Shown: one piece after another, positions 1-47,214 of the stretch
Layout: every line of letters begins with the position of its first letter
Position numbering within the stretch: position 1 is the first letter of the stretch
Source of the DNA: Treponema sp.
GTDB lineage: Bacteria > Spirochaetota > Spirochaetia > Treponematales > Treponemataceae
Length of the DNA stretch: 47,214 nt
Assembly: GCA_024695625.1 (NCBI GenBank)
Contig: JAILHV010000251.1
Span: 1-47,214, forward strand
Direction: 5' to 3'
Program-made: the position numbers and the translations under genes
The notes under the pieces: model-generated
Told to the model about the DNA's origin: nothing
The model's input: only the letters and a program-made list of their open reading frames with translations
Databases searched by the model: none

Positions 1-20
1 CCGCTTTTTCTTTTGTTCAT
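1..20 (-). CDS. 5' end of the gene after argG, possibly argH (partial)
   Basis: An ATG at 18-20 on the minus strand follows a good ribosome binding site (AGGAGA about 5 bases upstream) and opens the frame MNKRKSG before the window ends. It lies 38 bases downstream of argG in the same direction, so it is probably the next gene of that operon. Argininosuccinate lyase (argH) commonly follows argG and would complete arginine synthesis, but seven residues are too few to identify it. The function is inferred from position only. Confidence 0.5.
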
Positions 21-58
21 ATATTTCTCCTAATTAAATCTTCACCCGGCAATTTTAT

Positions 59-1324
59 TTATTCTGTCGGGCGCTTCTTAAAAGACTTGCTTTCAATAAT
101 TGCCTGACCTTCACCAACGCTCTGCTCCATCATTGCGCGTACCTTAAGAGGAAGGCCGAACAATGTAATAAAGCCCTGGGCATCCTTGTGGTCATAGAGG
201 TCGCCAGTCTTAAATGAGGCGATGCTCTCGTTGTAGAGGCTGTACTTGGAAGCAGAACCTGCACCGCGGATTGCACCCTTGTAGAGGTGAACCTTTGCCC
301 AACCAGTAACAGTCTCTTCCGTCTTGTCCACAAAGGCCATGATGGAATCAAACAAAGTAGTGAACCACTTTCCGTCGTAGATAAGCTCTGCAGCCTTAAT
401 AGAAAGGTGCTGCTTAAAGTGATATGTGTCGCGGTCAAGGCAGATGTGATCCATCATGCGGTGTGCAAAGTAAAGGATTGCTCCACCTGGTGTCTCGTAA
501 ACACCACGGCTCTTCATGCCAACGCAGCGGTTTTCGCAAATGTCAACAAGGCCAATTCCGTTCCTTCCACCAATCTTGTTAAGCTCTGTAATAAGCTCAA
601 GGCCGTCCATCTTCTTTCCGTTAAGGGCAACTGGAATACCCTTTTCAAAGTCAATCTGAACGTATTCGCCTGCATCTGGAGCTTCTTCGGGAACAGCTGT
701 ATTCTTAAGCATGTGCTTGTAGTTAGGCTCGTTCTCTGTCTTTTCAAGCTCAAGACCTTCGTGGCTAAGGTGCCAGATGTTCTCGTCGCGGCTGTATGAC
801 TGGTCGTGCTTCATTGGAACTTCAAGACCGCGCTTTTCAAGGTAGGCAATCTCTGCCTCGCGGCTGTCCATATCCCATTTTGGGTCACGCCAAGCGGCAA
901 TAACCTTGATGTCCGGAGCAAATGCCTTGATTGCAAGCTCAAAGCGAACCTGGTCGTTGCCCTTTCCTGTAGCACCGTGGCAAATTGCAACTGCCTTTTC
1001 CTGGCGGGCATATTCAACCAAAATCTTTCCAATAAGAGGACGTGCTGTAGAAGTACCCAAAAGATACTCGTCTTCGTAAACTGCGTTTGCCTTAAGTGCA
1101 GCCCAGCAGTATTCTTCTATATATTCCTTTCTTGCGTCAACAACGTAGCAAGCCGAAGCACCAGTCTTGAGCGCACGGCTCTTGATTGCTGCCCAGTCAT
1201 CGCCCTGACCCAAGTCGATGCATACGGCAATTACGTCGTAGTCATAATTTTCTTTTAACCAAGGAATGATAACCGTAGTATCAAGTCCGCCTGAATAAGC
1301 CAAAACAACTTTGTCTTTTGCCAT
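59..1324 (-). CDS. argG: Argininosuccinate synthase
   Basis: ATP-dependent ligase that joins citrulline and aspartate to give argininosuccinate, the penultimate step of cytoplasmic arginine synthesis. The 421-residue length fits the family. The N-terminus has the PP-loop AYSGGLDTTV (about residues 9-18), followed by the family segments GTSTARPLIGK and HGATGKGNDQVRFE, which bind ATP, citrulline and aspartate. The ATG at 1324 is preceded by AGAGGT at a suitable distance. A start codon with a strong ribosome binding site follows 38 bases downstream, so argG probably heads an arginine operon; a promoter can be placed just upstream (1358-1386). Identification is very secure. Whether arginine represses it cannot be read from the sequence. 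Confidence 0.97.
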   Translation of the reverse strand: MAKDKVVLAYSGGLDTTVIIPWLKENYDYDVIAVCIDLGQGDDWAAIKSRALKTGASACYVVDARKEYIEEYCWAALKANAVYEDEYLLGTSTARPLIGKILVEYARQEKAVAICHGATGKGNDQVRFELAIKAFAPDIKVIAAWRDPKWDMDSREAEIAYLEKRGLEVPMKHDQSYSRDENIWHLSHEGLELEKTENEPNYKHMLKNTAVPEEAPDAGEYVQIDFEKGIPVALNGKKMDGLELITELNKIGGRNGIGLVDICENRCVGMKSRGVYETPGGAILYFAHRMMDHICLDRDTYHFKQHLSIKAAELIYDGKWFTTLFDSIMAFVDKTEETVTGWAKVHLYKGAIRGAGSASKYSLYNESIASFKTGDLYDHKDAQGFITLFGLPLKVRAMMEQSVGEGQAIIESKSFKKRPTE

Positions 1325-1357
1325 AGTTGACCTCTGTAAATGTAAGTTTATACATTC

Positions 1358-1386
1358 GTTATACAGTTTATTTCATAAATATACAA
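1358..1386 (-). promoter_or_regulatory. Predicted sigma-70-type promoter of argG
   Basis: Reading the minus strand, TTGTAT (1386-1381) and TATAAC (1363-1358) are separated by 17 bases. The start would fall near 1352, giving a leader of about 28 bases containing the AGAGGT ribosome binding site. The region is AT-rich, as expected for an ArgR-controlled promoter, but I see no clear ARG box. Confidence 0.55.
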
Positions 1387-1470
1387 GTACTTTGCATATT
1401 TATCTGGGCGGCGCTTGCCATTCACTACAAGTGTCTTGTCTGCAAAGAAAAAATGCATTGTGTGTGGGTC

Positions 1471-1540
1471 TTCCGGGGTTCCGGCTTTCGCCTCCATTCC
1501 TACGGAACGTACTTGCGTACGCCCCTACAGCCCCTGCCGC
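1471..1540. repeat. Dispersed GC-rich repeat, family C, copy 1
   Basis: Part of the 325-base gap between argG and the laccase-domain gene. A 30-base block here matches 28 of 30 bases with 35861-35890, and the reverse complement resembles 45297-45370. The repeat includes inverted segments such as GTAC-TTGC-GTAC. No protein is encoded. The rest of the gap is AT-rich and holds the argG promoter and the palindrome at 1577-1588. Confidence 0.7.
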
Positions 1541-1563
1541 GCTTTTGTTTGCAACACGGTTAT

Positions 1564-1592
1564 AGAATAGCACATCGGAAACGTTTCCACAA
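1564..1592 (-). promoter_or_regulatory. LacI-type palindrome within a possible promoter
   Basis: A perfect 12-base palindrome, GGAAACGTTTCC, lies at 1577-1588. On the minus strand it falls between TTGTGG (1592-1587) and TATTCT (1569-1564), spaced 17 bases. Symmetric sites centred on CG with this composition are typical of LacI-family operators. Both promoter boxes match the consensus poorly, and argG starts about 240 bases further on with its own better promoter, so the target is uncertain. Confidence 0.35.
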
Positions 1593-1649
1593 ATATTTTT
1601 ATATTTTTAGGTGTAAAATCAGATTTTTTAACAAGAAAAAGATACCATT

Positions 1650-2441
1650 CTACCACTTTATCCAGGCAGCCTGGACGGTAAAGAGCTTCTGCCTTTCTTC
1701 CAGAGATAGGCTTTGCGGAAGGGATGACGTCTGGCGGCGGAAAGATCCAAATTTGTAATTGCCGTCGGGATTTTTTTTGCAGCAGGTGCAGTCGGAGCTT
1801 ATGACTATGTTTTCTTGGGGGACACCTATTTTTTTTAGGGCCTCAAGGTTTGCAATGGACATGGAAAGGGCGTACTTTCCCGCATTGTCACCTTGGCGGA
1901 TTGGTCTTACGCAGTCGGGGGTAAAGTTTTGGGCAAAAAAGGAAGCCCTGTCTTCTTCTATAAAATAGCAGCAGTCGTGGATGTGGGGAGCCATTATTAC
2001 GCAGAAGTCTTCCACCCTTGCACCGTATTTCTTTTTGGCAAGCAAAATGGCGTCACATGCAATTCCAGTACCCTTCCAGCCTGAATGAAGGGCACCAAAG
2101 ACCTTGGTAACAGGATCGTAGATAAGGATGGGCATACAGTCTGCCGCGGTAATCACCGGGATGATTTTTTTGTTAGTTGTAATGATTCCGTCTCCCTGCA
2201 AACCCTGCACTTGGGAGGCTTCGTCAATGACATAAACCGTATGGGAATGGATAAGTTCTACTGCGGCAACTTTCTTGTCCGGAGATGAAAGTTCATTCAA
2301 GAAAGAGGATCGGTTGGGGTTTTCCTCGTTCCACCTGAAGCGCATGGAGCCAGCATTTAAAAGCGACATTCCTGCCACTGGTGCAGATTCCAGCGGCTTT
2401 CCATTCCGGTAAAAATTCAATGCAAGAAATTTTTCATTCAA
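1650..2441 (-). CDS. pgeF: Laccase-domain (YfiH/PgeF) protein
   Basis: Member of the multicopper-oxidase-like 'laccase domain' family, in Escherichia coli a peptidoglycan editing factor and in other bacteria a purine nucleoside-active enzyme. The expected zinc ligands are visible: His67 in IHSH, Cys102 in TAADCMP and His119 in LHSGWKG. The length of 263 residues is normal. The ATG follows AGGAAAG, and this ribosome binding site overlaps the TAG stop of the gene upstream, only nine bases away, so the two are co-transcribed and probably translationally coupled. The family call is secure. Whether its substrate is a muropeptide or a nucleoside cannot be decided here. Confidence 0.88.
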   Translation of the reverse strand: MNEKFLALNFYRNGKPLESAPVAGMSLLNAGSMRFRWNEENPNRSSFLNELSSPDKKVAAVELIHSHTVYVIDEASQVQGLQGDGIITTNKKIIPVITAADCMPILIYDPVTKVFGALHSGWKGTGIACDAILLAKKKYGARVEDFCVIMAPHIHDCCYFIEEDRASFFAQNFTPDCVRPIRQGDNAGKYALSMSIANLEALKKIGVPQENIVISSDCTCCKKNPDGNYKFGSFRRQTSSLPQSLSLEERQKLFTVQAAWIKW

Positions 2442-2450
2442 TTTGCTTTC

Positions 2451-4178
2451 CTACACCGAGGCTGAATCAAGCGGCTCTATTTCCTGCACAACTTCGTATG
2501 CATGCTGAATGCCGTTGCGGGCCTGAGCAAGCCTTTCGCGGAATTTCTTGTTGTCGTGACCTGCAATTTTTGCAAGGTTTGTAAGGGGGCCGTAATATGG
2601 AGTAACCTTTTCGCCAAGCATTCCGCCAATCAGGTCAACCATGCTGCGGCAAGCCTTTCCAAAGCCGTTCACAATCTCGCGGGCTGAATCCTCCACGTTT
2701 TCCATGAGGGAACTCAAGTCCTGCAACTCGCCCTTTCCAAAGTGCTCCACTCCGTCCCATGCACCGAACCTGATTCCAAATTCTCCGCCGGCAGATAGCT
2801 GGTTTGCAAACACATCCAACTTGTCTGCTACCGTGGCAAAGAGATTGAATGTATCCGTATACTCAAGGCGGTTCTGCCTAAGGGCAAATTCTCCTTCAAC
2901 GGCGGCTGTGTCAAGCGGAGGAAGGTAAAGCTTGTAGACATTCTTCATAAAGCCGTTTATGAATCCAATCGTAAGGTCGTAATGGAAGGAAACTGGCAGC
3001 CCAACAAAATTTACCCAGGGCCTAAAGGGGAACATGGGGAAATCCGCCATCTCAAAGTAACCCTTAATCTTTTCCTTTATCTTTTCCTTCTTGTAGTCGC
3101 GGTTCCACTGCTCCCACCTCTGGTCAAAGAGGGACTTCCACTTGGCCCTGTACCTGATGAGCCAGTCCTCACCTCCACCGTATGCCTCTGGCAAGTAGAG
3201 GGAGTTTTCAAAGACAACCTTTGCAAGGTTGAACATGGGAACGGTCTGGGCAAACATCTTTATGGCAGAAAATTCCCCTGCCGCGCTGTTCACAAAATCA
3301 GTTCCCGCCTGAGCCATCTGGTCAAGTGACTGGAAGCCGGATATGACGCCTCTGTGCTCGTTGAACATGTACAGCGTCTGGATAAGCTCGTCCGTAATCG
3401 GCACATAGTTGCACATGACGCGGGCAAATTCGGGGAAGTCGGACTTTATCTGCGAATAAAGGCTTTCCTTTGTGTTTGTCTCGGACTTGTAGAAGCGGGA
3501 AATCATCTTTCCAAAAGGAATTTTTACAAACTGCTTGAGCCATTCCACGCAGCGCACGCAGGCATAAACCTCGTTTTTCTTCTGCATTGGAATCTCGTCA
3601 AGTATTCCTTCCATCTTTGCGATGAGGGATGCCCTCATTTCCTTTGTAATAACCTTCTGGAATGAGTACTGGTAAGGGTCGGAAGCCTTTTCTATGCTTG
3701 CACCCACGTTAGGCATTATTATGTAGCCGAGTAAAATATAGAAGGAGTCGGGGTCAACTTCATAGGCCTGGATGGACGGCAGGAAGAAGTCCGCGCTCTT
3801 TTTAAGCTGCACAATCTTGTCGTAGAAGCCTTGAATCAGGGCCTTGCGCTTGTGGTCGATAAGGCCGGGGTATTCTTTTTCTATCCCCTTGGCAATCTGG
3901 TTCACAAGGAATTTGTTAAACACGTCATCTATAGAAGTATTGGTAATCGTTGCAAGCAGCCAGAGGAAAATCTGCCTAAAGAATGACTGCTTCTTGAACT
4001 GGGAATTCAGGTCGCTTTCGCCTTCGTTCTCTCCAGCATTCTGGTCGGGACCGTTCAGCTGGCCTGAGCCTACAGAACGCCCCTTCTTCATCTTGTTTAG
4101 CATCTGCTCACGTTCAGAAGTGCTTATTCCAACAACGAGATTATCAAACGTGGAATTTGTATTCGCTTTTTTTGCCAT
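2451..4178 (-). CDS. Conserved treponemal-type protein of unknown function
   Basis: A 575-residue protein that I can assign only tentatively to a Treponema-restricted family (possibly DUF5312). The N-terminal 60 residues are polar and look disordered, with a charged Asn/Glu-rich stretch. The remainder is predicted helical, with one moderately hydrophobic segment near residues 66-80 (FFRQIFLWLLATITN) and a second around 395-430. There is no signal peptide, P-loop or recognisable catalytic motif. The ATG follows AAGGAAGAG. It is the first gene of a transcription unit with pgeF, and its AT-rich upstream region is shared with the divergent tRNA promoter. Function is unknown. Confidence 0.75.
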   Translation of the reverse strand: MAKKANTNSTFDNLVVGISTSEREQMLNKMKKGRSVGSGQLNGPDQNAGENEGESDLNSQFKKQSFFRQIFLWLLATITNTSIDDVFNKFLVNQIAKGIEKEYPGLIDHKRKALIQGFYDKIVQLKKSADFFLPSIQAYEVDPDSFYILLGYIIMPNVGASIEKASDPYQYSFQKVITKEMRASLIAKMEGILDEIPMQKKNEVYACVRCVEWLKQFVKIPFGKMISRFYKSETNTKESLYSQIKSDFPEFARVMCNYVPITDELIQTLYMFNEHRGVISGFQSLDQMAQAGTDFVNSAAGEFSAIKMFAQTVPMFNLAKVVFENSLYLPEAYGGGEDWLIRYRAKWKSLFDQRWEQWNRDYKKEKIKEKIKGYFEMADFPMFPFRPWVNFVGLPVSFHYDLTIGFINGFMKNVYKLYLPPLDTAAVEGEFALRQNRLEYTDTFNLFATVADKLDVFANQLSAGGEFGIRFGAWDGVEHFGKGELQDLSSLMENVEDSAREIVNGFGKACRSMVDLIGGMLGEKVTPYYGPLTNLAKIAGHDNKKFRERLAQARNGIQHAYEVVQEIEPLDSASV

Positions 4179-4328
4179 TACTCTTCCTTTTTATATAAGC
4201 AAAATCACCGGAACTGACCCGGCAATAAAAAATTCTCTCTCTTAGTCTATCGGCATATATTGGTATAGACTTCTTTTATTTTGATGATTTTTTTTAATGA
4301 TTTTTTTTAAAAATTCTCTATTTTCATA

Positions 4329-4357
4329 TTGACATTTTTTTCCGCTTAGTGTATAAA
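4329..4357 (+). promoter_or_regulatory. Consensus promoter of the tRNA genes
   Basis: TTGACA at 4329-4334 and TATAAA at 4352-4357 are separated by exactly 17 bases, the best sigma-70-type promoter in the window. The predicted start near 4364 lies about 11 bases before tRNA-Gln. The preceding AT tracts (4270-4325) could act as an UP element. Confidence 0.85.
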
Positions 4358-4374
4358 TATCACTATCCATTCAT

Positions 4375-4445
4375 TCCCCGATTGTGTAATGGTAGCACCT
4401 CAGATTCTGGTTCTGATTGTGGGGGTTCGAATCCTCCTTGGGGAA
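4375..4445 (+). tRNA. tRNA-Gln, anticodon CUG
   Basis: A full cloverleaf can be folded. The acceptor stem pairs TCCCCGA with TTGGGGA, and the D arm is GTG...CAC. The anticodon stem TCAGA/TCTGA encloses the loop TTCTGGT, giving anticodon CTG, which reads CAG. The T arm is GGGGG-TTCGAAT-CCTCC. The discriminator base is A and no CCA is encoded. This is the secondary glutamine isoacceptor; a UUG species must be elsewhere in the genome. Confidence 0.95.
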
Positions 4446-4451
4446 CTTAAG

Positions 4452-4478
4452 AAGCCGACTGCAAAGCCGGCTTTTTTT
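4452..4478 (+). terminator. Terminator-like hairpin between the two tRNA genes
   Basis: AAGCCG (4452-4457) pairs with CGGCTT (4468-4473) and is followed by a run of T residues to 4478. It has the form of an intrinsic terminator, yet tRNA-Glu begins only four bases later with no room for a promoter of its own. The second tRNA must depend on read-through or on a promoter hidden in tRNA-Gln. Confidence 0.75.
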
Positions 4479-4481
4479 AAC

Positions 4482-4553
4482 GGTTGGTTCGTCTAACGGT
4501 TAGGACGAGAGATTCTCAATCTCTAAACACGGGTTCGATTCCCGTACCGACTA
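4482..4553 (+). tRNA. tRNA-Glu, anticodon CUC
   Basis: A complete cloverleaf. The acceptor stem pairs GGTTGGT with ACCGACT (two G-U pairs). The anticodon stem AGAGA/TCTCT holds the loop TTCTCAA, giving anticodon CTC, which reads GAG. The T arm is ACGGG-TTCGATT-CCCGT. The discriminator base is A and CCA is not encoded. The last 23 bases of the gene plus three bases of flank recur exactly at 4730-4755 and 4931-4956. Confidence 0.95.
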
Positions 4554-4618
4554 AATAGTTTCATAAAATTAGCAGACAAAGCAACCCTTTAAAAATCAAG
4601 CAAACATCTTAGCACCAA

Positions 4619-4741
4619 GGAATCAAACCGCGAAGTGAGCGCGCCGACAGGCGAAAAGGGCACACGGATGTGCCCGACAGCGAACGAAGCCGCCCCGGAG
4701 GGAGTGCACCAGGAAGTGCACGACCGTAGGGGTTCGATTCC
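4619..4741. repeat. 123-bp three-hairpin module, copy 1
   Basis: Bounded by GGAATCAAACC on the left and GGTTCGATTCC on the right, near-perfect inverted copies of a tRNA T arm. Inside are three hairpins: CGCC-GACA-GGCG (4642-4653), GGGCACA-CGGA-TGTGCCC (4658-4675) and GTGCAC-CAGGAA-GTGCAC (4704-4721). It differs from copy 2 at six positions by my alignment. Confidence 0.85.
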
Positions 4742-4819
4742 CGTACCGACTAAATCCCTCTCCGACTGTTAATCAATAAAAGCAAATCCTTAAAAAACAA
4801 GAAAGAAACTTAGCACCAC

Positions 4820-4942
4820 GGAATCGAACCGCGGAGTGAGCGCGCCGGCAGGCGAAAAGGGCACACGGATGTGCCCGACAGCGAACGGAGACGCCCCAGA
4901 GGGAGTGCACCAGGAAGTGCACGACCGTAGGGGTTCGATTCC
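4820..4942. repeat. 123-bp three-hairpin module, copy 2
   Basis: Same length and the same three hairpins as copy 1, and here the terminal inverted repeats are perfect (GGAATCGAACC and GGTTCGATTCC). A third, truncated copy begins at 5019 and stops at about 5052. There is no transposase or integrase nearby, so any mobility would have to act in trans. Confidence 0.85.
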
Positions 4943-5058
4943 CGTACCGACTAAATAGTTTCATAAAATTAGCAGACAAAGCAACCCTTTAAAAATCAAG
5001 CAAACATCTTAGCACCAAGGAATCGAACCGCGAAGTGAGCGCGCCGGCAGGCAGAATA

Positions 5059-5087
5059 TTGACTTTTTAACATATCTAATCCATTAT
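5059..5087 (+). promoter_or_regulatory. Predicted promoter of the secreted-protein gene
   Basis: TTGACT (5059-5064) and CATTAT (5082-5087) are spaced 17 bases apart. The start would fall near 5094, giving a leader of about 32 bases that carries the AAGGAGT ribosome binding site at 5114-5120. Confidence 0.6.
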
Positions 5088-5125
5088 GTTATGCAACCGC
5101 CTCATTAGGGCGCAAGGAGTAAAAA

Positions 5126-6034
5126 GTGAAAGCAAAAATATCCGTTCTGTTTCTTATGATAGTCTTCGCAGCATTCAACTTGAATGCTGCAGGCATAAAC
5201 TTGAAGGCGAAAAAGACTAAGGAGACAAAAGTAGAAGCTATATACATAGAAAAAATTTCAGTTACGGCACCCGACGGCAATGGCAAAGAGCACGAATTGG
5301 AAGGCCTGGTCTTTTTGTTCGAGATAACAAAGCTAAAGAAAAACGACAAGGTTTTATGCATGCAGGAATTGAGGGACTTTACCATAGACGGCGTAAGCTA
5401 TGCAAAGATTACAAATGAGAAGATGGGCATTTCAGTCGAACCAAAAACCGTGATTGTGGACTCATACAAGCTTGTAGAAGAAAATCCAGACTTAAAAGGT
5501 ATTGTAAAAAATGAGAAAAGCGGAATTGTCATGCAGACAATCATCTTTGGTTCCGATTTGCCTCAAAAGGGAAAGGTGTCCGTAACAGTTCAGGTTGGCT
5601 GGGGAGATGTTGACAAAGAAAAAAATTCAAGTTCCAATGAAAAGATAGAAGACTTTAACTTTGAATTCAACCTTTCCGAATTAGCTGAAAGCGAAAAGGA
5701 AGAAGTGCTAAAGCTAATTAACGAATTCAAGAAGGACAAGGATTTTTCCCCGGAACATCTGAAAAACTATTCGCAAATCATTGAATTTGCCACGAAAAAC
5801 AAAGACGTGCAAATCACAATCAGCACAGACTACCTGCCAAAGTTAAATTCCCCAGATGACTATTCCTATGTATTCATACTGGCATACATCTGCGGAAATT
5901 TGGAAAAACAGCTTGTCTCTGGAAATTACACCAACTCCGCAAAAGAAGGAATTGAATTTGAGCTTTTAAAATACAAGCAGCTAAAGGAAATCCACAAAGA
6001 CATTTCCATCAGCTTTTTTGAGGACATGCTGTAG
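5126..6034 (+). CDS. Secreted protein of unknown function
   Basis: A 302-residue protein starting at GTG 5126, chosen because AAGGAGT lies five bases upstream and no ATG is better placed. The N-terminus (KAKISVLFLMIVFAAFNLNA) is a typical signal peptide with cleavage near residue 21; there is no lipobox cysteine, so it is probably periplasmic or exported. The mature part is lysine- and glutamate-rich, with alternating beta-like stretches up to about residue 165 and a charged helical C-terminal part. I recognise no family. It stands alone, convergent with the HerA-like ATPase gene (eight bases between stops), and next to the tRNA repeat array, a position where recently acquired genes are common; transfer is only an inference. 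Confidence 0.75.
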   Translation: MKAKISVLFLMIVFAAFNLNAAGINLKAKKTKETKVEAIYIEKISVTAPDGNGKEHELEGLVFLFEITKLKKNDKVLCMQELRDFTIDGVSYAKITNEKMGISVEPKTVIVDSYKLVEENPDLKGIVKNEKSGIVMQTIIFGSDLPQKGKVSVTVQVGWGDVDKEKNSSSNEKIEDFNFEFNLSELAESEKEEVLKLINEFKKDKDFSPEHLKNYSQIIEFATKNKDVQITISTDYLPKLNSPDDYSYVFILAYICGNLEKQLVSGNYTNSAKEGIEFELLKYKQLKEIHKDISISFFEDML

Positions 6035-6042
6035 GCCACCCA

Positions 6043-7575
6043 TCAGATCTTAAAAAGGGTGCTTAGAAGTCCCCTGCCAAGAGATGCGCCTATATTACCG
6101 CCGATTTTTTTGCCCAGGGAGCCAAAGTTTCCACCAAGGGCTTTTCCAACTTCGCGGCCAAGGCTTGACCCCATGGAAGAAGTTGCACGCTTTCCGCTTT
6201 TTACAAGCTGGCTTTTTGAAGTGCCGGTCTTTTTTGCTGCACCGGAAGTGCCGCTCTTTTTTGCGGCTGCTTCCTCCTGCTGCTTTTTTGCCTGGGCAAG
6301 GCTTTCGTATGCGGAAAGCGGGTCAAGGTCATTCTTGTATTTTTCATAGAGGGCATTTGACCTTATGCAGGAATCCCTTTGTATGGCATCGGCAGGCCCA
6401 ATCTTGCTTTGCGGGGGAAGGATATTGACCTTTTGGCAAACTTCTGGAACACCATTTTCGTCCAGGAAAGAAACTATTGCCTCCCCTATTCCAAGATTCT
6501 GTATTACTTCTTCCGTGTTGAATTCAGGGTTGCTTCTAAAAGACTGTGCGGCTGCCTTTAGAGCTTTCTGATCTGCAGGAGTGTATGCGTGCAAGCCGTG
6601 CTGAATCTTGTTGCCCAGCTGGGAAAGAACTCCGTCCGTTATGTCCCTTGGGTTCTGGGTGCAGAAATAAACGCCAATGCCCTTGCTGCGGACAAGCTTT
6701 ACCACCAGCTCGATTTTTTCCAGAAGTGCCTTTGGTGCATCGTTAAAGAGAAGGTGGGCTTCGTCAAAGAAAAATACCATCTTGGGCTTTTGGGCATCTC
6801 CAACTTCCGGCAGGTTTTCAAAAAGTTCGCTCAGCATCCAGAGCAGGAAGGTTGAATACAAGCGGGGGTCGTTTATTAGGCTTGAGCTGTCAAGGATGTT
6901 TATAACCCCGCGCCCCTGGCTGTCGTTTGCAAACCAGTCCTCTATTTTTAGCGAAGGTTCTCCAAAGAAGGTCTTTCCGCCTGCAATTTCCAGGGCTACA
7001 ACTGCCCTTACTATGGTGGCAATTGACTGGGAAGATATGTTGCCGTAGTCTGCGGCCAAATCCTTGGAATTTTCGCTCATGTAATTCAGGACTGCCTTTA
7101 GGTCTTTTGTGTCTACCATAAGAAGGTCGTTGTCGTCTGCAATCTGGAAGCAAATTGTAAGCAGGTCTGACTGTAGCTCGTTCAACTTCATTATGCGGGA
7201 AAGCAAAAGCGGTCCCATCTCACTTACGGTGGTGCGGAGCTTTATTCCCTTCTTTCCAGAAAGGTCCCAGAGTGCTACGGGGTAAGAGCTAAAGGAAAAG
7301 CCTGCGCTGTCCAGGGCAAATTTCTTTATTCTTGAATCCATGTCCGGGGAAGAGCTGCCTGTTTGCAGGAGGCCGGAAACGTCTCCCTTTACGTCTGCAA
7401 TAAAGACTGGAACTCCCATGTCGCTGAATGATTCGCAGAGAACTTTTAGCGTTACGGTCTTACCGGTACCGGTTGCCCCAGCTATAAGACCATGCCTGTT
7501 TGCCATCTTGGGCTGAATAAAGACATTTTCTCCGCTCTGTGTATTTGCTATCCAAATTTTTTCATCTTTTATCAT
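6043..7575 (-). CDS. HerA-like ATPase (DUF853 family)
   Basis: A 510-residue cytoplasmic ATPase of the DUF853/YjgR group, related to the HerA/FtsK DNA translocases. The Walker A motif GATGTGKT is at residues 33-40, ADVKGDVSGLLQ follows at about 60, and a Walker B FFFDEAHLLF lies near residue 270. After about residue 430 the protein is Ala/Lys/Ser-rich and ends in a glycine-rich tail (SLGREVGKALGG, IGASLGRGLL), usual in this family. Its cellular role has not been settled; DNA pumping or remodelling is inferred from homology. It is the last gene of the operon that includes recN, 17 bases after the HD hydrolase gene. No NurA-type nuclease partner is present. Confidence 0.85.
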   Translation of the reverse strand: MIKDEKIWIANTQSGENVFIQPKMANRHGLIAGATGTGKTVTLKVLCESFSDMGVPVFIADVKGDVSGLLQTGSSSPDMDSRIKKFALDSAGFSFSSYPVALWDLSGKKGIKLRTTVSEMGPLLLSRIMKLNELQSDLLTICFQIADDNDLLMVDTKDLKAVLNYMSENSKDLAADYGNISSQSIATIVRAVVALEIAGGKTFFGEPSLKIEDWFANDSQGRGVINILDSSSLINDPRLYSTFLLWMLSELFENLPEVGDAQKPKMVFFFDEAHLLFNDAPKALLEKIELVVKLVRSKGIGVYFCTQNPRDITDGVLSQLGNKIQHGLHAYTPADQKALKAAAQSFRSNPEFNTEEVIQNLGIGEAIVSFLDENGVPEVCQKVNILPPQSKIGPADAIQRDSCIRSNALYEKYKNDLDPLSAYESLAQAKKQQEEAAAKKSGTSGAAKKTGTSKSQLVKSGKRATSSMGSSLGREVGKALGGNFGSLGKKIGGNIGASLGRGLLSTLFKI

Positions 7576-7592
7576 GGAATACCCCTTTTTGC

Positions 7593-8813
7593 TTAGTTAG
7601 CGGCGAAGGGGGCAAACAAACTCCCCGCATCGATTCCGTTTATGACAGTTCCCTGGGGATAGGACTTTAAAAGATTCACCTTGCCGTCCCTAAGGTGCTT
7701 GCTTGTAATTCCGTGCTTTATGGATGAATCAGCTTCCAGCAGGGCCGAATAATGATCTGCAAGACGTACTATGCGTCCGTCCACCGGAGAGAATTCATCA
7801 GAATTGTATTTTTCATTTAGTTCGTCAAATTCTACGTGCACGGTCTTTTTGCCAAGCTGCACTCGGTTGCAGAATTCGTCACCGGTAAAATAAAGGATTT
7901 CATCCCTGTAGAAGTCTTCCATGTGGGGAACCAGGTCTTTGTTTACGATGATTTCTTCTATTTCCTTGATTACAGACGGAAGTCCATGGGTTGCCTGCTT
8001 TACCGGAGAAATTATGTCCCTTGTTACCGCTTCCGGCAAATCGTGGAAGAGGGCGCAGAAGAAGTTGTTGAAAAGGCGCTTGGGGCAAAGCTTTACGCCG
8101 TTTTCGCGCTGGAGAAGAAGGGTTAGTATTGCAACAAAAAAGCAGTGGCCAAGAACACTTGTCTTTGGTACGCGGGGGGTTTGGTTCCATCTTGTCTGGA
8201 AACGGAGCTGCTCTATCTTGGAAAGGAAGTCGAAGGGTCTCTGCCTTGTGTACAAAAGCTGGAGGCCGCGCAAGTCAAGGAAAGACTGGATGTCTGCATA
8301 GACTTCTTTTTTTATCTGCTCAAGGCGCATGGGTTCGTTAACCGGGCTTATCATTTCCAGTTCGCGCAGGGTTGAATACTTGTGGGCTGCGCGGAAGACA
8401 CGGGCTGTAAGTTCCTGGCCTTTTTCGAAGGGGATAGAGCCGGATGTCCTTCCTATGTAGAGGGTAAAGCGGGAAAAAAGGTCCCGGTCGGAGATGAATG
8501 TGCGGTACTGGTCTAGAACCCATTCATTGAGCTTTATGTATTCTTCCGGGTACTGGCTCCTTAGAAGGCGTTCCACGGGGCTTTTTATGTCGCAGAGGGC
8601 AATCTTTCTAAGGAGGTCAAAGAGGGAGGCGTAAATCATCCACTCCCAGTCTATCTTCTGACCGCCCTTCTCTTCAAATTTGCCTATGATGTATGCGACC
8701 ACCATTTTTTCGGCAGACTTGTCCATTTCCACTACGCTGAAGGGACGGATCAAGTCGTTCCAGCGCTCAATTGAAAATCCCTCGAATATCTTAAGTGCAA
8801 AATTCTTATCCAT
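7593..8813 (-). CDS. HD-domain phosphohydrolase
   Basis: A 406-residue protein whose C-terminal half is an HD metal-dependent phosphohydrolase domain: His223 in LGHCFFVA, then His257-Asp258 in FHDLPEAVTRDIISPVK, and a conserved aspartate in RLADHYSALLEA further on. This pattern is closest to YfbR-like 5'-nucleotidases and related HD hydrolases. The N-terminal 200 residues are helical and I do not recognise them. There is no signal peptide. It sits in the recN operon, 29 bases after the helical-protein gene and 17 before the HerA-like ATPase gene. Nucleotide clean-up is a reasonable inference; the substrate is unknown. Confidence 0.8.
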   Translation of the reverse strand: MDKNFALKIFEGFSIERWNDLIRPFSVVEMDKSAEKMVVAYIIGKFEEKGGQKIDWEWMIYASLFDLLRKIALCDIKSPVERLLRSQYPEEYIKLNEWVLDQYRTFISDRDLFSRFTLYIGRTSGSIPFEKGQELTARVFRAAHKYSTLRELEMISPVNEPMRLEQIKKEVYADIQSFLDLRGLQLLYTRQRPFDFLSKIEQLRFQTRWNQTPRVPKTSVLGHCFFVAILTLLLQRENGVKLCPKRLFNNFFCALFHDLPEAVTRDIISPVKQATHGLPSVIKEIEEIIVNKDLVPHMEDFYRDEILYFTGDEFCNRVQLGKKTVHVEFDELNEKYNSDEFSPVDGRIVRLADHYSALLEADSSIKHGITSKHLRDGKVNLLKSYPQGTVINGIDAGSLFAPFAAN

Positions 8814-8842
8814 CGTAAAAAGGAGCCTGTTGGCGGCTAAAG

Positions 8843-9646
8843 CTATTTGCTAGAACCGTCCTTCTGGTCCGCCTCCATCTTCTGCTTCCAGACAAGGGCC
8901 TTCTTGCGGATTTCTTCGCTGTTTTCGCTGTCGTTAAGCACCATTGCAACGCGCCTTGCCGCAATCAGGAAGTTTATGGCCTGCCTCATGTCGTCTATGC
9001 GGCGGGAGGGGCCTTCGTACTTTGCGCGGTATTCGTCTGCACTTTTGTTCAAAAGCTTTCTTATAAGGCGCACGTAAAGAACTGAATTGTCGTAGTCCTT
9101 GGAAGAGGGGTCAAAATAGTCCTTGGCAGCCTGCTTCATGTCTATGAAATTCTTTGAGATTGCGGCGAATCTAGCCCTAAGCTCTACGAATGAAATTTCC
9201 CACTTGGAATTTTTTCCGAAAGCGTCTACAAGCAGGTCTATTGCAAGCCCAAATTTGCGCACCAGATAGAACCTTTTTTCTATTGGCGTGGCCTGAATCT
9301 TGTCCAGGGTTGGCTCAAGGTCGCGGAAGGGGCAGTCAACAGCGTTTGTGACAACTTCTTCCATATAAATTATTGCCTTGTAGATTATCTTTCTGGCATC
9401 GTTGAGGGCATCATTGTTCTTTGTATCAAGAATCTTGAGAGAATATGTGTTTATGGACATGTAGAGGGACGCAATCTTTAGCATGAGCTCGGCAAGTTCC
9501 AGCTTTTTGTATTCAAGGCCGTCACGTGACTGGCGCATCTTAAAGACAGCTTCCTTTTCCTGCTTAAGCAAGGCATCCACCTGGGCCTTTACTTCTTTTG
9601 ACTTTGCCGAAAATTCTGCTCTTCCCTCTGTAGTTATGTTTGCCAT
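8843..9646 (-). CDS. Helical protein of unknown function
   Basis: A 267-residue, strongly charged and mainly alpha-helical protein. The first 70 residues are coiled-coil-like, rich in Lys, Glu and Gln, and the C-terminus is Lys/Asp/Ser-rich. No signal peptide, membrane segment or catalytic motif is visible. Its ATG overlaps the recN stop by one base (TAATG), so the two are translationally coupled. I do not recognise the family; lineage-specific conservation in treponemes is likely but unproven. Position suggests a role alongside RecN or the downstream HD hydrolase and ATPase, but that is context only. Confidence 0.75.
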   Translation of the reverse strand: MANITTEGRAEFSAKSKEVKAQVDALLKQEKEAVFKMRQSRDGLEYKKLELAELMLKIASLYMSINTYSLKILDTKNNDALNDARKIIYKAIIYMEEVVTNAVDCPFRDLEPTLDKIQATPIEKRFYLVRKFGLAIDLLVDAFGKNSKWEISFVELRARFAAISKNFIDMKQAAKDYFDPSSKDYDNSVLYVRLIRKLLNKSADEYRAKYEGPSRRIDDMRQAINFLIAARRVAMVLNDSENSEEIRKKALVWKQKMEADQKDGSSK

Positions 9647-11343
9647 TATCTGCCTCCGTATTTTTGCAGCATGGAAGACGCGTGTTCCAAAGACTCTTCG
9701 GAAGATGAATCCCCAGAAAGCATACGTGCAATTTCCTGAACCCGACTGTCTCCGGCCACAGGGAAAACGGCTGTGCTTGTCATATCTCCGGCTGCTCCTT
9801 TTTCTATCTTTAGCTGATTATCGGCATAAACTGCAATGCTCGCTAGATGTGTAATGCACAATATCTGCCTTGCAGAGGCAAGTTTTTTCAGGTGATCGCC
9901 CACGGCAACCGCAACTTCGCCTCCAATACCAGTGTCTATCTCGTCAAAGACAAGGGTTCCGGCAGTGTCCGCAGCAGAAAGTATGGTCTTAAGGGCAAGC
10001 ATTACACGGCTAAGTTCACCACCAGAAGCGATTCTTGCAAGAGGCAGCATTGGGGAGCCTGGGTTTGCGCTTATAAGGAATTCAATGTCGTCCATTCCGT
10101 AGGGACCGCACTTCTGGGTAAGGTCATCACCGGCCTTTTCCTGCAGGTTCACCTTGAATTTTGTACCGCCCATGCCAAGGCTTTGCAAAATTGCCTCCAC
10201 GTCATGGGACATCTTGTCCGAAGCGGCCTTTCTCTTTATGCTGATTTCCTTAGCGGCAGTATAGACTTTCTTGCCAGCCTCCTCAACCTGGGCCTCAAGT
10301 TCCTCCCGGTTCTGCACAAGTCCTGAAATTTGCTCAAGCTCGGCCTCTGCCTTTTTAGCGTATTCAAGAACCTGGGAAATGGGAGAAGCCTTTCCAGACG
10401 CATACTTTTTCTTTAGCTTGTATATAAGTTCAAGGCGGTCCTGAACCTGCTCAAGCCTTTCCGGGTCAAAGACAAGCCCCTGCTCGTAGCGGCGGAATTC
10501 TGCTGAAATATCTTCTATCTCGTAGTATGAAGACTGAATGCGGTTTTCAAGGGCACCAAGGCTCTTGTCCAAAGAAGAAGCCCTAGAAGAAGATGATGAA
10601 AGCCTCTTGAAAAGACTGAGTATGCCACCGCCCTCGCCTTCCAGAAGAGAATTGATTTCCTCAATCTCGCCGTAAAGCTTTTCGTAGGAAGAAAGACGGT
10701 TCTCCTCGTCCTCCAGCTCTGAATCCTCGTTTTCCCTTAGGTTTGCTGAATTTATTTCTTCCACTGCAAAGTTTAGCATTTCTATGCGCTCTGCCCGCTT
10801 TGAGTCGTCAGTGTTAAGGTTCTGCAAAAGCCTGCGTTTTTCCACCAGGTCTGAATAAAGGGCCGTAAAAGATGCAACCTGTTCGGTGATTCCGGCATAA
10901 ATGTCTAGGTAGCGCCTGTGTTCTGCCACCTTAAAGAGGGACTGCTGCTCGTGCTGACCGTGTATGTCCACCAGGAATGCAGAAAAAGCAAGCAAATCCG
11001 CCCTTGTTACAGGAACTCCGCCTATCCAGCCGGATGATTTTCCGGTGTTTCTTATTACGCGGCGCAAGAGAATCCTTCCGTCTTCATCCTCAATACCGTG
11101 CTCTTCAAGCCAGGCATGGGCTTCAGGGCTTTCCAGAAGGAATGTTCCCGAAACCTGAGCTTCCTGCGTTCCAGTGCGAATCTGTTCCACCCCGGCCTTT
11201 CCGCCAAGAAGAAAAGCCAGGCTTCCGATTAAAATTGACTTTCCAGCACCGGTTTCGCCACTCAAAACGGTAAAACCTTTTGAAAATTCAACATGAGCAG
11301 AATCAATAAGCGCAAAATTCTTTATGTCAAGTTCCTCAAGCAC
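9646..11343 (-). CDS. recN: DNA repair protein RecN
   Basis: SMC-like ATPase that acts at double-strand breaks in recombinational repair. I place the start at GTG 11343, giving 565 residues, because a strong AGGAGG lies five bases upstream; a longer frame to 11385 has no such site. Walker A GETGAGKS is at residues 29-36, the coiled-coil arms fill the middle (about 150-350), and the C-terminal signature ASGGELSRVMLALK and Walker B LVFDEIDTGIGG complete the ABC head. The start overlaps the end of nadK by eight bases and the stop overlaps the next start by one, so it is embedded in a tightly coupled operon. Length and motifs are normal for RecN. Confidence 0.96.
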   Translation of the reverse strand: MLEELDIKNFALIDSAHVEFSKGFTVLSGETGAGKSILIGSLAFLLGGKAGVEQIRTGTQEAQVSGTFLLESPEAHAWLEEHGIEDEDGRILLRRVIRNTGKSSGWIGGVPVTRADLLAFSAFLVDIHGQHEQQSLFKVAEHRRYLDIYAGITEQVASFTALYSDLVEKRRLLQNLNTDDSKRAERIEMLNFAVEEINSANLRENEDSELEDEENRLSSYEKLYGEIEEINSLLEGEGGGILSLFKRLSSSSSRASSLDKSLGALENRIQSSYYEIEDISAEFRRYEQGLVFDPERLEQVQDRLELIYKLKKKYASGKASPISQVLEYAKKAEAELEQISGLVQNREELEAQVEEAGKKVYTAAKEISIKRKAASDKMSHDVEAILQSLGMGGTKFKVNLQEKAGDDLTQKCGPYGMDDIEFLISANPGSPMLPLARIASGGELSRVMLALKTILSAADTAGTLVFDEIDTGIGGEVAVAVGDHLKKLASARQILCITHLASIAVYADNQLKIEKGAAGDMTSTAVFPVAGDSRVQEIARMLSGDSSSEESLEHASSMLQKYGGR

Positions 11344-12190
11344 GGGGTCCTCCTGACCAGTTGAGCTTGCTCTGCAAAGCCGCATAGAATTTTTCCTGGG
11401 TGGAACAAATTATCGAGGCCTTGTAGTCCGGTATGCCCAAAATTATAACATCGTTTTCCTGCAAATTAAAATTCACCTGACCATCTATGCTAAGCCCAAC
11501 ATCCACGCGGGAAGGCTTTACGGTAATTGCAATCTCGCCCTTTGCGCTAAAGACCAGGGGCCTTGCAGACAAGCTGAATGAACTTACCGGCGTAAGCACG
11601 AGTCCGTCAAGAGACGGGTCAAGTATTGGGCCACCTGCAGCAGCAGAATATGCGGTTGAACCTGTGGGGGTAGAAACAATTATTCCGTTTGCCTTGAAGG
11701 GGCCAAGCAGGGCATGGTTGTAGGCCACGTCCAAGTTAACGAGCCTTGATGAACCCGGGCTTGAAATAACAGCATCATTCATTCCGCACACGTCAAAGAC
11801 AGTCTTTCCGTCCCTTATGACTTCGCTTCTTACAAGGGAGCGTCTTCCGGTAAAAGCCTTGCCTTGAATGTAGGACAAGAGGTCCTTTTTCCAGCCGCAA
11901 GGTGAAACTACCGCAAGAAAGCCAAATTCCCCAAGGTTTATGGGAAAAACCGGTATGCCAAGCGGAGCGCAACCCCTGCAAGCAGAAAGAACAGTTCCGT
12001 CTCCGCCAAGAGTTACGGTAAAATCATAGCCCTTAAAAACAGGAGCTGATTTTGAAGAGTCAAGTGAAGAGCCGTCATACGAATAAATGTCTGAACTTAC
12101 CGAATTTTCCTTTAGGAAGGAACAAATCTCAGCCGCAAGTTCAGAGGCATTTCTTTTGAATTCGTTGACAATAACAAGACACTTTTTCAT
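11336..12190 (-). CDS. nadK: NAD kinase
   Basis: ATP- or polyphosphate-dependent kinase making NADP from NAD in the cytoplasm. The 284-residue length is typical. The GGDGT motif is at residues 62-66 (VTLGGDGTVLSA), and the NAD-binding part carries GMNDAVI, TPTGSTAYSAAAGGPI and the beta-rich C-terminal domain. It lies 10 bases downstream of the DegT-like gene and overlaps recN by eight bases. A nadK-recN pairing is common in bacteria, which supports both calls. Confidence 0.95.
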   Translation of the reverse strand: MKKCLVIVNEFKRNASELAAEICSFLKENSVSSDIYSYDGSSLDSSKSAPVFKGYDFTVTLGGDGTVLSACRGCAPLGIPVFPINLGEFGFLAVVSPCGWKKDLLSYIQGKAFTGRRSLVRSEVIRDGKTVFDVCGMNDAVISSPGSSRLVNLDVAYNHALLGPFKANGIIVSTPTGSTAYSAAAGGPILDPSLDGLVLTPVSSFSLSARPLVFSAKGEIAITVKPSRVDVGLSIDGQVNFNLQENDVIILGIPDYKASIICSTQEKFYAALQSKLNWSGGPRA

Positions 12191-12200
12191 AGGATTTCCA

Positions 12201-13307
12201 TCAGGGCAGGGATGAAAGAACTTTTACCATAAGGGAAACGTCCTTCTGCCCAAGACGCGGATAGAGCGGGAACATTGCGCAGCGCAAAAGCAGTGAGTTT
12301 GCGCAAAGACATGACGGTGCAATTTGCTCCTGCCGCAAAGCTACTATTGAATTCTCATAGGCTTGGCGGATTTCTATTCCCTTTTTCTGGGCATAGGCCT
12401 TTACGTCCTTAAAACCGGAATTGAGCACAAGGGGGAAGGAATAAATCGTTGACCCCCTGTCCAAGGCACGGACGAAGGTTTTGTGCCTACCGCTGGCAAT
12501 TGCCCTGCTGTAGAGGTTGAATATTTCTATGCGGGACTTTTCGTTGCGCTCAAATTCCTTTAGTTCTACAAAGGCAAGGGCTGCATTCATGTCCGGCATT
12601 ATGTCCGTAGAAGGAGCTTCTTCAGCAAATTTTTTTAGCACAATCCACTCGCGCCTGCAAGGAGCCATAAGGACTGCACCGCCACCGGCTGTTATGATGT
12701 CCCTGTCTTCCATGCCGAATATGGTGTAGACACCGTACATTCCGGCTCTTTTTCCCAAAGGCTCTTCCTTTTGACCGTCTTCCTGGCTCTTTTCCTCCTG
12801 GCCTTTACCCTCGTCACCTTCATTTTCCTTTTCTGCGGGATAAAAAGAAAGTGCTGACTGGGAAATGTCTTCTATAACCGGAATGCCAAGTTCAAGTATA
12901 GCCTTTATGTCTGGAAGGACGCCCATAGATTCACTAAGCACAATAAGCTTACCGCCATTCTTTATGCCTTCCTCAAGGATTTCCGGGGTAACAAGGCCTG
13001 TTTCCTCAACAACATCAAGAACCAGTGGCTTGTATCCAAGGCGTTCCACTGTAATAAGCTGCCAAGCAGGGGCAAGTGCACTGAGCATTATGGAACTTTC
13101 CTTGGGCAAATCCAAGGCCTTAAGGGCATATTCAAGTGCAACAGCAGGGCTCCTGAGAGCAAGGGCACCGTCGCATCCTGTGTATTCCTTTACAGCCTGA
13201 ACAAGGCGTGCTGTCTGGTCTCCGGGGCCTATCTTTTCGTCCACCATACAGGTAAGTACGGCTTCCATTTCTTTTCTGCGAATTGTAGGACTGTATGTCT
13301 GTATCAT
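12201..13307 (-). CDS. DegT/DnrJ-type aminotransferase-like protein lacking the PLP lysine
   Basis: A fold-type I PLP-enzyme relative of the DegT/DnrJ/EryC1/StrS family, 368 residues from the ATG at 13307, which has AAGGA about ten bases upstream; an in-frame GTG at 13337 without such a site is less likely. The aspartate that holds the pyridine nitrogen is present (Asp147 in VIEDISQ). The segment that normally reads like SFHxxKNxTxxEGG here reads FGMEDRDIITAGGG, so the Schiff-base lysine is replaced by Arg202. A charged Glu/Lys/Gly-rich insertion occupies about residues 160-185. It is therefore unlikely to be a transaminase; a dehydratase-like, binding or regulatory role is possible. It is first in the nadK-recN operon. 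Confidence 0.75.
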   Translation of the reverse strand: MIQTYSPTIRRKEMEAVLTCMVDEKIGPGDQTARLVQAVKEYTGCDGALALRSPAVALEYALKALDLPKESSIMLSALAPAWQLITVERLGYKPLVLDVVEETGLVTPEILEEGIKNGGKLIVLSESMGVLPDIKAILELGIPVIEDISQSALSFYPAEKENEGDEGKGQEEKSQEDGQKEEPLGKRAGMYGVYTIFGMEDRDIITAGGGAVLMAPCRREWIVLKKFAEEAPSTDIMPDMNAALAFVELKEFERNEKSRIEIFNLYSRAIASGRHKTFVRALDRGSTIYSFPLVLNSGFKDVKAYAQKKGIEIRQAYENSIVALRQEQIAPSCLCANSLLLRCAMFPLYPRLGQKDVSLMVKVLSSLP

Positions 13308-13442
13308 TTTTTTAAAATCCTTATTATTAAAATGCACCCCTGTAAGACAATAGCCTTAAGGGGAGCCATGCAAATGCGGTATTTAATTTTTTGCCAGTCA
13401 ACGGCCATGGTTCAGGCGGCGGCTCTTGCGGCGAAGGCAGGG

Positions 13443-13934
13443 CTAGCGTATCTCAGGAACGATTTTCTGGAGCTCGTTGGCGTTAAAGAGCCTTCTTGTG
13501 TCAAGGATGATAAGATATGACTGGTCCTGGCGCACAACACCGTGTATGTATTCGGTACCAATACCGCTGAGCATCTGTGGCGGGGGCTTGATTTCTCCCT
13601 TGTCCACGGAAATAACGCGGTTGATGCGGTCTATGATGATTCCAATTTTGTTGCCTTCAATGTCGAGGATTATAAATCCACCGTCATCTTCTTCAAATTC
13701 ATCAAATTCAGAGTCCCTTGTCATTTCCTTAATGTGAAACCTCTTGTGGAGGTTGATTATCGGGATTATTTCACCGCGAAGGTTGATTATTCCCTCTACA
13801 TAATACGGTGCGTTCGGAATGGGGCGTACACTTTGGATTTTTACGATTTCCTTAACGTCCATAATGTCTACGCCATACAGTTCGTCACCAAGCTGAAAAG
13901 TTACGAGCTGAAACTGTGTATTTTCTTCGGCCAT
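13443..13934 (-). CDS. cheW: Chemotaxis coupling protein CheW
   Basis: Adaptor that links chemoreceptors to the kinase CheA in the polar arrays controlling the periplasmic flagella. The 163 residues show the CheW fold: FQLGDELYGVDIMDVKEIV, then IPNAPYYVEGIINLRGEIIP, and GIIIDRINRVISV with a C-terminal receptor/CheA surface. A short acidic insertion (DEFEEDDGG, about residues 83-92) makes it slightly longer than usual. The start has AAGGAG upstream and its own predicted promoter. No other chemotaxis gene is in the window, so this is a stand-alone cheW. Confidence 0.93.
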   Translation of the reverse strand: MAEENTQFQLVTFQLGDELYGVDIMDVKEIVKIQSVRPIPNAPYYVEGIINLRGEIIPIINLHKRFHIKEMTRDSEFDEFEEDDGGFIILDIEGNKIGIIIDRINRVISVDKGEIKPPPQMLSGIGTEYIHGVVRQDQSYLIILDTRRLFNANELQKIVPEIR

Positions 13935-13985
13935 GCCTAACTCCTTTTAAGGGTATTGTCGGGTATTACTACCGCTTACCCTACT

Positions 13986-14014
13986 ATTTTACACCAAGAA
14001 CGCGCTCTAGTCTA
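13986..14014 (-). promoter_or_regulatory. Predicted cheW promoter
   Basis: On the minus strand, TAGACT (14014-14009, overlapping the comF stop) and TAAAAT (13991-13986) are separated by 17 bases, about 50 bases before the cheW start. This would let cheW be transcribed independently of comF. Confidence 0.5.
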
Positions 14015-14804
14015 CTATAAATAGCGTAATAACTTGAACTTTTCTTATTCCTTTTCCCTTCAAAAGGGCAGAACAGGCCTCAACTGTAGCCCCAGTAGTC
14101 ATAACGTCGTCCAAAAGCACGGCTTCCTCGGGCATTTTTCCAGATTTTGAAAGCCTTGCCACGGCTTTTTCGTCCGCTACGTATGAAGAACTGCCCAGCA
14201 AAAGACGGCCTTTCCGGTCCTGTTTTTTCTGCTGTTCAGAAGACAGCCTTTTTAACAGGCGGCAAATGCTGCGACCATAGACGTATTGGAGGATGCGGCA
14301 AAGCTCTTCTATCTGGTCCCAGCCCTTGTTCCTTAGCTTTCCGGGTCTTGGTGGAACAGGCACAAGAGGAATGTCACACCTGCCCCTTCCCGGGTACAAA
14401 GTTTCTATGGCTTTTTCCACACATTCAGCAAAAAGAGGGGAAATTGAGCGGTTTTCTCCCATCTTCCATTCAAAAAGCAGGCCTTTCATCCATAAGCGGT
14501 AGGGCCAGAGGGGAAAAACCGAGTCTGCATGGCAAAGAAGCCGCTTTTCACGGCAAGAGGAGCACAAATCATTACCCACAAGCAGTATCTTGCCGCAAAG
14601 CTTGCACCTTCCATTTCCCGGGGGAAAAAAGCCAAGAAGGTATTTTTCTGCACATTCAGGACAGACTGGCATTGCCAAAGTCCTTTTTCCGCAGCAGATA
14701 CAACTTTCCCTTGCAAGGGAAGCAGAAAAAGCGGCATGTAAAAAAGACAGGGCCAAAAGCCTTAACTTGAACAAGGCAGATTTTGTTTTTTTAACAACTT
14801 GCAT
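14007..14804 (-). CDS. comF: ComF-family phosphoribosyltransferase-like protein
   Basis: A 265-residue member of the ComF/GntX family. Four CxxC pairs near the N-terminus (Cys35/38, 48/51, 67/70, 81/84) form two predicted zinc ribbons. The C-terminal half is a type I phosphoribosyltransferase domain with the PRPP loop VLLDDVMTTGAT near residue 230. In competent bacteria ComF helps import or process single-stranded DNA; in others the role is unclear. No other competence gene is nearby. The upstream 190 bases separate it from the divergent SH3-protein gene. The family call is secure, the function is not. Confidence 0.88.
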   Translation of the reverse strand: MQVVKKTKSALFKLRLLALSFLHAAFSASLARESCICCGKRTLAMPVCPECAEKYLLGFFPPGNGRCKLCGKILLVGNDLCSSCREKRLLCHADSVFPLWPYRLWMKGLLFEWKMGENRSISPLFAECVEKAIETLYPGRGRCDIPLVPVPPRPGKLRNKGWDQIEELCRILQYVYGRSICRLLKRLSSEQQKKQDRKGRLLLGSSSYVADEKAVARLSKSGKMPEEAVLLDDVMTTGATVEACSALLKGKGIRKVQVITLFIVD

Positions 14805-14957
14805 ACATTATATATATATGCTTTAAAAATTCATAATCCGACACAAAAGCGTAAAAGTTCTGCAAAAAAATTGATTTTCATGGTTCGTAGACACCCCACT
14901 ATGATTTTTTTTGATTTTTGTATAATATGTGGCAAAAAGTAAAAGAGAGGTGTTTAC

Positions 14958-14987
14958 GGAAGAACAGCAGTTGTTTACAGGCTGTAG
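14958..14987 (+). pseudogene. Remnant of the 3' end of an RDD-family gene
   Basis: The 24 bases 14964-14987 match the last 24 bases of the RDD gene (16526-16549) at 22 positions, including the TAG stop, and encode TAVVYRL against TVVVYRL. Nothing upstream forms the rest of such a gene. It looks like the tail of a deleted or rearranged paralogue, directly in front of the SH3-protein gene just as the intact RDD gene lies directly after it. Confidence 0.55.
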
Positions 14988-15002
14988 AAAGGTAAAGTGG
15001 AA

Positions 15003-15914
15003 ATGAAAAAGAAGATACTTTTGCTATTAGTTTTATTTAATGCGCTAGCACTTGCTTTTGCAGACAAGAGCCGCTTTTACAAGGACGGCAAAGTAATTGA
15101 CACAATGTATGTTGATTCAGAAGACGGATTAAAAGTTAGGGACTACCCATCGCTAAAATCAAACAGGATATGCGGGCTTACCCACAGGCTTCCTGTAAAA
15201 GTGCTTGCAATTGGCAAGGAAGAAACTATAGACGGAATAAGAGCCCCCTGGATTGAAATCTTACTTCCAAGGTACGAGTGGAAAGGCGACACTCCTGAAT
15301 ACGGCTGGGTATTCGGAGGCTACGTTTCTAACATTCAGCCCAAATTTAAACTTCCAACAAACAAAGCTGAACTTTTAAAATATCTTACTTCTTTTCCATA
15401 CTGGAACTGTGGTGACTGCCCAGCTTTTAACTTACACTTTTCTGCCAACGGAAAGTTTTGGTGCGGGGCTTTTGAAAAGGGAGAGCCAACTGTTGGAACA
15501 TTCAAGGCAAGCGACAAAGATACGGTTATTATAAATTCCGCCTTTATGGGGATTGAAGTGGAAGTAAATTATACAGTTGAGGAATTGAACGTTTGCCCTT
15601 TAACAGAATATTCATTTAAATTTGAAGGCCCGTTTTTTAGCTATCACAAGGGTTCAACATTCTACGCAAATTACAACCATGACTATCCATATATTGAAAA
15701 TTTACATAAAGAAAAATGCATTTACAACAATTTTAAAAATTCAGTTTACCACTTTGAATATCCATACCAAAAAGAATATTTTGAAAGTGAACTGCTGAAC
15801 AAATTTATTCAAGCGGGCATTTCTGCTGCCGGTACGGAATACGAAAAAAACTACCATGACTACTGGGACCCAATTATGAAAGAGCATCAGAAAAAAGCTG
15901 ATGCAATGGAATAA
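15003..15914 (+). CDS. Exported protein with an N-terminal SH3-like domain
   Basis: A 303-residue protein with a signal peptide (KKILLLLVLFNALALAFA, cleavage near residue 21). Residues about 38-105 resemble a bacterial SH3b domain (DGLKVRDYPSLKSN ... YGWVFGGYVS), a fold that often binds peptidoglycan or other cell-wall ligands. The remainder is aromatic-rich, with two CxxC-like cysteines in YWNCGDCPAF, and is not recognised. I take ATG 15003 because GAAAGG is about ten bases upstream; GTG 14997 in the same frame is possible but too close to it. It is followed by the RDD membrane protein gene in the same direction, and the pair was probably once duplicated. Confidence 0.75.
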   Translation: MKKKILLLLVLFNALALAFADKSRFYKDGKVIDTMYVDSEDGLKVRDYPSLKSNRICGLTHRLPVKVLAIGKEETIDGIRAPWIEILLPRYEWKGDTPEYGWVFGGYVSNIQPKFKLPTNKAELLKYLTSFPYWNCGDCPAFNLHFSANGKFWCGAFEKGEPTVGTFKASDKDTVIINSAFMGIEVEVNYTVEELNVCPLTEYSFKFEGPFFSYHKGSTFYANYNHDYPYIENLHKEKCIYNNFKNSVYHFEYPYQKEYFESELLNKFIQAGISAAGTEYEKNYHDYWDPIMKEHQKKADAME

Positions 15915-15949
15915 AAAATGAATACAAACAAAGGATGCAATATATAACT

Positions 15950-16549
15950 ATGGAAGAAGAAAATAAAGTGAATGAAGAAAATGAATCACAGAACACTGTG
16001 AAAGACTTCACCTACCCAAGTTTTATGGGAAGAGCAGGCGCCTATATTTTTGACGGACTAATTTTATCTCCAATTTTTGTTTTGCTTTTTTTTGTACAGG
16101 GAAAATTATATACCAACGAAAGCATGTTTTATCCGGCTTTGCTAATTGAACTGCTGTTTTTTATTATTCCCACTTGTTACCGGATTTATTTTAACACAAA
16201 ATTTAGCGGAACTCCCGGCAAGCTTTTCTTCAAATTTAGAGTTTGCAGGGAAGACGGAAAGCCAATGACTGTGGGAACTGCAATAAAAAGAGATGCAATC
16301 TATATAATAAGGAGTGCCATCTATCTAACATGCTTTTTTGCATTCATCGCATTCTTCTCAATGAACCGTGAAAAAATAACTACTTATGGGGTTGCAACAT
16401 ATTTATATTCAGAAACTTTACTGGCAAAAATAGAAACTTGCATCTTTTTTGTAATCTGCATTTTTGATTTAGGAAAAGCTTTGTTTTCAAAAAAAAGGAA
16501 GGCCCTTCACGATACAATTGCAGGAACAGTAGTTGTTTACAGACTGTAG
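15950..16549 (+). CDS. RDD-family membrane protein
   Basis: A 199-residue integral membrane protein of the RDD family. After a polar Glu/Asn-rich N-terminus come four hydrophobic segments (about residues 34-55, 62-80, 118-138 and 158-176). Typical features are FMGRAGAYIFDGLILSP at the start, GTPGKLFFKFRV in the middle and RKALHDTIAGT near the end. The ATG at 15950 begins MEEEN; an ATG at 15935 directly abuts the only AAGGA sequence and could not use it, though the spacing for 15950 is long. Members are thought to take part in transport or cation homeostasis; the role here is unknown. It forms a unit with the upstream SH3-protein gene. Confidence 0.8.
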   Translation: MEEENKVNEENESQNTVKDFTYPSFMGRAGAYIFDGLILSPIFVLLFFVQGKLYTNESMFYPALLIELLFFIIPTCYRIYFNTKFSGTPGKLFFKFRVCREDGKPMTVGTAIKRDAIYIIRSAIYLTCFFAFIAFFSMNREKITTYGVATYLYSETLLAKIETCIFFVICIFDLGKALFSKKRKALHDTIAGTVVVYRL

Positions 16550-16559
16550 GCCAAATAAG

Positions 16560-16706
16560 CCTACGCCGCCATGGAGCCCCTTTAGTACCGGCCGCAGGAC
16601 GGTATGAGCGAATAGCGAAGGGCGGAACGGCGGTGACGCAAAGGCATGTGCGGTCGAATTAGAGTTGCAATGATATGGTAGAGCAAATAAGATTCCCGTC
16701 CTAAAG
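16560..16706. repeat. Dispersed repeat, family B, copy 1
   Basis: It fills most of the gap between the convergent RDD and mutS genes. It opens with CCTACGCCGCCATGGAG, contains CGGAACGGCGGTGACG, and ends with an AT-richer tail including a CCCGTCCTAAAG block. The opening GCCGCC can pair with GGCGGT. Equivalent blocks occur at 31586-31760 and 39318-39418. Confidence 0.75.
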
Positions 16707-16720
16707 AATAAAAGAAAAAT

Positions 16721-19378
16721 TCAACGGCCGGAAAGGGTCTTTTTCCACCTTGCAAGGTTTTGAAGAGCGGCAATCGGGGTAAGGTTGTCCACGTCCAAGG
16801 AAAGAATCTCGTCCAGGATAAGCTCTTCGTCGCTAAAGAGGGCTCCGGTGAGGGATTCGTGCTTTTCCGGGGCAGCTTGTGCCGGGGACTTTCTTACGAT
16901 TGTCTCCTGCAGACTTTTTTCAGCAGAAGTTTGGTCGTCGTCTTTTGTGGCGCAGACTATTGGCTGGTCGGATGCCTCACCCTGTATGCGCTCAAGGATT
17001 GATTTTGCTCTTTCTATTACAGGCTCAGGTATTCCCGCCAAAGATGCAACGTGGATTCCGTAGCTGTTTCGGCTGTTGCCTTCTATTACTTTTCGGAGGA
17101 ATACTATTTCCGGGCCTTCTTCGTCTACTGCCATGCATAGCTTTTGCAGCTTGGGGTGCTCCATGCGGGTAAGCTCGTGGTAGTGGGTTGCAAAGAGGGT
17201 CTTGCTTCCGATTCTGTTCAGGAGGTATTCGCTTACTGCCCATGCTATGGAAAGGCCGTCTTCGGTACTGGTTCCCCGCCCTACTTCGTCCATGATTACA
17301 AGGGAGCGTTCAGTGGCTGAGCGCAGTATGTGGGCGGTTTCCGTCATTTCTACAAGGAAGGTTGACTCGCCACGGGCAAGGTTGTCGCTTGCGCCTACGC
17401 GGCAGAAGATTCTGTCCACGATTCCGATTCTAGCAGTCTCGCAGGGTACGTAGCTTCCAGTCTGGGCTAGCAGGGCAATGAGTGCGTTCTGCCTTAGGAA
17501 GGTGCTTTTTCCCGCCATGTTGGGGCCTGTTATAAGGGCAAAGCTGCCGTTTTTTTCCTCCCCGGAAAGGCACAGGTCGTTGGGGACAAATTCCCCGGAA
17601 GGAAGGTGCTGCTCCACTACTGGATGGCGGCCCTTCTTTACTTCAAAGGCAAGGCTTTCGTCCACGGTTGGCCGCACCCAGTCGTGAGTGCAGGCGGCCT
17701 GAGAGAAGGATGCGCATGTGTCCGCATAGGCAATCTCCGCTGCCATCTGCTGCAGATAAGGTATGTATTCCTTTAGCGAATTGCGCACCTGGAGGAAGAG
17801 GTCCCTTTCCAGTTCAAGTACCTTTGTTCCCGATTCGTTAAGGCTTTCCTCAAGTTCCTGAAGCTTTGCGGTGGTATAGCGGTCGGCATTGACCATTGCA
17901 CGGCGTATGATGAAGTGCTGGGGGACCATGGAAAGTTTTCCCTTTGTAACTTCTATGCAGAAGCCTGCATTGTTGGTCCTTTTTATCCTTAGGTTGGGGA
18001 TGCCGGTATTCTGCCGCTCCTCTTCGATATATTCTTCCAGTATGCGGTTAAAGTCAGTCTGAACATGACGCCAGTGGTCAAGTTCCTCGCTCCAGCCTTC
18101 CTTGATGATTCTGCCTTCCGTAAGTATTGTTGATGGGTCGTCCAAAATGGAGGAAGATATGAGATCTATGATTTTTTTTGCAGGGGCGGTATCCAGGGAT
18201 GCAAAGTTGAAGCTGCCCAGGGTCTGCTGGGCCAAAAGCCATAGCTCCAAACTGTGGCGCAGAGCCTGAAGGTCTTTTGCGTGGGCCTTGTCCATTGCAA
18301 TTCTTCCTGCAAGCCTTTCAACATCCAGTATTCCCTCTATCTGCAAGCGGAATTTCTTTAGCAGCTGGCGGTCGTCTGCAAAGAGCTGTATGTGGTTCTG
18401 CCTTGAAAGTATGCGCTTTAAGTCCGTAAGGGGGAACATGAGCCACTCGCGCAGCATGCGGCTTCCCATTGCGGTACGTGTAAAGTCTACGCATTCAAGC
18501 AGGCTGAACTGGGGCGAGCCGTCTCGGAGGTTTGCGGTTACCTCAAGGTTTCGGAATGAAGAGTCGTCTATGATAACATAGTCACTGTCGCTGTAAATGC
18601 TTATGGAGCGGACATGGGGGGAAAGAGTGTTTGTTGTCTTTTCCAGATAGTCAAGCAGGAATCCTGCCGCAGGTACCTCAGGGGATGTTTCCGTGAGTGA
18701 AAAGGAGCGGAGGTTTGCGGTCTTAAACTGCTTTAAAAGCCTCTTGTAGCTTAGTTCCGGGTTGAAATTCCAGTCAGGATACCAGGAAACTGAAAGGTTG
18801 GGGTTTAAGTCAAGCACCTCTTGAACCGTAGGATTGCTTTTTAGGCTGTTGGGAAGGAGTAATTCCCTCGCACGGCAGCGCAAGAGCTCCTTGGGAAAAT
18901 TCTGGGCAAGAGTGTCCGCGGGAAAGCTTGTAGCCCTGAATTCCCCGGTTGTAACGTCTATGCATGCAAAGGCAGCTGTCTTTCCGCTTACGAAAAGTGA
19001 TGCCAGGAAGTTATTTATGCCGCCTTCAAGGTATTCGCTTTCCAGGGCTGTTCCCGGAGTGATTACTTCCGTGACCTTGCGCTCGGTAAGCCCCTGCCCC
19101 GGCTTTGCAACTTCGCCGACCTGCTCTGCAATCGCAATCTTTTTTCCCAGCCTAAGCAGGCGGGCTATATAAATTTTACTTGCATGGTAGGGAACTCCGC
19201 ACATGTGGCGTTCCCCGCGGTGGGTAAGCGTAAGGTTTAAAAGGCGCGACACCTCGTCGGCATCGCTGTCAAACATTTCATAAAAATCGCCGACCCTAAA
19301 GAATAAAACTTCATTTCTGTAGCTGTCCTTTAGGGTCTGATATTGTATAAAAAGAGGAGTATCCTTTTCTTCCGCCAT
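16721..19378 (-). CDS. mutS: DNA mismatch repair protein MutS
   Basis: Recognises base mismatches and small loops and starts methyl-independent or -directed repair. The 885-residue protein has the mismatch-wedge motif Phe32-Tyr33-Glu34 (VGDFYEMF), then connector, lever and clamp domains. The ATPase is C-terminal, with TGPNMAGKSTFLRQ near residue 620, a Walker B LVIMDEVGRGTST and FATHYHEL. A short tail completes the MutS1 type. It is the last gene of the tamB-bamA-skp-mutS block, six bases after skp. The same neighbours are found in Treponema pallidum by my recollection. No defect is visible. Confidence 0.97.
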   Translation of the reverse strand: MAEEKDTPLFIQYQTLKDSYRNEVLFFRVGDFYEMFDSDADEVSRLLNLTLTHRGERHMCGVPYHASKIYIARLLRLGKKIAIAEQVGEVAKPGQGLTERKVTEVITPGTALESEYLEGGINNFLASLFVSGKTAAFACIDVTTGEFRATSFPADTLAQNFPKELLRCRARELLLPNSLKSNPTVQEVLDLNPNLSVSWYPDWNFNPELSYKRLLKQFKTANLRSFSLTETSPEVPAAGFLLDYLEKTTNTLSPHVRSISIYSDSDYVIIDDSSFRNLEVTANLRDGSPQFSLLECVDFTRTAMGSRMLREWLMFPLTDLKRILSRQNHIQLFADDRQLLKKFRLQIEGILDVERLAGRIAMDKAHAKDLQALRHSLELWLLAQQTLGSFNFASLDTAPAKKIIDLISSSILDDPSTILTEGRIIKEGWSEELDHWRHVQTDFNRILEEYIEEERQNTGIPNLRIKRTNNAGFCIEVTKGKLSMVPQHFIIRRAMVNADRYTTAKLQELEESLNESGTKVLELERDLFLQVRNSLKEYIPYLQQMAAEIAYADTCASFSQAACTHDWVRPTVDESLAFEVKKGRHPVVEQHLPSGEFVPNDLCLSGEEKNGSFALITGPNMAGKSTFLRQNALIALLAQTGSYVPCETARIGIVDRIFCRVGASDNLARGESTFLVEMTETAHILRSATERSLVIMDEVGRGTSTEDGLSIAWAVSEYLLNRIGSKTLFATHYHELTRMEHPKLQKLCMAVDEEGPEIVFLRKVIEGNSRNSYGIHVASLAGIPEPVIERAKSILERIQGEASDQPIVCATKDDDQTSAEKSLQETIVRKSPAQAAPEKHESLTGALFSDEELILDEILSLDVDNLTPIAALQNLARWKKTLSGR

Positions 19379-19384
19379 AAGGGG

Positions 19385-19903
19385 TTACTTTCTCAGCTGG
19401 GTAATAACTTTGTCAGTAATGTCAACGGAATCGCTGTACCAGAGGATTGAGTTGTTCTGCTGGGGGCTAAGTACCATGCAGTAGCCTTCCTGCTCGGCAA
19501 CGCTTCCGATTATGCGGTAAAGCCTCTTGTAAAAGGCATCGCTTGATTCCATGCTGCTCTTGAGGCGCTTCAGCTCAGCATTTTTGCTTGCGGTATAATC
19601 GCGGAGGTTCTGAGCCTTGGTGTTTATCTCTTCCTGCAGCTTTTCAGCCTCAGCATTCTTTCCTGCCACAGCGTATTCGCTCTTGCGGGTCTTTAAATCC
19701 TGAAGTTCGTTGGTAAGGCGTGTTATCTCTGCCTGGAAGGAAGATTTCTTTGCCTCGTAGTTACGCATTGCCTGGGAATTGTTGAAAAACACCTTGTAAA
19801 CACGGTCAGTGTCCACAACTGCAAATTTAGTAATCTGTTCGGCAAAAACGTTGCCTACCAGACCGCATACCATAAGGGCAAGAAGCAAAACCAATTTCTT
19901 CAT
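19385..19903 (-). CDS. skp: Periplasmic chaperone Skp/OmpH
   Basis: A 172-residue exported chaperone that carries unfolded outer-membrane proteins to the BAM complex. The signal peptide is MKKLVLLLALMVCGLVGNVF with cleavage after Ala22. The mature part begins with the usual FAVVDTDRVYKVF strand, followed by two long helices (about residues 45-130) that form the tentacles, and ends in a short strand region with YCMVLSP. AGGAG precedes the ATG. It lies 79 bases downstream of bamA and six before mutS, consistent with its role in outer-membrane assembly. Confidence 0.92.
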   Translation of the reverse strand: MKKLVLLLALMVCGLVGNVFAEQITKFAVVDTDRVYKVFFNNSQAMRNYEAKKSSFQAEITRLTNELQDLKTRKSEYAVAGKNAEAEKLQEEINTKAQNLRDYTASKNAELKRLKSSMESSDAFYKRLYRIIGSVAEQEGYCMVLSPQQNNSILWYSDSVDITDKVITQLRK

Positions 19904-19982
19904 GTCTATTACACTCCTGTTAATATAAATTGAAGGATTCCCAAAAGCGTCCTCATGGGGAACAGCCTTTAGGACTTCCGTA

Positions 19983-22466
19983 TTACCTGTTCACCAAGTT
20001 GAATGAAAGGACAAAGTGCAAGCTGTCCCTGAAAGTATCTACGATGTTGGAATCGTCATCACGCCAAGTAAACTTTCCGTCTTCCATCTTGAACTGGCTT
20101 ACGAAAAGAAGGCGAAGCGGCAACTGCTGCATACAGCACCTGATGCTTGGACCCATGCTGAAGTACCAGTCGTCAAGGTTGGCCAAATCCGTAAACATGT
20201 CGCTCGGTTCCGTCTTGAGGCATGAAGCGTCCACGAAGAAGTCAAGGGCGATAAGGTTTGGAATTACCGGCATGCGGAGTTCAACTGAGTTGTTCCACAA
20301 AGCCTTTCCGCGGCCAAAGCCTGAATTGTAAATAGTCCATCCGCGGCCGTTGAACATACCGTCTATGTAAAGCTGGTTTGACCTCTTGATTGAACTGTCG
20401 AATGCGGGCAGCTGGAAGGAAAGCCCTGAATATCCCATGAGGATGAGCTTAAAGTCCCATGTGTCCGTAACAGGCCAGTTGATAAGTGTAAAGTACTTTT
20501 CGGCCTTTGTGTCCGTGCGCAGGAAAAATTCTGTTTCGCCCCAGTCGTCGTTGAAAGGCATTATGCCCTTCGGAAGGAGGCCGTACCAGGTAAAGCGCTG
20601 GCTTAAGAACCACCCCTTTGTGGCATCCCATGCAATGTCGCGGCCGTCAAGGGAAAGCTGGGTAAAGACGCTTGTCCTTGGGCGAAGGTTTCCGTTGTAG
20701 TCAGAAACAGTTGTATCGGCTGAGATGTAGGCATCGTCATCATATTTGTTGTTGAGCAAACTGCCGCTTATGCCGGCTGTCAATGTAACGAGGGCAAAGT
20801 CGCGGCTCCATCTTCTGCCGATTGTATCGGAAACGGTAATAGCATTCTGTTCATACTGAAGGTAATAATATGAAGAGTTCAAGCTTCCGTCCGGCATGTA
20901 GACGTTGCGGGCATCGTATTCCTTTGAATGGGAGAAGCTAAGGGAGACAGTGTTGCTTATCGGGCGGTCGAAGAGCCAGTTCTGGCCGTAAGAGAATGAA
21001 AGCGACTGCTCATCCGTAGAAAGCGTAAGGCCTGCGGAAATAGTCTTTCCCTCACCAAAGAGGTTTCTATCCTGAATCTTTGTAAAGAGGGCAACAGGGA
21101 ATTCATCCGGATCTGAAACACCGCTGAAGGTAAGTCCGAAGTCAAGCGATGTAGTTGACTGCTCTTCCACGGTAAACACGAGGTCTACAAGGTTGTTCTC
21201 CGAACCGGGGTTGACCTGGGGTGAAACATGGGAGAAGTACTGGAGGTTGTAGAGGTTTCTCATTGCGGCGTTTACCTTTGCATAAGAGAATATGTCTCCG
21301 CTTTCGATTGGAATTTCGCGGCGGATTACCTCTTCCTTGGTCTTGGCATTGCCCTTTATGATAATTTCCTCAACATGGCTTCTTGCGTTTTCCTGAATGT
21401 GCATTACATAGGAAACCGTATGCTGCTCGTCGTCCTTCTTCTGGTCCACGGCAAACTGGTTTGATGTATAGCCGTTTTCGTAATACTTTGTCTGGACTGC
21501 AAGGACTGATTCCTGGAAGGCTGTCTCGTTGTAAGTCGTACCTGACTTTACGGTAACCAGTGAGTTGAGTTCCTCAGTTGTAAAGACCTTGTTGCCATCG
21601 AACTTGAGGCCCGTAAACTTGTAGACCGGACCTTCCTTGATGTTAAAGCGGATGGCAAGTTCCCGCCTGCCCTTTTTCTCGTTGAATGAAGGGGTTGCGG
21701 TAACGTTTATGACCTGGGCATCCACATAGCCCTTTTCCTTGTAGTATGCGACTATGGTTTTCTTGTCCTGCTCAACCATGGATTCCTGGTAGGAACCCTT
21801 AGTTATGAGGCCAACTTCCTTGAGAGAAATCTTGCTCTTTAAGGTGCGGGAAGAGACTACGTTGTTGCCGGAAAACTGTATGCTGCTAACGACAGTCTGC
21901 TGACCTTCGGAAATCTTAAAGGTAATCTGAAAGCCCTTGTCCGTCTTTTGTGCAGATGAAGAAACCTTTATCTCGGAAAAGCCCTTGCCTGCGTAAAGGT
22001 CAAGGAGTGCCTTTTCATCGTTAAGACGCTTTTCCTCGCTGTATATGTCCTTTTCCTTGCTGGATATGTTATTCTTAAGCTCTGAGACGCGGACCTTGCT
22101 GTTGCCAGTGAATTTTATCTTGGAAACGATGGGGAATTCAACCACGGAAAGCTTGATTATGACGTAGGAATGGCTTGAATCGCCTACAGCTTGCGGGTTG
22201 ACTTCGTCAAAGTAGTTGAGAGCAAATACGCGGTTCAGGAGGTCGGAAAACACCTCGTCGGAAAATTCCTCACCAATAAAATTGCTGGTTACGCCAGTAA
22301 GATCGCTCTGCTTTATGTTCTCCAGGCCTTCAAAGACAATCTTCTTGATAGGCTTGCCGTAATACCAGTCGCTCTGGGCAAAAAGCGGCGAAACACGGAA
22401 GATGGCCGATGCGGCAAAAAGCGAAAGCAATAGAAAACAGCGTTTGGCAGAATGCAGGATGTGCAT
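19983..22466 (-). CDS. bamA: Outer-membrane assembly factor BamA
   Basis: Central subunit of the BAM complex, inserting beta-barrel proteins into the outer membrane. The 827 residues comprise a signal peptide (cleavage near residue 30), five POTRA repeats (about residues 35-430; for instance IKKIVFEGLENIKQSDL, VSKIKFTGNSKVRVSEL and VEEIIIKGNAKTKEEVI), and a 16-strand barrel. The barrel has the expected pattern and the segment GPSIRC near the C-terminus. The last residues are SFNLVNR, without the usual terminal aromatic residue. AGAGGA precedes the ATG. It follows tamB by 15 bases and precedes skp, so the three envelope-assembly genes are co-transcribed. The Treponema pallidum orthologue is Tp92/TP0326. 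Confidence 0.96.
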   Translation of the reverse strand: MHILHSAKRCFLLLSLFAASAIFRVSPLFAQSDWYYGKPIKKIVFEGLENIKQSDLTGVTSNFIGEEFSDEVFSDLLNRVFALNYFDEVNPQAVGDSSHSYVIIKLSVVEFPIVSKIKFTGNSKVRVSELKNNISSKEKDIYSEEKRLNDEKALLDLYAGKGFSEIKVSSSAQKTDKGFQITFKISEGQQTVVSSIQFSGNNVVSSRTLKSKISLKEVGLITKGSYQESMVEQDKKTIVAYYKEKGYVDAQVINVTATPSFNEKKGRRELAIRFNIKEGPVYKFTGLKFDGNKVFTTEELNSLVTVKSGTTYNETAFQESVLAVQTKYYENGYTSNQFAVDQKKDDEQHTVSYVMHIQENARSHVEEIIIKGNAKTKEEVIRREIPIESGDIFSYAKVNAAMRNLYNLQYFSHVSPQVNPGSENNLVDLVFTVEEQSTTSLDFGLTFSGVSDPDEFPVALFTKIQDRNLFGEGKTISAGLTLSTDEQSLSFSYGQNWLFDRPISNTVSLSFSHSKEYDARNVYMPDGSLNSSYYYLQYEQNAITVSDTIGRRWSRDFALVTLTAGISGSLLNNKYDDDAYISADTTVSDYNGNLRPRTSVFTQLSLDGRDIAWDATKGWFLSQRFTWYGLLPKGIMPFNDDWGETEFFLRTDTKAEKYFTLINWPVTDTWDFKLILMGYSGLSFQLPAFDSSIKRSNQLYIDGMFNGRGWTIYNSGFGRGKALWNNSVELRMPVIPNLIALDFFVDASCLKTEPSDMFTDLANLDDWYFSMGPSIRCCMQQLPLRLLFVSQFKMEDGKFTWRDDDSNIVDTFRDSLHFVLSFNLVNR

Positions 22467-22481
22467 ACAATTCCTCTTTTT

Positions 22482-25400
22482 TTAAAAACTGAGTCTCCAT
22501 GAGAGGGTAACCGATGTAGCGGGAACCCAAGACTGTTGGAGCTGACCCATCTCCGGGGCAAACTGCCAGCGGATGTTTGCAAAGGGAGCCATAAGCTCAA
22601 GACCAAATTCTGGCTGGAACACAAGGCCACCACTCTGCGAGTCATTAAAAAGCACCTCGTTTTCGTCGTATGTCCACCGCAAAAGGCTGTCTACATAAAC
22701 TGAATTCCCGAAGTACTTTCCAATATAAACAGTCGTATTGTCAAAATAGTTACCAAAAGTGGTATTTTTTGACTGTGATGAAGACATACTTTGCGTTATG
22801 GCGTTCTGCAAAAGCGATGTGCGTATTGAGAATATATCAAAATTAAGCAAGTCGCGCAATCCTTTTTCGACTTTTCTTAGAATAAGTGTTTGGGTAACGA
22901 AATCACCGGCAGTAAGCGCAAAAGAGCCCATGGAATTGCTGTCGCCGGTAAGAATCTGACCCAACATTTCCATGATTTCCTTTTCCGACTTTGCAGGGCT
23001 TGCAGTAAAGGTCGGGTTGAACTGGGAAATTGGCTGGTTCTGGGCGGCAAGGGTGATTGTTATTGAGTTGCCGTTTTCGTCGCGTTCACGGGTTTCTGCA
23101 CGAACGGAAAGGATCGGGTCGAATTTAGCCTGGGTTTCGTTCAGCGAGATGCGACCTTCCTTGAGGTAGAAGTTCCTGCTGAAGTAAAAGACTTCTCCGC
23201 CCCGCAAGGCAACGTCCCCTTCCAAGGCCCACTGGCTGGATGACGTGTCCATTGTAAAGTGAATGGGTGTGTCCGGGGCAACAAGGCCTCTGATGAGCGG
23301 ATTTATGAGGAAGTTTACCTTCTGGCCTATGAGCAGGTTCAAGTCTATGTTCATCTTGAGCTTTTCTGCAATTCCAGATGCCTCTGCTTCGCTTTCTTCT
23401 ATATTCGCTTTATCCTTTTCATCGTCTTTTTTGCCGGTGAGGATTGCAAGCCCCTGTGAGCCTATGTCTTCCATAACCGTGATTTCGGAATTCTCAAGCC
23501 CAACGGAGCCCTGCAGGTTAAAGGAATTGTCTCCGTAGAGTATGTGGGTGTCCACGGCAGTGCGCCCCTTGAGTGTAACGAGGGGAAGCTTTATGTTGAC
23601 GGGTATTCCGTCTTCCTCTGTCGCAACCGCAATGTCCAGGGAATCAAGGTGCAGGCTGTCAAGCACTACGGAAACGCCAAGCTGCATTACGCCGTCCTTT
23701 ATTCTGAAAAGGGTGTCGCTCACGTCTATCTTGTTCTGGACCATCGTAACAAGCATCTCGTCTGCCGTTATGTGGTTGTCCACGAACATTGGCAGTATGA
23801 AGTCCAGCTTTGAGAACACGATGGAGCCGTCTATGTTGGGGTCTGATGAAAGCCCAGAAATTACCGCCTGGCCATTCAGGACGCCGCTGTAGACGGAAAG
23901 CATGGATGTGTCCACGAAGACTGCAAGCTTTGGAATGTCGCAGTAGAGGTTTGTAAGCACCAGGTTCAGGTACTTGCCCTTTACGTTTCCCGTCAGGTTA
24001 AAATGCAGGGGCTTTTTTTCGTCCACGGAAACGTTCAGCGTGCCCGCGTTGTACAGTACTGCCGACAGGCCCAGAGATTCATCAGACTTAAGGCTAAGAT
24101 GCTCCGGCGTCTTTTCCATAATGAGGTGAATCGGAACGTATTTCTTCAGGAGGTCGCCGGATATTTTGTCCACGTCCAGCTTGATGGAGAGGGAATCCGG
24201 TATAAGGGACTTTTCTCCGTCTTCTTCCGCTTCAGGCGTCCCTGTCTTTTCTATTGCAACCTCAGCCTGTGCAAAAAGGTCCTTGCCGGCAATCTTGGCG
24301 GAAAGATCGGCATCCATCTGCCCAGAAAATGATGACAGGTCAAACGAAGCCGTTACGTTCCTGGCCTTTATGTTTCCCCAGTCCACGCTCATGCCAGGAA
24401 CAGACAATGCGCCCTCAACAAAGGCAAGGGTTCCCGATGCATTCAGCTGGTTGCCCCCCGCCTTCATGGAAAGCCTTGTAAGTTCCAGCGAAACGTAGGG
24501 ATTCTCTATTGTTCCGCTTGCAGTAACCGTTCCTGAAACGACGTTGCCCGCCTCCTGCCCCTTCATCACGCGGTAGAGAGGGAATTTTTCAATAAGGACG
24601 CGCGAATTGAAATAGCAGTTGCTCTTTAGCGCACTGCCTGAAAGCTCCCCGCCCAGAGGATTGGTCATGTCTGCCTCAATGGAAATTTTTTCCTCTGTTC
24701 CTGAGCTTGTCATGTTCATCGAAAGGTTTGCCGAATCAAAAACGCCGTCAATCATATTCCAAAGGAAGTAACCCTTTCCGTCCAGGGAGGAATACTCGTC
24801 CGTATAGCTGACCGTGTTAAGCACAGCCCCCTTTCCGTCTATCTGGCCGCTAACGGAAAGCCTTGGCATAACAGGAAGGCTGCCGCTCGTCTCCGCAAGG
24901 GCAAGTTCCTCTATGCTGACCAGAAGCCCGCTCTTGCTGCCGTAGGAAAACTGCATGTAGGTGGAAAGCGTGAGCATGAATTTTGAAAAGGAGACCGGGA
25001 AAGACTGCACCTGGAAGGAACCGAAGATGTCATCGTTAAAGTCAACCATAGCCTCAAGACCGTAGTCTCCCGTTACGTTCACCCAGTTGTCGAATGAATA
25101 CACGCCGGAGAGGTTGTAGGGAATTTTGTTCACTTCCATTGACGATGAGAATTCAATCTGCCTTTTGGGCCTTGAAATGCCTGCGTCAACCGTTGCGTTC
25201 ATGCTTATTCCGCCGTAGACAGCCTCAAGCCGCGAAATCTTAAGGCTTCTGTCGTTTCCTTCAAATTCTATGGTTACGCTCTGGTCTTCCCTGTCTGGAT
25301 TCCTTACATAGACAGTCGGGGACGAAAAAGCAAAGGAGCTGAAATCGGTGGAAAAGGAAATCTCCGCGTCTGCAGCGTATGCGGCAAACTTGGGGGCAAG

Positions 25401-26969
25401 GCTTAGCATTGTCTCGGCACGCTTGTCCGGCATGAAGAAGGCTGCATATTCAACCACGGAGTCTGCAAAGAGACTGTCCACGTTCAGCTTGGTGGAAAGG
25501 TATTTTCTGCCCGAAAAGGATACGCTTCCGGTAAGGGAAAGGCTTGCGGGGCGGGAATAGTCCTGGGCATGGGCATTGTCCAATGCAGAAAATGAAAAGC
25601 TGTAGCCGCCTGCGTAGGGTCTGAGTCCTATCTGCACGGCTGAAAGGATTTTTCCGCCAAAGCTTACGGCCGGGGAGCTTACCGATATTCCATTACCGGA
25701 GGGGCGGACGTAGACGTTGCAGGAAAGCGAGTTGCCGTTTGGCAAGGTGTAGTGGGAAAGCCTTATGTCGGCAGAGGGAATCAGCGTTGCTATGTCCATG
25801 GAGCCGCTTACATTTACCCCCAGAGACCTGCCGCTTGCACTTACCGAATCCACGTAGACCGTGGAATTGTCACCATGGACGGAAAAAGTGATGTCTTCCT
25901 TTGATGAAAGGTAGCCGTCAGGCAGCACGAAGGAACCTTCCCCGCTCCAGCCGTATTTCTTGGTAATCAGGTTGCAGTCAAAGGAAAGGTCGGCGGTATA
26001 CCCACTCTTGAGGAAAGAACTTACATGCTTGTTGTCCATAGGTATCGATATTATGGACGCAGGGCTAAGGTTCTTCATGGTAAACCTTGACTCTAGGCTT
26101 CCGCTGTAAAGGTTCAGGCTCGCAAAGAGGTCGTAGTGCTGAAGGACATTTGACGAACGCAAAACCGCAAGTCCGTTGGAATAGCGCGCAAGAAATTCCA
26201 TCTTCCTTACCGTATAGTCAGCCCCCTTGTAGCCGTCAACCGATACAATCATGGAGCTTCCGTCCACGGAGGAAAGCACGTTGCCGCTTATGCCAAAATT
26301 CAGCCCGGCCATTGCACCCGATGAAAACTTTGCATAGGCGTAGCCGTCCAGGTTGGTCTCTACGGACATGCCGTTCTTCTGCCTCTTAAGCGAAAGAGAG
26401 CGGACGGCAGCAGTGTACTCCTTGCCGGAATACTTGTAGGAGGCCCTTACGTTTCTTGCATACACGTCAAAGGGAAGGAAGGAAACGGCAGTCTTTATCA
26501 CCCCGATAAGGCTCTGATCCATGAAACCGTTTTTCTCTTCCTTTTCTTCCTTGCCACCCTTGCCCAGGGCTTTCAATTTTTCCAAGACTTGTGTATATTT
26601 TTCCTTGTCAAACTCAAAGTCAACGTCGTTTATGAGGACTTTTGTGAAGGCACCCTTGAAATTCTTGTTTATGAGCTGCCTGAGGCTGTATTTTACCGAT
26701 GCCTTTTTTACGGTAAGAATCAGCTCCCCGCTTTCAATGTCGTAGACTTCTATGCCCTGAATGTGGATTCCGCTAAGAATCGAGGGCGAAAGGCTCTTGT
26801 AGCGCACGCCAAGGCCGGTCTTGTCCCGCAAAAGGTCCAGCGCCTGCGCCTCGTAGGTGCGCACCAGCCTTGTGACGGAGACATAGATTGGACGCAGCGC
26901 GGTCATTATGACCACAAAAATGAGGAGAAATATGCCAATTCCAATACAGTTTCTAACCCAAGTCTTCAT
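22482..26969 (-). CDS. tamB: Translocation and assembly module protein TamB
   Basis: A 1495-residue AsmA/TamB-type protein bridging the inner and outer membranes, with roles in outer-membrane protein and lipid traffic. A single N-terminal membrane anchor (about residues 9-28, IGIGIFLLIFVVIMTALRP) is followed by a very long beta-rich region that would form the hydrophobic groove. The C-terminal ~350 residues are the conserved TamB domain, with VALRGGEVFYFSRNFYLKEG and an ending in TLSWRLSF whose final Phe suits BAM recognition. It immediately precedes bamA, as in several spirochetes; a separate tamA is not seen. A charged insertion (KDDEKDKANIEESEAEAS) lies around residue 1190. Confidence 0.93.
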   Translation of the reverse strand: MKTWVRNCIGIGIFLLIFVVIMTALRPIYVSVTRLVRTYEAQALDLLRDKTGLGVRYKSLSPSILSGIHIQGIEVYDIESGELILTVKKASVKYSLRQLINKNFKGAFTKVLINDVDFEFDKEKYTQVLEKLKALGKGGKEEKEEKNGFMDQSLIGVIKTAVSFLPFDVYARNVRASYKYSGKEYTAAVRSLSLKRQKNGMSVETNLDGYAYAKFSSGAMAGLNFGISGNVLSSVDGSSMIVSVDGYKGADYTVRKMEFLARYSNGLAVLRSSNVLQHYDLFASLNLYSGSLESRFTMKNLSPASIISIPMDNKHVSSFLKSGYTADLSFDCNLITKKYGWSGEGSFVLPDGYLSSKEDITFSVHGDNSTVYVDSVSASGRSLGVNVSGSMDIATLIPSADIRLSHYTLPNGNSLSCNVYVRPSGNGISVSSPAVSFGGKILSAVQIGLRPYAGGYSFSFSALDNAHAQDYSRPASLSLTGSVSFSGRKYLSTKLNVDSLFADSVVEYAAFFMPDKRAETMLSLAPKFAAYAADAEISFSTDFSSFAFSSPTVYVRNPDREDQSVTIEFEGNDRSLKISRLEAVYGGISMNATVDAGISRPKRQIEFSSSMEVNKIPYNLSGVYSFDNWVNVTGDYGLEAMVDFNDDIFGSFQVQSFPVSFSKFMLTLSTYMQFSYGSKSGLLVSIEELALAETSGSLPVMPRLSVSGQIDGKGAVLNTVSYTDEYSSLDGKGYFLWNMIDGVFDSANLSMNMTSSGTEEKISIEADMTNPLGGELSGSALKSNCYFNSRVLIEKFPLYRVMKGQEAGNVVSGTVTASGTIENPYVSLELTRLSMKAGGNQLNASGTLAFVEGALSVPGMSVDWGNIKARNVTASFDLSSFSGQMDADLSAKIAGKDLFAQAEVAIEKTGTPEAEEDGEKSLIPDSLSIKLDVDKISGDLLKKYVPIHLIMEKTPEHLSLKSDESLGLSAVLYNAGTLNVSVDEKKPLHFNLTGNVKGKYLNLVLTNLYCDIPKLAVFVDTSMLSVYSGVLNGQAVISGLSSDPNIDGSIVFSKLDFILPMFVDNHITADEMLVTMVQNKIDVSDTLFRIKDGVMQLGVSVVLDSLHLDSLDIAVATEEDGIPVNIKLPLVTLKGRTAVDTHILYGDNSFNLQGSVGLENSEITVMEDIGSQGLAILTGKKDDEKDKANIEESEAEASGIAEKLKMNIDLNLLIGQKVNFLINPLIRGLVAPDTPIHFTMDTSSSQWALEGDVALRGGEVFYFSRNFYLKEGRISLNETQAKFDPILSVRAETRERDENGNSITITLAAQNQPISQFNPTFTASPAKSEKEIMEMLGQILTGDSNSMGSFALTAGDFVTQTLILRKVEKGLRDLLNFDIFSIRTSLLQNAITQSMSSSQSKNTTFGNYFDNTTVYIGKYFGNSVYVDSLLRWTYDENEVLFNDSQSGGLVFQPEFGLELMAPFANIRWQFAPEMGQLQQSWVPATSVTLSWRLSF

Positions 26970-27052
26970 CAGTGCCAGAGGGAAATAAAGATTCCCTTAA
27001 TTAACGGTAAAACTAATTGTAACAAAAAGCGATAAATTAAGGAAGGTTTTTT

Positions 27053-27706
27053 ATGATATTACAGAATTTTATTGTTTTTGAAGGAATAGACGGAGCCGGA
27101 ACCTCCACCCAGATAGAAATGCTAAAAAACAGGCCGGAAGCAAGGGATTTCCTCTTTACCGCAGAACCAACTTCCGCCCCAACAGGCAAATTCCTTAGGC
27201 AAATGCTAAAGGGAGACTTTCCCCTGCAGAACGAAAGCGCAGCCTACCTCTTTGCAGCAGACAGGAACGAGCACGTAAACGGAAAGCTCCTTACCCAGGG
27301 CAACACACTGGTAACCGGCATAAAAGAAGCATGCCAGTCCGGCAAAAAAGTCGTAAGTGACCGCTACCTCTTTTCTAGCCTGGCCTACCAGTCAATAAAC
27401 TGCCCGCCAGAAGTGCCCCGTCTCTTGAACAGCCTCTTTCCCCTGCCAAGCCTGCTCTTCTACTTTGAAATTTCCCCAAAAGACTCACTTTCCCGCCTGG
27501 ATGACCGCAACTTCCGCGAAATCTACGAAAAAGAGGACTTTCTAAACAGAACCGTCCAGGAATACCACAATGTTTTAAGTGAATATTCAGAAAAGGCCAA
27601 AAACCAGGGTATGAAAATAGTCTTAATAGATGCAAAAAAAACAAAAGAAGAAATAAGCGCAAATATCTGGCAAGAAATAAAAAATCTGCCGATATATGAT
27701 AAGTAA
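27053..27706 (+). CDS. tmk: Thymidylate kinase with an altered P-loop
   Basis: Phosphorylates dTMP to dTDP for DNA synthesis. The 217-residue length, the start FIVFEGIDGAG, the EPT segment near residue 38 and the DRY motif at 103-105 (VSDRYLFSSLAYQS) are those of the family. The P-loop reads GIDGAGTST: position 17, normally lysine, is threonine (codon ACC). The usual REPGG segment is AEPTSAPTG. All other parts are intact, so it is more likely a divergent working enzyme than a pseudogene. AAGGAAGG lies upstream of the ATG. It diverges from tamB and overlaps the next gene by 11 bases. Confidence 0.88.
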   Translation: MILQNFIVFEGIDGAGTSTQIEMLKNRPEARDFLFTAEPTSAPTGKFLRQMLKGDFPLQNESAAYLFAADRNEHVNGKLLTQGNTLVTGIKEACQSGKKVVSDRYLFSSLAYQSINCPPEVPRLLNSLFPLPSLLFYFEISPKDSLSRLDDRNFREIYEKEDFLNRTVQEYHNVLSEYSEKAKNQGMKIVLIDAKKTKEEISANIWQEIKNLPIYDK

Positions 27707-28409
27707 AATGTCTAAAAATAATTTTCTTATGCGGATTACAAACTTACTCAACAAGGCAATAAGCGCAAAATTTGCCCACGCAAAACTTGTGCACACAAAG
27801 ATTGTGCTTGCACTGGCCACAGCCATTCTAACCGTCTCCATGGCAGCCCCAAGCGCACACGCATACGTGGTAAAGTACAAGGAAGACTACTACAGGCTCT
27901 ACCACGTACACCACCAGCAGTTCCCGGAAGACTGCCTTGAAAACATCTACTGGCTGGAAAAAGCCGTAAGCGCAGACTTTGCAAACCCCTACTACGCCTT
28001 CACAAAAGTGGAAACCGAACGCGAGTGGGAAAAATACCGCTACCTCTTCCAAATGCACCTGAACCTAAAGCTAATAGAGCAGCACCTTAGAATGGCCCGC
28101 ATATTCGACAAAAAGGCCGCATACTTCTACGACGCACCGTGGAAAGACGAATACCTGCGGAACCTAAAGCAGGCAAAGTCCTACTACCAGGCCGGCTACT
28201 ACTACTGGCAGGAAGCAAAGCTCTGGGCAGAAAAGGCAAACACATCGCAGTTCAACTTCCTCTACATCACATCCCTGCAGAACTGGGAAGATGAACGCGA
28301 GCGCATCGTAACCGAGCAGCTGAACTACAAGGCCATACTGGACCGCGAACTTACCCGCCTCCAAAAAGTAATCGACGACCTTGAAGCCATGACCCAAAAA
28401 AGCTACTAA
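27696..28409 (+). CDS. Exported helical protein of unknown function
   Basis: A 237-residue protein with a long positively charged N-terminus and a hydrophobic core (IVLALATAILTVSMAAPSAHA), ending in a predicted signal-peptidase site near residue 55. The mature protein is very rich in Tyr, Trp and charged residues, with repeated helical segments such as YYRLYHVHHQQ, ENIYWLEKAV and YYQAGYYYWQEAKLW that look like TPR-type helices. I recognise it only as treponeme-like. The first ATG overlaps the end of tmk by 11 bases; ATGs at 27708 and 27729 would give shorter signal regions, and none has a clear ribosome binding site, so the start is uncertain. A periplasmic role is inferred. Confidence 0.7.
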   Translation: MISKMSKNNFLMRITNLLNKAISAKFAHAKLVHTKIVLALATAILTVSMAAPSAHAYVVKYKEDYYRLYHVHHQQFPEDCLENIYWLEKAVSADFANPYYAFTKVETEREWEKYRYLFQMHLNLKLIEQHLRMARIFDKKAAYFYDAPWKDEYLRNLKQAKSYYQAGYYYWQEAKLWAEKANTSQFNFLYITSLQNWEDERERIVTEQLNYKAILDRELTRLQKVIDDLEAMTQKSY

Positions 28410-28467
28410 AACTCGATTTTCTTCTCTTTATTCTTGCGGCGCTTTCTTTTCTGGCCAAACGCTTAGT

Positions 28468-28620
28468 AAAAGAACATCTTGCCATTTTTCCTGTAAACTG
28501 ATAGCGCCAAGGATGGCGCGTCTTTTGTTAGAATAAAAAACAGGTGAGTTTTCGCAGAAAACTCATGGTAAAAAATTGCACGGATGCAATTTTTTACCAA
28601 CCGCCCCTCCAATCCCGGCC
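28468..28620. repeat. Hairpin-rich dispersed repeat, family A, copy 1
   Basis: It occupies most of the 315-base gap between the exported protein gene and the restriction-modification gene. Three hairpins follow each other: GCGCC-AAGGAT-GGCGC (28504-28519), TGAGTTTTC-GCA-GAAAACTCA (28545-28565) and a perfect 14-bp stem at 28567-28598 with loop CGGA. The order and flanks match the reverse complement of 45297-45500, with stem changes compensated on both arms. No coding function is apparent. The bases 28621-28724 are AT-rich and hold nothing I recognise. Confidence 0.8.
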
Positions 28621-28724
28621 GTAGTTTTATATGCAAAAGTCTTACCGCACAGATGCCTCTTCGTCCCAAGAAAAATTTATCTTGTATTCCATTTTTTTTA
28701 CATCCTACCACATTATACCACATT

Positions 28725-31511
28725 TTAGATTTCTTGCGTCAAGTTTTCATACATCTTGAACAGTTCTGCGACGCACTCGCTTTCCGTCATCTTGGTACTA
28801 AAGCCGTAAGCCTGCATGACGGCCTTATCGTTTTCTTGATGAGCCTTGCGCAAGTCTGGCGGCATGAGCGTTTCGTCGTACAAATCTGCAAGCGATGAAT
28901 CTGGGTATTTTGCACGCGCATCAAGAATTGCCTGCGCGGTCTTTTCGATTTTGGCTTTCTGCTCGTCTGTGGGGGTAGGCCATGGAAAGTTGTTGTAGAC
29001 GATAGTTGTAGAATAACTATAATCACTTTTCAATCGCCCGCAAACAGCACGCATCCATGCCATGTGGACGTTTGAAGTGAGAATACCAAAATGAAAAAGT
29101 GTCGCATTCGGAATTGTAAAAAGTTTATCTCCAGGAATTACATTATCAGTTAAAAAACCAAAAGGAACATATCTTCGTTGTTGGGAAGAAACTTTTGCAA
29201 ACGCAATATATCGATTTGCCGGTGGTCGATATTGTCCAAAGCGAGTTGGTGTATCAGCAGATTGTCGTGTCTGCGTATTTTTACTTGACGCCCGAAATTC
29301 ACGAACTTTCTGTACTCGTTCGTATATTCCTTTATGTTCTTTGATTTCTTTAGGCGAAATATTAGGAATCCATAAACAATAACGCTTTATATTATTTATA
29401 AATTCTCGTCCCATCATAAATTGCTTAAAATACTTTTCTGTGTTTGGATTATTTTTAATAAATTCATCCTTTTCTTCTTCTGTAAAAAGATATAACCCAT
29501 CATCTGTTGCTTGACTTCCTCTCATTATTTGTGGAACAGGGCACAAAGGTTTTGAAACTTCTTCAATAAAAATTGTAGGAGCGTCAAGAAGATATTGATT
29601 TATGTTTTGTACAAAGCGACCACGCCCAGATTCATCAAATATAGTTTTTTTCTTTTTTGATGAAGTTTTATCGGAAAAACCAATAATTATACAATGAACA
29701 TGAGCTTTTATGTTTGATTCACTATCCCAACGGAATGTTCTATGAGCGAAATCTATACTCATATTTAGACTAAATATTTTTTTCCACAGAGAAGTTGCCT
29801 GTTCCCCTTGAACAATTGAATTTGTTGAAACAAAAGCACATCTTATCTGTGTTCCACAGATTAACTCTGCAGCTTTTACATACCAACAAGAGACAAAATC
29901 AAGTTTTCCTCTATCCGATTCATTCCAAATCAAATCCATATCATCGCGTTGCGACTCAGAAAGATAATTTGTTCCCACAAACGGCGGATTTCCCATTATG
30001 TAGTTAAGCTCGTTTTTCGGCACAACGCTTTCCCAGTCTATGCGCAGGGCGTTTCCCTGAATAATGTTTGCATAGCTTTTGAGCGGAAGAAAGTTAAGGT
30101 TTCGTCCGACGATTTTGCTTGTTTCATCAAGCATCTGGCTCTCGGCAATCCACAGGGCGGTTTTTGCAACCACAACGGCAAAGTCGTTTATTTCAATTCC
30201 ATAAAACTGGTGGATTTTTACTTTGACAAAATCATCATCAAAAGCCATCTGGTTTTGGTCGCCAATTTCAAGGCGTATGCACTCGTTTCCAAGCTTGCGC
30301 AAACTTATAAAGGTTTCTGTTAAAAAGTTTCCGCTTCCACAGGCAGGGTCAAGAAATTTCAGTGTCCCGATTTTTTCATGAAAAGCTTTTACTTTTTCTA
30401 TTCTTGTCTTGGCAGTTTTAATCTGCTTTATTTCTTCAAGTTCAGCCTTTAAGTCATCCAAAAAGAGCGGGTCAATCACTTTATGAATGTTTTCAATGCT
30501 TGTGTAATGCATTCCACCAGAGCGGCGCGTTTCTGGGTTCAATGTTGACTCAAAGATTGCGCCAAAAATCGTTGGGCTTATTTCGCTCCAGTCAAATTCG
30601 CTTGAGGCGTGTTTTACCAAAAGGTCTTTTATTTCTTCTGTGATTGGCGGAATTGTTTTGTCTTCTTCTGTGAAAAGTCCGCCGTTCACATACGGAAAAG
30701 CTGCAAGCGATTCTTCAAGATACTCGTCGCGCTCTTCTTCTTTTTGGTCAAGCACAGCAAACAAATCAAGCAGAGCACGGCGCAAATCTTTTGCTTCAAA
30801 CTGTTTTAGATAGTCGCCGAACATTGACTTGTGCCCGAAAATCCCTGCATCTTCGGCATAAAGGCAGAACACAATGCGCACGCAGAGCATGTTAAGGCTT
30901 TTGAGTGTTGCAGGGCTTGGTTTTTCGGCGTCTTTATACTGCTTTAGAATTGCGTCATAAATCTCGCCGATTATGTCTCCGGCTTTTTTGGAAATTTCAA
31001 GCTCTTTTTGCAGGTGTACGCTGCCGGTATCTGTTAAAAACGAAAGGCGGTAGTATTCCTTTTCAAGATTTTCGAGCAATATTTCTTCTGGCTCTCCGTT
31101 CGGCTGTTCCATGTCGTAGACAAGAAAGCTTTTAAAGTTGCAGGTTACAACCCAGCGCGGGTGCTGGCTTAGCGGAAGACCTGCTATGTATTTTCTAGCC
31201 TGCTGAAAGGGGTTTAGCAAAGTGCCGTCAGACTGCTTGATTGGTTCACGAAGGTCTTTGTCTATGCTTTTCTGTTCTATCATTACTTTTGTAGACGGAA
31301 TGTAGATGTCTATAAAGTTGGTGATGGTTTTATCTGTGAATTTTTCTTTTATCTGGTTTTCAAAATAAACGAAGTTCGCAAAATTCTGCACACCAAAAAC
31401 ATTGCAAAGAAGGTCAAGCCAGAATTTTTGGCTCTCGCCTTTTTCGTAGCCTTTATCTTTCCAATCTTCCGCAAATTCTTTTGCCGCTTTCTGCTGTTCA
31501 ATTTGTGTCAT
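28725..31511 (-). CDS. MmeI-like (type IIL) restriction-modification enzyme
   Basis: A 928-residue single-chain enzyme that both methylates adenine and cuts DNA at a set distance. The order follows MmeI. An N-terminal PD-ExK nuclease carries Asp68, Glu79 and Lys81 (IDIYIPS...VMIEQKS). A helical spacer is followed by the N6-adenine methyltransferase with SAM motif DPACGSGNFL at 388-397 and NPPF at 508-511. The target-recognition part (about 640-840, including GLYLFTEEEKDEF and KYFKQFMMGREFIN) and a C-terminal helical region complete it. Length matches the family. The DNA from the NPPF codons (~29990) to ~29040 is much more AT-rich than the rest. It stands alone between dispersed repeats. The recognition sequence cannot be deduced. 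Confidence 0.9.
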   Translation of the reverse strand: MTQIEQQKAAKEFAEDWKDKGYEKGESQKFWLDLLCNVFGVQNFANFVYFENQIKEKFTDKTITNFIDIYIPSTKVMIEQKSIDKDLREPIKQSDGTLLNPFQQARKYIAGLPLSQHPRWVVTCNFKSFLVYDMEQPNGEPEEILLENLEKEYYRLSFLTDTGSVHLQKELEISKKAGDIIGEIYDAILKQYKDAEKPSPATLKSLNMLCVRIVFCLYAEDAGIFGHKSMFGDYLKQFEAKDLRRALLDLFAVLDQKEEERDEYLEESLAAFPYVNGGLFTEEDKTIPPITEEIKDLLVKHASSEFDWSEISPTIFGAIFESTLNPETRRSGGMHYTSIENIHKVIDPLFLDDLKAELEEIKQIKTAKTRIEKVKAFHEKIGTLKFLDPACGSGNFLTETFISLRKLGNECIRLEIGDQNQMAFDDDFVKVKIHQFYGIEINDFAVVVAKTALWIAESQMLDETSKIVGRNLNFLPLKSYANIIQGNALRIDWESVVPKNELNYIMGNPPFVGTNYLSESQRDDMDLIWNESDRGKLDFVSCWYVKAAELICGTQIRCAFVSTNSIVQGEQATSLWKKIFSLNMSIDFAHRTFRWDSESNIKAHVHCIIIGFSDKTSSKKKKTIFDESGRGRFVQNINQYLLDAPTIFIEEVSKPLCPVPQIMRGSQATDDGLYLFTEEEKDEFIKNNPNTEKYFKQFMMGREFINNIKRYCLWIPNISPKEIKEHKGIYERVQKVREFRASSKNTQTRQSADTPTRFGQYRPPANRYIAFAKVSSQQRRYVPFGFLTDNVIPGDKLFTIPNATLFHFGILTSNVHMAWMRAVCGRLKSDYSYSTTIVYNNFPWPTPTDEQKAKIEKTAQAILDARAKYPDSSLADLYDETLMPPDLRKAHQENDKAVMQAYGFSTKMTESECVAELFKMYENLTQEI

Positions 31512-31517
31512 GTGCTT

Positions 31518-31523
31518 ATTATA
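31518..31523 (-). promoter_or_regulatory. Consensus -10 box abutting the restriction-modification start codon
   Basis: TATAAT on the minus strand ends six bases before the ATG, so transcription should begin at or next to the A of the start codon. There is no ribosome binding site. The -35 region (CTGATT at 17 bases spacing) is weak. Confidence 0.5.
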
Positions 31524-31585
31524 GCAGATTATCAGATAAAAATCAGCATTTTTTTACCCCTTCCGATATGACTATCCCAAAGCAA

Positions 31586-31760
31586 CCTACGCCGCCATGG
31601 AGGGGCCCGCCGCAGGCGGGTTGCGAAACGAAGTGGAGCAATGGAGGGGTTGGGCTCCCGGAACCCCGGAACGGCGGTGACGAAAGAAAGCGTTCGGTCG
31701 AGTTAGCCAAAGAATAAAATCGTAGAGCAAGCAGGACTACCGTCCTAAAAACTACCGTCC
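31586..31760. repeat. Dispersed repeat, family B, copy 2
   Basis: It lies in the 327-base gap between the divergent restriction-modification and aroB genes. It begins CCTACGCCGCCATGGAG, carries a longer internal hairpin region (CCCGCC-GCA-GGCGGG) and then CGGAACGGCGGTGACG. Its tail has GTCGAGTTAGCCAAAGAA, CGTAGAGCA and a doubled ACTACCGTCC. The tail matches copy 3 closely. No gene is encoded. Confidence 0.75.
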
Positions 31761-31800
31761 AGACAAGTATTGCAAAAGAAAATGACTGCATACGCTCGTA

Positions 31801-31829
31801 TTGAAAAAAAATCGAATTATCCATAGAAT
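31801..31829 (+). promoter_or_regulatory. aroB promoter with little or no leader
   Basis: TTGAAA (31801-31806) and TAGAAT (31824-31829) are spaced 17 bases. The start of transcription should be near 31836, two or three bases before the ATG at 31839, and no ribosome binding site is present. Confidence 0.6.
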
Positions 31830-31838
31830 AGTGGCACT

Positions 31839-33032
31839 ATGGACAGTAACGAATTTATTTTAAAGTATGCCGAGGATTCTGGCTTTGACAAGACCTGCAT
31901 TTATTTTTACAGCGGGAGTCCCAACCTCAATAAAGTTTTCTATTCTACAAGTGACGGCCAAAGCACACAGCCCCGTCTTTTTGTAACGGACACCAGCATA
32001 GCAAGGCTTGACTCCATCAAAGATTTTATTTCCCTTTTTGAATGCGGTGAAGGTGCTTCTGCAAAGGGCAGCGGATGCTTAAAGGAAGGCTCGGTTTTAC
32101 AATACGGAAACGACTACCTTCTTATTCTTGGCGCAGGAGAAAAATTCAAGACAATAGACAGCGTGCTTACCATCGTTAGAACTGCACTGGAAAGGAATTT
32201 TACAAGGAACTGCACCTTTGTTGCAATAGGTGGCGGCGTTCTTTCTGACATGACGGCTTTTGCGGCATCAATTTTTAAGCGGGGAATCAATGTTGAATTC
32301 GTTCCTACAACAGTGCTTTCCATGGTTGACGCATCTGTTGGGGGAAAGACAGGCTGCGACATAGAGGGCTTTAAAAACATGATTGGCTCTTTCTGGCCGG
32401 CATCAAAGCTTTACGTCTGGAGCAACTTTGCTCTCTCCCTTCCGGAAAATGAATACATTTCGGGTCTGGCAGAAGCTATAAAGACAGCCTTCCTTTTTGA
32501 CAAGGAAATGCTAAGGCTCTTTGAAGAAGAAAAGGATGCCATACTCAAAAGGGACAGCGCAGTCCTGGAAAAGATAATAGGTGCATGCGTAAGGGCAAAG
32601 GCAAAGATTGTGCAGGAAGACCCGCGCGAAAAAGGCAGGAGGGCATTTCTTAACCTTGGGCACACTTTTGGCCACGCTCTTGAGGCAGCTGCAGGGCTCG
32701 GTTGCATAACCCACGGAGAAGCTGTTGCTTGGGGAATTGGAAGAGCCGCAGACCTTAGCCTTTTGATGGGGCTTTGTTCCAAGGACTTTGCAAAAAAGAC
32801 AAAGGACATTATTGCTTCCTACGGCTACGACTCTGGCGAATACCCCAAGGTTCTTTCCGGAGAAGAAAAGTCTTTGGGCATAGAGAAGATGCTTCAGGCC
32901 ATGAAGAAGGACAAAAAGAACACCAACCTTTCGCAAATCAGGCTTACCCTGCAAAAAGGCGAATGCGACACCATAATCACTACGGCAAAGGACAGCGACA
33001 TTGAACAGGTCCTTGGCAAGACAGGAATCTAA
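31839..33032 (+). CDS. aroB: 3-dehydroquinate synthase
   Basis: Second step of the shikimate pathway, converting DAHP to 3-dehydroquinate in an NAD- and zinc-dependent reaction. The 397-residue protein has the family signatures GGGVLSDMTAFAASIFKRG (131-149), PTTVLSMVDASVGGKTG (156-172), SGLAEAIKTAF, and the zinc-ligand segments LNLGHTFGHALE and HGEAVAWG. It is about 40 residues longer than usual, mostly from a divergent N-terminal NAD-binding region, where the sequence is poorly conserved. A glycerol-1-phosphate dehydrogenase-type relative is less likely because the zinc motifs are those of AroB. The cysteine desulfurase gene follows two bases later, so they share a transcript. Confidence 0.9.
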   Translation: MDSNEFILKYAEDSGFDKTCIYFYSGSPNLNKVFYSTSDGQSTQPRLFVTDTSIARLDSIKDFISLFECGEGASAKGSGCLKEGSVLQYGNDYLLILGAGEKFKTIDSVLTIVRTALERNFTRNCTFVAIGGGVLSDMTAFAASIFKRGINVEFVPTTVLSMVDASVGGKTGCDIEGFKNMIGSFWPASKLYVWSNFALSLPENEYISGLAEAIKTAFLFDKEMLRLFEEEKDAILKRDSAVLEKIIGACVRAKAKIVQEDPREKGRRAFLNLGHTFGHALEAAAGLGCITHGEAVAWGIGRAADLSLLMGLCSKDFAKKTKDIIASYGYDSGEYPKVLSGEEKSLGIEKMLQAMKKDKKNTNLSQIRLTLQKGECDTIITTAKDSDIEQVLGKTGI

Positions 33033-33034
33033 CC

Positions 33035-34225
33035 ATGACAGAAAAAGAAGGCTACTTTGACTGGGCGGCAACGGCACCCGCAGACCAAGAGATTCAAAAG
33101 GAAGCACTCTCTACCGCACTTGAGCACTGGGGAAATCCTTCCAGCATACACCATGCAGGATGCGATGCAAGGGAAGCCCTTGAAAAAGCAAGGAAAAGCT
33201 GTGCAGAAAGCCTGGGTGTAAGTGAAAAAACAATCTTCTTTACATCCGGCGGAACAGAAAGCGACCACATTCCCCTTCTTTCCATGCTCACCCGGCCGCA
33301 AAAAGGCCACGTAGTGCTAAGTTCAATAGAACACCCGGCACTGCGCGAAATGGCAAAGTCAATGCAAGCTTGCGGATGGAGCGTAAGCAGCGTTCAGGCA
33401 GACAAGAACGGTTTTGTAAGTCCGGAGGCAGTAGCTGATGCTATAAGGCCAGACACAGCATTTGTTTCTGTAATGGCTGTAAACAACGAGACTGGAGCAA
33501 TACAAGACGTAAGTGCAATAGCAGATGCCATAGAAAAAAAATGTCAGGGAAAAAGACAGCCCTTCTTTCACGTGGACTGTGTGCAGGCAGCAGGAAAAAT
33601 ACCGCTGGATTTTATTGGAAGCAAGACCTGCAACATACACGGAGCAGCCCTTAGCGCCCACAAGATAGGAGGCCCAAGGGGAGTCGGAATCCTCTACCTG
33701 AACAAAGACATAAACAGCTTCTTGCGCGGCGGCGGTCAGGAAAAAGGCGTAAGGAGCGGAACAGAAAACCTCTTTGGAGCAGCAGCAATGGCTCTCTGCC
33801 TAAAGAAATATCTTATTAGCGAAAAAAATCCTTCATCCATTGAACGCTTTAAAAAGCAAAAGGAATGGACAAAAGAATTCATCGGGCAAATCATGCAGAT
33901 AAAGGGAGCTTCCATAATCCCCCACTGCCGCTTTGAAAACGCAGATGAATTTGCAGAAAAGTTTTCGCCATGGATTGTGCAGGCAGCCTTCCTCGGAATA
34001 CCAGGGCAGGTAATGGAACGCGCACTAAGCCAAAAGGGATTCTGCATTTCCACAGGAAGCGCGTGTTCTTCCCAAAGCAAGGCAAGGCCAGTCTTGGACT
34101 CTTTGCATATAAGCGCAGCCGAAAAAGAAGCCGCCGTAAGGTTCAGCTTTGGCTTTTCCACCACAAAAGAAGCCATGGAGGATTTGGTAAAGGCCCTGCG
34201 AGAAGTGTGCGCAAACTTTGAGTAA
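33035..34225 (+). CDS. Cysteine desulfurase (NifS/IscS family)
   Basis: PLP enzyme that removes sulfur from cysteine for Fe-S clusters and tRNA thiolation. The 396 residues contain FDWAATAPADQEI at the start, GGTESDH near 72, the PLP-stacking His100 (SSIEHPA), NNETGAIQ near 150, the Schiff-base Lys210 in SAHKIGGPRGVG and the sulfur-accepting cysteine near 343 in STGSACSS. These make it an active-looking enzyme of group I type. The closest named forms are nifS or iscS, but without a scaffold gene next to it I leave the symbol open. It follows aroB by two bases; the metabolic link is not obvious. Confidence 0.92.
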   Translation: MTEKEGYFDWAATAPADQEIQKEALSTALEHWGNPSSIHHAGCDAREALEKARKSCAESLGVSEKTIFFTSGGTESDHIPLLSMLTRPQKGHVVLSSIEHPALREMAKSMQACGWSVSSVQADKNGFVSPEAVADAIRPDTAFVSVMAVNNETGAIQDVSAIADAIEKKCQGKRQPFFHVDCVQAAGKIPLDFIGSKTCNIHGAALSAHKIGGPRGVGILYLNKDINSFLRGGGQEKGVRSGTENLFGAAAMALCLKKYLISEKNPSSIERFKKQKEWTKEFIGQIMQIKGASIIPHCRFENADEFAEKFSPWIVQAAFLGIPGQVMERALSQKGFCISTGSACSSQSKARPVLDSLHISAAEKEAAVRFSFGFSTTKEAMEDLVKALREVCANFE

Positions 34226-34264
34226 GGGAGAACCCTTAAAAAGTAAAATGGTACATAAAGCGGT

Positions 34265-34350
34265 GGCTCCAGCTACGGTTATGGAGCCAGAGGCGGAAAG
34301 CTGCATGGTTTACATTCAGGGAAAATGCCAAGCAGTAAAACATGCAGCTT
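34265..34350. repeat. Two strong inverted repeats after the desulfurase gene
   Basis: GGCTCCA (34265-34271) pairs with TGGAGCC (34282-34288). A second pair of 16-base arms (34298-34313 with 34335-34350, one mismatch) encloses a 21-base loop. They lie in the 229-base gap before hisS and upstream of its predicted promoter, so they would be in the 3' end of the aroB transcript. No T run follows. Confidence 0.65.
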
Positions 34351-34418
34351 GCTCCAAATTGCTCCAAATAAATAAAAAAACACCACCCTATCCTGCCAAT
34401 TTTAAAGTTTCATTTTAC

Positions 34419-34447
34419 TTGCAACTTTGCCCACTTTATTCTATATT
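34419..34447 (+). promoter_or_regulatory. hisS promoter with little or no leader
   Basis: TTGCAA (34419-34424) and TATATT (34442-34447) are 17 bases apart. Only seven bases separate the -10 box from the ATG at 34455, and no ribosome binding site is present, so a leaderless mRNA is likely. Confidence 0.6.
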
Positions 34448-34454
34448 AATCCTT

Positions 34455-35771
34455 ATGGAAAACGAGAAACTGATTCAGCCAAAGGTTTTAAAGGGCTTTA
34501 GAGATTTTATGCCGCAGGACGAGATTCTGCGCGCCAGATTGATAGAAAAACTTACCGCAACGTTCCGCTCCTACGGTTTTGTTCCAATAGACACACCCGT
34601 CCTTGAATATACGGAGATTCTCCTTAGAAAGAGTAACGGCGAGACGGAAAAGCAGGTATTCCGCTTTGAGGATAACGGTCACAGGGACGTTGCCATGCGC
34701 TTTGACCTTACCGTTCCTTTTGCACGCTTTACCGCAGAGCACAAAGAAGAGCTTTACTTCCCCTTTAAGCGCTACCACATCGCCAAGGTTTGGCGCGGAG
34801 AAAAGCCACAGGCCGGCCGCTACCGCGAATTTGTCCAGTGCGACTTTGACACGGTTGGAAGCGACAGTGCCACAAGCGACTTTGAAACCCTTGCGCTCAT
34901 GAGGGCAGCCCTTAACGCAATCGGCGTAGAAAAGATAAAGATTCACCTTAACCACCGCGGAGTCTTCAACCGTTTCCTGCTTTCTTTGGGATGCCAGGAC
35001 AAGTCGGAGGATATTCTTCGCATTGTGGACAAGCTTGCAAAAATTGGCGCAGAGGAAGTTACCAAGGAACTTGCGGAAGTTACAGGCGATGCAGAAAAGG
35101 CTTCCAAGATTCTTGAATACATAAAGCCTCTTTCTTCTTTTGAAGAGACGCTTGGCCACATTGAAGCCCTTGCAGGCGGTGAGGACGAGGACACAAAGCG
35201 CCTTAAAGACATTTTTGCCATGATGAAGGCTTCCGGCATAGAAAAGACTTATGTTCTTGACCCAAGCATAACACGCGGACTTGACTATTACACGGGCGTT
35301 GTCTACGAAACCTTCCTGGACGACCTTCCTTCCATTGGTTCCGTTTGTTCTGGAGGACGCTACAACAACCTTGCAGGCCTTTACACCAAGGAAAAGATTC
35401 CGGGCGTTGGCTCTTCAATAGGCCTTGACCGCCTTATTGCAGGCCTTACCGAGCTTGGTCTTACCAGTGCAAAAGGCAGCTACCTCGACGCGGAGATTTA
35501 CAATAGCGGCGAAGGGCTTGAAGTTTACATGGAAAAGACGGCATCCCTCTTGCGTGAGCTTGGGGTTGCGGTTGAAGTTTTCCCGGATGCGGTAAAGATG
35601 GGTAAGCAGTACGCTCTTACGGAAAAGAAGGGTGTTCCCTTTGGCATTCTAATTGGAAAGGATGACGAAAAGAACGGAACTCTTACGCTAAAGAACCTTA
35701 AGACCCGCGAGCAGCAGGCAGGGCTTAGCGTTATGCAGGCAGCTTCTGTAATTCTTAAGGGCAGGGAATAG
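34455..35771 (+). CDS. hisS: Histidyl-tRNA synthetase
   Basis: Class II synthetase charging tRNA-His. I start it at ATG 34455 (438 residues, beginning MENEKLIQPKVLKGFRDFMP), since the open frame to 34218 has no family resemblance and would run through the inverted repeats. Motif 2 lies in YHIAKVWRGEKPQAGRYREF, the histidine-binding segments include GLDYYTGVVYE, and motif 3 is GVGSSIGLDRLIAGL; a C-terminal anticodon-binding domain follows from about residue 340. Its length is normal. It has its own promoter directly at the start codon and is followed by a dispersed repeat, so it is probably transcribed alone. Confidence 0.95.
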   Translation: MENEKLIQPKVLKGFRDFMPQDEILRARLIEKLTATFRSYGFVPIDTPVLEYTEILLRKSNGETEKQVFRFEDNGHRDVAMRFDLTVPFARFTAEHKEELYFPFKRYHIAKVWRGEKPQAGRYREFVQCDFDTVGSDSATSDFETLALMRAALNAIGVEKIKIHLNHRGVFNRFLLSLGCQDKSEDILRIVDKLAKIGAEEVTKELAEVTGDAEKASKILEYIKPLSSFEETLGHIEALAGGEDEDTKRLKDIFAMMKASGIEKTYVLDPSITRGLDYYTGVVYETFLDDLPSIGSVCSGGRYNNLAGLYTKEKIPGVGSSIGLDRLIAGLTELGLTSAKGSYLDAEIYNSGEGLEVYMEKTASLLRELGVAVEVFPDAVKMGKQYALTEKKGVPFGILIGKDDEKNGTLTLKNLKTREQQAGLSVMQAASVILKGRE

Positions 35772-35850
35772 TTCTTATTTTTTCTCTTTTTGGAGCATAC
35801 TTTTTTTGTTACTGTGCGTAAGGCTATGCCTTCCGCAGTGGCAAATGCTG

Positions 35851-35937
35851 TCCCCGCTTTCCAGGGTTCCGGCTCTCGCCTCCATTCCTACGCTGCGCTT
35901 CGGAACGGCTGCGCCGCCCTTCCAATCGGGGCTAGGC
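35851..35937. repeat. Dispersed GC-rich repeat, family C, copy 2
   Basis: It lies between hisS and the convergent lipoprotein gene. The block 35861-35890 matches 1474-1503 at 28 of 30 positions. The adjoining part (GCGCTTCGGAACGGCTGCG, GCCCTTCCAATC) corresponds to the reverse complement of 45297-45360. The remainder of the gap shows no other feature. Confidence 0.7.
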
Positions 35938-36000
35938 TCTTTGGCAAGTACATGGCCAACAGATGTGCCTTGTTTTTGCAAAAAGTTTAAGTTTTGCCCT

Positions 36001-36408
36001 CTATTTGTTTTCTGTGGCAAAAGCTTTTGCGGCGGCGTTTGCCTTTAGGCGGTTGTCGTAAAGTTTTATGGAAACGTTGTCCAACCAGCCGGAGTCAAAC
36101 TGGTACCAGGCACTTACGCTGTTTATGTCGCGAACATTTGGTTCTATGTACTTGCCCTTAACTTCCAGCACATCCCCCTGCCTTGCATTGTGGATTACGT
36201 CGCTCTGGTAGTTGTGCTCCTTGTAGTAAGCAGCATAGGGAACGGTAACAACTGCCCACATGACACCCAGCTCAAGTGCGCTTTCGTCTGCGGGGTTAAA
36301 GACAACTTCCCTCTTGGCATTGCAGGCAGAAAAAGCCATGCATGAGCAAAGAAGTGCGGACAGGGCAAAAAATCTGGCAGGCCTTAAAATCTTAGCAGCA
36401 TCAATCAT
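36001..36408 (-). CDS. Small lipoprotein of unknown function
   Basis: A 135-residue protein with a signal peptide and a lipobox-like site AFSAC near residue 29, so it is probably anchored by lipid in the periplasm-facing leaflet. A second cysteine pair in LLCSC lies just before it within the hydrophobic core. The mature part has a compact beta-like pattern (ARQGDVLEVKGKYIEP, SVSAWYQFDSGWLDNVSIKL) that resembles an SH3-like fold without clear family. Its ATG overlaps the stop of the Nudix gene (ATGA), so it is translated from that mRNA. It ends the five-gene minus-strand operon. Function unknown. Confidence 0.75.
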   Translation of the reverse strand: MIDAAKILRPARFFALSALLCSCMAFSACNAKREVVFNPADESALELGVMWAVVTVPYAAYYKEHNYQSDVIHNARQGDVLEVKGKYIEPNVRDINSVSAWYQFDSGWLDNVSIKLYDNRLKANAAAKAFATENK

Positions 36409-36821
36409 CTTGCACCCTTTTCATACACAAATTTTCTTACTTCCGGGTACAAAAGCAGGTCTGAATCAACAAAATTCAGTTTTTTTATGTCGTCTATGCG
36501 AACCCACCTGTATTCGCTGTGCTCGGTAAGCTTGTACTTAAAAACAATGCCCTTATGGGGAACTTTTATAAGATAGGCATGGAGGGCTACAGTCTGGCCG
36601 TTGTGGACAAAATGGGCATTGGCTATGTTGGAAAAAACCTTTACCTTTATGCCAAATTCTTCCTTAAATTCCCTTACTACAGCCTCTGCATCGGACTCGC
36701 CGCTTTCAACCTTGCCGCCGGGAAATTCCCATCTTCCACCCATCTGGCCTACAGGGTTTCTCTTTGCAACAAGGACGCGGTCTCCGTCCAGTGCGATTCC
36801 GGTTATAGACGATGCAGCCAT
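36405..36821 (-). CDS. Nudix hydrolase (MutT-like)
   Basis: A 138-residue pyrophosphohydrolase, probably acting on oxidised nucleotides such as 8-oxo-dGTP. The complete Nudix box is present from Gly36 to Ile58: Gly36, Glu42, Arg50, Glu51, Glu54, Glu55 and Gly57 are all in place. The preceding RNPVGQMGGRWEFPGG is characteristic of MutT-like members. AAGGGG precedes the ATG, ten bases after the upstream stop, and the stop overlaps the lipoprotein start. A substrate other than 8-oxo-dGTP cannot be excluded. Confidence 0.9.
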   Translation of the reverse strand: MAASSITGIALDGDRVLVAKRNPVGQMGGRWEFPGGKVESGESDAEAVVREFKEEFGIKVKVFSNIANAHFVHNGQTVALHAYLIKVPHKGIVFKYKLTEHSEYRWVRIDDIKKLNFVDSDLLLYPEVRKFVYEKGAR

Positions 36822-36831
36822 TCAAGACCCC

Positions 36832-37356
36832 TTAAAGCAGAATGACCTTTGGGAAAACAAAGTGCAGCACACCGGCCGCTACGCAGATAACGCCAATGTA
36901 CTTGCGGGAGTCTATGAATATGGTCTGAATGTTGTCTGGAATGTAGATGCTGTCGCTTGAGCTTTCAAAGTATTCGATCAGCATGGAAGCACCGCCAAGG
37001 ATTCCTGCAAAAGCCGGGAGAAAGTCGCCGATTATTGGCAGGTCGCCGGAGAATACGGAAAGAATCTTCATAAAGCCGATAAAGATTGCAAGAACGCCTA
37101 TCACAAGGCGGAACACGGGGTTGTTAACTCCGCGCATGAGGGATGTCTTTGAAGCTTCGTCCCTGGATGAAGGCTCCGGGGAAGATGCAGGTGCAATGTC
37201 TGCAAACGGATCTTCGTCATCTATGTCCTCGGAAAAGTCCGTAGCCTGAGAAGCTACAGGAGCAAGACCATTCTTTTCCGTAAGGTTCATGCCGTAGACC
37301 AAAATAAGCCCCGCAATGATGTTAATCAGTACCGAAAGAAAATAAAACTGTACCAT
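36832..37356 (-). CDS. Membrane protein of unknown function
   Basis: A 174-residue protein with four hydrophobic segments: about residues 4-23 (FLSVLINIIAGLILVYGM), 79-97 (LVIGVLAIFIGFMKIL), 105-130 (GDFLPAFAGILGGASMLIEYF) and 152-170 (YIGVICVAAGVLHFVFP). Between the first two is an acidic, Asp/Glu/Ser-rich loop of about 50 residues. The pattern suggests a small inner-membrane protein; I recognise no family beyond a treponeme-like look. It lies 47 bases after the single-span protein gene and ten before the Nudix gene, in one operon. Confidence 0.7.
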   Translation of the reverse strand: MVQFYFLSVLINIIAGLILVYGMNLTEKNGLAPVASQATDFSEDIDDEDPFADIAPASSPEPSSRDEASKTSLMRGVNNPVFRLVIGVLAIFIGFMKILSVFSGDLPIIGDFLPAFAGILGGASMLIEYFESSSDSIYIPDNIQTIFIDSRKYIGVICVAAGVLHFVFPKVILL

Positions 37357-37403
37357 AAATTATTCCCCCTATCTTATTTTATCGGAATGAAAAGGCAAAA
37401 GCT

Positions 37404-38033
37404 TTAGTGCCGGGACACCTTGCTCTTGAGCTTTATTTCATTCCTGCTTGGCTGAACGGCCCCTTCACCCTCCGTAGAATCCGAAAGCGAAAGTATGCAT
37501 TCTATTGAATCTATGTCGTAGTCTGTAAAGCTTGCCCTCAAGAACTGCTTTTTTTGCTCTTCATTTTCCTGGGACAAAGAAAAAAGGTACTCTTCCTTGG
37601 AGGAAGAAACAAGCTCTCCGTTTGCATCCAGAGCGTTCACTACCGCAAAGAAATGCCTTGGCCGGTTCGCATCAGCCTTTTCCCTTGCGGATTTGGTCAT
37701 CTTTAGCGCAACGGAGACATATACGGTCTCTTCTATAGAAAAGGAGTCCATCTTGCAGCCCACGCCGTCGATTACCCCTTCGTTCTTTCTGCCGGAAAGT
37801 ATGGAAAGCACAAAGATAAGCCCCATGCAGACAACAAGTGCCATAAAAATCATGCGGTTGCCCTTGGTTCCCACCAAAACGCCAAAAAAGCCCTTGGACT
37901 TAAATCCTTCGCCCTCTGCGAGTTCCCGGGTCTTTTTATCCTCAAGCTGGCGGAATTCTCCCCGCTTGTGGTGGAAGATTAAAGGTTCCTCCCCTTCCGC
38001 ATAGCCGTCTATCATGTCGTCTCCGAATGCCAT
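37404..38033 (-). CDS. Single-span membrane protein of unknown function
   Basis: A 209-residue protein. The first 60 residues are polar and charged (cytoplasmic by the positive-inside rule), a single transmembrane segment lies at about residues 61-80 (MIFMALVVCMGLIFVLSIL), and the last 125 residues form a beta-like extracytoplasmic domain (IEETVYVSVALKM, HFFAVVNALDANGELV, IECILSLSDS). I do not recognise it. It starts 10 bases after the propeller-type lipoprotein gene and is followed 47 bases later by the four-span protein gene; the three may form an envelope-associated group. Confidence 0.7.
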   Translation of the reverse strand: MAFGDDMIDGYAEGEEPLIFHHKRGEFRQLEDKKTRELAEGEGFKSKGFFGVLVGTKGNRMIFMALVVCMGLIFVLSILSGRKNEGVIDGVGCKMDSFSIEETVYVSVALKMTKSAREKADANRPRHFFAVVNALDANGELVSSSKEEYLFSLSQENEEQKKQFLRASFTDYDIDSIECILSLSDSTEGEGAVQPSRNEIKLKSKVSRH

Positions 38034-38043
38034 AGCCCCTCCC

Positions 38044-39270
38044 CTAGTTCTTGATTACGGCCTGAATCAGAGAATCCGTGCGCCACCAGCTCATCTGCGC
38101 CTTGTCGCCAAGGATGTTCAGGGAGCTAAGGATGCCCGTATTGCTAAGGTTAAAGGCCGTGTAAAGGATTTTTTTGCGGTCCATGGCAAGGTGCCTCCTC
38201 AAGACGCGCGAACCCGAGGCCTGAACCATCTGAATGTCGTAGCCGCCCTCGTTTGCAACCATAAAGAACATCCAGTCGTTGTCGGTAATGCCTATAAAAT
38301 CATACGGAATGTTGTGAACCTCGCTGCCAAAGCCTTCCACAGTGCTTTCCCGGTAAGGCGGAATTATTATGGGCTCGCTGTACTTTCCGGTCTCCACGTC
38401 AAGTGCAAACAAAAGAGACTCGTCGTAGTCTATGCCAGCAAGCGAAGATATCTTTCCCTCCATGTGAGAGGATGAATAGTCAACCTTAAGGTAAAGAATG
38501 CGCCCGTCATAAGAAGGAATAACGTTTTCCAGAGTAACAAATCGCTCCACGGCCTTTCCCGAGTGCGGATCGGGTATGTTTTCCCTTGAAATAGGAACCT
38601 TGAACAGCAGGTAGCCGTCCGCATTGAACCAAAACACTTCGCAGCCGCTCTTTTTTATGCTCACAACGACAAGCTCGTTGCTGTCCGTAACGTAAATGCT
38701 CTTTATAAGCGGAAAGGGGGTACCGCCGGGGCCCTGCTGGCCAAGATAGTCTGCAAACGAACCGTCCTCGTTAAAGCGGAGCACAATCTGCGAAAGAACG
38801 GTGTCGTCCTTTTCGTCCAGTTCCTGCCTTTCCACAGGGAATTTGTCCACCACGTACAGCCTTTTCTGGGAGTCAACCGCAATAGAAGATATTTCGTTGA
38901 AGGGATAGGCTGTAGCCTTCCTGGTAGTGCTTACCACGTCCGCGCTGTTGGAAAATGACGGGCGGGGGTTTGCCTCTTCGTTGTAGTAGAGGCTCAGAAG
39001 GTCGCCGTAGCTGTTCATCTCCATGATTTTCTTGGCCTCTCCGTTGGCAATGAAAAAGAAACCGTCACGCATTGCAACGGAGGTGTTTATCTGGTTTGCC
39101 TGGTTCAGGTTGAACACGTTCAGTTCGTCCTCAAAAGTCCCGTATTCCAGGCTAAAAATCTTGTCTTCCTTAAGAGTTGAGACTGCGCCGTTTTCCCTGC
39201 AGGATGCAAGCAGCGAACACAAAAAGAGGCAGACGGCAAAGTTTTTTACAAAAAATTTGTTTTTTTTCAT
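38044..39270 (-). CDS. Lipoprotein with a beta-propeller-like pattern
   Basis: A 408-residue lipoprotein: signal peptide with lipobox LLASC near residue 23. The mature part carries repeated blade-like segments resembling NHL repeats (INTSVAMRDGFFFIANGEAKKIMEMNSYG, in which the pattern recurs around ISSIAVDSQKRLYVVD and IKSIYVTDSNELVVVS). I think it belongs to a spirochete family also found in Leptospira, but cannot confirm the name. It heads the minus-strand operon that runs to 36001. It may act as a periplasmic scaffold or sensor; that is inference. Confidence 0.7.
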   Translation of the reverse strand: MKKNKFFVKNFAVCLFLCSLLASCRENGAVSTLKEDKIFSLEYGTFEDELNVFNLNQANQINTSVAMRDGFFFIANGEAKKIMEMNSYGDLLSLYYNEEANPRPSFSNSADVVSTTRKATAYPFNEISSIAVDSQKRLYVVDKFPVERQELDEKDDTVLSQIVLRFNEDGSFADYLGQQGPGGTPFPLIKSIYVTDSNELVVVSIKKSGCEVFWFNADGYLLFKVPISRENIPDPHSGKAVERFVTLENVIPSYDGRILYLKVDYSSSHMEGKISSLAGIDYDESLLFALDVETGKYSEPIIIPPYRESTVEGFGSEVHNIPYDFIGITDNDWMFFMVANEGGYDIQMVQASGSRVLRRHLAMDRKKILYTAFNLSNTGILSSLNILGDKAQMSWWRTDSLIQAVIKN

Positions 39271-39317
39271 ATAAAATAGAATATTAAATTAGTTTGTTAG
39301 TGTCAACATTGCAAAAG

Positions 39318-39418
39318 CCGGAACGGCGGTGGCGCATAGGCACGTCTTGCCGAATTAGCCAAGGAATAAAAGCGTAGAGCAGACAAAAGTACCGTCCAAA
39401 AGTACCGCCCGGGCTACC
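39318..39418. repeat. Dispersed repeat, family B, copy 3
   Basis: It lies in the gap between the divergent lipoprotein and secA genes. Only the second half of the family is present: CCGGAACGGCGGTGGCG, CCGAATTAGCCAAGGAA, GCGTAGAGCA and the doubled TACCGTCC-type block. It corresponds to 31666-31760. Confidence 0.7.
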
Positions 39419-39489
39419 ATTCAATAAGAAAAAAAATTGCCATACTAGACTAGAGCTTAAAAATTCGTTATATTTTATGAATCGCATTG

Positions 39490-39515
39490 GGAGTACAGAC
39501 GTAAAACTCCTTTTT
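39490..39515 (+). terminator. Terminator-like hairpin before secA
   Basis: GGAGT (39490-39494) pairs with ACTCC (39506-39510) and is followed by five T residues. It would stop transcription entering from upstream just before the secA promoter. It is short and only moderately stable. Confidence 0.45.
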
Positions 39516-39542
39516 GGCGCATATTACTAAAACTATTAAAAT
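39514..39542 (+). promoter_or_regulatory. Possible secA promoter
   Basis: TTGGCG (39514-39519) and TAAAAT (39537-39542) are 17 bases apart. The predicted start near 39549 would leave a leader of about six bases before ATG 39555; there is no clear ribosome binding site. A second candidate further upstream (TAGACT 39446-39451, TATATT 39469-39474) also has 17-base spacing. Confidence 0.4.
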
Positions 39543-39554
39543 GAGTGTTTGACT

Positions 39555-42371
39555 ATGTTTGACAAGATTCTTACTTTCTTTTTCGGTTCTCAGAATGAGC
39601 GTGACGTAAAGGCGCTCAAACCGCAGCTTGAAGCGGTCCTTGCAAAAGATGAATGGGCTTCTTCCCTAAAGGACGAAGACTTTCCCCTTCAGACAAAGGC
39701 CCTCAAGGAACGCCTTGCCAATGGGGAGACACTGGACGACATTCTGCCAGAGGCATTTGCACTAGCCCGTGAAGCTGCATACCGCGTCCTTGGCGAAAAG
39801 GCCTATCCGGTCCAGCTGATGGGTTCACTCGTGCTTCATTCAGGCCGCATTACCGAAATGAAGACCGGTGAAGGTAAGACACTCATGTGCGTTGCCGCCG
39901 CCTACCTTAACTCACTTAGCGGAAAGGGCGTTCACATCGTAACAGTAAACGACTACCTTGCAGAGCGCGACAGCCAGTGGATGGGACGCGTATACAAGTT
40001 TCTTGGGCAGAGCGTAGGCTGCATCCTTAACAACATGGACAATGAGGCCCGCCGTGCAGCATACGAATGTGACCTTACTTACGGTACAAACAACGAGCTT
40101 GGCTTTGACTACCTCCGCGACAACATGCAGATAGACATAAAGCGCAAGGTTCAGAGGGGCTTCAACTTCTGTATCGTTGACGAAATAGACTCAATCCTTA
40201 TTGATGAAGCCCGTACACCGCTCATCATTTCGGGCCAGGGCGAAGACGACACCTTCAAATACTTTGAAGTGGACAAGTACGTTGACCAGTTTACTGAGGT
40301 GGAAAAGGATCCAAAGACAGGCGACTACCCCGACGAAGTTGACATGCTTCCTGAAGACAGGGCAGCACTTAAGGGTGACTACAAGATAGACGAGAAGTCC
40401 AAGCGCGTTTCTTTTACCGACAAGGGTATGAACAAGATAAACGACATCCTTCTCTCCCACCGTCTTATCGAAAGCGGCACCACTGTTTTTGACGAGCAGA
40501 ACTTTGAGTACGTGCACTACTTTACCCAGGCTGTAAGGGCCCACGTCCTCTACCATGCAGACGTTGACTATGTTGTAAAGGACAACCAGGTTCAGATTGT
40601 AGACGAATTTACAGGCCGCATTCTTGAGGGAAGGCGCTACGGTGACGGTTTGCACCAGGCAATTGAAGCTAAGGAGCACCTTAAGATTGCCCAGAGGAAC
40701 CGCACACTTGCTACTATTACCTTCCAGAACTACTTCCGTATGTACGAGAAGCTTTCCGGTATGACCGGTACTGCCGCAACCGAAGCTGTTGAATTTGCAA
40801 AGATTTACGACCTTGACGTTGTTGCAATTCCTACCAACAAGCCTGTAGCCCGCAAGGACGAGGATGATGAGGTATACCTTAACGAAAGCGACAAATGGAA
40901 TGCCATCGTAAAGGAAATTGACGAGACCCACAAGAAGGGGCAGCCTGTTCTTGTTGGTACGGTTTCTGTTGAAAAGTCTGAGCATTTGAGTGCCCTTCTT
41001 ACACGCAAGGGAATAAGGCACGAGGTCTTGAACGCAAAGAACCATGCCCGCGAAGCCGTCATTATTGCTGAAGCCGGTGCCAAGGGTGCTGTAACTGTTG
41101 CTACAAACATGGCAGGCCGCGGTACAGATATTAAGCTTGGCGGAAACCCGGAGATGAGGGCAAGGAAGCGCGCAGGAACAGAGGCTACCCAGGAGCAGTA
41201 CGAGGCAGCGCTTAAGATAGAAAAGGAGCAGTGGCTCAAGGACTACGATGAGGTAAAGAACCTAGGAGGACTTTACGTTATCGGTTCAGAACGCCACGAG
41301 TCACGCCGCATCGACAACCAGCTCCGTGGACGCTCTGGACGCCAGGGTGACCCGGGTCGCAGCAAATTCTACATCTCCATGGACGACGACCTGATGAGGC
41401 TCTTCGGCGGAGAGAAGATGAAGCGCATCATGAAGGCCATCGGTATGCAGGACGGTGAGCCAATCAACCACCGCATGCTTAACCGTTCTATAGAAAAGGC
41501 ACAGAAGAAGGTTGAAGCCCGCAACTTTGAAATCCGCAAGAACCTCCTTGACTTTGACGACGTTTTGAACCAGCAGCGCGAATTCATCTACGAGCAGAGG
41601 GACGAAATCCTTGAAGACGACAACCTCAGCACACGCGTAATGGAGAACGCAAAGACTCTTGTGCAGAACATTTTTGCCGAATACGAGCACAAAGCCCGCC
41701 ACACTAAGGGTGCAAACCTTCAGAGTGCCCTTGTTGACCAGATAAAGAACAAGTTTGGCCTTGTTGTTCCATACGACCGCCTTACAGAGGAAGCCGTAAT
41801 ATCCATCCTGCAGAACGACATCACCCAGAAGGAGATGCTTGTAGGAAAGCCAAGCTTTAACATGTTCATCCGTTACCAGTACATCCAGCTTATAGACAAG
41901 AAGTGGCTTGACCAGCTTGAATTCCTTGACGGCCTTAGGGAAGCTGTTTACCTGCGCTCATACGGCCAGAAGCAGCCTCTTACCGAGTACAAGATTGACG
42001 GCTTTAACCAGTTTGACGCCATGCTTGAAGAAATCCGCGACGCTGTTGCAAGCAGAATCTTTAAGGTAAAGGTTCAGATTCAGGGAGAGCCCCAGCCACG
42101 CAAGAGCCTTGCCCAGACGAACATGACAGCAACCCACCAGGAAGCCCAGTCGGCAATCACTCCGCCTTCTGGAATGAGCGCAGAGCAGAGGGCACAGCAG
42201 TCATTCAACGCAAGGCAGTCAATGCAGGGTGCCCAGAGGTCGGCAATGCAGAGCGGAAGACAGGGCCAGAACGTAACCGTAGTGCGCACAATGCCCAAAG
42301 TAGGCCGCAACGACCCCTGCCCCTGCGGAAGCGGAAAGAAATTTAAGAATTGCCACGGAAGAAATTCGTAG
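39555..42371 (+). CDS. secA: Protein translocase ATPase SecA
   Basis: Motor that drives unfolded proteins through SecYEG. From ATG 39555 the protein has 938 residues. It shows the N-terminal [17 protein letters not shown], Walker [10 protein letters not shown] (about 101-109), the DEAD-like [20 protein letters not shown], the cross-linking and helical scaffold domains, and [16 protein letters not shown] in the second motor half. A Gln-rich linker leads to the zinc site [14 protein letters not shown] at the C-terminus. The final three codons and the TAG stop are formed by a repeat unit that recurs twice downstream. The call is certain; the start is slightly less so because TTG 39549 is also in frame. 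Confidence 0.97.
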
Positions 42372-42540
42372 AATTTCTGGAGTGACAATTCGTAAAATAT
42401 TGCGACCAAAGGGAGCAATTCCCTTGCATGGAAGAAATTCGTAGAATTTCTGGAGTGCTACGCCACATTCGCACGCACTTGCTACGAATGTGTGTAAAAT
42501 ATTGCGACCAAAGGGAGCAATTCCCTTGCATGGAAGAAAT
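42357..42540. repeat. Tandem repeat between secA and the HPt gene
   Basis: A 28-base block (42357-42384) recurs at 42430-42457, and its first bases again at 42532. A 47-base block at 42392-42438 is repeated exactly at 42494-42540. The units contain the hairpins AGAAATTC-GTA-GAATTTCT and AAGGGA-GCAAT-TCCCTT, and the second holds a further CACATTCG/CGAATGTG pair. The first unit overlaps the end of secA. Confidence 0.9.
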
Positions 42541-42569
42541 GCGTAACAAAAATACAAAGGAGGAACCGT

Positions 42570-42914
42570 ATGGCACAGCTTCTTAACCTTGCGTCTGCAC
42601 TAGAAATGCTCGGAGGCGAAAAGAATTTGCTAAAAGAGCTCCTTACAGACTTTGCCTGTGGCAAGCAATTTAAGAAAGAAGAGCTTGTGCGTCTTGAACA
42701 AATGGAAGACAAGACCGAAGCCGCGAAATACGTACATTACTTTAAGGGAGCAGCCCGCCAGATTGGAGCGGAACAGTTTGCAGCCTCTGCCCAGAAGCTG
42801 GAAGACACCCTCCGCGGAAGGGAAAGCGGCAGCCTTGAAGCATTAAACGAAGCCTTTGAGCAGGACCTAAAAGCCGCAAACGCAGCAATAAACCTAGCTC
42901 TAAAGGCAATGTAA
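42570..42914 (+). CDS. Histidine phosphotransfer (HPt) domain protein
   Basis: A 114-residue, all-helical protein consisting of a single HPt domain. The phosphorylatable site is His56 in YVHYFKGAARQIGAEQF, followed by the helix QLEDTLRG-type segment KLEDTLRG, the family pattern. Such proteins relay phosphate between hybrid histidine kinases and response regulators. AAGGAGG precedes the ATG. No kinase or regulator gene is adjacent: it lies after secA and is convergent with tatD, so its partners are encoded elsewhere. Co-transcription with secA is possible but the repeats intervene. Confidence 0.8.
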   Translation: MAQLLNLASALEMLGGEKNLLKELLTDFACGKQFKKEELVRLEQMEDKTEAAKYVHYFKGAARQIGAEQFAASAQKLEDTLRGRESGSLEALNEAFEQDLKAANAAINLALKAM

Positions 42915-42972
42915 ACAAAATAATTTGTCCAAAACCGGCCATGGCATGTGGAAAGCCCAAGAATCCACCCTG

Positions 42973-43833
42973 TCAGTGCCGGTCAAAGACAAGAGAAAAA
43001 TTCCTTTCAATAAAAGCACAGAGCTGGTCCAGGGGGCAATACCTAAGTTCAGAAGCCTTCTGGTAGACCAGCTTTATGTCACCAAGGGGAGTAAAACTTT
43101 CCCCCTTAAGAGTCTGGTAGGGCGCATCCGTTTCAAAAAGCAGCCTTTCAAACGGAAGTTCCGCCACACAAGCCATGCTCTTTTTGTTGCCGTTCAGCAA
43201 TGCCTTTCCAAAAGAAAAATAAGCGTTTATGCCGTGATTCAATACAGAAAGAGCCTCTCTGGGGCCGAATGCAAATGAATGGAAGACCGCAGCGGGTATT
43301 TTCTTTAGCAAAGAAGCATCCCTAAAAATCAGGTCAAGGGCCTTACGGTCATGGATTGCCACAGGAAGCCCATAGCAAGAGGCAAGTTCAAGCGAAAGAT
43401 GCCAAGCTTCATCCTGCCTCAAGCGGTCAGAGCGGAATTCACTCGTAAAAAAGTCAAAGCCAGTCTCCCCTATTGCGTCTATCCGTTTTTCCCGCACAAG
43501 CTTCTCCAAAAATGACGCAAGTGACAAGTCCGGATTCTGCGGATGAAGGCCAAATGCAAGCTTAAGGGACAAAGCCCCGCCAAATTCAGCGGCAAGTTCC
43601 TCCTGCCTAAGGAATTCCCCCTCGGAATGGGAACACGTACAACCCCGAAAACCATACACAGAAAAGGCCTCTGCAAAAGCAGAAAGGCTTTCATGGGAGC
43701 CGCATTGCACAAGATGAAAGTGGGCATCGCAATAGGTCAAATTTTCCTCCAGCTTTTTATTATAGCACGCCCCCGCCACGCAATCCAGAACTTTTGCACA
43801 GGAAGCCCCAGGACAATAATTTTTGCTTGACAA
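42973..43833 (-). CDS. tatD: TatD-family metal-dependent hydrolase
   Basis: A 286-residue amidohydrolase-fold nuclease of the TatD group, acting in DNA degradation or repair. The metal ligands and signatures are DAHFHL (residues ~36-41), AFGLHP, the glutamate in IGETGFDFF, the histidines in AIHDRKA and VFHSFAF, and the aspartate in ETDAPY. Spacing is normal but sequence is rather divergent. The start is TTG 43833, with AAGGAG 11 bases upstream; a first-30-residue extension containing four cysteines precedes the conserved core and is unusual. It diverges from xylA, whose promoter overlaps the start region. Confidence 0.85.
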   Translation of the reverse strand: MSSKNYCPGASCAKVLDCVAGACYNKKLEENLTYCDAHFHLVQCGSHESLSAFAEAFSVYGFRGCTCSHSEGEFLRQEELAAEFGGALSLKLAFGLHPQNPDLSLASFLEKLVREKRIDAIGETGFDFFTSEFRSDRLRQDEAWHLSLELASCYGLPVAIHDRKALDLIFRDASLLKKIPAAVFHSFAFGPREALSVLNHGINAYFSFGKALLNGNKKSMACVAELPFERLLFETDAPYQTLKGESFTPLGDIKLVYQKASELRYCPLDQLCAFIERNFSLVFDRH

Positions 43834-43855
43834 AAGAAGCCTGTCTCCTTATATT
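43827..43855 (+). promoter_or_regulatory. xylA promoter
   Basis: TTGACA (43827-43832, perfect) and TATATT (43850-43855) are separated by 17 bases. The start would lie near 43862, at the edge of the palindrome that follows. Confidence 0.75.
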
Positions 43856-43861
43856 ATAATT

Positions 43862-43877
43862 GTTAGCATAAGCTAAC
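43862..43877 (+). promoter_or_regulatory. Operator-like palindrome before xylA
   Basis: GTTAGC-ATAA-GCTAAC is a perfect inverted repeat placed at the predicted transcription start, where a repressor would block RNA polymerase. Its TTAG/CTAA ends recall operators of ROK-type XylR repressors. The regulator gene is not in the window. Confidence 0.6.
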
Positions 43878-43895
43878 TAAAACTCAGGAGGTTTT

Positions 43896-45215
43896 ATGTC
43901 AGATTTTTTCAGCAAGATTCCTTCCATCAAGTATGAAGGAAAAGACAGCAACAATCCGTGGGCATTCAAGTATTATGACCCGGAATTCATGATTATGGGC
44001 AAAAAGATGAAGGATCACCTTCCTTTTGCAATGGCCTGGTGGCACAACCTTGGGGCAAACGGAAGTGACATGTTCGGGCAGGGAACCATGGACAAATCCT
44101 TTGGGCAAAAGCTTGGCACCATGGAATGCGCAAAGGCAAAGGTGGATGCAGGAATAGAATTCATGAAGAAGCTTGGCATTGAATACTACTGCTGGCACGA
44201 CGTTGACCTTGTACCGGAAGACCCGGAGGATATAAACGTTACAAACAGCCGTCTGGATGAAATTTCGGACTATATCCTTGAAAAGACCAAGGGGACAAAC
44301 ATCAAGTGCCTGTGGGGAACTGCAAACATGTTCGGGAACCCGCGCTTTATGAACGGAGCTGGCTCCACGAACTCGGCTGAGGTCTACTGCTTTGCGGCGG
44401 CACAGGTTCAAAAGGCACTTGAAATTACGGTAAAGCTCGGCGGACGGGGATACGTTTTCTGGGGAGGCCGGGAAGGCTACGAGACGCTCTTGAACACGGA
44501 CGTAAAGCTGGAACAGGAAAACATAGCAAACCTCATGCGCATGGCTGTTGACTACGGGCGTTCAATCGGTTTTAAGGGTGACTTTTACATAGAGCCAAAG
44601 CCAAAGGAACCGATGACCCACCAGTACGACTTTGACGCTGCAACGGCAATAGGATTCCTTAGGCAGTACGGTCTTGACAAGGACTTCAAGCTGAACATAG
44701 AGGCAAACCACGCATCCCTTGCAAACCACACTTTCCAGCACGAGCTTTGCATTTCCCGCATCAACGGAATGCTGGGCAGCGTAGACGCAAACCAGGGCAA
44801 CGGCATTCTGGGCTGGGACACCGACAACTTCCCCTGGAACGTATACGACGCTACCATGGCAATGTATGAAGTTCTAAAGGCCGGTGGACTAACAGGAGGA
44901 TTTAACTTTGACTCCAAGAACCGAAGGCCAAGCAACACCTACGAAGACATGTTCCACGCCTACATCATGGGCATGGACACCTTTGCACTGGGACTCATCA
45001 AGGCAGCGGCACTAATCGAGGACGGTCGCATAGAAAGCTTTGTAAAAGAAAAATACTCAAGCTTTGAAAGCGGAATCGGAAAGAAAATCCGTGAAAAGAA
45101 GACCAGCCTTACCGAACTTGCGGCGGAAGCTTCCAAAATGAAAAAGCCAAGCGATCCAGGTTCCGGCAGAGAGGAATACCTAGAAGGCATAGTGAACAAC
45201 GTATTGTTCCGCTAG
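43896..45215 (+). CDS. xylA: Xylose isomerase
   Basis: Converts D-xylose to D-xylulose, the entry to pentose catabolism; it also isomerises glucose. The 439 residues are of class II length. Catalytic His101 and Asp104 occur in [12 protein letters not shown], and metal and substrate sites in [51 protein letters not shown] and [10 protein letters not shown] are all present. AGGAGG lies four bases before the ATG. It has its own promoter and operator-like site, suggesting induction by xylose. No xylulokinase or transporter gene is in the window, so the pathway is dispersed. Confidence 0.97.
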
Positions 45216-45230
45216 CAGAAAGAATTCATG

Positions 45231-45258
45231 ACTGTACGAAAGGTTTATTTCGTACGGT
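45231..45258. repeat. Hairpin after xylA
   Basis: ACTGTACGAAA (45231-45241) pairs with TTTCGTACGGT (45248-45258) over 11 base pairs with one G-T. It lies 16 bases after the xylA stop. No T run follows, so it may protect the 3' end of the mRNA rather than terminate it. Confidence 0.6.
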
Positions 45259-45296
45259 CGTGAGCCCCGGGGTACGGCAGGTTGCATATTAATGCA

Positions 45297-45500
45297 CGGC
45301 AGGGATTGGAGCCCCGCCGGAGGCGTTCCGAACGAAGAGAGGAATGGAGCGTAAGCGGAAGGGCGGAAAGCGCCTAAAAAATGGCCTCCTTGCCATTTTT
45401 TAGGCCAGGTTTTCTGACGAAAACCTGCGGGACTTTATGCAAACATTTGACGCGCCCTCCTTGGCGCTATAGGTTCTTAAAAAATGGCAAGATGTTTTTT
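45297..45500. repeat. Composite dispersed repeat, families C and A, copy 2
   Basis: In the 494-base gap between xylA and a small gene. 45297-45370 is a family C block in the opposite orientation to the other two. 45372-45500 is family A in reverse to 28468-28600: a 14-bp perfect hairpin (45372-45405, loop CTCCTT), CAGGTTTTC-TGAC-GAAAACCTG (45406-45427), GCGCC-CTCCTT-GGCGC (45452-45467) and the block ending GGCAAGATG. The rest of the gap (45501-45709) is AT-rich with no clear feature. Confidence 0.85.
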
Positions 45501-45709
45501 TGGGACGCGGGTCTACAGCAGGAAAAACCGCCGCAGAAAAATCAAAAAAGTCAAATAAGTCCAGTCCGATAGTCTTAATCTGTAAAAATACTAAAATCTT
45601 TTTTTGGGATTCCGACAATAAAGTATAAGCATTCTGCAATTCATTGAATTCAGATGTAAAAAATGGGGATAAAGTTACCTTGACAAACAAATTAAGGAGC
45701 TAAAAAATT

Positions 45710-45931
45710 ATGGGTACTTACACATTAAGAAGCATTAACAATTCAAATGATTATATTACAATCGTACGCGAGCTTGACGACGGCTATGTTGTCCGCATCG
45801 TACGCGACAAAGACGGCTACAGCGACGTTACAACAGACTACATTTCAAAGACTCTGTTCGAAAGCTGCGTCCGCACAGGCTACCTTTCAAAGGTTGACAC
45901 TGCAGAAGACCGCCTCGCCGCAAACGCATAA
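45710..45931 (+). CDS. Small protein of unknown function
   Basis: A 73-residue protein whose ATG follows AAGGAG at ten bases. The sequence is mostly beta-like in its first half (YITIVRELDDGYVVRIVRDKD) and helical after it (SKTLFESCVRTGYLSKV), with an acidic end. There is no signal peptide, membrane segment or motif I recognise. Codon use is like that of its neighbours (GAC, CGC and GTC common), supporting that it is real. It is isolated between the repeat region and the convergent miaA gene. Confidence 0.75.
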   Translation: MGTYTLRSINNSNDYITIVRELDDGYVVRIVRDKDGYSDVTTDYISKTLFESCVRTGYLSKVDTAEDRLAANA

Positions 45932-46049
45932 GGCAAACACAAAGCATTCAACGCCCAGCATGGCAGACGGCATGACGCAAAAGTTGTGCAAGCATACGGT
46001 GCAAAAGCATACAATGCAAAGCACACAGGCCATGCTACAGGCAAGTGCT

Positions 46050-47006
46050 TTATACAAAAGCCACATTCTTTTCTATAAGATCCAAAGCCTGGCTGTAGGC
46101 GGCATCCTTTGAGCCGTCCCTAGAAAGCCAGTGTATGTCCACACCCTTGCGCTCCATACCGCGGAACCAAGTTTCCTGCCTCTTTGCAAACTGGCAGATT
46201 GCATGGTAGAGGGTTTCAAAAAGCTCTTCAAAGGAAGCAATCTTGCCTTCCAAAAACTGGCTAATAAAGCGGTACTCAAGCCCAAGCTTTTCCAGCCGCT
46301 CCCATGAATATCCGTCCCGCTCGTGAAGTTGCCTAACTTCGTCTATCATTCCAAGGTCAAAGCGCTCCTTTAGCCTAATCTTTATATTCTGCCTAAGATT
46401 TTCCCTAGGCATGGTAAGCCCAAGTACAAAGGCCTTAACCTTCCTTTTTGCACGGTCAGCCTCCGCCAGTGCCTTTCCCTCTTGGCTCTGCATAAAAGTT
46501 TCTATCTCTATGGCGCGCAGAGTCCTTTCCCTGTCCAAAAGGTCAGTCTTGTTGTGAAGGTTGGGCCTCAAGCGCAAAAGCTGCCCGGCAAGCTCCTCAA
46601 GCGGTTTTTCAGAAAGCTCATTCCGCAAAGCCTCATTTCTTGGAACGTCAACAAAGCTGTAACCGCGCACAAGGGAATCCACATACATGCCGGTTCCGCC
46701 GCAAACAAAGGGCATCTTGCCGCAAGCAGAAAATTCATCAAAAAGGGAATAGAAGGCCTGTTGAAAATTAAATACGTTGTATTCACTTTGCAAAGTGGCA
46801 ACGTCAAGAAGGTGGCAGCGGACACCCGCATCCGTGTATTCGCTCAAATCCTTGCCGCTGCCAAGATCAAGCCCCTTGTAGACCTGCCTGCTGTCCGCAG
46901 AAATAATGTCCCAGCCGTAGTGGGAGGCAATGCGCACAGCAAGAGAAGTCTTACCAACAGCCGTTGGCCCCAAGAGAACAATGCAATTGTAGGGAGAACC
47001 TTCCAT
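46050..47006 (-). CDS. miaA: tRNA dimethylallyltransferase
   Basis: Adds the dimethylallyl group to A37 of tRNAs that read codons starting with U, the first step to ms2i6A. The 318 residues show the P-loop GPTAVGKT (13-20), ISADSRQVYKGLDLGSGK, the DMAPP and tRNA-contact segment FVCGGTGMYVDSLVRG, and the C-terminal AICQFAKRQETWFRG. The ATG is about 12 bases after GAAGGA. An RlmI-like methyltransferase gene lies directly upstream in the same direction, so both RNA-modification genes may be co-transcribed. Length and motifs are normal. Confidence 0.96.
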   Translation of the reverse strand: MEGSPYNCIVLLGPTAVGKTSLAVRIASHYGWDIISADSRQVYKGLDLGSGKDLSEYTDAGVRCHLLDVATLQSEYNVFNFQQAFYSLFDEFSACGKMPFVCGGTGMYVDSLVRGYSFVDVPRNEALRNELSEKPLEELAGQLLRLRPNLHNKTDLLDRERTLRAIEIETFMQSQEGKALAEADRAKRKVKAFVLGLTMPRENLRQNIKIRLKERFDLGMIDEVRQLHERDGYSWERLEKLGLEYRFISQFLEGKIASFEELFETLYHAICQFAKRQETWFRGMERKGVDIHWLSRDGSKDAAYSQALDLIEKNVAFV

Positions 47007-47061
47007 ACCGCTACAGAATCCTTCAATAAAATTCTTCTATAAATTCTTCCGCAAACCCGCC

Positions 47062-47214
47062 CTAAAGAACGCGGCAAACAGCACACTTAAGGTATTCGCT
47101 CTGGGGATAGCCCACAAGAACCGGATGGTCAGGGGCAGCTCCCCTCTTCTGAAGAACCTGTACGCTCTTGTGGCTGTCCTTAGCCGCATGCATGACCATT
47201 GAATAGAAGGTGTT
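47062..47214 (-). CDS. C-terminal end of an RlmI-like rRNA methyltransferase (partial)
   Basis: The last 50 codons of a minus-strand gene running off the window. The ending DHPVLVGYPQSEYLKCAVCR resembles the C-terminus of class I SAM-dependent 23S rRNA cytosine methyltransferases of the RlmI/RlmL type (typical form DHPV...FPESEYLKG). Stop TAG is at 47062-47064, 55 bases before miaA. The catalytic part lies outside the window, so the call rests on the tail alone. Confidence 0.65.
   Translation of the reverse strand, partial: NTFYSMVMHAAKDSHKSVQVLQKRGAAPDHPVLVGYPQSEYLKCAVCRVL

Follow-up and report, generated by a model that had tools for sequence, protein, structure and literature searches.

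Downstream of a tRNA-Glu gene in Treponema sp., the 3′ end of the tRNA recurs, which raises the question of what kind of DNA lies between the copies and how it came to be there. We addressed this in the window, the whole 47,214-nt stretch of contig JAILHV010000251.1 that was analysed. The 26-mer at 4531-4556, consisting of the last 23 bases of tRNA-Glu-CTC plus three more, has three exact + strand copies, which start at 4531, 4730 and 4931, and no further copies were detected on either strand of the window. A preliminary description, made from the letters alone, had reported exact copies at 4730-4755 and 4931-4956 and unit lengths of 199 and 201; the former were borne out by an exact repeat search and the latter by the measured spacings. 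The reading that we tentatively favour is that ~200-bp non-coding units beside spirochaete tRNA and tmRNA genes may move in the form of folded DNA, with target recognition predicted to run through an arm (X′) that is antisense to the T-arm of the host tRNA.

The tRNA-Glu array and the layout of a unit

Each unit comprises, in order, X0 (the tRNA 3′ end), a spacer that often contains a terminator, X′ (an inverted copy of the host tRNA T-arm), a structured core of ~100 nt, and X1 (a direct copy of the host tRNA 3′ end). Cores were scored with R1, a covariance model built on the core alone from five sequences, and with R2, a model built from 58 cores plus 3 nt on their right. The array in the window is laid out as follows:

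4482..4553, + strand: tRNA-Glu (CTC), the host gene of the array (ARAGORN; Rfam tRNA, 62.4 bits)
4531..4556, + strand: X0, the tRNA-Glu 3′ end plus 3 nt, copy 1 of the 26-mer (exact repeats)
4557..4618, + strand: unit 1 spacer, AT-rich, with no terminator by pattern scan, unlike the spacers of many relatives
4619..4629, - strand: unit 1 X′, inverted T-arm positions 52-62, with one mismatch to tRNA-Glu
4630..4729, + strand: unit 1 core (R1, 111.7 bits, a score that is not independent because the R1 training set included this core, among others; R2, 99.7 bits)
4730..4755, + strand: X1, copy 2 of the 26-mer, exact (exact repeats)
4756..4819, + strand: unit 2 spacer, AT-rich, unlike the spacers of units 1 and 3
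4820..4830, - strand: unit 2 X′, an exact inverted copy of T-arm positions 52-62
4831..4930, + strand: unit 2 core (R1, 105.2 bits)
4931..4956, + strand: X2, copy 3 of the 26-mer, exact (exact repeats)
4957..5018, + strand: unit 3 spacer, AT-rich, near-identical to the unit 1 spacer
5019..5029, - strand: unit 3 X′
5030..5052, + strand: unit 3 core, truncated, with the same truncation in relatives G081 and G140

The cores of units 1 and 2 share 95% identity. Over 4931-5052 (122 nt), unit 3 is 98% identical to unit 1, after which it breaks off within the core, and since this truncation is common to the window, G081 and G140, unit 3 is an old remnant. Chance repetition was ruled out by the exact 26-mers together with repeats of 122 and 178 nt. 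The view that these are cassette-like non-coding units, each ending in a tRNA 3′ segment, is supported by the exact repeats, and the 98% identity and the distinct unit 2 spacer agree with an AT-rich half that units 1 and 3 share and unit 2 has in another form. The interiors are no assortment of captured cassettes; one conserved hairpin core runs throughout and the AT-rich spacer alone varies. The interpretation given in the preliminary description is partly supported: site-specific capture by a recombinase is a candidate mechanism only, and unequal recombination can, judging from the near-identity of units 1 and 3, account for part of the array.

Beyond what had been described, X′, the inverted T-arm copy, lies directly left of each core in the window. 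With X′ on this side and the next X copy on the other, the core can close into one branched fold, and the fold of 4812-4956, computed as RNA, has a z-score of -4.0. The same genome carries related cores after tRNA-Thr(CGT), where two units stand in tandem, tRNA-Met and tRNA-Ala(GGC). Each of these copies is bounded by pieces of its own tRNA, an inverted part of the T-arm on the left and a copy of the 3′ end on the right, such that the core is similar throughout and the arms vary with the tRNA.

In the most compact units (L263, L275), X′ starts as close as ~5 nt past the tRNA end, and these forms indicate that the terminator of many units is optional. At single-unit loci the terminator is duplicated after X1 in some cases and not in others, so that the ends assigned to the putative mobile piece are provisional; the spacers after X0 and X1 are likewise alike in some and not in others, which bears on a target-site-duplication model. 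Identity between X1 and X0 can extend past the tRNA end into the flank, indicating that the copy was made from DNA and not from the mature tRNA.

Spread, genomic position and the structure of the core

R1 matched 101 of 146 genomes sampled from the genus Treponema, leaving 45 of 146 without a match under stricter filters, and R2, run with the same kind of filters, matched 83 of 392 genomes and 38 of 166 genera sampled from the phylum; such filters lose weak matches. This genus- and phylum-wide spread ruled out a duplication private to the tRNA-Glu locus. An exact-pattern scan of named genomes returned 30 stretches with titles that were all Treponema, Spirochaetaceae or Spirochaetales, among them Treponema berlinense ATCC BAA-909, Treponema sp. 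JC4 and Treponema sp. C6A8. Phage carriage was rejected since two exact-pattern scans of viral contigs, which divergent cores would escape, returned no core.

For analyses of position, two sets of loci were combined. From the first, 103 of 113 model matches were kept (dropping eight overlapping-locus duplicates, one opposite-strand match and one partial match), and from the second 62 of 63 (dropping one cut by a contig end); keeping only matches of 85-135 nt then gave 158 units. The fetched units are mostly the stronger model matches, and the genomes are mostly draft assemblies, in which arrays break contigs, so that unit counts are lower bounds.

Although R1 covers nothing but the core, first units, 100 of the 158, start 27-114 nt (median 75) past the end of a tRNA or tmRNA on the same strand. 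Their hosts are Thr-CGT (19), Met (14), Pro-TGG (12), Ala-GGC (10), Asn (9), tmRNA (7), Glu (6), Pro-CGG (6), Arg (4), Gln (4), Ala-CGC (3), Gly-TCC (2), Ser (2), Gly-CCC (1) and Ala-TGC (1). A further 35 units are later members of arrays, with 24 of the 35 spacings at 172-219 bp and only two above 1 kb (L093, L097), i.e. genes are rare in units. The remaining 23 lie at contig edges, have lost the first unit of their array, or follow a tRNA 3′ end that a larger island has displaced, and an upstream X copy of at least 9 nt was present in 19 of them (L162 being left uncounted as a contig-start artefact). Outside Treponema, we examined 35 of 40 matches, leaving out two duplicates and three weak ones: a tRNA or tmRNA lies at most 700 nt upstream on the same strand in 30 of the 35, and it is matched over at least 9 nt by X′ in 26 and by X1 in 27 of the 30 (counts without a control).

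The two long spacings have open reading frames between two units, identified by reading their translations only. At tRNA-Ala (L093:1096-1775) these are two frames, HicB- and HicA-like, and at tRNA-Met (L097:1295-3871) an AAA-ATPase-like and a phosphoesterase-like frame; both cases of cargo may be chance insertions. At a third locus (L107:552-9405) a unit follows a displaced tRNA-Ala 3′ half, with the intact tRNA-Ala 8.7 kb upstream, which suggests that a larger island was inserted at the anticodon loop on top of an array.

The core structure was evaluated in 70 diverse units, chosen, like the 58 used for R2, mostly from the 103 selected ones. Twenty of the 22 predicted pairs show two-sided changes. 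Paired cells make up 94.5% of 1513 compared to 68.6% after shuffling, two-sided cells number 393 compared to 111, and the covariation score is 0.667 compared to 0.204; none of 500 shuffles reached the observed pairing, two-sided or covariation values, and the number of further pair types was reached by 141 of 500. Sliding the structure along the alignment reduced pairing to 27-44%, a comparison that favours the original structure because it was derived from the same sequences. Wobble pairs are rare, with 19 G-T and 15 A-C among the 1513 cells; control tRNAs from the same loci have 214 G-T in 2523 cells, a control that is one-sided as ARAGORN draws G-T and no A-C. Pairing that is nearly free of wobble and symmetric between strands points to a structure that would matter in DNA.

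This bears directly on the idea that the units are functional RNAs controlling the tRNA, in which transcription runs past the terminator into X′ and the core, and pairing of X′ with the T-arm, in the tRNA precursor or in its mature form, regulates maturation or turnover. The units do lie on the same strand as the tRNA and fold strongly, and X′ is still antisense to the resident tRNA in units that lack X1 (L137, L138, L159). G-U pairs are present in most functional RNAs, however, and almost absent from the core pairs; terminators often stand between the tRNA and X′, 45 of the 146 genus genomes gave no match, and no Rfam family reaches threshold, so that we regard RNA-level control as quite unlikely. 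The Rfam search of the window returned only two tRNAs at the gathering threshold, with the units matching no family. A known RNA was rejected on this ground; the nearest match at E up to 5 was TD-2, which hit the repeat neighbouring the Ala unit and not the unit itself, below threshold (36.7 bits, cut-off 48.7).

tRNA-specific arms and differences in unit content

Both arms, mostly about 9-24 nt long, are specific for their own tRNA. The longest match of X′ averages 12.6 nt to its own tRNA and 5.5 nt to other isotypes, with 90 of 100 units beating 95% of the others, and the corresponding values for X1 are 17.9 nt, 5.6 nt and 92 of 100. In 36 of the 100 first units, the match of X′ to the tRNA extends more than 3 nt beyond its match to X1, and the reverse occurs in none, meaning that X′ covers T-arm bases absent from X1; by base matching, X′ is the antisense of the whole T-arm of the host tRNA, and it is predicted to be able to pair with X0.

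Where X0 and X1 differ, the sites at which X′ resembles one or the other number 74 for X0 and 2 for X1 (28 and 2 units), counted in the 97 of 100 first units with placed X′ and X1 and over at most six differing sites. Most of these sites, however, fall to the left of where X1 can first be recognised; restricted to X1 itself, a stricter count gave 9 sites for X0 and 2 for X1 (5 and 2 units; p 0.07). This suggests, without proving it, that X′ travels with X0 rather than with X1.

The register between the arms was scored in 87 of the 100 first units; among the 13 left unscored is the first unit of the window, where G's at the end of the core make the start of X1 ambiguous. The offset is exactly 2 nt, with X1 beginning inside X′, in 62 of the 87, and 25 have another register. 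The core-side boundary of X′ lies at tRNA position 54 for Pro, Arg, Asn, Gln, Gly, Ser, Ala-CGC, Ala-TGC and 12 of 13 Met units, at 47 or 48 for Thr-CGT, at 47 in 9 of 10 Ala-GGC units, at 52 for Glu and at 50 in 6 of 7 tmRNA units. Simple reading of the T-loop by a protein would be expected to mark the same position in every tRNA, and a register that shifts with the tRNA type would instead suit a base-pairing guide.

Cores at different tRNAs of the same genome share 0.740 identity (52 pairs), compared to 0.644 with permuted genome labels (0/2000), and cores at the same tRNA in different genomes share 0.670, compared to 0.646 (3/1000). In a core-to-core comparison of 96 of the 103 units, a Gln core (G024) and an Asn core (G076) are 92% identical, with different, tRNA-specific arms.

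Unit content also differs between close relatives. The preliminary description had proposed comparing unit number at tRNA-Glu, with a fixed number and diverged copies in distant treponemes speaking for an old, inactive duplication; in close relatives we found differing content instead. The window has two units and a remnant, the near relative G081 only the truncated remnant, and G110 no unit in the 900 nt read past the tRNA; in G140 the assembly breaks within a core, where one contig stops and another begins, indicating at least part of one further unit there. At tRNA-Thr, the genome of the window has two units, G140 a single one, and G081 and G110 damaged ones, and the G140 unit corresponds to the inner unit by its spacer and right flank, the cores being uninformative (0.960, 0.959). 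At tRNA-Ala(CGC), G081 has three units and the genome of the window a truncated one. These differences, as read from the sequences, would fit arrays that gain units next to the tRNA and lose them through truncation, and may also stem from unequal recombination. A clean empty site with both flanks was not found among the relatives compared, which have truncated units or different flanks.

The main rival explanation, which we consider possible yet somewhat doubtful, dispenses with a dedicated enzyme: host repair would have kept and reshaped old tandem duplications of the tRNA 3′ region, with gene conversion homogenising the cores, template switching at inverted repeats keeping X′ equal to the tRNA, and unequal crossing-over altering unit number. 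In line with this, units 1 and 3 of the window are near-identical, the two units of L066 are a simple tandem copy, several loci show joint duplication of terminator and X, X′ matches the full T-arm of the nearest tRNA, and no enzyme correlates with the units (see below). What host repair leaves unexplained is the first arrival of the same core at some 15 kinds of tRNA and tmRNA gene, as well as the dependence of the register on tRNA type.

A different type of element follows tRNA-Pro units (L066:1290-1365 and 898-972 on the - strand, also in L067 and L069). It combines an inverted piece of tRNA-Pro from just upstream of the T-loop (AACCCCCGACATCC) with another GC-rich core and then a short T-arm-like piece (GGTAAATCC), and is possibly a second family of the same design.

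Candidate enzymes, known systems and a possible route of movement

We compared the presence of units with that of recombinase and transposase families across the 146 genus genomes. Integron integrase (TIGR02249 above cut-off) occurs in 29 of 101 genomes with units and 15 of 45 others (p 0.57, with power limited by the drafts), Y1 in 31 of 101 and 10 of 45 (p 0.33; 41 of 146 in all), IS110 (DEDD recombinase, PF01548) in 32 of 101 and 12 of 45 (p 0.70), and reverse transcriptase in 27 of 101 and 13 of 45 (p 0.84). None of the four is present in 29 of the 101 genomes with units. As factors acting in trans they were therefore rejected, being patchy and uncorrelated with the units in a test limited by incomplete genomes.

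Only tyrosine recombinases, among the families tested, occur in every genome: PF00589 is found in 146 of 146, a family that includes housekeeping Xer proteins and so lends weak support. On this ground we predict that the unit enzyme is a tyrosine recombinase, Xer-like and acting in trans. Comparison of 2694 frames from the fetched unit loci with 20 reference recombinase and Y1 frames placed none inside a unit. It did identify one tyrosine recombinase 5′ of a unit-bearing tRNA, here tRNA-Asp (L270:33-1217), a XerA/integron-integrase-like protein (NF040815, 225.7 bits, cut-off 220) with an N-terminal extension of ~130 aa; as one case, it is a lead only. The integron integrase of the window's own genome (L134:272-1699, 422 bits) has an apparent N-terminal extension and sits on a contig of 4.6 kb in which no core was matched.

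Beside its Thr and Ala units, and also adjacent to intI, the genome of the window carries another GC-rich hairpin repeat (CCGATTGGAAGGGCG ... GGAACCCTGGAAAGCGGG and similar). The Thr-side copy has dozens of matching places in three relatives, and one copy is the sub-threshold TD-2 match noted above. The copies are:

L008:1734-1852, - strand: second GC-rich hairpin repeat
L010:1250-1430: second GC-rich hairpin repeat
L134:1560-1720 and 3700-3800: second GC-rich hairpin repeat

The same frame comparison revealed a single Y1 place 3′ of a unit (L039, L213, L243), ~1.1 kb away in L039, which is relevant to an IS200/IS605-like mode of movement. There, a Y1 HUH transposase provided in trans would cut the T-arm, X′ would be an extended guide to X0, and X1 the right cleavage site. 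IS200/IS605 and REP/RAYT elements have imperfect hairpins that act at the DNA level, and IS200/IS605 chooses its target by base pairing, the left guide of 4-5 nt pairing with the cleavage site. By analogy, the units resemble both in their DNA-level imperfect hairpin and might resemble IS200/IS605 in their guide-like arm, which lies left of the hairpin and could pair with the flank; orientation on one strand and tandem insertion would agree as well. The units differ, however, in sitting at tRNA and tmRNA 3′ ends, in having tRNA-specific arms mostly of 9-24 nt, not 4-5 nt, and in showing no link to Y1 in the co-occurrence test above, and we judge this route improbable.

Recombination of the IS110 bridge-RNA type, or target-primed reverse transcription, with X′ and the core serving as guide or template RNA, appears to us very improbable. 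The antisense arm, which spans the junction by 2 nt, would agree with it, but neither IS110 nor reverse transcriptase follows the units across genomes, wobble-free pairing speaks against RNA, and X1/X0 identity running into the flank indicates that DNA was copied instead of mature tRNA.

Among known systems, chromosomal integrons are known in Treponema, and attC sites have conserved GTT/AAC triplets in their R boxes (PMC3607928). The units are like integron cassettes in being small, arranged head to tail and equipped with a folded hairpin site kept by structure, and integron cassettes may lack an ORF; the folded DNA structure typical of attC was indeed found in the units, as the shuffles (0/500) and the wobble counts (G-T 19, A-C 15 of 1513) document. 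By contrast, the units show no link to IntI in co-occurrence across the draft genomes, their arrays start at a tRNA or tmRNA and not at attI beside intI, and their arms copy the host tRNA where attC sites share GTT/AAC boxes. X1 starts at C56, without the TT of GTTC, in most units outside Thr, Ala-GGC, Glu and tmRNA. An integron origin was rejected after R1 searches of 11 IntI loci with filters off gave nothing below E 0.89.

Genomic islands at tRNA genes regenerate the tRNA and leave a displaced 3′ fragment at their far end (PMC4383910). The units share the regenerated tRNA and the displaced fragment, X1 being specific for its own tRNA in 92 of 100, and target both tRNA and tmRNA genes. They differ in their size of ~200 bp without an integrase inside, the extra inverted arm, the tandem arrays, and a single core common to many tRNAs. 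In at least one defining property each, the units depart from tDNA islands, integron cassettes and IS200/IS605, and our searches of an open-access subset of the literature listed no description of such units. On the reading that we favour, they would form a new type of mobile cassette, one that can dock on a tRNA gene and leave it whole.

For the movement of units as folded DNA, targeted by X′, we propose the following route. The mobile piece would be X0-spacer-X′-core; it would enter at the T-arm carrying a tRNA 3′ end of its own, which would keep the tRNA complete and displace the resident 3′ end (X1) downstream, as with tDNA islands. X′ might pair the single-stranded cassette with the T-arm and thereby form or find a matching recombination site, similar to a folded integron attC, with the enzyme supplied in trans. 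Since the restored site could be used again, tandem arrays would grow at the tRNA end. In a more far-reaching version, which we consider unlikely, the unit would be a DNA-guided element whose rewritable antisense arm of 9-24 nt sends a folded single-stranded cassette to one tRNA or tmRNA gene, where it would adopt the arms of its new host and repair the gene it enters, allowing harmless phylum-wide spread over many tRNA genes.

If the favoured reading is true, spirochaetes carry very small cassettes distinct from islands, integron cassettes and insertion sequences alike, which settle on tRNA genes, left intact, by means of a tRNA-specific antisense arm and a DNA hairpin. Pairing of nucleic acids at the DNA level would then join the known ways of choosing an insertion site, and repeats and contig breaks beside tRNAs in Treponema assemblies would be accounted for; were the enzyme also found, the units could provide a programmable safe-harbour insertion system. 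Even with host repair alone, a phylum-wide element with tRNA-matching arms would be a testable case of coevolution at the DNA level.
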